64,000 bases of DNA from Geosiphon pyriformis (Eukaryota > Glomeromycota > Glomeromycetes > Archaeosporales > Geosiphonaceae): NCBI GenBank assembly GCA_016748015.1, contig JAAOMT010000258.1:407008-471007 (forward strand). The letters are read 5' to 3'. Positions 1-64,000 of this stretch are shown here, piece after piece (positions within the stretch are counted from its first letter, which is position 1; each line of letters starts with the position of its first letter). Both the position numbers and the translations under genes were made by a program. A model generated the notes under the pieces. The model saw only the letters and a program-made list of their open reading frames with translations, did no database searches and had not been told where the DNA came from.

Positions 1-1
1 A

Positions 2-622
2 TTTGATGTCCAAGGTCACATGATTTATGCCCATAGTAGCATATTATCAAAAAGATCTGAATATTTCCAAAAGATTTTTCAACAAAAATGGTCCGAATTT
101 CAAAAGAAAAGTTCAAGCTCTGAATCAGCATACGCAGTACCTTTAGCTGTTGAAAAACCAATCATCAACAACAAATCGGTGACTGAAAATTCTACAATCT
201 CTGTTAAATATTTTATTAAGGTTACAGACTTTAATCACATAACCTTTCTCGAAATGCTTCGATTTTTATACACCGATAAAGTCATATTCGACAAACGGGA
301 AGGATCACAAAAAACGGCATTGGCGATGTTCAGCATTGCTGACAAGTATCTAATTTTTGATCTTCGACAACGGGCCAAAGCAAAGTTATGCAGAGATTTA
401 AATGATTATAATGCTGCCGAACTCTTATTTGGAATGGCTTGGAAATGGCCGGATATCAAAGACCATGTACTCAAGTACGTAGCCGATAATTTCAATCGTA
501 TTCGTAAAACCCCTAATTTCCAACACATCGAAGCAAATCCGGTGGCATACCCATGCCTTGGTGAATTGATGCTGGAACTTGTACAGCTTTTGGTCCCCCT
601 GGATAAAAAAAATACAGAATAG
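2..622 (+). CDS. BTB/POZ domain protein, 5' end outside window
   Basis: The frame is open from the left edge, so the true start lies upstream; 206 residues are visible. They begin in the BTB fold (FDVQGHMIYAHSSILSKRSEYF), where the dimerising and CUL3-contacting surface normally lies. Next comes a Ser-rich linker, the second half of the BTB fold (TFLEMLRFLYTDKV) and a helical BACK-like region (ADKYLIFDLRQRAKAKL, then WKWPDIKDHVLKYV). It aligns throughout with the MATH-BTB gene at 13416-14935, so a MATH domain may lie beyond the edge. Unlike that paralogue, it reads straight through the junction before the ADKY helix, where the others have an intron. The likely role is a substrate adaptor of a cullin-3 ubiquitin ligase; the family supports this, but the substrate is unknown. 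Confidence 0.85.
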   Translation, partial: FDVQGHMIYAHSSILSKRSEYFQKIFQQKWSEFQKKSSSSESAYAVPLAVEKPIINNKSVTENSTISVKYFIKVTDFNHITFLEMLRFLYTDKVIFDKREGSQKTALAMFSIADKYLIFDLRQRAKAKLCRDLNDYNAAELLFGMAWKWPDIKDHVLKYVADNFNRIRKTPNFQHIEANPVAYPCLGELMLELVQLLVPLDKKNTE

Positions 623-2275
623 TATTTCACAGATTTCCTTTTTTTGCTGAATGAACTTTTTTATTTTTGTCCTTATCGAGATTTTCACCCCATAGTTTCC
701 TTGCAACACTATTTGATATTTTAAAATATCTCGAATTTCGGGTTGAGATTAGATGCAGAAATCCTTGAATTTATGCTGAATTAATTTTCACCAGTTCCTT
801 CAGAATTTGATACCGTTTTGGGGACTTAAAAATTTACCTTCTGAAACGGTCAAGGCGCAATCTTTTGTATTTGTTTAGCCAATGTGTTTGATTTACGAAT
901 TTTAAATGATTCCAGAAAATTTCCTGAGGTTCAAACGAATATCTTTAGAAAATATCAGTCATAAAGAATGGGTTATACAGTCAATCAATAAAGTTACAAA
1001 TCCACAATTTGAAAGGTTTAATGTGCTAGTTGCATTTTAAAAATTTAATAATAGGGAGTCAAATGTTTAACTAAATAAAATCTATGCAAATTAATTTTCT
1101 TTTTTCTTAAATTTGGGTCATTCCTTTACCAGTTTCACGAGATTCCAAAGTCTTTCTCAAATCAAAAATTTACAAATATTAATATATCTGCATGTTGATT
1201 CCTCTTAAAACCAGGGAATTTCAAAAGTAACAAGTGTCATAAGCAAATTCCGTAAATCACAAATGACATAGAAAAGGTTTTTATGCTCTCCTCAGGAGCA
1301 AAATTTTAACATTATTTATAAAAATTAAAGGATAAAATGGCAGTATAAGATAAAAGAATTTTGCTTTAGGATCAATTTAGATCGAATTTTTAAATTTAAT
1401 ATCTCCTTAAAAAATCACACTATCAAATAATAACACGGAAAATGGAGTCTTGCAAGTTCGACGATTAAATAAGAGATTCAAAAACAAATCTATCATTGAG
1501 ATTTACAAATCTAACTTAAATATCCCAAATTTTAAGGTACAATCCTTTCCCAAACGTGAGTCCTGATTCGTCAATTCAGGGAAGGTTTAAATACATTGAC
1601 GACTTACTTGGAGGTTTGCAAATTTTCTTCTGATTAAAGCTCTTTAATCTTAAAAAGCATATTCAGGATTTAGCTCAAATCACCTTATTTTACATCCAAA
1701 AGTCAAAACCCACATGCATTCAGAGAACAATGCGTAAGTATTGTATTTCGCGGCACAAAATCTCTCCTAGGCTGATGTCGTTTTACGCCAGTGACACAGA
1801 TCAACTTGTTTTACTTATTGGTAAGTGGGAATCCATTTTTTGAAGAACATGCTGCTCGTTGATCGTAGGATCCTCAAATAATATTTGTCCCACTACGGAA
1901 TTGAGTTCCTATTTTGGATAAAATTACTCAATTCAACGGAACTTTTCAAATTTCAAACGATCAAATTCTCATTTGCATTATGATTTATGTAAGTAATTTA
2001 TTTAGAAATGGAAAAGGCAAGACAAGAATTTAATAAAGAGATTAGACTTAGAGCTTTAAAAGTTAGCATAATCTTTGATGGATCATTATAAGTTAGGGTT
2101 TATAGGGCATCATTGAAAAATCTGCAGGCTGAATATTCTTTAAATATCCTAAAGGAATCGAATTTGGGAAAGCCAACAGCCTTTTACCAATTGTTCGGTT
2201 GATGAATAAACGGTTCATATTAAATTTACATTTCGTCTTTGCGCCAAAAATTCAAATATTGCGAAATTTCATAAA
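623..2275. other. Intergenic, no supported gene
   Basis: This AT-rich stretch has stops in all frames. A short reading near 1774-1821 (ATG TCG TTT TAC, ending before GTAAGT) looks exon-like, but I found no partner exon, so it is not called. Confidence 0.5.
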
Positions 2276-3630
2276 ATGCTCATGACAATTCAAAAGAAAA
2301 GTTCTAAAGTGGCGCCACCGAGGTATTTAAGAAATTAATGGTATAAGAAATTCCTGCTAGACACAATATTGAAGCTATTTTTTTTCTTCTATTCCAACCT
2401 TCAGCAAATTGCCTTTACGTAATAATTCAAGATCAAGTTCACCAGGACAACGCCCTCGTTCCATTTTAAAACAAAAGCCTAAAACACCCAAACCTCAACT
2501 GGTATTCGATATACTTGACCAAATTTTTATATTTGTTGCTGATGCCTATGATGACGCGGACAAATTTGAATACGGGAGATATCAAGATTTATTCAACTGC
2601 CTTCTTGTCAATAGAGCTTGGGCTCAAGCTGTTATGCCATTACTTTGGAGTCAACCTTTGCGCAAATATCATCTCCAAAAAAATTATAAAGTTCTCAAAG
2701 TATATTTGAGCCTTCTTGACATCACACAGCGCAGTAATCTCAAAGCAACTGGAATCGAATTTCCTAAGACCGTAAAACCAGCATTCGAGTACGCGAGATA
2801 TATAAAACATCTGAATTATGGAACGTTGGTAGAATGTATCCGGGAACTTTGTGAAAAGAGAAAATCAAAATGGTCAACCGATTGTTTCATAACTGTGTTA
2901 GGGAATATCTTGGAACTATTTTCTAAGCAAGGAGCACAGCTCAAGGTACTCGAGATTTATCCAAGCACGGTAAAACAACGAGGAATTTACGCACCGTTGA
3001 TTGGAAAGGATTTTTTTCATGTGATTGAGTCGATTAATCGTCTTGAAATCAATGGGAACTTTATCGGAGAGAATGAGATTTATGATAGTTTGGCTGAAAC
3101 ATGCAGAAATATAGTAGGTGAAATTGAGTATGGCGTTTTACTTTATATTTTCTTAAAAATTTTTTTTTCAGGAACATATCACAATTCGCTACTTTTCCTC
3201 ACCCTCCTGCTCTTGGCAACCACCATCTGCATCAGTTGTTGATATTCCTGTATTTTTGGTACAAATGCAAAACAAACTCGTTTCACTTACGCTTCACAAT
3301 TACCCCGGAAATGCGGACCGTATGTGTGCGGCGATCTTGTCGCAAAAAAACAGTCTTCGTCATATCATTTTGAAAGAGATTGACTTTGAAAAGAAAGTGT
3401 TAATGTTTAAAGCATTAGCCGAATGTGAAAACTTGGAGACTCTTACCCTTTGCAGCTGTAAAAATTTGACAGCTGAGATGGCGGTACCATTATGGCGGGC
3501 CGTTTTCGCGAATCTGAGAGAGGTGAAGGTTATCCCAGAACGGGATAGTTGTATGCCAGGTGGTGAGAATGTAAAAATTTGTTGGGAGTTTAAGACGTGG
3601 GCAAATATTAGAAACAAATGTGAACAATAG
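2276..3630 (+). CDS. F-box-like protein with leucine-rich C-terminus
   Basis: The model is join(2276..2322, 2405..3113, 3172..3630), encoding 404 residues. The ATG at 2276 was chosen because its exon ends in phase 2 before GTATTT and joins in frame to the exon after CAG at 2404. The second intron must begin at GTAGGT (3114), because only that donor keeps the last exon open (CRNI then EHITIRYF). After a basic, Ser-rich leader, residues around 43-85 form the F-box-like helices (LVFDILDQIFIFV, then LFNCLLVNRAWAQAVMPLLW), the pattern of the large F-box family of mycorrhizal fungi. The rest has irregular Leu-rich segments such as LETLTLCSCKNLT that could bind substrate. F-box proteins dock targets on SKP1-CUL1 ligases; the target here cannot be read. 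The family call is good and the second donor is the least certain point. Confidence 0.82.
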
Positions 3631-4141
3631 GGACATTTGATTTTGTTTTACAGGGTCTTTTCTTGGAATCACATCGAAATGAATTTAGCTCAGAACATAT
3701 GATTAAAGAATTCGCCCGGCTCCAAAAATATATATTTAAGTAAATGTCGGCAATTATTTATTCCCGTTTCCCAAATCTATTTATCATCTGCTGTATTAAG
3801 CTCCTTAATTGAACAAATATCACATGTTACTCCGCGCCCGACATTTTTAATCGTTGAAATGCAAGGATCTGAAATGATCGATTTCTGAACAGCTAAAAAA
3901 ACTTTGATTCGATTAAACGATTTTATTTTAAGGTCAGAAGACCCTGCTTCGACTAGAAAACTAGGCATTGACTTTTAAGATTAAAATATCACAAGAATCC
4001 TTGAGATCATCGTGGGCTTATTCATTTTATAAAATTCATGATTCAGGTTTTTTTTTAAATTTTGAGCTAAATATACAACAAAAAGATTATCGTCAGATAT
4101 TGGTAATGAGGCAAGGAAATTTGGGTGATGATACATTGGAT
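3631..4141. other. Intergenic between F-box gene and BTB pseudogene
   Basis: This holds the 3' flank of the F-box gene and of the convergent pseudogene. Short open frames here have no recognisable content. Confidence 0.5.
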
Positions 4142-5387
4142 TCATTTCCGGAGTTCTCTTTTGGGCACCAATTTCTTCTATAGTTCAGCCATTATTCCAG
4201 GTGACCCAGGAAATTCTTCAAAGTGAGTGGCGATATAAGCAAAATCTTGGGTGTTGCCCACTTCGGTAAAATTAGCAGCTACAAATGTGAGGAAAAGGTC
4301 TTTTAAATCCAGATATTTCGTACAAATTGTAAGCAATGTCATAGCGGCATTTTGAAATTTAAGATCTCTCATAAACCGCGCTTTCGCTTTATCTCGAAGT
4401 TCATCAAGCAAATATTCATCAGCTAAGCAAAATATCTACGAAATAAAATTTTCGATGGAAATTTTTATTGAAAAACTTAATTAATATTAATTTGCGTTAA
4501 GAGGGGTTTTGTGCGACTCTTCCTATTAAAATCAACATAATTTGTATAAAGAAAAAGAAGCATTTGGAAATAAGCTTCAGGATGAAAATCAGATACTTTA
4601 ACCGAGCGTTAGAGTTTATAACCGTTTGCTTATTCGATCCTTCACTTTGTTCAGCAAAGAGCCTGATGTAGTTTTCTGCCCAAGTTCTGGCGAAAATATT
4701 CCGAAAATATTCACTTCGGTTTGCCAACACAATGCTGCTTGCATAGGAAATTATCCCTTGTCCTTTGATTTCAACGTCACCAGTGCCAGATGTAGAAAGC
4801 TATAACGTCAGTTTTTGAATTAAATCCTCAGGAAATCGATCAGGAGTTGAAAATTGTTCAGTTGGTCGAAAATCAACACCACATATAATTCTGTTAGGGA
4901 GATCCATTTTTCGACAGAATTTCGCTCAGCCTTTTAAAGTTTTATGTTATATTAAAAGACGGTATTAAAAATAGAATTTGGTTTGTGAAATATGAAAAAA
5001 ATCTTCGAAATCTAATGCGTGAATACCTCTCTTAATATCTGAAACAGTCTGAAAAAAGTTCTTTAGATAAAGAGGATTCGTCCTGATATAGTGTCAGGAG
5101 CTTTCATTCTTGATATATACATTTACTCAAGGTATATTTTCATCTGGTGGCAGCATGCAAGTATAGTGAGCAATAACTTCATCTTGCTTAGCAACCTAGC
5201 CTAATTCGACAGAATTTTCCCAATTAAAAATCCAGAGTATTATGATAAATCAAGGTTAAAAGCTGTTGTAATTTACCGGTGTAAATTTCAGAAACCAGGA
5301 CCGTGCAAGAAACGTAAATTCAGCACTCTGAGCTGGAGTTCTTAGTGTGAAGACATCATCAACGATGAATTCGAAAAAATTATCCAT
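4142..5387 (-). pseudogene. Decayed MATH-BTB gene
   Basis: All four exons of the MATH-BTB layout can be traced. Exon 1 (5387..5277) is intact, encodes 37 residues and ends LKFTP before GTAAAT. Exon 2 (5195..5027) is in phase but broken by TGA at 5129-5127 and 5096-5094. Exon 3 starts at 4930 with TGA at 4928-4926 and TAG at 4802-4800, and shifts frame near 4590 between the linker and SDFHPEAYFQMLLFLYT. The last exon starts at 4435 after CGTAG, has TAG at 4180-4178, and then reads KKLVPK to a final stop at 4142. Each stop falls where the intact paralogues have a sense codon. Conserved splice sites and phases show that it was once a normal gene. I see no product; the alternative, a mosaic of exons used by other transcripts, is unlikely. 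Confidence 0.82.
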
Positions 5388-6724
5388 TTTTGCTATGCAG
5401 CAAGGGTACGTGATGAAAGATAAATTCTGGGTTTAATGATTTTGTACTCGGTTCTCATCACCTAATCGGTACATAAAAATATCAATGCTAGATTGATTTG
5501 TGATTATCCTTTCAATCCATTAGACCAAAAGATATTTTAGTTTGTCAATATAATTTTCTAGCTAGTTACTTTATAATTGATGCCAAATTCATTGTTCTAA
5601 AGATCATCCTCACCTAGTGTAAAGCTTGTGAATTAAATCTCGAAATTTTTTTGGGAGGCTTTTTATATTCTCATTAAAAGCTTTATTATGAATAGAAGAG
5701 TTTATTTATTTATTTTAATAAAACAAGAAATCGGAATGAAGATAAAAGTGACAGTTTTTTTACAATTCAAAAATCAGAGATGTAGGGTAAAAATGTGAAT
5801 ATAAGATTTTTTTAAAAAAGTGAAAAAGTACAATAAAATCAATAGAATTGTATAATTAAAAGATCCATTTCTGATTTAAAGTTTTTAATATGACAATTTG
5901 TTTACATTAAAATAAAAATTTGGTTTTTCTTTCCTTTAAAAAATTCTGAAAATATGAATAAAATAATGAAAATAAAACGTTATTAAGAATATTCTTTTTC
6001 TTCGAATTAATACAAGTTAAAGCTTCATTATTTTACTCAAATTGAAAAATATAGTCTACAAATAAGAATATTTCTGTGGGAAGGATCATTTATTTGCAAA
6101 TGAAGAAGAAATTATTTTTTCTGTGCGGAAGACTCTTTTAGGAAATTTTTTTGCAACCATTTGAAAAATGGTTTTAATTCTCATCTTTTGAAAATAAAAA
6201 ATATAATCAAAACCGTGTTTATTTACAATAATAGTGATGCTTGTTGAAGTTAGTGTTTTTAGGACTGGGATATTTGTACAATTATAATTAACGTTAACTA
6301 TAACACATGGAGAATATTTTTAAATTGAAGAAATTGAAAGTTTTGATTTTCTTTGGTCTAAACCATTGCCAATGAAGATTTTTTAACAAACATAATATAT
6401 TTTGAAAAGCATGAAATTTAATGCTAAATAAATTACTGTCAACAAAAAGAAACTGGTGCATTTTGTGTGTTTGGATAATGAAATAAGAGTGTGAAAATTA
6501 AATTAAGTTATTCAGATCGTTCGGCCAATTTTACTTTTTGTATCGCCGGAGGATATGAAATTCACATTTTATACAAAGTTTTTTTGGTTGAGGTTATCCC
6601 TATCTAATCAAATCAGGTTTTTTCATGATCATCAAGAAAATAATTAAAACAATAGATTAAAAAGCGTGACCAGTGATTTTCCCTTTCAAGAATACAAAAA
6701 TCCCACATTTATTTATCCAAATAT
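5388..6724. other. Intergenic between pseudogene and RUS gene
   Basis: AT-rich sequence with no recognisable gene. It contains the upstream flanks of two divergent genes, the pseudogene on the minus strand and the RUS gene on the plus strand. Confidence 0.5.
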
Positions 6725-8902
6725 ATGATGGCCTACTTTTTGCAATTTTGCCTCAGAGAATTCCACTCACCCATTAATTTGTATAAAAATATTTCAAATT
6801 CAAAAAGATATCTTTTACAAATTTCCAAGTCCAAACACAGCCCAGAAATCATCTCTGGTTTGATCAGAAAACAAACTCAGGATAGATGCAAGAAGGAGCA
6901 GCTGGTTCTAAATGCAAACAACCAACCACAACTGCCTTATCGAATTCGTCAATTCGTGCGAACTCCTTGGCGATCACAAATTGATATATTTACTTTTCCA
7001 TTAGCAAACAATCCTAATAAACTAAACAAGAGAAATCTCGAAGATGGAAATTGCAAGGAGATGATTACTAGAGAGCAAGTCCCTGTACATTCCGAAAAGC
7101 GAAATACAATTCACGGTATATGGCTAGAAGCAAAGCAACAGGCAATCAGAGCATTTATGCCGAAAGGATACCCTGATTCTGTGACTGCTGATTTTTTTCA
7201 TTTCGCCAAATGGCAATTCTTACATAACGTTGCTGGAGCTGTCACTGGAGGTTAGACTGAGCAATACAATTTTATCGGATATTGAATTATATATATAAAA
7301 TATATTGAGCTCAGTTTTATTTGGATATTCTTGTAAAAGTCTTATCTACGCAATCACTGCTCTATGGTCTAGGACTTGGAGCCCAATCAATTCCGGTATT
7401 TTGCTCAAATTTCTTTAAGTACATAAAATCGTTTTAAAATACCAAATTCTAAAGATTAACAAAACCTCGATAAATCAGTTGGCAGCAGCGCTGAACTGGA
7501 TCATAAAAGATGGGCTTGGTCAATTGGGTGGTGTAGCTTACGCAGCTTTCATAAGTGATCGTTTCGACTCAGAACCAAAACGGCATCGATTTCAAGCAAC
7601 TGTAGCTATGCAACTTGCCTCAATATTAGAATTGATAACTCCACTATGGCCACACATGTTTTTATTAATTGCATCGATATCTAATATTGGTATGACGGAT
7701 ATAACTCTGAATTTAATGGGAAGAAAAGTTTTATAAAAATTAATTGGTCTTCTTAAGGAAAAAATATAGCGTGGTTGGCTAGTTCTGCCACTAGGTAATG
7801 GATTACGCTTCTGTATTTCTATTATCCCTCATTTTGTTTCTTAAGATAAATTCTTCATTATCAGGGCGCAAATGCACAGGACTTTTGCATTGAGAAATAA
7901 GTGAGTGAATTTTTGGAAGAGGATACTTCAAATTGATTCAAAAATAAATATTTCTCCTATACATAGTCTTGGTGATATTACCGGAAAATCAGGATCACAA
8001 GGGACAGCAGCAGGCCTCATAGGTAATTAAACGTTATTATATGCTTTCAGATTTACATTTCATCCTTGATAAATTTTTCTCGATTAGGTACTGGAATAGG
8101 TATACTTCTAAGTGCAGCTATAACTGCGTTATCAACGCCTACCATCTGTGCTACAGGGATTGAAATTGCGGGATCTCCCAGCCTTTCTGTTCTATATATT
8201 TTCACGGCATTTGTACCGTTTTCTATCCTTAATATCTATGCAAATTATCAATCAAACCTCTATGTTACGAGCAGCACGCTGAATGTGCCACGAGCTGAGA
8301 TGATTCTCTATGATATTTTTTCAAAAACCCCTAAAAATGAACTGTTTAACCCCGAGATCAAATCAATATCTTCTTTGATACCAACACCTCGTAATATATC
8401 CTCTCGCGAAACTTTTGTTCGGCCATACCATTCTCTCTTCAAGATCCCAATTGTAATTGAACCTTCGTTGCACCATTACCATTCGCCAACGTACAATAAA
8501 AATTTATTTTGGGCATTGGAACAAAAAGGATTCTGCCACAATGAAGAATATTTTATTCTTTATGTTCCAAAACATCACAATTTGGGGAGAAAGAAAATTT
8601 CTTGGGGCTCAATTAAGCTACCAATTTCACAACAGCATGTTGCTTTATGGTTTTCTCAGAAGGCTCAGCCAAAAGACCTTATCAAAGGATTTGCTCATGC
8701 TTGTATTGTGAGATATAAGTTAGAGGTTGATTTGAAAATGCCTTCTGAAAGTGATTGCGTCTTGAAAATAATAAATTCAACTCATCCCTGGGTAGATGAA
8801 TTGACCGAGGGCCTTTTTACGGATTTAGTACGAAAAAATTGGGATATAGAATATCTGTATTTGGCCGAGAAAGAAGATGGACGTCTTTATGTGGAGAGGT
8901 AA
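6725..8902 (+). CDS. RUS family (DUF647) protein
   Basis: Seven exons: 6725..7250, 7340..7395, 7479..7689, 7758..7794, 7865..7900, 7967..8022 and 8088..8902. They give 578 residues with every phase matching. The family core starts near residue 155 (FMPKGYPDSVTADFFHFAKW) and runs through VLSTQSLL, GLGLGAQSIP, ALNWIIKDGLGQLGG, NIAWLASSATRAQMHR and LGDITGKSGSQGTAAGLIG, all typical of ROOT UVB SENSITIVE proteins. The small exons are placed by this core. The C-terminal half is the more variable soluble domain. The first 40 residues are basic with one Glu and could be a mitochondrial targeting peptide; that is inference. Plant members act in vitamin B6-linked root signalling, but the biochemical role of fungal members is unclear to me. 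A donor-like GTAACA overlaps the stop codon. Confidence 0.93.
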
Positions 8903-9229
8903 CATTTTATTCGTGAGGTATTTATGCCAAATGTATATTTAAACTAGACTGCTATTTTACTTATATTGAATAGCTCTCACTCCAGGATCAAAAATATATT
9001 TGGCTTCCTCCAGATTTTAGTCCATATTATAACATCTTGTCAGTTTAAAACTCTTACATCTATAAAAAATTTTGTCGCTTTAAATTATGACAACCTGAAA
9101 TCATATCTAGGATTTTGGGGTGAATTTTGAAAGTTGTCATGTTTCGATTATTTTCTATTTAACTATACCGCTCTCAAAAATTATAGTCCAAAGTTATTCT
9201 GGGTTTATTTTCGTCCCTAATATTCTCAA
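8903..9229. other. Convergent intergenic
   Basis: The shared 3' flank of the RUS gene and the minus-strand MATH-BTB gene. No other feature is seen. Confidence 0.5.
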
Positions 9230-10509
9230 TCATTTTACCTTGGGCACTAATTTGAGCAATAATTCTGCAAGCATTGCAGAAGAATCGGGGAACTTCTCTG
9301 GCTCAGTGGTGATTTCTTTAAACTCTTTGGTCTCGCGAATTTTGGAAAAGTTTTCAATAAAAAAATCCATCACTGGCTCTTTAAGGTCAGGCCATTTGCT
9401 TCCAATCTGAAACAAGACGCCGCTTGCATTTGAGAAATCCAAGTTTTGTAGGATTTCTTGCTTCGCCAAGTCACGAAGCTCCTTAATCAGATATTTGTCG
9501 GCTAGGGCAAAAATCTTTTGTCAAAGAGAATCATAATGAGAATTCTTAAATTTTTGGTTGATAAAAAGATGCTCCCAAAAAGGCCTACCATTAGCGGATT
9601 ATTCGGTGAATCAGGGTTTTTCGCAAAGACGACCCCATTGGTATAAAGAAACCCAAGCATTTGGAGAAAGGTTTCATGATGAAAGTCTGTGACTTCAATG
9701 AAAAATCCGTTGCAGGAATTATTTTTAGACATTCCTGAACATGGAGACGGCTCATTAGAGTAGAATTCTTGTTTTAGTTCTTTTGCTTTTATTATTCGTG
9801 ACTCAGACCAAGATGACGTGAACATACTCCTAAAGTATTCAGACCTTTGGCTAAGGATTTGACTACTTGCAAAATACTTTTCGCCATTTACGCTGAATTC
9901 CACATCACAAGTAGCTTTATTTTTAAAGCTGTCTATCCAGATCGAAACGAGAGACTTGGGTATTTCAATATTTGATGATTCGAATTTGATCTCGCCGAAA
10001 TAGACACCGCACATGATGTAGTTCGGAAGAAGTGAAGTAAGGCAAAATTCTTTGTATCCTAAAGATAAATAGTTGTCGCCTCATTAACAAAATTTTTCAA
10101 ATAAAATAAAAAAACATTTGAAACTTACCCCAGCCAGTTCCAACCTGACATTTTGATAATGCTTCAGCCGATAATCTTCTTTTCGAAATAAAAGCCCCAG
10201 ACACCGGATTCTTGATAAAAATTGTGGCATATGGCAGATTTCTATTCGAATTATGTTTCCAATATTTCGCAGACTTATACAAATATAAGCTGCAAAACTT
10301 TGAAGTTTCTGGCGATTGCTTTTAAAGAAATTTTATTGATTCTGATTAATAATTTGATCCAGTCAGATTTCAAGAAGTTGGCATTATTTTTATACCATGG
10401 TAAATTGTAATTCCCAAAAATGGTCAGACGATATAGAAAAAACTGGACTCCAAATTTCACCTCTTGTCGAATGAACTTTTTCTACGCCAAATTCATGAAC
10501 ACTTATCAT
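9230..10509 (-). CDS. MATH-BTB domain protein
   Basis: Exons 10509..10396, 10318..10129, 10058..9589 and 9514..9230 give 352 residues. Exon 1 (ATG at 10509, MISVHEFGVEK...) ends FWELQFTM and matches exon 1 of the gene at 13416 (FWQLEFTP). Exon 2 begins after AAAAG with the MATH strands FCSLYLY and ATIFIKN. The MATH domain closes across the third exon at GWGYKEFC...LLPNYIMCGVYFG. The BTB fold follows (CDVEFSVNGEKYFASSQILSQRSEYF, split by a linker from FLQMLGFLYTNGVVF), then a BACK-like region (ALADKYLIKELRDLAK, SKWPDLKEPV). This is the SPOP-like architecture: MATH binds the substrate and BTB binds CUL3. The final intron (9588-9515) sits where the 13416 gene has one. The exon 2 acceptor is the least certain boundary. 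Confidence 0.87.
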
Positions 10510-13415
10510 ATTAACTATTTGACTATTTTAGAACGTTTAATATTCAAAAGAAATTACATTTGTTTGAAGAATTCAATTTTTTTTTTTATAAAAATGGCTT
10601 CCTTTTATTTATTTTTCTAAAACATTAAAAAAAAATTTTCACGCTTTAGAGTTTAAAAAGAATGAATGGGTGGAAAATTTTGGAAATCATTTACTTCCAA
10701 AGCAAGCGCTTGGTTTAATCATCTTTGCTTAGAAATAATGCCAAAGACTGGAAGTTAAACAATATTTTTTATATTAAATTCAGCAGACCATTGTTCTACT
10801 TTCAGGCTTGCTGCATTACTCCTGGATCAGAGCTTCCAAACCTTTCAGTAATTTGCAATCGATCAATTTATGCTTGAACAAACCGGGACCTTACAGCTAA
10901 CCTGGTATGGATCGTGTGAGATGTCGAATCGAAAGATTCCCATAGTCAAACTCAAATTCATAGGCTTTGAATGCAGGATGAAATTCGGCAACGGTCACGC
11001 GTCATTGAAAAGAATATAATGATCTAAGGTTAGAAAGGCAAAAAAACCGCAATACTGTTATATTTGCTGACTTAATATCGTTTAATTGTAACCAAACAAA
11101 TAAAAATATTTAATTTGAGAATAAATTGCGAGAAGCAAATTCTAGAGGATGCTTCATTATTAAAATTTTGAGGCTTGGGTTTTCAGACTTTCAAAGTTTC
11201 TCAATAAATAATTAGAATTTATGCTCTTCATTGTTTGTCACAATATGAAATTTGCCTTCCTTTTAAAGTTCGATTAATGATCAACATTTCATTGGAAAAT
11301 GCCTGGACCATTCCTTTCCAGAAATGTCTAGTTCTAGAATTTAAGACAAGAAATTTTAAAATTATTATGGAAGGAGTAAAACAAAAATTTCGTTCTTTTC
11401 AAAAACAACTCAATCTTACATTATGTTTGCCGAGAAAAAAATGAATATTCGTGAATTAAAATAATAAATATAAGACGCTTGACTCTTAAACATTAGTTTA
11501 TTTAGCTGAAATATTTTAAGGAGGGAAAAATTGGCTGTACAATTTTTGCTTGACTGGAAATAAGAACGAAGGTTTTAAATATAAACCCAAAAGAGACTCA
11601 GATGAAAACTTCGGAAAATCTTAAAAAAACCCCTTATTTACAGTAATTTAGATATATATTTTAAAAATGCAAAATAGAACTACAGTTTTCATCTTTTTTT
11701 TTAAACGCAAGAGTTGAAAAGATTGAGATTAATCAGTATCCTGAAATATTTCATAAATTATGTGGGTTTGTTATAAAAAAATAAATTTCAGGATCAATGC
11801 ATAAAAAGTTTTTACGTGTTTACGATAACCAATAATTTTGCTATTGAACTTTCTTTTAAGCTTTAAAGAATCAAATGAAAATTTCACGGGATATACTTAT
11901 ATATTTTTAATAATAATAAGAAGGATCCCTAATAAATATGTTTTAACAAAAGTTTGAATAAACCCTTTTAAAACATTGTGATAAAAGATTTCAATCATAT
12001 TCAGACAAAGTGTATGAGGTTAATTTTTGGGAAGCAATATTTAAAATCAGAAAATCTTTTTTAACTCTAAAAATAAATGTAATATAAAACTTGTTTCATA
12101 TTTTTGGAATCTTGTGTAAATTCCTTAAAAGTTGTTTTTAAGCAAAATAGTATAATTTTAATTAATTTTATTTTTTAGAATATTCAAATGGTTATTTACC
12201 AGTTCATTTTTCATTATTCCTTCAAAAAGAAAGTTCAATAACAATTAACCAAATTTTTTACTTAGCTACAGACCCTTCAAATTTCGGAGCTAAACGTGTG
12301 CCAGCCATTTAAGGATAATAATATAAGCTACAAAGTCTTGATTAATGTAAATTGCCCATCGAAACACATGAAAGAAATTCTTAAACTTTTATATTTTCCC
12401 ATTACTCAGGTTAAATTCAAAAATTATAAGTGTTCTTGGTCGCCAAAAAAATCTATAAGCTAAAATTTTTAATTAAATACCCCGATCAAACCAAAAGCCT
12501 CGAAAAACTTTAACATGAGCTCTTAATGACAAAATTATCAGAAAATCCATTTTCCTCCTTAGGCAATGAAACTGAGAGGATAAACTCCTCCAATTTTGGC
12601 CATAAAAAAAAAACCGAAAGTACTCACATTTATGCACTATTTATTATGAAGATTTTAGTCTAGAATGTTTAAAAAATAATTTAGTTTCTATTTATAAACG
12701 CTCGAATTAGTAAAAAGCTTTTATAACAAATAATAATGAAAAAAATGGGATAAAAGTTGTTTTAAAATTTTCAATAAAGTATTTGTAAATCCTCTTAGAT
12801 TCTTAATTTAGTGCTTTGAAAAGTAAAAAATCTTCAAGATGCCATGAGCGCTTTAATCCTTAGACTGGTAAGAATGAGGTCTAAACATACTTTCTCAAGG
12901 TTTTCTTATCAACGTTAAAGATAAAAAATCTTTTACCCATTATTTTCATGCCTAGATAAATAACTATCTTATTATCTATTATTATATTATTACAAAATAC
13001 AAAGGTTATTAATTTGTGCAAACCAGTTGGCTCTAACACTAATGTCAAAAAGAATAATTCGTTTGTATGGAACCTTTTAAAATTGGATTTTTCGAGCTTA
13101 CAGCCTGTATCGATCAGGGATTTTAAAAGCCTTTAAGTCAATTGTGCCTCATCATTGAGGCAATTCATTCGAATGTCGTTTTCTCAGTTGGAATTGTATC
13201 ACGGTTAATATGTAAGGAGCAAACCAAACTACCATTTATAGTGTCAATAAACTCCCGAAAGAAGCAAGTTCAGTCAGTGTGACGCAAAAAATCATATCTA
13301 TAATTAGCCATACAAGCTAAAGAGGTGTAGAAAAATCATGTGACTAATTTAGATCCTACTTTATAATAAAGTCCCCCATTCTTTTTTAAATTAACCTGAA
13401 AAAATCTTTGGAATC
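10510..13415. other. Long intergenic region
   Basis: About 2.9 kb separates two MATH-BTB genes that are transcribed divergently. An open frame at 11235-11444 has no recognisable content. Positions 10790-11000 are less AT-rich than their flanks but show no gene. Confidence 0.5.
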
Positions 13416-14401
13416 ATGGCTGCATTCAGAGCTAGAGGAACCTTCGAATTTTTATTATCAAATGTTTCAAAGATGACTAGAGGAGTATATAGCCCACCGT
13501 TTGGAACACATGAAGACATGTTTTGGCAGCTTGAGTTTACACCGGTACTTTTTAAATATCAGCCCCGAAAAATTACTGCAAAAATTTAATGGTTTATTCA
13601 TAATCCGATATTTTGTTTTGTGTTCTGACAGTCTTGTAAAGATGATCCAGAATATTGTTCGGTGTATCTTTGCGCTATAGCAAATACCGAAGAGAAGCAT
13701 TCTACAGAGATTTGGGCCAGACGAGATGAAGTGTCAGCTACTTTATTTTTGAAGGTTCCATCGCCAAATGACACAGGATCTCATAATAAAGATTTGTAAG
13801 CAAAGCTTTTACAAATTTTCTAATTCGGTTGAACTCATGATAAATTACCTTTTTTTTTTTTTAGATTATATATCAAGAAATCATTAGATTTGGATGATTA
13901 TTCGGCAACTTTTCCATTATGGGGTTTGTTTGTTCATAATAAACTTTTAAATTGGTTAACGCTGAAATTAAATCCTAACATCATCATTCCATCTTAGGTT
14001 TTGACTGTTTTTGCAAAATGTCAGTTTTGCCCGACGAAATACTGCTGGGCGTCATATTTGACAAAACAGAATTTACACCATGGAGCATGAAAACTCCTTT
14101 CCCCACAAAACCCATCCCAGATTCATTGGCGGAAGCATGGGCCCTGACTTTAAATAAACAAGAGATTGTAGATGTTCAATTTAATGTTAAAGGAACAATG
14201 ATACATGCCAGTAGTACAATACTTTCGAAACGATCTGAATATTTTCAAAAGATATTTCAAGAAAAATGGTCAGAATCACAGAAGAAGGCTCCAAAACAAA
14301 GACAGAATTCAATATCCGGATCGTTACATTCTATTAACGAGCCTGGGACCTCACTCAAACAACCTTCCAGTACAAATAATAATAATTATAATAGTAATAG
14401 C

Positions 14402-14437
<36 letters not shown>

Positions 14438-14935
14438 TATAACAACAATAATCATAGTCATAATTCAGCTGGATGCAAATATAGTGTCGATGTTCCAGAT
14501 TTTGATCCTGCTACCTTTTTAGAAATGTTACGTTTTCTTTACACCGATCAAGTCTCATTTGATGAAAAATCGGATTCCCATAAAACTGCATTAGGTATTT
14601 ATTGTTCATAAATTCAGAATTCTAAAAAGCAGCTCAAATAAATACGTTTATTTGTAGATTTATTTGCGATTGCCGACAAATATTTAATATACGATCTTCG
14701 ACAACGAGCCAAAGTCAAAGTTTTTAAAGATCTAAATGATGATAACGCTGCTGGCCTTTTCTTTGGTGCCACTTGGAAATGGCCAGACTTGAAGGATCAC
14801 GTAATGAAATATGTCGTTGAAAATTTTAAGGCAGTTCGCAAAACATCAGGATTCAAGAAGGCTATTCTCGATCGAAGTTCCAATAGTCATACTGGAGAGC
14901 TCTTAATTGAGGTTCTAAATATCTTAGATTTATGA
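13416..14935 (+). CDS. MATH-BTB domain protein with Asn-rich insert
   Basis: Exons 13416..13544, 13632..13795, 13865..13923, 13998..14594 and 14658..14935 give 408 residues. MATH spans residues 1-140 (TFEFLLSNVSKM, FWQLEFTP, YCSVYLCAIA, ATLFLKV, LWGFDCFCKMSVLPDEILLGV). BTB starts near 174 (VDVQFNVKGTMIHASSTILS, KRSEYFQKIF) and resumes near 278 (TFLEMLRFLYTDQVSF). A long linker between the two halves of the fold contains an Asn run encoded by AAT repeats. The C-terminal BACK-like helices follow (AIADKYLIYDLRQRAK, WKWPDLKDHVMKYV). It is the best template for the neighbouring paralogues and closest to the truncated gene at the left edge. The likely role is a CUL3 adaptor. An ATG at 14018 could start a shorter BTB-only product, but the upstream exons splice in phase and encode MATH, so 13416 is preferred. 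Confidence 0.9.
14374..14440 (+). repeat. AAT microsatellite inside BTB coding exon
   Basis: AAT repeats with a few AGT, TAT and CAA interruptions, in frame so that they encode Asn. They sit in the linker between the two halves of the BTB domain, so length changes in multiples of three would be tolerated. Confidence 0.95.
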
Positions 14936-15711
14936 CAGATGTTGTTAGTGAAATTTTGAGAGGTGTCACATTTTCTTTGGAGGACCTCCGCTTTGTATTT
15001 TTAAAGTTAATTTACACAAATATTGAAGAAGTTTAATTACCTGTCGTTATTTTAAAACAACCTTTTGATTTTTGACTCATCAATTGAGAGATTCTTTTAG
15101 CCTTCATGATATGTTGTATTTATTTATTTATTTATTTTTTTGATTGGAGAAGTGGTGAATTCGGATATTTTTGAAATTGAAAAAGAAAATTGGCATAAAT
15201 GTTAAATTAATTTATTTTTTAATTGACGTTGGTAGAAGCCTTATTTTGGCTAACCTCACAAAATTGAGATCTGAGATCTTGAAAAATATAATTGAATCTT
15301 GATGGTTATCGTTTTTTAAGACTTTTGATCTTTGGATTAGTACGATTAGGCATAATCCCTTTTTTTCTTTAAATAACCTCGAACAAAATCCAAATATAGA
15401 AACCCTAATCAAAGATTTCTTTTATGGACAAATTAAAAAACTCATTCACCTAAATTTGGCCTTTTATTGTAGTCCTTTTTTATTGATAAATTGAGAAACG
15501 TTTATTCATTTATATAACACTGAGTTAAGAGAATAATTAAAGTCTATAGAATATTAAGTTTTCTAGTCTAAAGTCATAAAAAGGGAGCACAAATAAATTT
15601 TTAAAGAAAATAAAAAGTATTAAACACTTTCTTATTTGAAAGATTTTTATTCAAAAATTTTTGTAAATCTATAATCACCTTCATTAGTAAACTCCAAGAA
15701 AAACCATATAT
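14936..15711. other. Intergenic
   Basis: Contains a short TTTA run near 15118-15137. No gene is seen. Confidence 0.5.
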
Positions 15712-16023
15712 ATGTACGCAACGAATGAACCAGTTTCGACTACAACTGGCCTACAAAAAATATTCGGAATTGTGGGATTCATAATAATCCTTTTTTTGTG
15801 TTTCATTACTTGGAAACTAGGGAAAGCTATACAAAAAAATCATCGAAAAAAACTAGCTATTACAAGAGAGTTGGAAGAGGTGTGGGTTGTTCCAACAAGT
15901 ACAAATCAGTCATCTGGTATAAATTCACAACAAAATGATTTGGATGAAGCTGGTTCATCGTATTTGCCTCCTTATGATGAGGAAAAGTTACCAGCTTATC
16001 AAGAGAGGATAGATGAAGTTTAA
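15712..16023 (+). CDS. Small single-pass membrane protein with LPPYD/LPAY tail
   Basis: A single exon of 103 residues. The N-terminus is short and Thr-rich, followed by one hydrophobic helix at about residues 17-36 (IFGIVGFIIILFLCFITW), a basic stretch (KNHRKKL) and a soluble tail. The tail ends with LPPYD at 85-89 and LPAY at 93-96. The same paired motif with the same spacing ends the genes at 17678 and, internally, 18762. Positive charges after the helix suggest an N-out, C-in topology. PY-type motifs commonly recruit WW domains of NEDD4/Rsp5 ligases, and the layout recalls the RCR family, but I cannot assign it to a named family. Membrane location and ligase binding are inference. Confidence 0.75.
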   Translation: MYATNEPVSTTTGLQKIFGIVGFIIILFLCFITWKLGKAIQKNHRKKLAITRELEEVWVVPTSTNQSSGINSQQNDLDEAGSSYLPPYDEEKLPAYQERIDEV

Positions 16024-16450
16024 TAGATGCTTTGAGCACTTTTTGAATTTTAATGAAGATTTGAAAAAACTTTTTTTGAAAGTTTTTTTCTTTTTCTTTC
16101 AAAAAAATTCCGTGTACATTCAGGAAAGAACTTTATAAAGACGAACTTTCAACAAATTTAAAAGAAATTAACATACACATACTTTTATTTCATTTTTATC
16201 ATCACCTTTTATTTGCAAGAGATTATCAATTTGAAATATCATTTCTTTTTCATTTTTTCTTACTTATTTGATACGAAAACTATTGACATTTAATTGACAT
16301 TCAAGAAAAACCTTAATTGTTTTAATGTATAAAATTTTTTTTTAATATTTGCTCATTATGAATTTCCAAACATGTTTATTAAATTTTCCGAAATAATTTG
16401 ATTTTTTTTGGAAATTTACAAATGAATATTAAAAAAAAATACGAGATAAT

Positions 16451-16481
<31 letters not shown>

Positions 16482-17677
16482 CAATCAATATTAATTTATG
16501 AATACTGCGGACTCTACAAAATAAACAATAAAGTTATTTATTTACTAAACTTCGGTTGGGGTACAGAATAAAGAAAATGTACCATTATTTCAATCTGTCA
16601 CCACCAACTTTTTCCTTTGGTACTAACCCTAAATATTTTTAGAGAGAATATTCCCAACATATTTATGTAAAGAAGATTAAATAACAAATACTGCGTTCTT
16701 TGTAAGAATATTCATTCTTTAATTTAGATTTAAATAAAAGATATTCACATCAAAAAATTTAAAAAAATTGAAATTAAGATTAGAAAAATAAAATTTTATT
16801 TATCTCGGATATCCAGATTAAAAAATTCATTTCAATAGTGAATTATTCAATAAGAAGAGATAGGTTTTAATAAAGGGAATTATATAAATTTTAGGTGAGA
16901 TGACGTTTTATGTAATAAAACCATATCATGATAATTTTCTTGAGTTTCTTTCTGTATTGCAAAGACCATGGAAATTGCTTTGTCACCTTTAGAATGAAAT
17001 ATTCTACAGGCTAAAATAAACTCTAAATGCTTGAATCTTTTAAAAATTTTACCAAAATAATTATCAAACGACAAGAAATATATAAAATTCGGCTTTTTAC
17101 TAGCCGAAATTCGGGATAAAATTTTTAACCTTTTAGATTACTAGCTATTTCAATTTATGATAAATCATTATTCTAAAATTGTTATACATGAAATTTCCTT
17201 AAAATGTAGGGGAGGACATATTCCTTTTGTTTAAAATCTAAAATTCGATTTTAAAAATAATTTTTTTTAAATATTTAAGTCAATCATAATAATCATGAGA
17301 AATAAACTCACTGCGGAAAAACGAAAAGTTTAGACAATAAAAGGATAGCAGATATTGTTTATAAATTTCTATTAGAATATGATATAATGTTTATATTTTG
17401 TCTTTGATGCTGCTGCTGTTTATATTCTCGGTGAAATGAATTAAATGAGTCATTACTGCGGTAACAAAATTTTTATAGAATAAACTTTAAACATTTAAAT
17501 TACATATATATATTAAGACTCTCAATTCAGGTACAAAATGGAAAAAGGAAACTTGAAATTTTTGCTATTGACAAACCGAAATTTTAAAACTTATGAAAGT
17601 AACCTTGTTTCTCACAATCTCTTTGTAAAATTTGACAAAAATTCTTGATTAAAACAATCTTATTAACAGAAACCAAG
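16024..17677. other. Intergenic
   Basis: Holds a GTT repeat at 16451-16480 and otherwise AT-rich sequence. A minus-strand open frame at 17584-17988 is the antisense shadow of the next gene. Confidence 0.5.
16451..16480 (+). repeat. GTT microsatellite
   Basis: About ten uninterrupted TTG/GTT units in non-coding DNA. Confidence 0.95.
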
Positions 17678-18010
17678 ATGAGTTCACACCTTTTCCCGTC
17701 AGAAAAGTTATTTAAAGGTCTTTTGGGAACGATCGAGATCTTTGTTATTTTAATTCTTTTTGGGGGCATGTGGGAGTTTCGAAAACTTTTGAGATCTCGT
17801 AATCGAGAAAGAACTGAATTTGTTGCCAGAAATGGTGGAGTGATTGATTTAGAGGAAAACTCTGTAGCTACAGATAATTCAACTCTTTTTCGAACATTAC
17901 CATCAGATAAAGCTTTGTTAACATCAATGGAAAATGCGTATTTACCTCCATACGATGGTTTTACTTTACCAGAATATAAATTAAGCAAAGGAAGTGTGAT
18001 AGAAGAATGA
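17678..18010 (+). CDS. Small single-pass membrane protein with LPPYD/LPEY tail
   Basis: A single exon of 110 residues. The frame is open 33 bases further upstream, but the first ATG is at 17678, giving MSSHLFPSEK. One hydrophobic helix covers about residues 14-32 (GLLGTIEIFVILILFGGMW) and is followed by the basic run RKLLRSRNRER. The C-terminus carries LPPYD at 89-93 and LPEY at 97-100, matching the neighbour at 15712 residue for residue in spacing, while the linker differs. That pattern indicates tandem duplication with selection on the tail motif. A role as a membrane adaptor for a WW-domain ubiquitin ligase is plausible but unproven. Confidence 0.75.
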   Translation: MSSHLFPSEKLFKGLLGTIEIFVILILFGGMWEFRKLLRSRNRERTEFVARNGGVIDLEENSVATDNSTLFRTLPSDKALLTSMENAYLPPYDGFTLPEYKLSKGSVIEE

Positions 18011-18761
18011 ACGGAAATTCAAAATAGGTTCAAATCTATAAATAGAATCCAGACAGCTAAGGAAGGAAAAGTAAAATTTTCTCATTCCTCTTGAGAGAAT
18101 TGTGCATTAGATATGAAATTATTTTCAAATTCTAAAAAGATTCAAATCCTAATTCCCCGAGTTTGAGTCTAATAATTAGAAACAATTTTCAATATGCAGG
18201 ATAAAATTCCATAACTTGGAAATTTTTCAAGATTTCAATATGTGTGTGACAAACCAATCAGATTATCATTTTAATTCAGTCCTGAAAAAATTAACTAAGC
18301 CAAGTTGGTCCGTTTAGACCCCATTTTTCTATTTTTCTATTTTTCGTTGTACCATTGAAAAATCAAGTTACTTTTTAAATTTTATGCAGAATGTATATCA
18401 CCCTACCTTTACTACTTTACTATGCTAATTATAGGTAAACACAAACAGAATAGTATAGTAAAGTTGTAAGTCCGGATTGGTAATGTAAAATGTATGGTTT
18501 AGCAATTGCCGCAATCATTTGCAGTTCTAATATATTTTGTTGTTGGCTGAACCTATTACATAAAACTTTTTTTCTTTTTCTTTTTCTTTTTCTGTTTCTA
18601 CTTTCCCTGGCCAAAAAAAAAATCAGAAAATTAAGCCAAAATTTTCAGAGAACTTGAAATATCTTATGATTCCCAATGTTTTCAACTCTTTACTCTATAC
18701 ATATAATCTAATTAATAAAACCAACCTAAACCAAAATTTGAGATTTTACATCGTGTCTTAA
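18011..18761. other. Intergenic
   Basis: Contains a CTTTTT-type pyrimidine repeat near 18567-18592. No gene is recognised. Confidence 0.5.
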
Positions 18762-19424
18762 ATGAGCTCTCCAACCTTTTCATCGGATCAAACCAATTCA
18801 ACCCCGCGAGAAGGGGGTACAAAACCTCTTGGAAAAGTGTTAGGTGTCGTAATAATTGCTAGTGTTCTAATGCTTTTTTGTATTTCATGGACATGCTGGA
18901 AATCGATAAAGGAAGCTAAAAAACGACGACGAAATTCAAATACACTTGCACGTGATGCATTATCAGCAATAAATCGTGCTAGAGGTCTTGGTGACGGCGG
19001 TGGTGGTGGTGGTGGTAGTGGTGATGGTGGTGGTGGTAATCAAGGGTATAGAGAGAGTGATGCTGCGTCGATCGAAACTTTTTTACCTGCATATGATGGA
19101 GTGAATTTACCGGAATATAAAGAGAGAATGGAAGAGAATGATGATGGTCATGATCATGATCATGATGATGCAAATAGGAATCAAGGAGAAGATGGGATGG
19201 TTCGTATTCGAGTTGAAGATGATGAAGAGAACGACTCAAGGAATGAGATTCGTGATGGTGAGATCAATGATGAGAGGGGAAATGGTCAAGCTGACATTGA
19301 ACCAAGAAGAGAAGCAAATAATGAAAGTGAAAATCTGCAAACTTCAATAAACATTGCTGAAGAAGTAGAGAATGAAAATGGGAATAATAATACTCTGAGA
19401 AATCTTTCAGAGCTTCCCCCGTGA
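18762..19424 (+). CDS. Single-pass membrane protein, Gly-rich and acidic, LPAYD/LPEY motif
   Basis: A single exon of 220 residues starting MSSPTFSSDQ. One helix lies at about 26-44 (VLGVVIIASVLMLFCISW), then a basic stretch (KEAKKRRRN). A Gly-rich run at 77-92 is encoded by GGT repeats. The paired motif follows: LPAYD at 108-112 and LPEY at 116-119. Unlike the two neighbours, about 100 more residues follow. They are strongly acidic (Asp, Glu, Asn), begin with a His-Asp alternation (HDHDHDD), and could be disordered or metal-binding. The long His-rich open frame on the other strand is a shadow. It belongs to the same family as 15712 and 17678, and its two simple-sequence expansions suggest rapid change. 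Confidence 0.75.
   Translation: MSSPTFSSDQTNSTPREGGTKPLGKVLGVVIIASVLMLFCISWTCWKSIKEAKKRRRNSNTLARDALSAINRARGLGDGGGGGGGSGDGGGGNQGYRESDAASIETFLPAYDGVNLPEYKERMEENDDGHDHDHDDANRNQGEDGMVRIRVEDDEENDSRNEIRDGEINDERGNGQADIEPRREANNESENLQTSINIAEEVENENGNNNTLRNLSELPP
18991..19040 (+). repeat. GGT repeat encoding poly-Gly
   Basis: Interrupted GGT/GGC units in frame in the coding sequence; they translate to Gly with one Ser and one Asp. Confidence 0.9.
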
Positions 19425-21959
19425 GTCAAAATTTTGGAAAATTTATATTTCAATGCTGAATTTTGGAATTTAAACTTTGTTTGGATTATAAATCTTGATT
19501 GTATATAAATTATTCTAGTGACTAATGCCGAAAATTGGATCAAATCATCTTGAATATTATGAAAAGGAAAAAGATCAAGGATTTTATTCGATTCAAAAGA
19601 CTTCTCATTTACACGTTTATGATTGAGCGACCAGGAGTGATTCACCCCTGTTAGGCTTCTTTTGTAACAACCATTTTTAGCAAATGAGAATTAATATCCC
19701 ATTTCAAGGTTTTTCAATCTAGCCTTTTAGTTTAATAATAATACTCTAACAAGCATTTAAGCTTAATAATTTAAATTTTTATTTTAGAATTTTAAACATG
19801 GATCAAATAGGTTAACACCTCTTGTTCTTTGTTCTTTAGCTCTATTTGTTTAATAATGTATTATTATGACATTTTGTACCATTTAAACCAAAATTTTTTC
19901 AATTAAAGCCATTTAGTTAACTAAAAATCATGTTTTTTATTTCTGCTTTTTGAGCTTTTACAATTACTATTATTACTCAAGTGTCAAATTATTATGAAAC
20001 AATTTGGAATTTTTTAATTTGTATTGAAATTTATGAAAGTTTGGATGATTAGTTGTCAATTTACCTATGTAAATAATTTGGAAACTGGAATTTTTTTTAA
20101 AGGTAAATATTTTCAAAATATCATTCAAACATGATATAATTTTTTTGATGATGGGATTGTATCCAAGAATTAATTTCGTCGTAACAAGAAACAACACAAT
20201 TCCCATTAAATTGAAAAATAACCTTTTAGGTTAATACTGACAGGTGTCCTTGAGACATGGTAGTAAAACTTCTTTCCCATTTGTAGAACAACTTTTTTTG
20301 TTGAATACTAATTCCTAATCATAATTTCAATCACGAGGATACCTATTTCTCGTTGAATATTGGTAACTATCTTCATAAATAAAAGAGATTTTACGTTTTA
20401 AAATTTTGATATTTTAAAATTCGTATACAGTTTCATTTATTTGACGAACGCAATGTAAAAAAAAACCTTTGGGAGTTGATTTCGATGATTATCACAGACC
20501 GAACCAACTAAAATGGCATTCCCACTGTCTGAATCGATTGAATCGATCATTGAAATACAAAAATTGTCAATTATGACCTATTAAAAACATTCAATTAATG
20601 CATATAAACAGATTCATGAAACAAAGCCCTCAGAAATATCCTTTGAGCGCCATTTACATTATGTTTTATAACTTCACTGTAACTGTATAAAAGCAAAAAG
20701 GTATTAAAAGGTAAAAATTAAAAATAATAATAATTGTTATCTTTTTCCTTTATCTTATCATAATCAATGATATCTTTTAGTTAATAATTCCTTCCTTTTA
20801 ATTTGTAATCCTATCGATTAATAATCCTTCTGATTAATTATCATTCTAATTTCAGTTAATCATCTTTTAAATTAATTGATTATCTTGCAGTTAATCATTC
20901 CTTCTCTTCAATTAATTAAAAATATGATCCATTTATTTATCTTCTTAGTTATCAATATTTTTTTAATTTATATATCATAATTTATTAGTGAAAATTTGAA
21001 CCAAAAAATATTATGAACGTAGATTCGGTTTTTATTATTAATTTATTATAATAATATTATTTTTAATTTAATATTCAATTTATAAATTATTAATTATTTA
21101 AATAAAAAATTGGCTACAAGTTATTAAAAAATTTCAGTACACATATTTTTCAAATATTGAAATGAATTAACATATTATATATATGTTTGTATTTAAAAAC
21201 ATTTAAAAATAATAAAATTGTTATTGTTATTTAAAATTTACTTTTTGTACTTTAAGTACATATAGTAAATATAAACTTTTTTGATTTTAATGACAAAATT
21301 AAATTAATAAAAACTTTTATAATGTTAAAAAAATCATAAAAAGTGCATATTAGTGCCAGTAATAAAAAGTGCACAAAAATTTAAAACAATAATAATAAAA
21401 AATTAAAATTAGAGGTTTTGAAATCAAAAAAAAAATATAGAAAAAATTTTCTTTATAAATATTCTGTTTAATTGAAATGCAATTTTAGGAATGAAACAAG
21501 AGTATTAAAAATAAAAAATACAAGAAAAAAGAGTATAATAATTATCGATCATCTTGAAACAACTGTTTAATAATAGTCAAGTTCAACCCATCCTGTTTAA
21601 AATAATTATTTAATATAATACTACATTTTTTAAAAAAATAGTTAATTGACTTAACTAGCTAATTTCGATTTATTTTCAAAAAGGAAAATGAGATTTATAT
21701 TATTATTTAGATAAACAAAAAATGGAAATTTAGGTTATATTATTATATTTAGATAAATAAATTCACTCGCTCACTATCAAATAGGTTAAGCTAAAATGTA
21801 AATTTTCATGAAGTTATCTTTTCTAAATACATTATTACTAAATTCCAATTACCCAATTACATGCTCATTAAAATTTAAAACTTATATAATTTCTGGAGAA
21901 CATTATTAAATTTGAACTGATATCTTGAAAAATCATATAAGTGTTCCCTTCTGTCAATT
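19425..21959. other. Intergenic, AT-rich
   Basis: No gene is seen. It includes a degenerate TTAAT-rich repeat (20737-20930), then an A/T-only-like stretch to about 21700. Confidence 0.5.
20737..20930. repeat. Degenerate TTAAT/ATTCCTTC repeat
   Basis: Variants of GTTAATAATTCCTTC, GATTAATAATCCTTC, GTTAATCATCTTT and GTTAATCATTCCTTC recur every 15-45 bases. This looks like an old diverged tandem repeat. Confidence 0.6.
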
Positions 21960-22253
21960 TCATATGATAATCTCTGCTTGTACATATTCAGGACTTATAC
22001 ATCTTTTCTCTCGCTGTCTCATTTGATTCTCAGCATCTCTTCTTTCTCGTCGTTGTCGAAGACGGCGTAGCCAACTACTAACCACCCACCCGATTCCAAA
22101 AAGTAATAGTATTATAAAAATAACCAGTACGATACTTGCTAATCCTTTGTTGATACTACTTTCCGGTATTGATGCTTGGATCTCCGAGGTCGTTGAGTTG
22201 GACATTGAAAAGGATGCTTGAGATGAATTGTTTGATGGCATATAAAAAGACAA
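21960..22253 (-). CDS. Small single-pass membrane protein, divergent relative of the LPxY group
   Basis: A single exon of 97 residues. A Ser/Thr/Asn-rich N-terminus is followed by a strong helix at about 38-58 (LASIVLVIFIILLLFGIGW), a very basic segment (RRLRQRRERR) and a short tail ending SPEYVQAEIII. Size, topology and position match the three plus-strand genes to the left. The LPxYD...LPxY pair is missing and only SPEY remains, so it may be a truncated or diverged member. There is no sequence proof of common origin. It could also be an unrelated small membrane protein. Confidence 0.6.
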   Translation of the reverse strand: MSFYMPSNNSSQASFSMSNSTTSEIQASIPESSINKGLASIVLVIFIILLLFGIGWVVSSWLRRLRQRRERRDAENQMRQREKRCISPEYVQAEIII

Positions 22254-23905
22254 TGTTTTGAAGGGTTCTTTTTGTTTTACTAAGCTTCTTATTGTTTCTT
22301 TAATTATATTTGGGCTTTCTAGAATTGTTAAAGGTAGGAAGAAAAAGGTTCTTTAACAGGGATTTTTCAAATTTCGTAATTTTTTAAAGGTTTTTATTTC
22401 TCAAACTTTCCCTCTTGGAAGAAAAGAAATCTCAACAATTAAAGGACCGTTTATTCTTTGAACAAGAGATGTTTAAATGTATATATAATTTACTCAAAGA
22501 AGATTAAATAAGTAGTATTCTCAATACCCCTTGAATTTTAGCAGTAGCAGCACAAATTTCACATGAAAAATATTTCAGAAAATTGTTTTAATAAACCATT
22601 TTCGTCACCAACATTCAATGTTTCAGTGTAAAGATATAAGTAATTAATCGAATTAATCTATTTATACATTTCTGACCACAAATGACCTTAGAAGAAGTTT
22701 GAAAAAAGGCGGAATAAATAATTGGCAAATTTAGGTTCAACCCTTTCGAGAAACACGTTATCTGGGTTTGTTATTATTACTATATCCGAATTGGCTCTTA
22801 ATAAAATTGTGTCACTACTTATTAGTGCCAATTTGCGTAACCATCCAATTTCAGTTGGCTAGATATCAAATGATCTGCATTGCGTTCCGAGCAGTGAATG
22901 ATGATTTTGCATAAAGTTTATGCTGTGAAAATAACATAGTGAAGTAAACACACACTGTCCATCATAATAATAATTTCGAAAGAGATGCTTCTAATTAAGT
23001 GGGATCATTGAAGGAAATAAAATTTGACTTATTTATTAAGCTAAAGACAACCTGTTTGGTTGTAACTTTAATTAAAAAAAACCAATCTTGGGTAAAAATA
23101 GAATGATTAATTGTAAAAGAACATATTATCTATCAGTTTCCTTGAAGGAATATTTCTTTGCCTATAAATAAAAATCATATAAGGAATTTAATTAAGATAA
23201 TAATTTTCTTGTTAGAAGATGAATTTTAATTCGAAATAAGATAGATCATCCAAAAACAGAGCGACTCAAATGATATTTGTGATCTGTATCTTAATATATT
23301 AATATAAATTTTTCATTAAAAGGTGCTGTTTGTGATGATATAAATAAAAAAGATGGAACGATTCAAGTTCATAGATAAAAAGACTTGTAGCAATTTTTAT
23401 GAAATGACAAAGCATCCTGTATTACATTTATTAAGAAAAAGTTAATTTTCAGATACCATGTTTTTGTGACATATCTTTATAGATAGATAATATCCTTTTT
23501 TTGAAAGTGAATCAATTAACAATTAAAACATGTTCTAATTTAATAAGCTCATAACTTAAAAAAATTGGGAAAATGTTAATAAAAGCAATTGATATGGAGT
23601 TTTTTACAAAAATTTGGTTAAAAACCTTCATGTTTCTAGATTATGGGAAATTTTTAAAAATCTTTATAAAAAGAAAAATATATTTTCAAAAATAAAAGGT
23701 TTAGAAACTCAAAATTCAAAATTAATTTCTTATTATAGAACTTTTCAATATTATTTATCTTTTAATAATTTTTCTATATATTCAAAATTTAACTAATAGA
23801 AAATTATATTCATAAGGAACTTTTGATTAAACTTTGAACTTTTTACAATCACTTTTGCTATGTTAAATACCAAAAAAAGATTGTTGAAAATTGATATTTA
23901 AAGAA

Positions 23906-23937
<32 letters not shown>

Positions 23938-24853
23938 TGTGATAAAACTTGTTTTAAGTTTCAAATCTTATTACTAAAGAGTTTGATTCTAATTATTTGA
24001 TCATATTATTGTTAATAAACAGAGGCCAAAATAATAATAATAATAATAATAATTGATAACCGTTTAAAATTTTAAAGATATTTTACATCTAAATTTCTTT
24101 AGTAAAAGATGTTTTAGATTCATTTTCAAAAAAGTTCATTACTTGAAAAATTAATCATTGTTTGAGTAAGGAAAATTTTCGTTTTAAACAGAATTTAGAT
24201 TGGAAAATATCCAATTGACTAATTATTAAAGATTTTTTTGTTTTGGTATTTTTTCCTTTTGAAATTTCATCAGATAGGGAATATGGGATCAATTTTTTTT
24301 AGATAGGGTTTCAAATGTGAATATTTCAAAATTATATCCCTTTTTCATTCATTTTGACCAGTGAATCAAGATCCATATAGCTGAAACTTTAAAAACGTTA
24401 TTATGGAAAAATTTTGTTTCAAAGTTTTCTTTCTTTAAATTCAGGAATGTAAACAAAAGAACGTTATATTTGGACAATAGAATCACAACATTTATTGAAT
24501 ATCGAGAAATTAATAAAGGGGGAACCTGACTGATCTTTTGAATCGTAAAACACAAATTACCTACCTATAATAGAAGTCGAACAAATTTTTCTGATCGGTA
24601 GTGATTCCTGTAGTGTATGGTGTATATATATTTTCTAGTGGATAAGGGGGTAATTGCAATTTAAACCCAAGTATTTGCATTTCTGGGCTTGGTTGCCACA
24701 TTCAACCCCTTCATTTACCTTCACAACCTTGATCCTACCCTGGGATTGAACTAACTGTATCTGTTGAAAGCGATATGCATATACATATACTTCAGATAAT
24801 TTTTATATTCACAGGAGAATTTCAGATGTAAACTTACCTCCTGTAGACAGGAG

Positions 24854-24897
<44 letters not shown>

Positions 24898-24936
24898 TGT
24901 TCATTCCCAACACGATAATATCTTCCCGCATCTTAC
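22254..24936. other. Intergenic with simple repeats
   Basis: TA repeat at 23906-23930, AAT at 24031-24053, and a compound CA then TA tract at 24853-24897. No gene is supported. Confidence 0.5.
24853..24897 (+). repeat. Compound CA/TA microsatellite
   Basis: About eleven CA units running directly into about eleven TA units. Confidence 0.95.
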
Positions 24937-25038
24937 CCTCTCTTTGCTTAGCATGATCTTTGATATAGCTACCCACTCCAGTACCCGCACAAAATCGTAG
25001 GGTCCCGGCGGAGAAATTTCATCAATCACGGGCAACAT
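24937..25038 (-). other. Possible orphan coding exon
   Basis: From ATG at 25038 the minus strand reads 34 codons (MLPVIDEISPPGPYDFVRVL, then EWVAISKIMLSKER) up to a donor-like GTAAGA at 24936. Base composition is less AT-rich than the surroundings and the peptide looks protein-like. I recognise no family and found no convincing partner exon. It may be a fragment of a captured gene or repeat. Confidence 0.25.
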
Positions 25039-25561
25039 AGTTGCGATGGCTCCCTTCAAAAAAGTTAAATAGGAAGAAAGATATCAATATCAAACATACT
25101 TTTAGCGAATTCTCTTCGGATACTTTCGAACCTACCTTCTCTTCGCCCCTCCCAATTAATTTAGTCACACACCTTCTTGAGGGGCTGAAGGTTTCAACTT
25201 ACCAGAAAATATCTCATGCCAGTCATTGAGTAAGTAGTATTCAGGACGGACAGTGATCTGTCATCTTGAATAGCCTAACGATACTTAACTTATCGGTTAA
25301 AATTTATTATTGATTGATCAATCAATTTGCTCAAATAGAATGTCGTGCTTACAAAAGATGATCAACTTGATATAATTTTATTAAAAATTGACAATATGGG
25401 AATACTTAATAGGGTGTGATATAAATGTTGATGCATTCTAATACTCTTTTTTAGACTTTAAAATGCGATTATCTTGCTATTTACATTGAGCCACCAAGTG
25501 AAGTTAAAAATGAGAGACGATGCTTTGAAATGGTATATTTTTTAACCAAATTTCTAAATCA
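25039..25561. other. Intergenic
   Basis: The 3' flank of the minus-strand GPI-type gene. A plus-strand open frame at 25041-25229 has no recognisable content. Confidence 0.45.
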
Positions 25562-26442
25562 TTAGAGAAGAGTTAACCCGGGAGCCAAAAAGGCAAATAA
25601 CACCGTGAAACTGACAATGTAATGAGCCATGGAAGCCGCGAATTTCGGGGTGCTATTAGTAGTCTCGGTAGAGGTACTAGTCTCATTTTTTTTAGTAGTG
25701 GTACCTTCCTCACTATTTTCAGTACCATTCTCAGTTTTTGGCGTAGCAGCCTCTGTACTGGAACTGCTTTCACTAGTTGCCGAACTTGAAGAATGATCAC
25801 CATTTGTGGCCGTGGCCCTAAATAAGAAGGAAACTAAGGGTTTAGAAATAAACTCAACGTTTCATAATAAAAACTTTAAACTTACGTTGTTGATGTTGAT
25901 GTAGCTGTGGCGCTGTTTTTCGCATCTACTACAGCACTAGTTTTTGATGCGCTACTAACAGTTCCTGAGGATTCGGGTGCGTTGGCTCCGGTATCACTTG
26001 AACTGTTTCCGTTAGCTCCGACACCATTTTGACCGTTTCCGTTTCCATTGGCTCCGATACTATTTGGATCGTTTCCGTTGGCTCCGACACCATTTTGACC
26101 GTTTCCGTTTCCATTGGCTCCGTTACCATTCGAACCTTGTGGTGATCTCCTATTAAAGGTAAAAAAAATTCATGAAATCTCATTAGCCTTGAAATAAGGT
26201 ATTTTGAATGAGTATGACCAGCCAGAGAATTAAGGAAATAAAATCTTACTACAGTTCCTGAAGAACTGTAGGATTTAATATGTAGATTGAAGTTTCAAAA
26301 ACTATATATCACACATTATTTTAGAATAATATAATGCCTAAATAATTTTTTAAACAAACCTCAATAATCTGGCATTGACTTCATAAAATTGAGAAATTGT
26401 CAAGATAGCAATTGAAAAAAAGATGATTAAATAAAACTTCAT
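25562..26442 (-). CDS. Secreted, putative GPI-anchored Asn-Gly/Ser-Thr-rich protein
   Basis: Exons 26442..26360, 26149..25886 and 25817..25562 give 200 residues with phases matching. Residues 1-24 form a signal peptide (MKFYLIIFFSIAILTISQ, likely cut after VNA). Exon 2 encodes Asn-Gly repeats (GANGNGNGQNGV twice, GANGNDPNSI between them) and then a Ser/Thr-rich part. Exon 3 is Ser, Thr and Glu-rich and ends in a hydrophobic tail (HYIVSFTVLFAFLAPG) with no charged residue after it, as in GPI-attachment signals. A cell-surface or wall protein, possibly O-glycosylated, is the natural inference. A competing frame in exon 2 is open for 84 codons but fits neither the splice phase nor the rest of the protein. 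No homologue is recognised. Confidence 0.78.
26015..26116 (-). repeat. 36-bp coding repeat in the GPI-type gene
   Basis: An identical 36-base unit occurs at 26015-26050 and 26081-26116, separated by a related 30-base unit. In the gene's frame it encodes Asn-Gly-rich blocks. Confidence 0.9.
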
Positions 26443-28239
26443 TTTTTATAATTAAAGTTGAATTAACGTTCGTATAGAAAGAAGAAAAATTTTCCGATGA
26501 TTTAGGGTAAGGAAACTCAATAAACTGAAAATTCCATTTTTATCTCATTTTCTACTCTCATATATATAGTGTCCTTTGGAATCCCGTTTTTCAATTGATA
26601 AAACCTTACTAAATATCTGGCTTAGTAGCTAAAGCGTTGCAGGCTATGTGAAGCCCATTGAACGATCATCTAAATCCTTATCAGTATTAAATATTAAGAA
26701 TTTGATTATAAGCCACGCATTTGGTTTCAAAGCCTCGAAAAATAAGTTTGGCCAAGTATTTTTAACGATTAATTCATTGTGACATGAGATTAAAAAGGCT
26801 TTGAGCTATTCATCGGCGAAAGTTGTGACAGGATTTTAAAATATTGATATATCCTCTTAATTTTCAGGAAAAACACAATAAAAATTTTTTTGGGGATTTC
26901 ATTGTATTAAAGATTCATCTATTTTTAGTTAAGAAAAAATATCATCGAGGCTTGGATTATTCAATTCCAAGCAAATAACGTGACTTGTAGTTTCTTTCTA
27001 TTTCATTTATTTCAGATTAATATGCAAAGGTGTGTCTTATGGGGGGGCTTTTGATTATCTGAAGACTGATTAATCAATTTAAGTAACAAAGGCTTTCTTT
27101 CTAACTTTTGAAATGAGCGATAAAAAAAAGAAAATCCAACCCAATGAGCCACTTTTAGTTGTATGAACACAGCCTTTGATTAACAGTAAATATTGCCCAT
27201 TTTTTCAGGATCAAAAAATATTACAAAATACGATAAACACAATCGATACAAATTTAGAAAGGCTCTTTTTGCCTCAAAATCTTTGGCTTAGCTGATCATA
27301 ATGAAGATAACCGGGATATTCTTATCACCACATCCCACACATTCAAATGAATTCATTCGAAAAATATTTTTTTTTTCACGTCAAGACACAAAAAAATTGC
27401 GAATTTTTCCAAATTCATTTTAGGGTTATCTTCTTAATCGCTTGTTGACACATGAAAGTATTCATAAATTTTAATTTCATTTCGTAACATAAATTGATCA
27501 ATAATTTTGATCATATTGGCATTTTACAAACCCTCCTCTTTTTTCAAATAAAAATGATTATTAGATCTCTCATGAAAAAAGAATTAGTTTAAAAAAAAAA
27601 TGAATCATTTTAAATCAATTTATTTTGAATTGATGGGAACATAGCTGTGTATTTGTTGAACTTTTAATAAAAATGACCAAACACTTTTTTTTATATCAGC
27701 AAGAGTTTTCTGATTTATTAGAGAATTGATAAAATTTTATTGTGAAGATGGGTTTTCTAGATTTCTATTTTCTTTTATTTTAAATCCAAAGTATAAAAAA
27801 TTTTAAATCTGAGGTATTTCCCGTTTGAGAAATATAGAATTAACCACCTCAAATGGTTCATAAAATTAGGACCAAGAATTTACTTTTTTTGATTCAATAC
27901 TTAAGCATAGCCTGCTTCAAAAATAGGTTTCTTTCGACAAGGGTAAAAGCTTTGAAACATAAATGGGTAGTGATACCAATTTTATCTCGTTTCGTTTATT
28001 ATTAATAAGAATTAGGTGAGTCCTTGATAATATTTTTTTCTCAGCCCTCCGTTATACAAATTTTTAGAGCTAAAGTTTGATGATGAGTCTGGGCTTTGAA
28101 CAGTTTTCTTTTACTGCTTAAATGCTAGGGTGCGAATTTTACTTCTTCTGGTGGCTGATCATTTTAATATGCAGCGCCAATTGATAGATGAAAGAAAAAA
28201 GTTGGTGACACCAATAAAAATCAATTTGAAAAATAAAGG
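26443..28239. other. Intergenic upstream of the GPI-type gene
   Basis: AT-rich, with no gene or obvious repeat that I can support. Confidence 0.5.
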
Positions 28240-31200
28240 AATTAATTAAAAAGTTAAAATAAAATACAAGTATAAATTTTTTTTAAAAAATTTTTAATCT
28301 AAAATTATAAGAATATATTTTTTTATTAAATATTTTAAATTTTCATTAATTAACAAAAAACAACTTAATAAACTATTGTTTTTTAAAAAAAAAATTATAT
28401 TGAAATTTTTCAAAAATAAAAAAGCCAATTTTGATATTAAAAATACATTTTATATTACATAAATTAACTATTTATATAAATTTTTGTTTGTTCATGGTAA
28501 AATTGTACAAGTTTCAACTTTGTACAATTATTATATATATTTTTTATTAAGCAATATCCAATTGTTATCTATATACATAAAACATATGTTTATTGTTTTT
28601 TAATATAATTATAAAATAAAATTTGCAGTCTATTGTTAATTACAAAACTCAGGTTAATTTCATATCTAAAAATGTTTGTAAAAAATTGAACTGTTTAATC
28701 AGAAAAAAATTGACAAATTTGCTTAAAGACTTTTTAAGTAAAAAATTGCATTATTTTTTATTGTATGGCTTAAAATCTTTTAAACAAGCAAAAGCTAAGA
28801 AAAAGATGTTTTTAGTAATAAAGTTTTTAAATACTATAAGAATTTTTAATAGATTTTTTAGACATAAATTGTTGAATTTGCAGATTTTTAAAATAAGTAT
28901 TCTAGAATTTGTTATAGTTTTCTGTAAAGCTAAGAATTAATATTATAAATAATTTTTTAATGGGAATTACCAGAGTTTTTTTTGGATTGTAATGTCATTT
29001 TGACTAATAATATGTTTAATGTATTTTATTTTTGTTATTATATTCTGGTAATAAATATTTTGTAACATTTTGAATATTTTAAAATAAAAAGTTTTTCTAA
29101 ATAATTATAAAATATGTTTTATATGTAAAATATTTTCCTATTAAAAGCATTTAGATCTCAAAAACTCAGTTTTTAATTAGTTTACATGTATATTTCACTC
29201 TATTCTAAATGGTAATTTTGTTAAAAAAAAGATGTTTACATTTAATATTGTATATATAAATAAAGTACATATAATGTATATTATTATAAAATTATTTGTT
29301 TTAGTTTAAAAAATGTATATTTGTATATTTATTAATAATTTAGTTAAAAATATTGGTTTATTAAATGTTGTAAATAGTATTTTGGCCTATTTTTAAACTT
29401 AAATTTGAATATAAAGTAAAAATTTATGGTTTATTGTTATTTATATTGGGTAAATTGCAAACTATAACTTTAATATTCAAGTATATATTAGTTTTAAGCA
29501 AAAAATTGTTAAATTAATTATTATAAAATGTTTATTAAGCTAAGTTGTAATTAACTATATTTAATTTTTGTAACTATTATTAAATAAAACATTATCATAT
29601 AAGCAATATTTTTTTTTTAAAAAAAGTTTTTGTTATATAATTTAAGATTAAACAAATTTTTATTTTTAATTAATATCAACGAAAATTTTTTTAATAATTA
29701 ATAATAAAATATATTTAGTAATACTTAATATTTGTCAAATTAAATAGAAAATTAAACTTAATATTAAAATGATTAATTTTTTATTAATATAAAATATTAA
29801 TTAATATTGTATTATCTTGGTTTAATATTCTAATTTTTTCATAATTTTTGAATTTATAGTAGAATTACAATTAGTTTGTATATATATATAATAAAATTAT
29901 TACATAAAAAATAATTTATAACAGTAAAAATAACTTTATTTTGCAAATTATTGTGTATTTAATATAATAAAATAGAATTTGGCTGTTTATTAAAAATTAT
30001 TAAATAAGTATTTTTTATTTTTGCAATTAATAATTGATGTAAGTTTAAGTATTTTTTTGGTATTTTTAGTTTTTAAAATATGTGTCAACAATAATAATTT
30101 ATATATAATAATAGTATTAAAATTAATTAATTTTGTTTATATATTAGTAATAAAATATAATAAATATATTTGCTTAAAATTACATTGGAAAAAAAACAGT
30201 TTACTACATAATAATAGTTTTGTATTTGTTAATATTTATAATATTTTTATTATTTTGTTAATTAATATAATACAAATGCTTAATATTATGAAAAATTATA
30301 TTGTAAGTTTTGGTTTAAAAGTGTATTATTTGTTCTTTTTTTGATTGAAAAAAAATATTTTATTTAAAATAATTACATAATTAATCTAAGTAACTAGTTA
30401 TATGTAGTAAATATATAGTTTATATTTAATTTAAAATATTTGATTGTTATATTATTCAGATAGTAATTAGATCTTGTTTATTAACTAAATAAAAAATTAA
30501 ATTAAATTTTCAATTAATATATAAAATATTTTGCTATATAAATAAGAATTCGATTGGTTTAAGAATATATATAATAAAGATATTTTACAATAGGCTATTT
30601 ATTATTAAAAGAAAAAAAATTTAAAATCATAATTACTCAAATACTTTGTATATAAAATGTGAAAAGATAAAAAATTTTAACTATGTATTTAAGTATAATT
30701 ACAATCATAAATTCAGAATTAAAATTCTAAATAATTGTTGAAAAATGTAATATGCTATGAATATTAAGTTGGTTTAATTGATAATTGTTTGAAACATTAA
30801 CATAATAAAAGACTGTGAATTCAAAAATGATTTTGTAAATTGCTTGGTCTTATATAAAACATTGGCTAAAGAAATAATGCCAATAAGCTGGTTTGCTAAA
30901 ACAAAATATTTGTTTGCTAACATTAAGATCATGAAGTATTAAGTGGTAAATTTGATAAAAAATGTGTTTACTGAACACAAAAACAAAGTCTGATTGTCTA
31001 TAATGACTCTAAGATCTTTTTTTAAAGTCTGAGAATTAATTAAAGATTTGGATCAAGAACTAATGGTTAAATAAAATGATAAAACCCAAGTAAATTTGGA
31101 ATTTTGGTCTTTTGTACAATTACAAGTATATAATTGAAATAAGATTTATCCATAAGTTAATCAATACAAATATAGTAAATACATAGAATATAATAAGGTT

Positions 31201-31400
31201 TAGATTTATTCATAGTATGTGACAAGTTGGTTTTGTGTAGTCTAGATTGGCCAGAGTGGTTAATTGTATTTAGATAATGCGTAATTTACATGTACTTTGA
31301 GCATATAAATGTTTCATCTTGGTAAATTGTGATTGGGCTACCCTTGCATAAGCATAAAAAAAAATACATAAATATATTTTTAAGAATTTATTAAATTAGG
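28240..31400. other. Extremely AT-rich tract with retroelement relics
   Basis: The tract is made mostly of A and T with scattered G. It contains the protease relic at 28623-28940 and a low-complexity open frame at 30021-30344 that I do not call a gene. It ends near 31369 in a run of A (CTTGCATAAGCATAAAAAAAAA), which could be the 3' end of a decayed element. Confidence 0.6.
28623..28940 (+). mobile_element. Relic of a retroelement aspartic protease
   Basis: An open frame of 105 codons. The segment QVNFISKNVCKKLN and the later KLLNLQIFKISILEF follow the layout of pepsin-like proteases of Ty3/Gypsy-type elements, including the region after the second conserved hydrophobic strand. The catalytic D-[ST]-G-A position reads N-Y-K-T, so it is inactive. 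Three of the four changes are explained by G-to-A transitions. It starts with TTG, not ATG. The family call rests on recalled pattern and is moderate. Confidence 0.45.
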
Positions 31401-31725
31401 CGAAAATAAATTGCAAAACAAAATATAGATCTTGATATATGCTAAAAAAAACAATATATATATATATTTCATTCAGGTAAAAAATTTTTCACAAAAAAAG
31501 AGATTAAAAACATTCATTCAAAAATGATGACATATAAATTTTTTAATAAATATTTATTTTGTAATATATTAATCAATCAAATAATTATTTTTATTGCATT
31601 TGTTTAACTTCAAAGGTATCATCAATAAAATTGAATACAATTTATCTTAGGTTTCGAATGTGTATATCATTAAAGATAGCTTGACTTCGTTTTCATAGAA
31701 AAATAAGTTGAAAATTCTTTCTAGT

Positions 31726-31748
31726 TCTCTCTCTCTCTCTCTCTCTCT
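31726..31748 (+). repeat. CT microsatellite
   Basis: About eleven CT units. Confidence 0.95.
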
Positions 31749-32212
31749 TGATATAAACAAGAACTTGAAAGCTTTTTAATTTTCTGTACTTAACAAGTCA
31801 AAAGCGTTACTGAGATCGCGAATACCATACATCAAAGCTAAATAAAGAAAAAACTGACGAATAAGATAAATAACTACAGAGTACTAAGCAAACTTACAAA
31901 CTAATACATATTATTACCTTGAAGAGCCCAAATCATTTTTGGTAGGTACCAATATCTTTCTTTATCCCGTCCTAAACTGGGGGAACGATTTTACCAATCT
32001 TGCCTTTGTCATGAGGGTGGTTGCTTTGGAAAAAAAATTCGCCTTGTTTTGGTCTATAAGATAAAAGTATGGATGGTGGGACAAAAAAGTGAGACTTGGA
32101 TGCACGCGCGGAATAAAACAAATGAACTCTTACCAGATTTAGTCCCCCCATTTGTGATTGTTCTGACTATTAAACCAAATACTATTGTTCAACTTTTACA
32201 TTTGACTGGGTA

Positions 32213-32256
32213 GTGGTGGTGGTGGTGGTGGTGGTGGTGGTGGTAGTGGTGTTGGT
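32213..32256 (+). repeat. GGT microsatellite
   Basis: About twelve GGT/GGTAGT units in non-coding DNA, unusually GC-rich for the region. Confidence 0.95.
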
Positions 32257-33514
32257 GAGTATACAGGAGTAAATATAGCGAATAAAAAACATTGAAATTT
32301 TCATAAATGAAATTAATATAAATTTAACTGATGTTCTGGAGCTTTTCTAGGAAATTTAGCCTTTGGCTCATTGAACTTCTAAAGATTGATAACACTTTGA
32401 ATTACCCACATTTTACAAAAAATACCCCAGAGCGAAGAATGTTTTTGGAAGCTTCATTGTTGTTGAAAGCAGAAAGTATAGAGCTGATTCTCCTGTCGAA
32501 ACTTTCAGCTGACAGGTGAATGCAAGAAAATGTCAATCCCCTAGTCTTTTGACATTTTGGAAACGTGAGAAATTTATCTATTATAATGGGGCATTGGTTC
32601 GATTACGCTAAATTCTATTTTAATAAAAATTTTTCTCAACAGATTATTCTTTGAATAGTGACAGACTGTAAACGCTTGACTTTTATAAATGACTTTTGGT
32701 GTTTTTAAAATTAATATATAAAAGTTTTTATATAGTCTTTTTTGACGCGAGATATTAAAAAATAATTTAATTTTTTCTACCTCGAAGGTTGGTAAAAGTT
32801 TATCAATCACAACCAACGTCACCACATCCTTCCCGGAAAAATCTGGTTCAATATTGAACCGGATTCTTATTTGCATGCATGTAATTTTTTTTTTGGTTGT
32901 TGACTTTCTTTCACAAAATATTTTGACCGTTGTTTTTCTATGTATAGATTTTTTTTAATAGAATAGTTAATCATTTAAACTAGCAACAATTTTATTTTTA
33001 TATTCTTTAAGAAAAGCCCATATTTAAAAAAAAAAAAAAAATTAAATTATGAATTTCATAATTTTTGTTTTTAAAATGAACTAAATTGTTTTGAGCATTT
33101 ATTTTTCATAAATGAATGAATTAAAAATTTCATTCTTTTGGTTCAAAATTTAAAGAATAATTGTATATAATAATCAGTAGTAGAAGCTAATATTTAAATT
33201 ATTAAAAGTGAAAAAAAAAGATGCAGACTTATTAACTTCAAGTGTGATTAAAATGTTCCTTTAGAAATCTTCCGATGAATCAACATGTTTGACAATGATA
33301 TTAAGTAAAAATTCTAAATTAGCGTAACACTAAATTAATAATAAAAAGGAGGGACATTTAAATTTCTGACTAATATTTATTATCAAAGACAAATAAATTA
33401 AACATCGCCATTTATCGCGTTCAAAACCCCTTAAGTGAAAGTTTTTTTATTTGTATTATAAATATATAATTGACTCTTATTTCTATTTTATTAGATAATT
33501 AATACTGAGGAAAA

Positions 33515-33517
<3 letters not shown>

Positions 33518-33575
<58 letters not shown>
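33518..33575 (+). repeat. Long poly-T tract
   Basis: An uninterrupted run of about 58 T. On the minus strand it could be a retroposed poly-A tail, but no element body is recognised beside it. Confidence 0.95.
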
Positions 33576-33576
<1 letters not shown>

Positions 33577-34599
33577 ATAATTTTTTTTTTATTGTAATCT
33601 CTTTGATAATATCAATTCATTGTTATTTTAGTCACCGCTTTTTTATCCGAGTACATGTATAAAGAATCTTCCATGCTAAGCTGACTTCCGTAAAAACTCA
33701 AATATTTTTAAAAAAATTCAGATTACTGTTTTGATCCAAATAATGCCAATGGTCGATATGAACATATTCTAACTTTCTTTGATAATAAGGATCCTAGACT
33801 AGAGTCGAGACCTGTATGAAGATTATTCCTATTGTAATTACAATTTAAAGATATTGCCGTTTCGAAAAATACTCTTAGATCACATCGAGTTATCTATATA
33901 ATAAAATGACTAAAAAAGAAGAAATTAAAAGTAGCCAAAGACTTTAAAATTTTCTTTAAATAAAAGTTAATTTATTTATTGTTTTAAAATTTTTTAATAT
34001 TTACATACTGAAAAACGTATTTTCCCAAGGCCATAGTCAATTAGAATTACAGTTGCAGTTTAAAAAAACACACATGATGATCTTATCCTTTTTAATTTTT
34101 CTTGTTTTAATGTAAAGCAGTTTGATATGATGTATCGAAAAAAGAAAAGATTGATTTGTCTTCATCGACTTTCCCCCCATGTATTTATTTATATGTGTGT
34201 TATTAATCCATTACGTGACGAGATATAAGTATTTGTGGTCTTTTAGTAAGCAAATGTTAATCTAGAAAGCCGAGCAAAAAAATCATCATTAAAAGTCCAA
34301 GGATGCTTTTTTGAATCGGGCTTTCTATAAATAATATCGGAGAAAGTAATTTTCCTAAAAAAAAAAACAGTATAAAAAGAAATTCTGAGTATCAAACATA
34401 AAATTGTCAAAAGTTTATAATATATCCCGTATATACATTCAAAATATGCGGTCATCGGAGCTGGCCAACAAAAGTAGTCAAAGATTTTTTTTTTTCTGTA
34501 AAAGAAAAGGTGAGATTCGAAAAATACAAAGGGAAATTTTTAATATTTACAATCCGATACTTTTTATTAATGAACAAACATACTGCGTTTCTTAGTCTC

Positions 34600-34672
<73 letters not shown>
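34600..34672 (+). repeat. AAT microsatellite
   Basis: About 24 perfect AAT units. Confidence 0.97.
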
Positions 34673-35336
34673 GTTAATAGTTAATTTATGTAATTGAATT
34701 TATTTTAAAAAACAATTTAATTAAAATGTTTGTACACATGAATTCAGAATTTTTATTGACTATTGACTATTGACTATTATCTATGTCATTGATTACTATA
34801 TATAATCGCAAACCAAAAACGTATCTTGTAAAAAAAAAATATACTTGCATAAATTTTTATATGTTGGATATAAAAATATTTGCCAAACGTGGGAGACCAA
34901 ATTTTTCAGAGCGTCTCTAACCACTTATGGATGCTAATGAATTGATATTTTAATTAAACAATGAAAAAAACAAATAATGTGTTTGATTTAATTTAAAATG
35001 TTTTCTATTCATATATAGAAATGTGTAATGAAATCTTTTTAGGCTTAAATTCCAATTAGACGATTCAAAAAGTCATTTGAACAGGAATTTCTGTTATCAA
35101 CTAGGATATCTCACAAAATCTCTGTAAACTATCTATCATTATCTGTCGATCGATCTGAATTAAAATAGGCTTTTTTGACATCATTCATTACGGGATTTAT
35201 TATTATTATTATTATGTGCGATCGATTGTTTTCAAAGTATTTGATTTTCAAGAATGGGTTTTGAAATTAAATATCTTTTTCCCCCATTTTTCAGTCGTTC
35301 TTATTCAATCTCATTTGAGTCTAGAATCCCCCATAC

Positions 35337-35354
35337 AATAATAATAATAATAAT

Positions 35355-35402
<48 letters not shown>

Positions 35403-35426
35403 TAATAAATAATAATAATAATAATA
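35337..35426 (+). repeat. AAT microsatellite, interrupted
   Basis: About 29 AAT units with TTAT and AAAT interruptions. Confidence 0.95.
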
Positions 35427-36330
35427 AAAATTCATTTAAAATAAAATTAATAAAAAAGTTCTTTTAATATTCAAGATGCAAAAATTTTTAAATTAAAAAA
35501 TGGATATTGAATATCACAGTTTTTAGCTAAAACTTTCCTTTTTGAAATAAGAAATTCGGAAAATTTAAAAGAACCAATATAAGGTAAATCAATCGACAAA
35601 CATAAAAAATTTGAATGATTTGAAAGAAAAGTTAAATTAACAATTCATTAAAATTTTAGGTTTTTTTCTTAATATAGAATTATAAAAAAAATATTATTGA
35701 AATATGAAAACAAACATTTATTATTTTGATTTATTAATAGAATTAGATTATATATAATTTAATTTGTGTAAATTAATTTTTATTTACTTATCAAAAATTT
35801 ATAATAATGACAATCATATATATATAATAAAACCCAAAACATTTATCTTTTTATATTTTTTATTAAAAAAAAATTTATTGGTTTTTTTTTAATAAATTAT
35901 TTAAAAGAAAATAAAAACTATTTGTTTATGATACAAATTTGATTTTAATAATCATTTTTTAATTATAATATTAAATCAAACTGTAAAAGTAAAAAAAAAA
36001 ATTATTATATTTTTATTGCATTAATAAAAAAAAATCTTAATATGGGATTTTATTCATTTTAAACTAATAAAAAAAATATTATTAGTTCTTTTATAAAAAT
36101 TATTTACCTTTTTGACTCCGCTTGTTTTTAAAACTTTTTTTACTTTTATTTTTTTTAAAAGGTCAAAATTATGTAGATCTATTTGTAAATAAACCTATTC
36201 TGTATTCGGTCATTAAAAAGTTATGCATGTATAAAATAAAATTGCTAAATAATAAACTGCCATTTCCGAATAAAAAATATTACGTCTCAATGCGTTGAGT
36301 CAAGAGGCCAGCTATTATTAGAATAACTTT

Positions 36331-36390
36331 AATTCAATTCAATTCAATTCAATTCAATTCAACTTAATTTAATTCAATTTAATTCAATCA
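36331..36390 (+). repeat. AATTC pentamer repeat
   Basis: Six AATTC units followed by AATTT/AATTC variants. Confidence 0.9.
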
Positions 36391-36691
36391 AAAGAACAGG
36401 TTTTCTCATTGAAAAAATTACATTGCTTTTTTAGGGAGTCTAAAAGTTTCGGACCCTTTTCTTTTAAATCTATCAAGTAAGGTGAAGATGGTCTGCAAAA
36501 CAAAACTTTTATTTGCAGGCTAAATAAGAAATTTATTTTCAAAAAAATTTATTAATTTTCAAGTAATTTAAAATCTTTATTAAAACATATCCACTTATTT
36601 GATTAAATATTAATTATACAAGTTTATTAAAATGAAGCCACGTGCTTTCTAACTAATTAAGTAAAAAATAAGCCAAAGAATATTTTTTAAA

Positions 36692-36693
<2 letters not shown>

Positions 36694-36726
<33 letters not shown>
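36694..36726 (+). repeat. CAA microsatellite
   Basis: Eleven CAA/AAC units about 40 bases beyond the stop of the HMG-box gene, probably in its 3' UTR. Confidence 0.95.
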
Positions 36727-36768
36727 TATTTTCCCAATGCTCTACCATTTTGAAGATTTGTTTTCCTA

Positions 36769-37824
36769 TTAAACGGGCAAAGTTTCTATGGGTCTACTAG
36801 GGAGAAGTAGGAATTGTTTTTGCAATTCATCAAGCAAATTGCCTGAATGTGATGCGAGTTGCAGAATTTGGTTTCCCAGAGAACGATTGTTATAAATGTA
36901 TTCTTCTAAATTCTGGGATTCCGAGTAACTGATTGGAATAGCGTAATTTGGATATTCTTCCCATATTGGATGATAATTAAGGTGTGCTGCCTCTGAGGGA
37001 AAGAGAATTGAGTTTCCCGGCAAATTTTGTTGAGCTAGTAGTTGATTCTCCACGAGTTCAAACGATGAAAAATTTTGTATAGCAAGCATTGGAGTTGTAA
37101 GCATCAACGCCTCACATTCAATCGGAAACTCGTTGGACGCAACGGAAGGATAGTTATGTTGACTTGAATTACAATGATTAGATGGTGAGGAAATTGGATA
37201 AATGTGATTACTTGATATCGGAACACGAAGATTACTTTTTTGAAAAAGAGTTTCTTCATTTGTAGTCGACACTTCCGTCTTACAATATTTATCAGAAAGA
37301 GGACCAAATGAATCTTCAGCACATATATCAACCGTTTGCTGTGATAAATCATCGAGAGACACAGGAGCTTGAAACGCAGCACTCCAAACGTGATGAAATT
37401 GATCATATGAAGCAAAGTTTGAATCTTTCTTGATCGCTGACTTTCGATTCTTCAATTTGTCATGCTCCTCGGCTTGTAGTTGTAAAGTCTCAACGCAAAT
37501 TTTTTCAAACTGACGTCTAGCCTCCAACATTAGGTCGTAGTATTTTGCTTTAACATAAGCTGGCTCTTTGATCCAAAGTTTTCCTGCTAGTCGAGAAAGT
37601 TCACGCATTTTGTACCTCTCCTTTAAGGTTGGACTAAATTCACGATATACTGCCATTCGGTAGGCAAAAAAAGCATTTGGAGTTTTTGAAAGTTTTTTGT
37701 TCTTTTGAAGTTTCTTTAAGGCATTTGACATTAAATCTTGTACCGTAAGTTTTGGCGGAAAAGAAGGTTTAATAATATCTAAGGGTAACTGAGTTACAGA
37801 TAATTTCTCAAAAATTGGTTGCAT
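36769..37824 (-). CDS. HMG-box (MATA_HMG-like) transcription factor
   Basis: A single exon of 351 residues, ATG at 37824. An HMG box spans about residues 47-107 (SKTPNAFFAYRMAVYREF, then the helices LSRLAGKLWIKEPAYVKAKYY and EARRQF) in the style of the MATA_HMG/Sox class, which bends DNA through the minor groove. Residues 108-351 have no recognised domain, are rich in Ser, Asn, Gln and Pro, and probably form a disordered regulatory region. Mycorrhizal fungi carry expanded sets of these genes, so a mating-type role should not be assumed. There is no homeodomain or other mating-locus gene in view. Simple repeats flank both ends. Confidence 0.88.
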   Translation of the reverse strand: MQPIFEKLSVTQLPLDIIKPSFPPKLTVQDLMSNALKKLQKNKKLSKTPNAFFAYRMAVYREFSPTLKERYKMRELSRLAGKLWIKEPAYVKAKYYDLMLEARRQFEKICVETLQLQAEEHDKLKNRKSAIKKDSNFASYDQFHHVWSAAFQAPVSLDDLSQQTVDICAEDSFGPLSDKYCKTEVSTTNEETLFQKSNLRVPISSNHIYPISSPSNHCNSSQHNYPSVASNEFPIECEALMLTTPMLAIQNFSSFELVENQLLAQQNLPGNSILFPSEAAHLNYHPIWEEYPNYAIPISYSESQNLEEYIYNNRSLGNQILQLASHSGNLLDELQKQFLLLPSRPIETLPV

Positions 37825-37977
37825 TCCTAAATTATAAAAAAAATGAATTGTGATATCTTAAATTTTCAAAATATGGCTTGTCGGTATAAACAAAGAATTT
37901 TTTTGAACTTTCAAGTTGATGTCGCTTATATAGCCAAAGTTAAAATCGTTACAAGTGCAAACTTGATATGTTTTTCA

Positions 37978-38025
37978 AGGAGGAGGAGGAGGAGATGAAG
38001 AAGAAGAAGAAGAAGAAGAATAATA

Positions 38026-38056
<31 letters not shown>

Positions 38057-38057
38057 G
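37978..38057 (+). repeat. Compound GGA/GAA/AAT repeat
   Basis: GGA units pass into GAA and then AAT units, about 150 bases upstream of the HMG-box start codon. Confidence 0.93.
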
Positions 38058-38690
38058 AAAAATAAGTTAAAGTATATTTTAATATCAGTGAGAGGAGTAC
38101 TCTTTGGAAAAACTCTAGCCTCTTAAGACCTATTAAATAGAGACGAAGGTAATTTTTACCAATTTCTTCTCAACGAGAAAATACTTGTAAAAGTAAAGTG
38201 TCACACAATCATCATAAAATTATTGATCTTTTTGTTTGATTGTGATGGGTAGACCTGAGGCACAGACACCTCAAAATCATTTTCTCTTCTTGCCTTAGTG
38301 TGCACATGCCTTTAATATCATTGGGTATTTAATTATTCTAAAGTACTCGGTCCAACCTTTAATATAATTCGCTTACTAAGTGATTTTTAAGCCAGCTTCA
38401 TCTGGTTAGACAATCTTATTTTTGGAAAGTTATTCTATATATGAATTTGAAAAATTTCTCGATGATACTCGGGAATTTTTCATGGTACCTTACATTTGAT
38501 TCCGGAAAATCCAACTTTTCCGAGTAATAGGGTATAAAATTATTCCTATTGAACTTGCATAACTTCAACTGACAGCTCTTGATTTTATTGGCAAATCAAA
38601 TAATTGAATGATCTTTAATATTGTAGGTCGACCTGCGATTCATACATTAACGGTTTTACCTAGTACACTTCTAAACTTGGGCTCTAAAGT

Positions 38691-38691
<1 letters not shown>

Positions 38692-38749
<58 letters not shown>
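38692..38749 (+). repeat. AAT microsatellite
   Basis: About 19 AAT units. Confidence 0.96.
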
Positions 38750-38750
<1 letters not shown>

Positions 38751-41700
38751 TGTTCATGCATCTCACCCCTGAAACAGTGAGACTTGAGCTAATTAAGTTT
38801 GATTTCGGAAAAATGAAAGAATTCACTCATAACTAAAGGTATTTATATTATAAAATTACATAGACCAAAGAATTATTGTAGACAATTACTAAACCGGGCC
38901 ATTGATGCCTGACTTTTATGCTTAACCCCAAACCGAAAATTATATTTTTGCAAGATTACTCAGCGGGAATTTTTTTAATTATGTAATATATTGATTAGGT
39001 CGGAAATTGAAGTCCGACAGATCAAAAATTATGCGAATTTTCACTTTTGGTTGGTTACGTATTCAATTATACAGGTATTATTTATTTATAATATCATTAT
39101 CCAATCAATCAGTTCGAAAGTCTGAGGAGTCTCACGTTTCGACTACTTTTAAGCGATCAAAGCATGTGAATTTTTAGACAACCCGTTTTTTCAACAATTC
39201 TTAAAGCGTTGAAACTTTTTTTTTGGGGGAGGGGTTGGGATTTAAGATACTGTTTTAAAACTATATGTCTTGTATGAATGGATCGCATAAATGAGCTAAT
39301 TGAAAATTTATATGAATATTTTATAATTTTTTATGAAAGAGTTAGAATAAAAAGATTAAAAAAAACAAAAAACAAAAAAAAACAAAAAAAAAAGATCAAA
39401 AACCGGGATGACCATGCAGCCCATTCAAGCGTGCATTTTTCAATGTCACCATCTTTGTCTAAATTAAGATAGAATATAGGATCGTCGCCCAAATTTGATT
39501 AAAATCTCAAGAAAGGCAAGATTATCCAGAATACAAATTCATTATCAAATGTGATAATCAAAGATAATGAATCGATTAAAGATGATAAACCCACTGAAAA
39601 GGGAAAAAATGATTTAGTATAACATCTTATATAGACTAAATATATTATGAGTTTTTTTTTCAAAGCTTTTATTTATTTGTAGCTCTTTTTTTTTTTTAAC
39701 AAAACGCCTTAAAATTTTCTTTGAAAGATTCAATGTTTTAATTGATCACAATTAAAGCGTTGGTTTCACAAATTTTACTTTTTCTTACAAAACTAACATA
39801 AAACAAATACTAGTCTCATAGGAATCCAAATTTCTTGTGCACTAATTTAAGATATTACTAATACATTAATATAAAGTTCCTTTAATTTTCTAATCGAGTC
39901 AAACAGCCCCGGTAACTTTATCTTGACCTTAGGTATCAATATAACTTCAGAATTTGAATTAGGGATCATTTCGATACTAAAGAGACTGTTGGGTATGGAT
40001 CATTGTCACTTATCCCGATTAGGTAATACCTTGATGATTTTTCTCAGGAGTAGAATTTTTCAGCCATTCAATCTTCGAATAAGTAAAGATTTTTAGGTTT
40101 CCCAAAATTCTTATCGGCCAGTTATCAAACATTCATAGATAGCAACGAGATTAGCGAAAATAACTTTTAACTATCTGCCCAGTTAGAATGTAACAAGTTT
40201 AGCTAGGATTTTCAATTGACATGTATTTTTGGAAGGTCTCAAATTGGAATTACATCGTGGAAAGATAATGTGATCAAATATTTATCCAGCCTAAATTGAT
40301 TTTTTTCCCGTACTTAAGAATAAAAATGCTATATATTAAAAAGAATAATTCATTTTTTAAGTACAACATTATCTTTTTACAATGGCAAGATTTTCTATTA
40401 CTTTATCAAAATATTGTATTTTTGGGAAAAATATATTACATTATTATATGAAGATATTTCCAAACTTGTGTTAATATTAAAAAATAGGGTTTCTCTGAAG
40501 AACTAATATCATGGCTTTACAAATATATGCAATTTTTTACACTAAACAATTACAAAATTTATTGTGACAATTAAATTGTTTAAATCTACCTAATTTTAAG
40601 TTTACTATTAATAAAGAAAAAATATAGCCCTTTTTTTTATATTTAAAAGAAGAAAATTATTGAGTCAACTTTATTAGTTATTTTTAAAAATTACCAATCA
40701 TACTATTTAATAATTATAAAAATATTTTCTTTTTCTTTTCATGATACTTTCTGAATTAAAAACTAAAATTAATTATTTAATTATTATTGTGCAAACTTAA
40801 ATATATTTGTTTAATATATTTATAATTACATAAATGATTAAAAATTTTACTAAAGTTTTATTTTTTTTCATTTAAAAAATTAAAAAAAGTTTTTTGCATA
40901 AAAAATACCAAAACAACATCATGTAAAAAATACTTAAAAATTTTAAATATAATTTTTAAATGATAATAAATCTTGTATTTTGTAATGCTGTTTACCAAGT
41001 TACTCTTACATATATTTGTATAATAAACTAAATTCAATTTCAAGATTTATTTAAAGACTTTGATTTTTATTTTTTATGAAAATGGAAAAGATCATTTTTA
41101 TTAATTCAAAAAACATTCTTTTTCTAAAGATATTTAAATTATTAATATATTAACTTAAGACCAAGTTTTATTTAAAGCATGAAAATATGATTGATTTAAA
41201 AACTGAAACTATTAAAAAAAAACTTAAAACCATATTCTTCGGATTCAATACACAGAAAAATCTGACGATAGAACGTCTACAATCAAATTCAATCCCAATC
41301 ATACTTAGTGGTATATAATCTATGTTCGTACTACAGAAGAATCTTTCGATATTTAAATATTTTGTACAAATTCCCAACTGCCTAAATGAGGTTGGTTTGA
41401 GTGTAATACTGCAAGATGACATTCAAACAAAAGTTGAATGAAAAATGCTCTCAACATACTCAAAAGCTACAATCTCGTCCACGTTTTAGTTTTCTTTTTC
41501 AACAAAATAAGCATCTTCATTGTTCCTTTAGCTTCATTATTTCGAGTTGACCAATATTACTCATTATAAACGGTAGATTCTTTTCTCACTATTGGAATTA
41601 ATATAGAATCTCTTGCAGCAACTGATAAATAGTTTAATGCAAATTTGTTTATCTCAAAAACTTACCAGCGCCCAACCAAGTTGTTTTGACCAAACAATAC

Positions 41701-42499
41701 TAATTACATTTTTCACTATTTATATTCGTATTCTATCTGTAACCATCCTTTTTCTTTGGGTTTATAACTACCAATACGATTGATAACGTGAATATACTTG
41801 GCAAGCTCTAGGTTCTTTACAAGTAAAAGTAATTTATTCGATAAAATATATTTATTGAACTTAATTTTTCGGCTGCCATAGAGTTCTCTTACAAATAAAT
41901 ATTTACTATTATAAACAGTAATCAAAATATATATTTCTATATCATTTGTTAATCTAATTAGTGATTACATCGCTTATTTAATTTACAATCAATAATACTG
42001 CCATTTATTATTTACAATCAAATTGGAATTATTTAATTGTAAATAAAAAAATATTTGGAAATCATCCAATTACCATGAATCATAAATGGTGAAAGTCTTA
42101 ATGATCAATTTTCAACCCCTTTTCAAATTTGTAGATGAATTTCTTTGACAAATCTAATCTCGATAGCGTTGAGTAAACTGCTATTCTCATTTAAGTAATT
42201 TGTGAAAGAAAGTAACCTTCCATTTGAGGTTCATAAAGGCCGAAATTATTTATCAATAAAGTCCATCAAAGATAATGGTTAAATTTTCCCAATTTAACTT
42301 TAAGCAGCTATTTCAGGTTGTAAACCAACTTTTCTATATACCATCTTGAATCAAGAAAAATGAAATTAAAAGATATGCTCAACATTTTAATTTAATAATA
42401 ATAATAATAATAAAGTTAATTATCTAAAATTAACCAAATTTTGCGTACTACGAGTTTTTGATTTGGATTATTATTGTTAGTTTAATCAGGGCTTGCAAA

Positions 42500-43659
42500 T
42501 GACATATTTTAATATGTAATTATTTAAAGAATTTGCAAAATGACAAAAATTATAGCTTTAGAAATTTCTATTCTGAATTTATATATTAATAATTTAATTT
42601 TTCTCAAAATAATACATTAATTCATATGCTTTTGTTTTATTTATTGTATTACAAAAATATTTATTTCATATAAAGCTGATAATATAGTACATATGTAAAT
42701 CACTAACCATATAATTGCCGAATTATCAAAAATTGAAGCAAGCTAAATATGCCATAAAAATTTTATTTAACTCAAATAATTTTTATTGGTTTATTTAAAA
42801 TAATTTTTTTTTAAAAAAAAATAATACAATTTTTTATAAATTTAGAGCTTTTAATTTTTTTTTACAAAAAAACCATTTTAAATTAAAATACTAATCCAAT
42901 ATGTAAGTAACGAATGTTAAATATTAATGAAATAATATAATAAAAACTATTTTTTATTTTTTTATTTTTAAAGCATATGTATAATAATTATTCATATTAA
43001 TGTACTTTTTTGAAATAAAAAATTTTAAGCCTATTTATTATAATTGTAAAAAATAAAATAAAATTTTATAATATTAACTTAATTAAGTTTTTTAAATTGT
43101 TATGCAATTGATAACCAAAAAATTACTATTTAAATATTGAATTATTATAAAATATTAAACATAACTATGTTTATAATTAATTTAATTGAAAATTAAAAAA
43201 ATATTTTTAAGAATTTTATTTTAGCTCAAAATTTAATTTTTGATTAAAGATTAAAGTTTTTTTACTAAAAATTTATATCTTGTCTTTTTTTGTTCTGTTA
43301 TAAAGCCATATATGTAATATTTTAATTATGTAAATAAATAAATCTGTTAAATTTCTGTTTGTATATTTTATACTTATTTAATTATTTTATTTAAATTAAA
43401 ATATATTATAAATTTTTTTGTAGTTATTTTATTTAATTAAATAAATTATGTACATATTTTTAATATTTTATAAAATAAATTTTATTTTATTTTATTATTA
43501 TTATTATTGGATTATTTTCTTTTGATTTTTTTAAAAGTTTAATATTTTACTTGTCAGCTGATTTATTTTTTGTTATCAAAAATGTATATATATATTTTTA
43601 TTTTGATTATACAATATTTGCTCTATTCAAAAATAAGTCTTAAAAGTTTAATCTAAAAT
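42500..43659. other. Extremely AT-rich tract, left of LINE fragment
   Basis: Almost only A and T with many stop codons; no gene is possible. It borders the LINE fragment sharply. Confidence 0.6.
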
Positions 43660-44676
43660 ATTTTACTTGTTTTTATATATGTTTATAAATACGTAAAGAC
43701 TGGTGGGATGACAGTTTCTGGTGATATTAGGCATTTTGTTTGCAAAATATTCAATGCAATTAGCCGTGTTTAATGGGAAGTCGGTCCTGAAACTAATTTT
43801 ATAAATGGTGACATGATCAGAGATATAGATTGGGTGCGTACCTTCCTGGTTTGGCACCCAAATTCGCATATGGCTGCAGGGTACACAAGCAAGTCCTCAG
43901 CTGGCCTGCATTTATACATCATAAAAGCTGTTCACAAGAGGCTACCGGTTACTGTTAAGAAAAATTTGTATGATAAATTATATCCCAGTGTTCTGTATTT
44001 TTATTGTGGAGAGGTAGTATTTCCTGATCATGTGTTTGTGTACAGTGTGAATACGGATGTTCATGAGTCTTTTTTAACTGTCCATACAGCTCGTTGGATT
44101 GCTTTGACTGGTGCGTACATCTCATCTTCTCTGGTACTTCAAACACTATGTTCTAGCAAAATGGATGTTAGTTTGCACATGGCTCTGTGCAAGAGTTTTG
44201 TCCTAAGAGAATGGTTTTATGGAGCCTTTGCAGTTTTTGACTGGCCTAAGAATGTGGTTTCTAAGCTGGTCACTTTTGTGCACGATCTGGTAATTAAGCA
44301 TTATAATAAGATTTGATTGTATAGGTCTAAATATAGGGCTAATATATATAAGTCTGGTTTGGTTTGTGATGACAGTTCACCACCTCTTGCAATTTGTGGT
44401 TTGCCAACTGCCTTATTGGATAGTGTAATCAGGCTTTTGGGTATAGCTGAAGCTTTTGGTATAAGTTTTGAAATACGCATGCATTGTTTATTTTATTCAG
44501 GTATTAGCGATAATATCACTGTTATGATAGGTTTGTAATGTTGTTTTGACCGTCCCAAATGGCTGGTCATGTGTAGAAAGTGTGTGAGTTGCATCTAGTT
44601 TGGAACACTTTGTTGTTGTATTGTACTAGGTAGCAATTGGGCCTCACTCATTAAAATAAAATTAAAAAAAATATGT
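43660..44676 (+). mobile_element. 5'-truncated LINE (non-LTR retrotransposon) fragment
   Basis: A block clearly less AT-rich than both flanks. It carries the end of the element's ORF, a 3' UTR and a short terminal A-rich segment (CTCACTCATTAAAATAAAATTAAA). The same protein end and tail are, from memory, widespread in Rhizophagus genomes. The left boundary is set by the change in base composition and is approximate. No target-site duplication was identified. Confidence 0.65.
43774..44538 (+). pseudogene. C-terminal part of LINE ORF, interrupted
   Basis: The frame reads DIDWVRTFLVWHPNSHMAAG, then a single in-frame TGA at 44314-44316, and continues without shift to LLGIAEAFGISFEIR and a stop at 44536-44538. 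A Cys/His element typical of the zf-RVT region (YCGEVVFPDHVF) has lost its first Cys, which reads Tyr. In related copies the stop position is usually Trp. Both changes fit single G-to-A transitions. The upstream reverse transcriptase is absent, so the copy is dead. Confidence 0.65.
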
Positions 44677-46650
44677 CTATTGTAAATTTATGTTTTTAAA
44701 TTGCAAAAAAGTATAGTTATTACTAATCAAATAATTCAGATCTACTTTTTTTAAAATTATTTGTATATTATTATTTTTGTTAACAAAAAATTATTTATGT
44801 TTTTTTATTATAATATGTATCTAAGCTTTTTATTAGCTGTGAATTTTTTCAATTTTTTGTTTTATATGTTTTTCATGTTATTTAACTTAATTTGTATGTT
44901 TTTTTAAAACAGTAGCAAAATTTGTAACTAAAATCTGCTATTCGACAAAATTTTTATAATTTTGATTTTATTTATTAAGTATTATCTTAAATGTTTTAAT
45001 TTTAACTTATTTAATTTTTTTATATTGTTTTACAATATAACCAAATAATAAATAGGCAAATAAACAATTATATCTTATCAGATTATTATAATAACCAAAA
45101 AAAAAATTAATTTTAAAAAAATTAAAATACAAAATATGCTAATTAAAATTATCAAATTATAAATTAGCAAGATTGCCAAATAATTAATTACTTAATAATA
45201 AAAATAGCATTTTGAAGTTAATATGACTTCAAATTCAAAAGTAATATAATTAAAATATTTTGCCTTTTTGATAATATTTGTTGTATAACATTAAAATCGA
45301 ATAATATATAAAAAAAATATTACAACTAGAATAATTAATAGTTTAAGAGCTTTAATACTTAAATAAAATACAATTTATCAAAATAAGTTTTTTGATCCAA
45401 ATATAATTAATAAAAACCAAAATTAATTAAAGTTTATTACTTTATAAAACAATATTTTAAAATTTATTAACTATTAATTCAATAATATTTGATATTAATT
45501 AAATTTTTTTCGATTTAAATTTTTTTTTCAAATATGTATATCTTAATAATTAATTTATAAAATTGAACATAATATTGTTACAATTAAATAAAAAAATCTA
45601 AATTAAACAACTTAGAAATAATTTAAAATTAAAATTTCAGATAATTTACTGTTAAATACTGTCTAAAAAAACAAAAATTGCAAAAAACAATCAAAACAAA
45701 TGGAATAAAGATTCTTATTAACAATATTTGAAAATTAGAAACAAAATTAACTTTTTTAATTATTAATAAACTGTGTAATTTTATAAAAATTAAATATATA
45801 TGTTAATATTAAAAATTTATTATACAAATTCTATTTATTTTGAAGCTTCTACTTTATTTAATTCAAATATATTAATTGTGTAATTAAAATATGTTTTTTA
45901 ATTAGCTTTCAATTATTATTTTTAAGAAAATCTGAATATTGATAAAATAGTTTATAACTGTTAATAAAAGATAATACAGCTTGTATAATTTTATGTCTTA
46001 ATCAGCATATTCAGAATCCAATAACAGATATTTTTTGTTTTTTTAATATTTATTTATTTAAGAAAACTTTTATTAAAGCTAAAAATAATACAAAAAGAAA
46101 AAAACCGCTAATCAACCGCCAAATAAGTTTGACTTAATTTAGAATATTTAATTGTTACTTTTTGCCAAAATTTAAATAAGCTGTATTTTGATTAACTCAA
46201 TTTTTCTAAATTAAAAACGTACATTTTCACAGTTTTACACAATATTTTTATTAAAATTTTTTAATTATTACTTTTTAATATGTATGTGCATAAATTTTTA
46301 CATAATCTTTATTATATTATTTTTTGTAATAATAATTACATCTAATTTAAATTAATATATAATTATTCAAAATTAAATTTAATTAAATAATATAGTTGTA
46401 TATTAATAGAGAGAATTTTTAAGACAATTTATTTGTATTTAAATTTGGGCAACAAAAGAAATATTTGGCAGATAATTATATCATTTGATAAATAAATATT
46501 GTTAAACATTATATTTTACAATAAACACTGATTTTAAAACACAATTAATAATATTTGATAGCTAACAGTTATAAATTCTTTTTGAAGTAATATATTTTCT
46601 ATCGTTGTTGTATATATATATTTTTGGGAAATTCATTTTAAAAATCAAAA
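44677..46650. other. Extremely AT-rich tract, right of LINE fragment
   Basis: The same composition as 42500-43659. No gene and no recognisable element body. Confidence 0.6.
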
Positions 46651-48370
46651 ACTTTTAAATGAAAAAATTCTGTGAAGCAAATTTTAGTCATACATTAATT
46701 TTATATCTTTAAAGTTTTAATTAAGGCGAATAAACTAGCCTTTATATTAAAATAAAATATATTAAATCATTTATACAAAAACTAAAAACAATTTTTGAAA
46801 CATTATTAATATTCACATAATTTAAAAACCAAGTTTTGGACTCAATTCAACATGTGTTTTATTTTTGGTTTAAAACTTAATCTTTCAATTTGTAATTTTG
46901 TTATTAAAATTTTTCATCAAAATTTGAAATACTTTTATATTGGAAGCTTCTTTTAAACAAAGATAATTTTTTTCAGATTTGTTTCCATTCATCAGTTTCG
47001 CGATATGAAAAAATTAAGAATTGTTTAATTTGTTCAAAACCGAAGATTTTCAAAATATTTATTTCCTTAATTAAAACTCAAGATAGATAGAAATAGATTA
47101 TAAATCTTGGCAATTGAGATTTTCATTTTGTTAACTTTAAAATACAAGCTCACTTCAATCAATATGTAGTATCTTCCATGTGCTAAAAAAGAGCTTTTAA
47201 GTGACAAATTTTCTTGTGATAGACTTAAGAGTAAAATTCTGGTTTTGGAATGTATCTGTAATTTAAATTGTTTAATATTTGAATTTGAGTTATCAGCTTC
47301 AATTAAATTTTAGAAAATTGTTTCCCTTGAAGTTTTCAAAAAGAATTTTCTATCAGAGAGACGGAGGGAAAAATGATACGAAATGCTATTTGTTTCAGTC
47401 AATGTGTGTTATAGTAAGATCGAATATTCCAATTCTAAAGTTTAAGTTTCTACCTCGTATACAAAAAACCGATTTCGCTAAACGGGATGACATTTAAATA
47501 TCCTGACGGGGTTTTGGCAAGCTACATTGTCTAATCCTGGAACTTTTTGAATTACAAATTTCACTTGATCTACATAAACAGCCTATATTTATTAATAAAA
47601 ACATCCGGAATTTTTATCAAGAAATCTTATTCTATTTGCTTTCCTAATTAATAATTTGTAAGTGAAACGGAAAATTTTGATTGGAAAGAGTAACTTAAAT
47701 TTTTATCAGCGTCTTTATCATTTTCCTCAATGGGTCAGAGCAATTGGATGATCGACCCGGTTTATTATATAATATTTCTCATCGGGAGTAAATATATTTG
47801 TTTGAAAGTTTTCCTTTTTTAAATCTAGCGTCAAAAACCGTTTTTTCTTTCAGCCATTACCAATTCAAGATTTTTCAGTTGCAAAAATCACATTCTCATA
47901 GTTTCTTCTTTCGAGTATCGATAAATAAATTGCAGGTTAACCTGATTAAAAAGATTTCAAAATTTTTAATAAGGGATTCAAATCACTACATTCTCCTATA
48001 CAAATTCTGAAAGTTGCTTCTCTAGTGATATGAAAAAGAATAACAACAGTCACACTAATCTAAAATTGACAAGTATCTTCGCTGAATCTGGATGATCTAT
48101 TATTACATAATAAATGTATTACCACAAATCTTAACATCTTTGGTGTATCTTAGATTAAGTTGCAGCTCATCAGAAAAAAAAATGAATTTCATGATGGACA
48201 ACGTTTCTTTTTTATTAAATAATGGCATATTTACGGACAATATTTGATAAGTCTCCAACCTAGTCGAGTTTCAACAGTATTTAAAAATTAGTTTAAGATG
48301 AGGGACCAACTGTTTTAACAATAAGCGTTTATTAGCCAAGTAACTTTTCAAAACATGTGATATTTTAGAT
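46651..48370. other. Non-coding, moderate composition
   Basis: Less extreme than its flanks. Open frames at 47279-47497 and 47798-48010 are unrecognised and not called. Confidence 0.45.
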
Positions 48371-50900
48371 TATTTTATTTTATAATTAGCTAAAGACTTT
48401 ATGCAATTATTATGGTAGAAAACCTTAATATTTCATAATAAAACTTCAACAAATATATATTGGGCTTAATCATTTGCAAAATTTACTAGACATAAAAAGA
48501 AGTCCACAAAATAATTAAAAATATATATATATAGCTAAAGTTATTTAAATAACAGAAATAATTTAAATTAAGTATAATATTAAGTTTATTCATAAAAATA
48601 AAATAATAGATTTTATTTGTTAACTTGAAATTTTTTTAAATTTACTACAAATGTTTGCAAGCTAAATTTTGTTAATAAAAATATTTAATATATGCAATAT
48701 ACAATTTTTTTTGATCATAATTACAAATTAATCTAAAATATTAGATTAAATAAAAATAAATACAAATTTTAACATCATTAATTTAATTATAGATTCAATT
48801 ATTAACTGATGGATGACTTATTGTCGATTCAATTATTAACGTATTTTATTAAAAATATAGGTAATGTTGTAAAAAAAATTTTTTGTTTTTTATGTATTTC
48901 TTTTAATAATATTATATTAATTAACTAATAATAAAATTAACTAAAAAGTTATTAAATGTTCTTTTGATAATTTATTTAAAAAAATAAAATTAATAAATAA
49001 TTTAATTCAAAGATTTATTATATTTTGTTATTTAAATTCTATAATCTTTTTGACTCAATTTTCTTAAGACTGGTATTTTATTAATTAATTCAAATTATTT
49101 TTATGACTTAATACAATTATTCTCATTTTATAATTAAATTGTTTGTATTTATTCTGAACATGGAATTATTAGAAATATTTTCTATTCATTTACATTAATA
49201 AATGAGATATATATAACGAAGAATATTTTAATTAAAAAAATTTTTTTTAAAAAATCTTTATTGTAAAATTAATACTTATGTATCATTTATACAAGAATTG
49301 TCTAATTATTCTCTTTTAAAATAAATAAATCTGTGGTAAATTTTTCTTATTTGAATTTAGTTTTTTTTGTTCTATAAAAAAATATTTCAAATTATTAGCT
49401 ATAACACTAATGCTTGTTTGTTTTTCAAATTTTTTAGAAAGTAGAATTTTAAATTTTTATCTTCATATTTTAATTGTTTTGCCAATAGAGTTTCAACAAT
49501 TTCAATCATTTTTAATAAATATTAATATCATATTCATTTTTCTAAAATTTTGTATTTGTTACATAATTAATTATACATATTTTATTGAAATTTTTTTTGA
49601 ATTTTACATTGTATTTTATGTCAAATATTTTGTTGTGTTATTTATTGTACATATCTTGACCAATTTTCTTTTTGAATCTTTAATTTTTATTAATTAAATT
49701 TTAAGAATTAAAAATGTCATCTTTTGGATTATAATGACTTGGTACATTGTCAATTAAAAATAATATTTGAGAATTTTCAAGACAAATTTTATGGTAAAAA
49801 CTTTTTCATTATTTTCCAAATATTTTATTTTGCATCTATGCTTTTGAATTAACAAAATATATAAACTGTGAAAAATATTTTGAATTTTTATTATTTAAAT
49901 ATAATTAAATTTTTTAAGCAGCATTAACAATAGTGTTTTTTAAATTATTATTAATTTTAGTAAATAATTTTTTGTTGAAAATTGATTAGAAAAGTGAAAA
50001 TAAAATGTATCTTATTTCATATAATCAAATTTTACATTCTAAATTTTTATAAATTATTGAATAGATTATTTGGATATTTGAAAAAATTATTCTAGATTTT
50101 ACTGAAAACGTATTATATATGTAAGTTAACAAAATCTTTATGTTACCAAATAAAGGCTTTTAATATGACCTATGATTTTTTAGGTGAATTTAATTTTCTT
50201 TGATTTTTCTGTGTACTAGATTTTTGCCAAATTGAAGAATAATTCAGATTTAAGAAAATTAATAATGAAACCCAAAAATTTTACATTTAATACCAATCAG
50301 CGCCTTTTTTTTAATTTATATTATTTTGTATAAAATATGAAAAATTACAATATCAATTAGAAATAAATCTTTTTCATAAAATGTAGAAATTTAGAATGTC
50401 ATATAATTTTTAGCCAGATGTTACTTTTTAATTTTAAAAGAATAGTTAACATCTTATTCATGTTAATTAATTTTGGAATTGAGGAAAATGAACGCTGAGA
50501 TAAATTTAATTTTTAATAAATAAAAAGTTTTATTAAAGAATTATTTCATAATATTTTTGAACAACTTTTAATGGTGAAAAGTGAGTTAAAGATTTTGATA
50601 CAACGAAATAAAATGGTTATTTAAAAGGAAAATATTTGAATGTTTTATAAATAATATAAAAATTATTTATAGTGTAATAGAAAAAAATCTTTTTTATTAA
50701 TGAATGTCAGTTTTAAATTAAAAAAAGTATATAATAAAACATGACTTAATTATTTGTAAATGAGAAAAAATTGATGGTTTAAAACTCATAGTATCATAAA
50801 ATATAATATATAATTTTGAGTAATAAATTATTGTTAAAGCTGAACTTTTTATTGAATATTATAAAAATAAAATCAATCCAATTTATTTTGAATTTACATA
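48371..50900. other. Extremely AT-rich tract
   Basis: An open frame at 49410-49697 is almost entirely Phe, Ile, Leu and Asn, as expected from random A/T sequence. It is not a gene. Confidence 0.6.
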
Positions 50901-53889
50901 TTTTTGTTACTGAACTACATGCTCATTTAAGCTTTTAAAAAACTATTGTAAACAACATAAGTTCAAAATTTTCGATTTATTTTGAAAGCAAACTTTTAAA
51001 TGAAAAGAAGCTCTCAAATCTTTTGAGATTTGCAATTTTATATATATATAAGAAAAGTGGTGGTATACTGTTTTAAAAAAAGAGTCCACAAAATCTTTCT
51101 TTTGTAATCAAATGGTTGTTAGGTTAAAAAATTAAATATATTAAAAAAAATCAAGCCATTTTATTTTTCTCCAATTTATTATAGAAATAATGACTTTTGA
51201 GATTTCTTGGTTCCCCTTGATTATTTTTGTCTGATTAAAAGATTTTGAAATGCAATATTTTACAATTCGGGTGATTTTTCAGTTTGCTGAAAATTTTACA
51301 CTCTTGAATTCAAAAGTTATTGTAGCTCACTTTTTGAAAGTGCAATGGAAATGAGATAGTCACACCCAAACGATAAAAACTTTTATTTTGATTATTTGAT
51401 AAGATTGTAAATTTATCAAGTCCCTTAAAATTTTGATGAAAAAACCTGTTACAACATCAATGTAATTTCTGCAAAAAAACCCACAAACATTTATTGCTTC
51501 TTGTACAAGCCACGAACGAATCTTTTTATGTTTCTTTTCTGATATATGTTATAGTGACACGAGAATGATTTGTGCCAAAACTTTCAATAATTTCAAAAAA
51601 GAGCGATTTTCATGTGAAAAAAGCTTTAATGTTATGTATTTTTAAAAAAGTGTTATATTTATCGTACTACAAAAACCAGAGTCTTGGTATAAGAGATTAT
51701 TTGAGAAAATTCTTTTTTTGTTGAAACAAAAATTTTCTTTATCTTCATATCTTTGAGAAGCTTATTTAATAGATATATGAGAATTTTTGATTGGAATGGA
51801 AAAATATCAATTCTATAGTCAATATGACACAACATCTTATTATAAACAAGTTATTTTTTCCAAAGCAGCAAGCATCGCTGATCCTTTGTACATCTAAACT
51901 ATAAATTTCCATTTCTGGAAAAAACGGGTAGTCTGTTTTAATTTATTTAGGGAAAACAACAGGTATTGTATTATTAATTTTTTTTTACTGTGGCTGCTAA
52001 CAGTTCTGGATTCCCAAAAATCTTTGAAACTCCTTAATAATTTCTTGGCTGAAACAAGTTTTTGCTCGTTAGCAACATTGGAAAAGTAAAATTTTTTAAA
52101 TTTGAATTACCAAGTATTATCAGTAGTTACTTTAACTTGTAAGTCATTTGTTAAGTTTAATTTCGTAGGGATTCATTGGTGTGCGTGATTAATTAGGGGA
52201 TGCTATTTATTTATTTATGCCTAATTTATTTTTTCAAGGGACCAAGAAATGAGTACGTACAAAGTTGAATACTGTGGACATTTAAAGTTTTCATAGAAAC
52301 CACTGTTATGATACCTTGTATTATTTGATTGAGATTTCTTTAGTTCTTGAGAATAGTAATAAGCTTTTTCCAATTTAACGTACGGTGCCTGAAATGGCTT
52401 GCCATTTTCCCAAAATATTTTATCAATTTTCTTTTTAACTATTAATTGGAAGTAGTTCTTTGTCTGACCTCATTAACGTAAAATAGTTTCACTAAAAAAT
52501 TAGGTTTCATAACAAGAACTAGATTTTTATCAAAGAGTAACACTAACTAAAATTGTTTCATTTTCTGGAACCAATTGGTTTTTTCAGAAAAAAATTTGAA
52601 TTTTTCTGAACTTTAAAGATATCAAAAATGATTTCAGGCATACAACAAGTCTCTCAAAGTTTTATTTTTTGCTCCACAAGAATTAGAAAATCGAACTTGG
52701 TTTATCCTATCGGAAAAATGACTTGTAATATCTGGAAATGAGTTTCACTGACTTAAAAAAAAAATAAAAATAAAAATAAAAATAAAAGAAAAATTTAATT
52801 TCAAATAGATTTACATAGGGATTCTTTTGGAGTTTTTAAAGTATCTAAACCGAAACTCTTTTTTTTAATTGCGAAAAAGCTGGGATGATCATATGGTCAA
52901 GTTATTGTCATCAAACGTTATATGAAAATCTTGATGAAATTTTTTAATATTTTAAGGAATAAAACTCTAAATTTGTGAAAGTTCAAAATAAATATGGTAT
53001 ATTTTATTCATTGTTTCAAACAATACATTTCTACTTCATTTTATATTGAGAATTAATAAAGATAAAAAGTGTAACATATTCTTTTCGTATATGAGTTAAT
53101 AATTTTTTATTAATTTCAATTTAGATTTAATGAATGACTGGTTTATAATTCATGAAAACTTTTTTGTAGAAATTTTTTGACATATCAATTTTAAGTTTGT
53201 TTTCTTTTTTAATATTTCTTAATTAAAACAAAAAAATATTTCTCTCTTCTATTATCTTTCAATATATTCTAATTAATTGGAAAAACTTTTTTACTTAAAA
53301 ATTTTGGTTTTTCAATTTTCATTAAAATGTTGTCTTGTACAATTTATCAAAACTTTTAATAAATTATAATATGAAATTTTTTTTTGAAATATTTAAATCA
53401 ATTAATTGACCTGTAATACAACAATATTATGTAGAACAGATTAGATTTTTGTTCAAGAGAACAGTATTTTTCTAATTATATAATCTAATATTTTTTGAAG
53501 TAATTTGTAAATTATCATTGAATTTTACACTCCTTCCTAATCATGATCTACTGTGATATTGTCATGAAGCTTTTATGATTGGTATATGTTTCGAAGAATC
53601 GTTCAATGATAAAGAAATTCAAAAATCATTTAAAGGTTCTGTTAGGTCACCATTTATTTTAAAATTAAATAACATTAGCATTATATAATTTTATTTGAGT
53701 TCATCTACAAAAAAAATTTTTATACGTATTAGCGGGAGAATAAATTTTATTACATATTTGAATAAGAACTTTTGATGGTGACTATTTACAAGAATATGAT
53801 GTGAAAATTCATTTTCAAGATGAACCCATCAAAAGGTTACAAATTTCATGATCTTCATCAAGAGATTTAAGATTAGAGATTTTTGTTGC
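50901..53889. other. Intergenic
   Basis: No gene seen. An A4T repeat lies near 52749-52790. Confidence 0.5.
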
Positions 53890-53949
53890 TTTCATTGCTT
53901 TGACGAGTAGAACCTGCGCTGTCATTTCTTTGACGCGTAGAATCTGCAG
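53890..53949 (-). repeat. 30-bp tandem duplication of the terminal exon
   Basis: Units 53920-53949 and 53890-53919 each hold, on the minus strand, an acceptor GCAG followed by TTCTAC-CGTCAAAG and an in-frame TGA. Either acceptor joins in phase to exon 6, ending the protein RFYASKK or RFYSSKQ. Confidence 0.85.
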
Positions 53950-55451
53950 TCGTATAGTTTGGAATTTTAATTTAGAAAAAAAATTAAAAAATTACACAGA
54001 AAATTAAAGAACGAGTATGAATTTACCTGTTAATTTTTATACAAGTTGAGTATTCTTTAATTTCAGTCGTGAATATAATTGAAACTAATTGATCGTATAA
54101 ATCTGTAGTAAGATTCAATAAAGGTGCCAGATATGGGCCCATGGAATGCCATAATTCACGCTCATTGTCAGCGACCTATATCAGAAGTTTAAACTCATTA
54201 ATTTTATTATAAAAATTTTGACAAGATCCAATCTAATCATATAATTTCACTTACAATTTTACCGAGTTTATTTGCGGTTTTTCCTATTGGTACACTCCTG
54301 GATTCTTTGTGAATACCTTTCAATTTACCAGTTTCTTCTAATTGATTAATTGCTTGCCTAAATATGCAATTAAAGCCTTTTTCTTGCAAGAATTTCGAGA
54401 CTGTGAGATGGAATGAAAATGATTAATAAATTGAAATATTTAGGTCAAAAAACCTTCGAGAAATAATACTAACGTGCACTTGTCAGAGCATCCAATAATG
54501 GACCAGGGTTCTTGTATTCAATTTCAGTTTCAACTAATTCAATAAATCCTCCTGATTTTGTTATTCTTAAAAGTTCTGGGATCATATGATTTATGAATTG
54601 ATTTTCTGTTAAAGTACGTAAAATGGAACGCTGATGTACGAGATCAAAATGATTTTTTTGAAATCTGGAAAATCAAAGAAAATGAAGTGAGCTAACAATT
54701 TCATTCAGTTTTACTAGCAAAAAGTGGTAATCAATATACTTACGGTAAGCGTTCTAAAAAATTTACATTAATAAATGTCGCATTGTAAGGTTTAATTTCG
54801 TGAGGTTGACAAGGAGCAATGTCGAGCCCAATAAAGTTGGATCCAACATAAGTACTAGCCATTTCAAGTATCCATGCACCGGAACCACATCTAAGACCGA
54901 AAGACTTCTTAATAAAAAATTTCTAGGATAATAGATAGATAAAAAAATAAAATAAAAAAGATCTCCTACCCAATATCCAAAACACGGGCTTCATTTTTGG
55001 CGAGTTCCAAGTGGATTGGAGCCATGAAATTTGTTCCCCAAAGTTCTTTCCATAAAAAGTGTTCAATATTTTGTCGGTCATTTTCTTGATCATCACAGGG
55101 CTGAGTTTTCAAGAAAAGGAAATTCTATGATTTCTATCGATAGTAAACATGATCTTTGTAGTTCTTAAAGTAGTTTTGACTTACCAGATAATAATTCATA
55201 TTTAAATCATCAAAATACTTTCTTCCATGAAGATCATAAAATGTACTAGATCCAGAAAGGCATATCTCACCACGTGGTCGCATATATGACTTTCTAATCG
55301 GGCAAAACGTGGGACAATAGTGATGGGTAATGTCGTCATTCTTATCTAAGAGGAGAGGCGATTCGTTGATGGGAGACTGAATTGATAAAGTTGAAGGGGA
55401 CTTTTTAACTTTATTGTTGAATTTCTCGGTGGTTGAAAGACAAATCCCCAT
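53922..55451 (-). CDS. SAM-dependent methyltransferase (class I), copy A
   Basis: Seven exons: 55451..55185, 55100..54970, 54890..54744, 54664..54474, 54400..54255, 54175..54027 and 53943..53922, giving 350 residues in phase. The SAM-binding motif I is VLDIGCGSGAWILEMA at about 129-144, with the acidic residue after strand 2 in FIGLDIAP. FDLVHQR and the strand before it complete a methyltransf_25/11-like fold, and SGGFIELVE is the post-core strand. The N-terminus MGICLS fits an N-myristoylation signal with a Cys that could be palmitoylated, suggesting membrane attachment. The substrate is unknown. Its paralogue lies head to head at 57175. Just past the stop, a duplicated terminal exon is present. 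Confidence 0.92.
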
Positions 55452-57174
55452 TTGGACAAATGAATTTTATGGATGGCTTTGAATCAAAAGTGAATGAAGG
55501 AAATTTTTTTTATAAATGATTGTGAATGTAATTAAATTGGGATTCAAGCCTTTTTTTGATTTATTAATTTGATAATCCCCAAAACCTAAAAAAAACCTCA
55601 GGCTTTTTATTTTTCAAAAATCTCGGCAAAAGAAATACCATAACCCCGACTTTTTCAATTCTTTAAATCCAAATATGGTGAGTTCTCACATTGTTGTTCC
55701 AGTATTTTGGTTCCGACTGAACTTTATTTTCTTGTGCTAAAAAAAAAAGTTTTTAATCAATTTATAAAAGATTATTGAAACGAAAAAACAAATTCAACTC
55801 AAATAGGTGCAATGGATGGTTAGCAATGATATGTTAAACTTTAACGCTAGAAATAAATTTGTGGAAATTATATGTGATGAACTAAATTCATATTCATGTC
55901 TAAATGAAAAAAGTTTTGACCAATTCATGCGGTGGAGCACTGGCCATTGCGTTAAGTAAGCTGAAATAAGGTGATAAAGTACAAAGGTATCTTTAAATTT
56001 AAATCTTTATAGTTTATATCTTTTGATGTTAAACTTTTAGATAGTTTTTTTTTTTAAGGATATTTAATTTCCCATTTTTATGGCTGTGATATCTTATCAT
56101 TCATCTAATCGGTAGATTTTTTCAATGACAATAAACTTTTCTCTTTTTAGTAGTCAAACTTCAGAGAGTTAAAGAACACACAAATTTACATGAAATAATT
56201 CTTAAACCTTATTCGACAATCATACAAATCTGCTCAAATTGATAATGAAATTTCCAAAAAAAATAGAACAAGAACAATTACGTTTAAATATCATCAGATG
56301 AACGAACCAAATAATTTTCCCTTGTTTTCTTGTCTTATTTTTGAAATTTTCCTGTTGTGTTTGGTTAGATGAACTTTAAAAGTGAATGAGCTCATTTGAT
56401 GAGAGTATTTGTTGTTCTGTGGGAAATCTCGGTGCTCATGTTTTGACTTCATTAAATTTTGTAGACAATGCCGCACAGACCAAATAAGATTGAAAACAAA
56501 AAAGCAATCAAAATATACACATCATCATTATCATTGAAAAATAAACGCTCATTACATAAACAACATAATATTCTCACCTTCTAAACAGAAGTAATACTTT
56601 TGGTTTAAGTCCTTACCGAGGTGTCGAGACCAATTTGACAGAATGGTAGCACATGAAAAATGAATAATTTATACTTTGTTGGACATTAATTTATGAAAAT
56701 ATTCAATAATCGCATGATTATCAACAAAACAGATGTAGGGGCGCATCACCTTTTCATGTAATTGAAATCTTATTTTGGTTTTTACTTTAAAATCCTGGAA
56801 ACCTATATATCACTAATGGATATTTTTCCGTTTCTTCTCATTTTGGCAAAAAACCAGAATCAGGTTGCCCCGTTTATTCAAGTTCTTTTGGGCTTGGTCC
56901 TCAAAATGAGTCGATGCAAGTTCGAAAAAATTTAACAATTGAAAAATAACGAAACTTCAAATATTCCCCAGCATTGATCATTCATGAATTAATTCCTAAT
57001 TTGAGGGAAAATATCTTCTTGAAAAAGATCCTCAGTTTTCAATTGATCGAATATACATCTCGCATAACAAATTTGGCCCAACCCGAAAAATCATTTAAGA
57101 CACCAGACAAAAACGAAATGCTTGAAATTGGATTAACCAACATTATATTTACTATTCTCTTTCATTCTTTGACA
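55452..57174. other. Divergent intergenic between methyltransferase genes
   Basis: About 1.7 kb that must hold both promoters. No palindrome or other gene was recognised. Confidence 0.5.
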
Positions 57175-58712
57175 ATGGGCAATCGTGCATCCAAAATCAA
57201 TGGAACAAAAGGCAAACGCTTGAACAAATTTGGTCTCGTCAATAAACGTAAACGTGACGACGACGTAGAAAGTTGCCTAACTACCGTCACTTCTGATTCT
57301 CACCTATTTGATGAAAATTTCAGCAGTGTTAGTACCGTTGCAGAGTCATTCCATGAATTTGATGGAAGGACATATCACGATTGCCCCAATGTTCTTTATC
57401 ATTTGGTAGGTTAAGAGAAGTTTACTTTCAGATTTCAATTTTTTTTTTTTTAATGAATTTAATCACAATTTGCTTCCCATTTCTCAATTTGTAGCCTTGT
57501 GACCTTGAAGAAATGGATCGGCTTGCAGCTGAGCATTTTCTTTGGAAAAATCTTTGGGGCGACAATTTTTCGGCCCCAATAGAACTACTATTATCACAAA
57601 AGCGTTCCAAAGTTTTGGATATCGGGTAAAACATTCGAAAATTTAAAATTTTTCTTTGGCTTCTTGAAAGCATTCCATTAAACTTTTAGTTTTATTTACT
57701 AGTTGTGGACCCGGAACTTGGATTTTGGAAATGTCATGCACTTATCCGATTGCTTCATTTACCGGAATTGATTTGTGTGCGTTACAACCAATATCTATCA
57801 AGCCACAAAACGCCAATTTTGTCAACTCGAACATTTTAAATGGACTGCCGTATGTATAACAGAGAGAGATTTCCAAAAAATCTTCATCTTAGCTGTGACG
57901 TTAGACTTAAAAGGAGCTTTAATAAAATCTATGTAGTTTTGAAGCACAATATTTCGATTATCTTCATCAACGTTTCATGCTAAGAACCATGTCAGAAAAA
58001 CAACTTTTACAAGAAGTCATACCTGAACTTCTTCGAGTCACTCGTTTTCAAGGGGTTCTCGAGTTTGTAGATTCTGATGTGCACTACGTAGACGCTGGGC
58101 CGCTGCTTCGAAAGATGACAAGTGAATGTAACGTATTTACTTGTAATTGAAAATTGAAAATTGAAAATGAGCATAATTTCTTTACTGATCTGAAATTCCT
58201 CTCTTCCAAAAGATATCAAATATTTGAAATCCAAAGATATTAATTGCACATTCAATCGGCTTATCTGTTTTTTGTTAAAGACTGAAGCAGTCAATGACAC
58301 ACATTATGAACAAAAATTATTTCCTATGGCGACAGATTCTAATAAACTGAGTGAATTGGTAGGATAATAATGACATATTTTGGATTATACGTTATTCAAT
58401 ATTTTATCTTAATAATTCATTCATATGAAATGACTTTAGGTGGCAGAAAACGAGCATCAAATTTGGCTTGCATTACGACCCATCCTTGCACCTCAGATGA
58501 ACATAACAAATACAGGTTACGAACAACTTTTAGAATTTATCTTCAAATACGAAATCTATGAATATAAAACCCACATTCGAATGCATAGGTAAATTTAATT
58601 CCATTCCAATTGGTTGCGAAATTTTTATTTAAAATCCTTCTAATTCTTAGACGAATCAAAATTGCAAACCATTTTTAGATTTTATGCGACTCGTGTCAGA
58701 AAAATTGATTGA
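57175..58712 (+). CDS. SAM-dependent methyltransferase (class I), copy B
   Basis: Seven exons: 57175..57405, 57495..57625, 57703..57849, 57937..58127, 58213..58358, 58440..58588 and 58679..58712, giving 342 residues. Exons 2-6 have exactly the same lengths as in copy A (131, 147, 191, 146, 149). Motif I is VLDIGCGPGTWILEMS at about 117-132, with FTGIDLCA carrying the acidic residue. The family LHQR element is kept (FDYLHQRFMLRTM). The start at 57175 gives MGNRAS, an N-myristoylation-like signal as in copy A. An upstream in-frame ATG at 57118 would add 19 residues and hide it. The last acceptor was placed at 58678 because RFYATR matches copy A. The C-terminal half is more diverged than motif I, suggesting a different substrate. 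Confidence 0.92.
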
Positions 58713-59470
58713 TCAGTCAACACACTTTTCCAATAACTGAGGTATTTAAACGGCATTAATTGAATGCCATTTTGTATTATACTTCAAATTTGTAAATATT
58801 CATTCCCATTTCCTAAGATCTGTTTCTAAAATTAGTTTGTTAAAATTTCGTAATTCGTTAAGCATTTACCAATTATGCTAAAAATGCAATTAAACATTGC
58901 AAATAATTGACTTCAAAGAACGAATTCAAATAGTCAGCTCTCTTTGAAAGCATTTCAGTTATTCTATAGCAAAGTATCGCTGAGCATGCACATTAGTCTA
59001 TGGTGTCTATTTTATTTTAGAAAATAAAAGGAATTCATGAGTAGAAAATTTGGAAATATAGAATAAAACTTGAGGTTTTTAGTTTAGACATTCCCTTCTA
59101 ATCTACATATTACAATAGTAGTGTTCGAGCAAAACTATAATAAACAAAAGAGCTGTTGGAAATATTATCTGTTGATCAGAGATTAACTAAATGAATTGTG
59201 TTACCAGAATAAACAAGTTTTTGACATATGGGTTTTTGTTTGTATCTGCACGAGAAAAACATATTCAATTGCTCATTTAGCGCTACACCAAATATTAAAT
59301 TTGTCAGATCGCAGAAAACCTTACAAAAAAGACTTTAGTGAAAATTTTAAAGAAAAATTTGCCTAGGAAAAAATTTCAACAATGTTTTTTTAGCATTTAT
59401 TTTCTCCAATCAGGATGATTCTCTTATATCAAACTTGGGTTAGGTCACACTTCGTCAAGCAATAAAATAA
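58713..59470. other. 3' flank of methyltransferase copy B
   Basis: Non-coding; nothing recognised. Confidence 0.5.
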
Positions 59471-61950
59471 TAATAATAATCAAACTTTTTTTATTTGTTT
59501 CAAATAGTAAAATATAATTAAAATAAATTTTTAGATTTTCAAGCTTTAAATTTTTGATTAAATATTTTAAATATTAAAAGATGATTTAGGGCTTTGGAAT
59601 TTTTTTGGTAATTTAAAAATGACAATAAACGTGTGAAAATTGTTGCAGCTCTTTTAAAATCTTGAATAAAAAACAAAAATCATAAATATTACACATTAAA
59701 AATGGTAATTATTTATTAGTATATTATTAACTAAAAAATTAATATATAAAAAATTTATCGTATTGTTTTTATTTATTAAAAAATATTAAGCAAGAATGGT
59801 ATTCAATTTATTATATTAGCAATTTAGTTTAAAGTAACATTTACATTTTCAAAAATTGCAATATTTTGAGAAATATTTTGATATCATAAATTTATAATTA
59901 AGATTTTTTTAAAAAAAACTTACTATTAATATTTATTAGTTTTTTAATGTAAAGAAAAAATTATAAAATGTTTTGAACTTAAAATATAAAATATTATATT
60001 ATATTTCAAAGTAACTTATTTTATATTAATTAATCAAATAGTTCATCTTTAATTAAACAGAAATAAATATCCACAATGTTACTTGGAATGAAAAAATTAA
60101 TAATATGATTTTTTTTTGTGTTTTGGAATATTTATGTTTTTTAGTTGAAGAATTATTTTAAAATTTTAAAAATAGTTATTTCTTTGGTCTAGAGCAAAAA
60201 AAAAATTGACAAAAAATTGTTTAGAATTAAATATAAAGTATTGTATCCCAATGTTACCAATATTTTTTATAAAATTATTAATTATGTCGTTTCATAAAAT
60301 TTGAATATAAAAAGTTTGAAAATTTTCCAAATTTTAAAATTTTATTAGTAATCTAATATTTAATAGCATGTATATGATTGATTGTTTTATTCTTAAATAA
60401 ATTTTCGAAATTTTTAAAATACTTTTGTATTATAGTAATTTCTGGCTTTATGAATTAGATTTTGCAAAACTTGAAAGGGTTTTCAAGTTTTATTTTATGA
60501 AAATTGAAATTTTAAAATAATTAATTTGGTAATAAAAATTTTGCTTGAGATTTTTGTTTGTAAAAAATACTTGGTATTGAAAATAATTTAAAAATACTAG
60601 AGAAACTTTGAACTAAATTCACGTTTTTGAAAGAAAAATATTGAAAGGCTGCTACTACTATAATGTGAAAATTTTTCTATTAAATGAGGGTGCTTAAAAA
60701 ATTGCATTATAAAGTTTTGATAAAAGTTCTTAAAAATAATGATATCAATAAATTTTATTTTTAAATCTGGTTTAATTTTTTAAATTGCTTAAATATTTTA
60801 ATGGCAAATTGTGACTTGTTTTCTAAGAATTAAAGAAACTAAAGTAATTCTTTTTGAAAATTTATCATCTAATTGATTAGATTAAAAGTAGTTTTATAAC
60901 TTATATTTTCACTTTTTTTATGAAAGCTTAAAAAGATCTTAGTAGTTTTTTACAATTTTAAATTTGTATTGTGAAATTTAGTGAATTTGGTTTTATAAAT
61001 AGATTGATAAAATAATAATAATTTTTTTTAAAAAAAAAGTATAGTAGAATTTCTTAATCACATATTTTTAAATGAATATTTAATTGTTTAAATAAGATTA
61101 TTAAAAATGCGGTTTGGCTATTTTTACTAATTTTAAAGGTTTTATCATCAATAAAGCATATATCTTAAATTTTTATACAGTAAAAAACATTTTTTAATTG
61201 AGTTTAAAAATTGAATAAAAAAAATGGTTGAATAGTGTATCGCATTATAGAGAGTAAAAAAAACTGTCTTAGAATTCAGTTCCTCATTTGGGCCACAACT
61301 TCATTCCATTTTACCTGTTTAGCTTTATCGCGGCTACAAATTTTATTTTAATTAAATGTGTTTAAATTATTTTTTTAAATTATTGAGTCTTCCAATCAGA
61401 AAAAAACTGTAACAATAAAAAATTTCAAATATATCAAAGCTCTTTAAAAAAAATTTTTTTATTGTATAAATTTTAGAAACTTGATAAAAAATATTTGATG
61501 ATTTTGAATATTTTGCAAATTTTGGTGAAAAATTTTTTTTTTTATATCATTCTTATTTATTATAAAAACAAAAATTTATTAAGTATTTGATTCCAAATTA
61601 TTTTATCTTTAAAAGCTTCGGAATAAAAATCTTATACACTTTGTTTTTTAAACCAATTTCAAGTTTGATTTTTGATTTTTTAAATTTCAAATTTAAATTA
61701 AAAAAAAAATATATGTGTCAAAATATTTAATTCTTATTTACAGAAAAAGGAATCCTTATTTGTAAAATTTCAAATTTTGTGATATTTTAACTTTTTATTA
61801 ATAGGTATCCAATAATACTTTGGATGGTTTAACAATGTACAAATAAAACTTTTCAAATAAACTGAAAGTATTTTATTGAATATTTCAAGTCAATTTTATC
61901 ATTTAAAATGAAAAAAAAAATTTGTTTTGAAAAAAATGATATGAATAATA
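59471..61950. other. Very AT-rich tract
   Basis: Dense A/T runs with no gene or element body recognised. Confidence 0.55.
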
Positions 61951-64000
61951 TTTTGGAAGCTGTCTGGCCAAATTTTAAAAGCAAGACTAGATTTCTTAAT
62001 ATTCTTTGAAATAGTGCTTATTATCATAGCCATTATAAAAATTGAAATTTATCAAAAACACAAAAATCTTGAGGTTATTGGAAAAAGCAATGTCAAAACC
62101 AAAAATAAAAATTGACATTTGACATTTAAGGGTAAAAAAGGTTTATTTTCTTATCCACAAAATTTAATGTTGCCATTAAAAATCTAACTTGAAAGATTTG
62201 TAAAGGAAATGCAAAGTTGATGAGTCCATAAACAATATGCCAAAACTATTGATGAAATATTATTTTGTTCCAATTCTTTCCGAAACTTTGTACCAATCTT
62301 AATAAAGTTTTGTTTGTTTGGAAATTTAAAAGAGTAAAAAGAAATTGAGAATAAATATTTTTTTAAGCTATTTTCTAAATTTTATTCTTATAAAACTGTT
62401 AAAAAGATATTTAAGCAAAGATGTTTTTCTCTTTTCAAGTTCCCTTTTTTTAAGCATTGAAATATGCCATCTAGTCGACCTAAAAAGAAAGAAACGTATT
62501 TCTATCAGTATTTTCATCACTTATAAAATGAAATTTAAATATCATGAATTTTTACATGCATTTTCCTTTTTCAAAAAAAGTTACTTTTTGTTATTGTTGC
62601 TGAATTGAATCTTTGAATAAATTGTTATTTTTTCAATAAATTCATTTTTAATATTTTGAATCATTACCAAAAGGATACACATTTATGATATTTATTGTTT
62701 GTAAAATGTTAAATTAATAATTGACTCTGCATTAGAGAATTTCAAACAAGAGTTTCGCACGTAATAACGTTTACATTTTCTTAATAGTATAAAAGCTGAA
62801 AAAATACTATTTTAATTCATGCTCCACATAACCCAGGCCTGCTTATAAACTAGCTTGAGCTTTCTATCAAAGCGATTTTTGAGTGGCTTAAAGCTTATCA
62901 AGCTAGCTCAAATAAGATCGAGCTGATATTGCAGTTCCCTTGTAAAGCTCAATTAATTTTATTTATTATTAAATTCTATCCTATGTTTGAAAAGTGTTAC
63001 ACACAAAATTTCTAACTTTGATATCGAGAACATCATTAACAATTTCTTTACCAAGTAAAAATAGTCTTCCGCTTATTCGTATTATATCTTGAAATTAATC
63101 AAGCTATTTTGAGTTAAGCCAAGCTAACAGTTATTAATCTTGACTCGACTCAAGGCAACACTTTTTATTATCATGGCTTGGCTCAAGCCAAATTAATTAG
63201 CATTGAAAAAAAGTAAAAAATAGGAAAAACTGGTTCAAATTTGACATTTTTTTTACATCTTTCAAAAACTTATAAGTAATATATACAATCATATTTATTT
63301 ACACAAAAATCTTTAATATTAAATAACTAAGAATTTGGAAATATATATATATATATATATACCAAAATTAATAGCTTTTTTAAATCAAAAACTTTTCCAG
63401 AATAATTTACTTGATTTTGTTTTCTATATCATTTCAATTTTATTGAGTTCTTAAAGCAACTTTATTTATATTTATTAAAAAGAAAAATTCAAAAATATTT
63501 TTTAAAAACATAAAAATATGAAAAACAAATAAAATTATTCAAAATTAAAATAAAACATATCTTTCTTCTTTAGAACAGTTGACTTTGAAGTAGTTGATTT
63601 TAAAATCTTCTTAAATAAAGTAAAGTTATACTCTATTTTAATATTATATTGATGCACACATTAAATTGAAATAATTAAATATCTTAATATGATTATATTT
63701 AAGAACTGGTCATCTTTCATTATATATCAGGATTAAATTACTTATTGGAAGGCTATACTCGAAAAAGATTCTTGTGAATGACGAGTAGCTTAAAAGACTT
63801 GCAATTTTGCAATTATAACTTTGTCATGATAAAAGATGTTTGCGACCATTTTTTCGAATCATGGCCATATTTCAAATTTGAGATCCAACTACCCATATAT
63901 CCCTTTTCTTATAGGTTATGAGAAGTTTCATAAGCAAACTAGAATCTTCCTAAATATTTTTATTCTAATAGATAAGGAGTGGATTTTCTTTTTTAACTGT
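61951..64000. other. Non-coding to window end
   Basis: An open frame at 62345-62608 is Phe/Leu/Lys-rich and not supported. A TA repeat lies at 63341-63361. The AGCT-rich repeat is listed separately. Confidence 0.5.
62840..63200. repeat. Degenerate AGCT/CTTGAG-rich inverted-word repeat
   Basis: Short self-complementary words recur on both strands: CTAGCTTGAGC, AAGCTTATCAAGCTAGCTCAA, GATCGAGCTGA, AAGCCAAGCTAAC, TTGACTCGACTCAAG and GGCTTGGCTCAAGCC. They look like remnants of a (GAGCTTGAGCTCAAGC)-type repeat split by unrelated AT-rich DNA. Confidence 0.6.

Follow-up and report, generated by a model that had tools for sequence, protein, structure and literature searches.

Three neighbouring plus-strand genes in the window, the 64-kb stretch of DNA analysed here, encode predicted single-pass membrane proteins which share a fixed pair of LPxY motifs in otherwise strongly diverged sequences. 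We favour, with moderate confidence, the reading that they are Rsp5 adaptors, whose motif pair would dock the organism's own Rsp5/NEDD4-type ligase on membranes. Gene 1 (P0001, 103 aa; 15712..16023, plus strand) has a helix at about residues 14-32, then a basic stretch, and bears LPPYDEEKLPAY (15964..15999, plus strand) in its tail. Gene 2 (P0002, 110 aa; 17678..18010, plus strand) has its helix at about residues 11-29 and a tail with LPPYDGFTLPEY (17942..17977, plus strand), whilst in gene 3 (P0003, 220 aa; 18762..19424, plus strand) a helix at about residues 23-41 is followed by a Gly-rich linker, LPAYDGVNLPEY (19083..19118, plus strand) and a 101-residue acidic extension. On the common plan, a short N-terminus leads into one predicted helix, behind which come a basic stretch and then a tail containing LP[PA]YD-x3-LP[AE]Y; the two LPxY of this tail are always separated by four residues. 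Hydropathy revealed a single peak per protein. Up to 15 residues ahead of the helix peak were counted and gave a net charge of 0 or -1; for the 15 residues behind it the sum is +3 to +6, a distribution pointing to a probable N-out, C-in orientation with the tail in the cytosol.

Across the six unspliced frames of the window, the expression LPxYDxxxLPxY matched three times, always inside genes 1-3, as compared to approximately 2.7e-5 pairs expected by composition. The arrangement described in the original prediction, of three neighbouring genes with a helix, a basic stretch and identically spaced motifs, was confirmed. No such pair occurred in 60 simulated 64-kb sequences, nor did one ever arise on shuffling the tail of each protein (300,000 shuffles per tail). 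ORF length by itself is weak evidence for genes 1 and 2, since the same 60 simulations gave 39 ORFs of at least 100 aa and 19 of at least 110 aa. This yield of AT-rich sequence, about 0.65 ORFs of at least 100 aa per 64 kb, is what speaks for chance frames or pseudogenes, a reading to which we give scarcely any credence: the three motifs of identical spacing each lie behind a helix and a basic stretch, the own frame ranks first of six by codon score for all three genes, and gene 3 outlasts every simulated ORF, none of which reached 220 aa. Codon bias, scored on a training set of just four frames, is clear for gene 3 only; in genes 1 and 2 it is modest.

Counted from the first Tyr, the motif reads YDEE in gene 1, and YDGF and YDGV in genes 2 and 3. 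The extended PY consensus has a hydrophobic residue at Y+3, which genes 2 and 3 possess and gene 1 lacks, a misfit that counts against an Rsp5 dock. These tyrosines might instead be YxxPhi signals, which clathrin adaptors recognise for sorting, as YDGF and YDGV would allow. We consider this very improbable, as YDEE departs from that pattern and such a signal gives no reason for the invariant Leu-Pro that precedes each second Tyr-containing position.

Pairwise BLASTP, each value being one single comparison, gave E-values of 2e-8 (genes 1 and 2), 3e-7 (1 and 3) and 7e-6 (2 and 3), the last match spanning only 14 residues of the motif. Ancient duplication followed by strong divergence of paralogues is the best explanation of these sequences. 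Conservation had been described as limited to the motif, and the measured values bear this out for the three paralogues: 7 of 12 motif columns are invariant, as compared to 4 of 21 in the helix and 4 of the 58 other ungapped columns outside motif and helix. Only these three paralogues, all from a single genome, underlie the apparent selection on the motif. Whole-protein queries and tail queries of 22-24 residues revealed no further copies in the own genome, at poor sensitivity: gene 1 recovered gene 2 at no better than E = 0.33 and did not recover gene 3, gene 2 (cut at E 0.001) and gene 3 gave self-matches only, and each tail recovered itself only. As these queries would have missed even known siblings, more than three members may well exist. 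Relatives outside the own genome were sought in viral contigs and prokaryote genomes, a scope that says nothing on fungi; profile A2 gave 18 and 64 pattern matches, respectively, with none confirmed. Genes 1-3 are probably of fungal origin.

The fourth gene (P0004, 93 aa; 21960..22241, minus strand) encodes a predicted single-pass protein with the tail SPEYVQAEIII and, as originally described, lacks the LPxY pair. It is one of a separate family of three, whose other members are paralogues on two further contigs (loci L036 and L037) that show 42% and 41% identity to it in the matched part and share its AEIxI tail type. Because of these paralogues and the conserved tail, we rejected a decayed fourth copy as the simplest reading. 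Likeness of its helix and juxtamembrane part to genes 1-3 exceeds all 100 column shuffles, which makes gene 4 a probable distant relative. An intron leading into a hidden LPxY exon was also rejected, the unspliced minus-strand frames of the window containing no LPxY pair, and a further candidate relative on another contig (C344; E 1.7, two internal stops) was dropped as chance. All 16 Pfam matches of gene 4 lie below their cut-offs (best LapA_dom, 1.8e-5, 25 bits vs 28) and were set aside as compositional; profile A4 gave 34 pattern matches in viral contigs, of which none was confirmed.

A putative partner for the motif pair is encoded in the same genome. At C258:131768-134080 we located a WW-WW-WW-HECT sequence preceded by C2 exons, one matched at 6.4e-11 and the next at 0.013, under the cut-off; this is the organism's own C2-WW3-HECT Rsp5-type ligase. 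At E up to 1e-10, its WW2-WW3 exon matched 35 distinct PDB sequences, the best being Itchy (1.2e-41), NEDD4-like (2.8e-38) and WWP1 (9e-34); RSP5 was matched at 3.5e-23, and the matches also took in other WW proteins, such as YAP1 and MAGI. The WW2 and WW3 matches lie 28 residues apart. A NEDD4_Bsd2 (PF10176) match above cut-off on contig C370 indicates a Bsd2/Ndfip-type adaptor in this genome. Of the features that mark the functional class of Rsp5/NEDD4 adaptors, genes 1-3 display L/PPxY-type motifs, of which adaptors have one or often several, in a presumably cytosolic tail, and their genome supplies the C2-WW-HECT ligase; direct contact with that ligase and ubiquitination of a cargo through the motif would complete the set. 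The pair could also serve a WW protein other than Rsp5, or another module altogether, which we hold to be distinctly improbable. In its favour, the genome contains 15 WW matches on nine contigs, three of them, to the WW region of the Rsp5 gene, inside a Sel1-repeat gene (C321). The open frame of this Sel1-WW chimera, however, stops soon after the third WW, which is without one of its two Trp; the WW pair of contig C210 belongs, by eye, to what is presumably a Prp40-type splicing factor; and the PY-motif literature consulted documents LPxY best as a partner of NEDD4-type WW domains.

That the motifs are WW ligands had been proposed from the outset, and this stays plausible with an Rsp5-type ligase in the genome and LPxY a published ligand of Rsp5/NEDD4 (PMC1557994, PMC12101832, PMC12720080, in excerpt); the binding itself we infer. 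According to portions of a study of the yeast WW-domain network, Rsp5 interaction was found for 24 of 38 LPxY proteins, but LPxY by itself is common, at about 7% of yeast proteins, which counts against an Rsp5 dock (PMC1557994). In NEDD4 interactomes, LPxY sites are buried more often than PPxY sites and lie in regions of higher order, and a motif alone is no guarantee of binding (PMC8509885). Strong tandem-WW binding uses a two-residue PY gap in the KIBRA/MAGI ligands PTPN14 PY12, Dendrin and AMOT, where two close PY-type motifs keep a conserved gap (PMC6744271, in part), whereas the gap in genes 1-3 is four rather than exactly two residues; this gap and the 28 residues between the WW2 and WW3 matches of the ligase count against the favoured reading.

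No Pfam domain scored above its own cut-off in genes 1-3. A TMEM100 match of gene 3 (E 3.8e-4, 20.5 bits vs a cut-off of 34) is confined to the helix with the basic residues behind it, and was rejected as compositional. PTPN14, Dendrin and AMOT are not known to be small membrane proteins, and Sna3 of yeast has two transmembrane helices. The literature, as excerpted, does describe single-pass proteins that recruit Rsp5/NEDD4-type ligases through PY-motif pairs, namely Commissureless, PRRG4 and Rcr1. The view that no described family carries such a double motif therefore had to be given up, with PPCY/LPSY five apart in Commissureless and PPSY/VPEY in Rcr1/2 (PMC12101832, PMC5578492); for the exact form LPxYD-x3-LPxY, no description was found in the sections of PY-motif literature covered. 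Like genes 1-3, Commissureless of insects is a short transmembrane protein with a cytosolic PY pair (PPCY 220-223, LPSY 229-232, five residues between), an extended motif with acidic residues after the Tyr (GLPSYDEAL) and remarkably low conservation outside the motifs (excerpts of PMC12101832, PMC5578492). Unlike in Commissureless, both motifs of genes 1-3 are LPxY and the gap is four residues; its profile (PF15957) matched gene 1 only, at E = 0.027 and 15.1 bits vs a cut-off of 27, and left genes 2 and 3 unmatched. PPCY/LPSY are reported to bring Nedd4 to Robo1 with Commissureless as the adapter (PMC12101832); for midline crossing, Nedd4 was dispensable in one account (PMC5578492), whilst the later one finds the opposite (PMC12101832). 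The vertebrate PRRG proteins (PRRG4) are transmembrane Nedd4 binders whose cytosolic tail has both LPxY and PPxY (PMC5578492, in excerpt), a likeness in tail motifs and membrane layout; they carry an extracellular Gla domain, for which the N-termini of genes 1-3 are too short.

Likeness to RCR-type proteins, also noted at the outset, holds for layout, with PY motifs placed behind a single helix, on what the charge suggests is the cytosolic side, but does not extend to the profile (PF12273), which gave no Pfam match to genes 1-4 at E up to 1; the own-genome search was empty, but so were the control genomes, which deprives that result of weight. Yeast Rcr1 and Rcr2 are transmembrane Rsp5 adaptors with the PY motifs PPSY and VPEY (PMC5578492, PMC9105457), Rcr1 binding Rsp5 through them in a layout resembling Commissureless, although its role in chitin deposition is independent of Rsp5 in that one paper (PMC5578492, in excerpt). 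The Ndfip/Bsd2 profile (PF10176) was absent from the matches of genes 1-4 up to E = 1, and Pfam places none of the four in the RCR, Commissureless or Ndfip/Bsd2 families. Sna3, a membrane protein with Rsp5-dependent sorting, has its PY motif in the C-terminal cytosolic part (PMC2171029, in excerpt), a PPAY as compared to the LPxY pair of genes 1-3. It reaches the vacuole through this PPAY and its Rsp5 interaction (PMC2171029), and genes 1-3 may likewise be Rsp5 clients, using the PY pair for nothing beyond their own ubiquitination and vacuole delivery. We regard this as possible though rather unlikely; 6, 4 and 5 lysines from the Trp after the helix onward in genes 1, 2 and 3, and the lack of Pfam domains above cut-off, would agree with it, whilst the diverging helices and N-termini of the three paralogues suit different partners better, a weak point against it.

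In the adaptor reading that we prefer, the LPxY pair in the cytosolic tail would provide two WW-domain ligands, four residues apart, docking the organism's own Rsp5/NEDD4-type ligase onto membranes. The helix or N-terminus may hold a partner membrane protein as cargo, and this partner, perhaps together with the adaptor itself, would be ubiquitinated and sorted to the endosome or vacuole. Binding, orientation, ubiquitination and cargo are steps that we infer. A constant dock beside a diverging helix, linker and N-terminus is expected if each paralogue has a different partner or compartment. Only tentatively do we go further and posit that these single-pass Rsp5 adaptors form a lineage-specific family which converged on insect Commissureless, and in which a fixed bivalent LPxYD-x3-LPxY dock was kept through tandem duplication whilst helix, linker and N-terminus diversified for different membrane cargoes. 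A sister family, made up of gene 4 with its two paralogues, would share the membrane part, a conserved AEIxI tail replacing the dock.

Judged by titles and abstract openings, the papers retrieved that mention both arbuscular mycorrhiza and Rsp5 did not look to describe small Rsp5-network adaptors in this organism. If true, the adaptor reading would add a set of small adaptors to its Rsp5 network, and a fixed dock on drifting proteins would be a simple sequence signature for ligase adaptors missed by profile searches. The three genes would also constitute a natural test of the effect of PY spacing for a ligase with loosely joined WW domains.

Three plus-strand ORFs, at 15712-16023 (gene 1, 103 residues), 17678-18010 (gene 2, 110 residues) and 18762-19424 (gene 3, 220 residues), encode proteins with a paired LPxYD-x3-LPxY motif. 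The regular expression LPxYDxxxLPxY matched three times across the six unspliced frames of the window, each time inside one of these genes, against 2.7e-5 matches expected from composition; it was absent from 60 simulated 64-kb sequences and never arose in 300,000 shuffles per tail, bearing out the original prediction of three identically spaced motif pairs. ORF length by itself is no evidence for genes 1 and 2, since ORFs reaching 100 aa turned up 39 times in the 60 simulated 64-kb sequences, and those reaching 110 aa 19 times. With four long frames of the same genome as training set, codon scores preferred the true frame in all three genes, strongly in gene 3 only. As had also been proposed, conservation among the three paralogues is concentrated in the motif: in a MAFFT alignment of the proteins, 7/12 motif columns are invariant, compared with 4/21 in the helix and 4/58 among other ungapped columns, and pairwise identity is 58-75%, 24-38% and 19-21% elsewhere, respectively. 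Each protein has a single hydropathy peak (2.53, 2.12 and 2.58 for genes 1, 2 and 3; 19-residue window), with net charges of -1, 0 and 0 over up to 15 residues N-terminal of it and +6, +3 and +5 over the 15 residues C-terminal. By the positive-inside rule, this charge excess after the helix would place the tail on the cytosolic side.

The minus-strand neighbour, gene 4 (21960-22241), had been described as keeping the topology without the motif pair; indeed, LPxY is absent from it and from both its paralogues in the G. pyriformis genome, on contigs C331 (E 2.4e-13) and C118 (E 2.4e-11), a family recovered again with the C118 copy as query. All three share a pre-helix EIQA, the helix, post-helix arginines and an AEIxI tail. 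Gene 4 ends in SPEYVQAEIII, where the C331 copy has IPAF and the C118 copy KPGA; SPEY and IPAF point to a possible degenerate single PY-like site. Despite its codon score (0.197 in the true frame vs 0.249 in another), gene 4 is conserved as a protein among its paralogues. The latter, at 1345-1740 of stretch L036 and 1369-1758 of L037, are uncharacterised, each with one predicted helix, and match no Pfam profile at an E cut-off of 0.01. Aligning the gene 1-3 and gene 4 family profiles with hhalign scored 48.6 (probability 93.8%) over the helix and juxtamembrane part, above all 100 shuffles of the latter's helix and basic columns (maximum 36.2), which makes remote common ancestry of the four genes, with two different conserved tails, probable.

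Elsewhere in the window, three BTB/POZ ORFs (20-622, 9502-10014 and 14018-14611; Pfam BTB 2.6e-10, 9.6e-12 and 8.7e-13) perhaps form a local family, and a 351-aa minus-strand ORF (36769-37824) contains an HMG-box-like region (PF00505, E 5.8e-5, 23.9 bits vs a cut-off of 25.4; MATalpha_HMGbox, 0.0053). These genes, like the AT-richness of the DNA, would fit the Glomeromycotina source suggested in the original prediction.

A candidate partner was sought in the same genome, 406 contigs totalling 124.7 Mb. With an E cut-off of 0.001, at least 13 HECT pieces lie on four contigs and at least 15 WW matches on nine; one locus, on contig C258, combines both, five HECT pieces coming after three WW domains. 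Upstream lies a C2 exon (6.4e-11; the next, at 0.013, falls short of the cut-off), giving a predicted C2-WW3-HECT arrangement, as in Rsp5/NEDD4 ligases. The WW2-WW3 exon of C258 matches PDB chains of Itchy, NEDD4-like, WWP1 and RSP5, and also, more weakly than its best ligase matches, other WW proteins such as YAP1 and MAGI. C370 carries a Bsd2/Ndfip-type adaptor, matched in three pieces with a best E of 6.8e-8. DNA similar to the C258 WW region (131509-132461), intron sequence included, lies within a Sel1-repeat gene on C321 (243523-244355), at 86% identity across 776 alignment columns in one piece and 93.5% across 108 bases in the other, with ~70 bases between the two pieces missing; in-frame Sel1 repeats lie before it (Pfam), Sel1-like residues follow by eye, and its third WW domain lacks one Trp, with a stop shortly downstream.

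In the available text of PMC6744271, strong synergistic tandem-WW binding of the KIBRA type requires exactly two residues between motifs, whereas genes 1-3 have four. With this gap, and WW2 and WW3 of the C258 ligase 28 residues apart (132281 to 132366), the fixed spacing is probably a matter of modest avidity or of a single extended epitope, not of such a clamp.

The original prediction knew of no described family with this double motif. Paired PY motifs are in fact known: Drosophila Comm carries PPCY and LPSY, five residues apart, with which it recruits Nedd4 so that Robo1 is ubiquitinated and degraded in the lysosome (PMC12101832, available portion). The portions of the literature searched describe neither LPxYD-x3-LPxY tails nor Rsp5 adaptors of arbuscular mycorrhizal fungi. 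Proteins of this kind are known, and the exact form appears undescribed within that literature. Relatives were absent from viral and prokaryote collections, as expected, and the fungal comparison covered the G. pyriformis genome. Because searches there with gene 1-3 queries mostly missed even known siblings, the family has at least three paired-motif members.

LPxY is an accepted WW ligand, 24 of 38 LPxY proteins having interacted with Rsp5 in a yeast WW-domain array network (PMC1557994). Against reading the motif as an Rsp5 dock, such sites are common (PMC1557994) and buried more often than PPxY in NEDD4 interactomes (PMC8509885), as far as the portions consulted go. The proteins may instead be pure Rsp5 clients, which we consider rather improbable, although sequence cannot separate client from adaptor. 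Sections of PMC5578492 also weigh against adaptors, reporting Rsp5 dispensable for the Rcr1 effect on chitin and Nedd4 for midline crossing by Comm, the latter contradicted in the available text of PMC12101832. We nevertheless favour adaptors, with moderate confidence, since genes 1-3 fit a class described in the excerpts consulted: Comm, with remarkably low conservation outside its motifs, PRRG4 and yeast Rcr proteins, which share its layout (PMC5578492), NDFIP2, whose activation of WWP2 depends on several PY motifs, and the one-helix protein SUSD6, which uses an LPxY (PMC12720080). With a membrane anchor, a drifting linker and a constant dock, these putative adaptors would bring Rsp5 to a partner.
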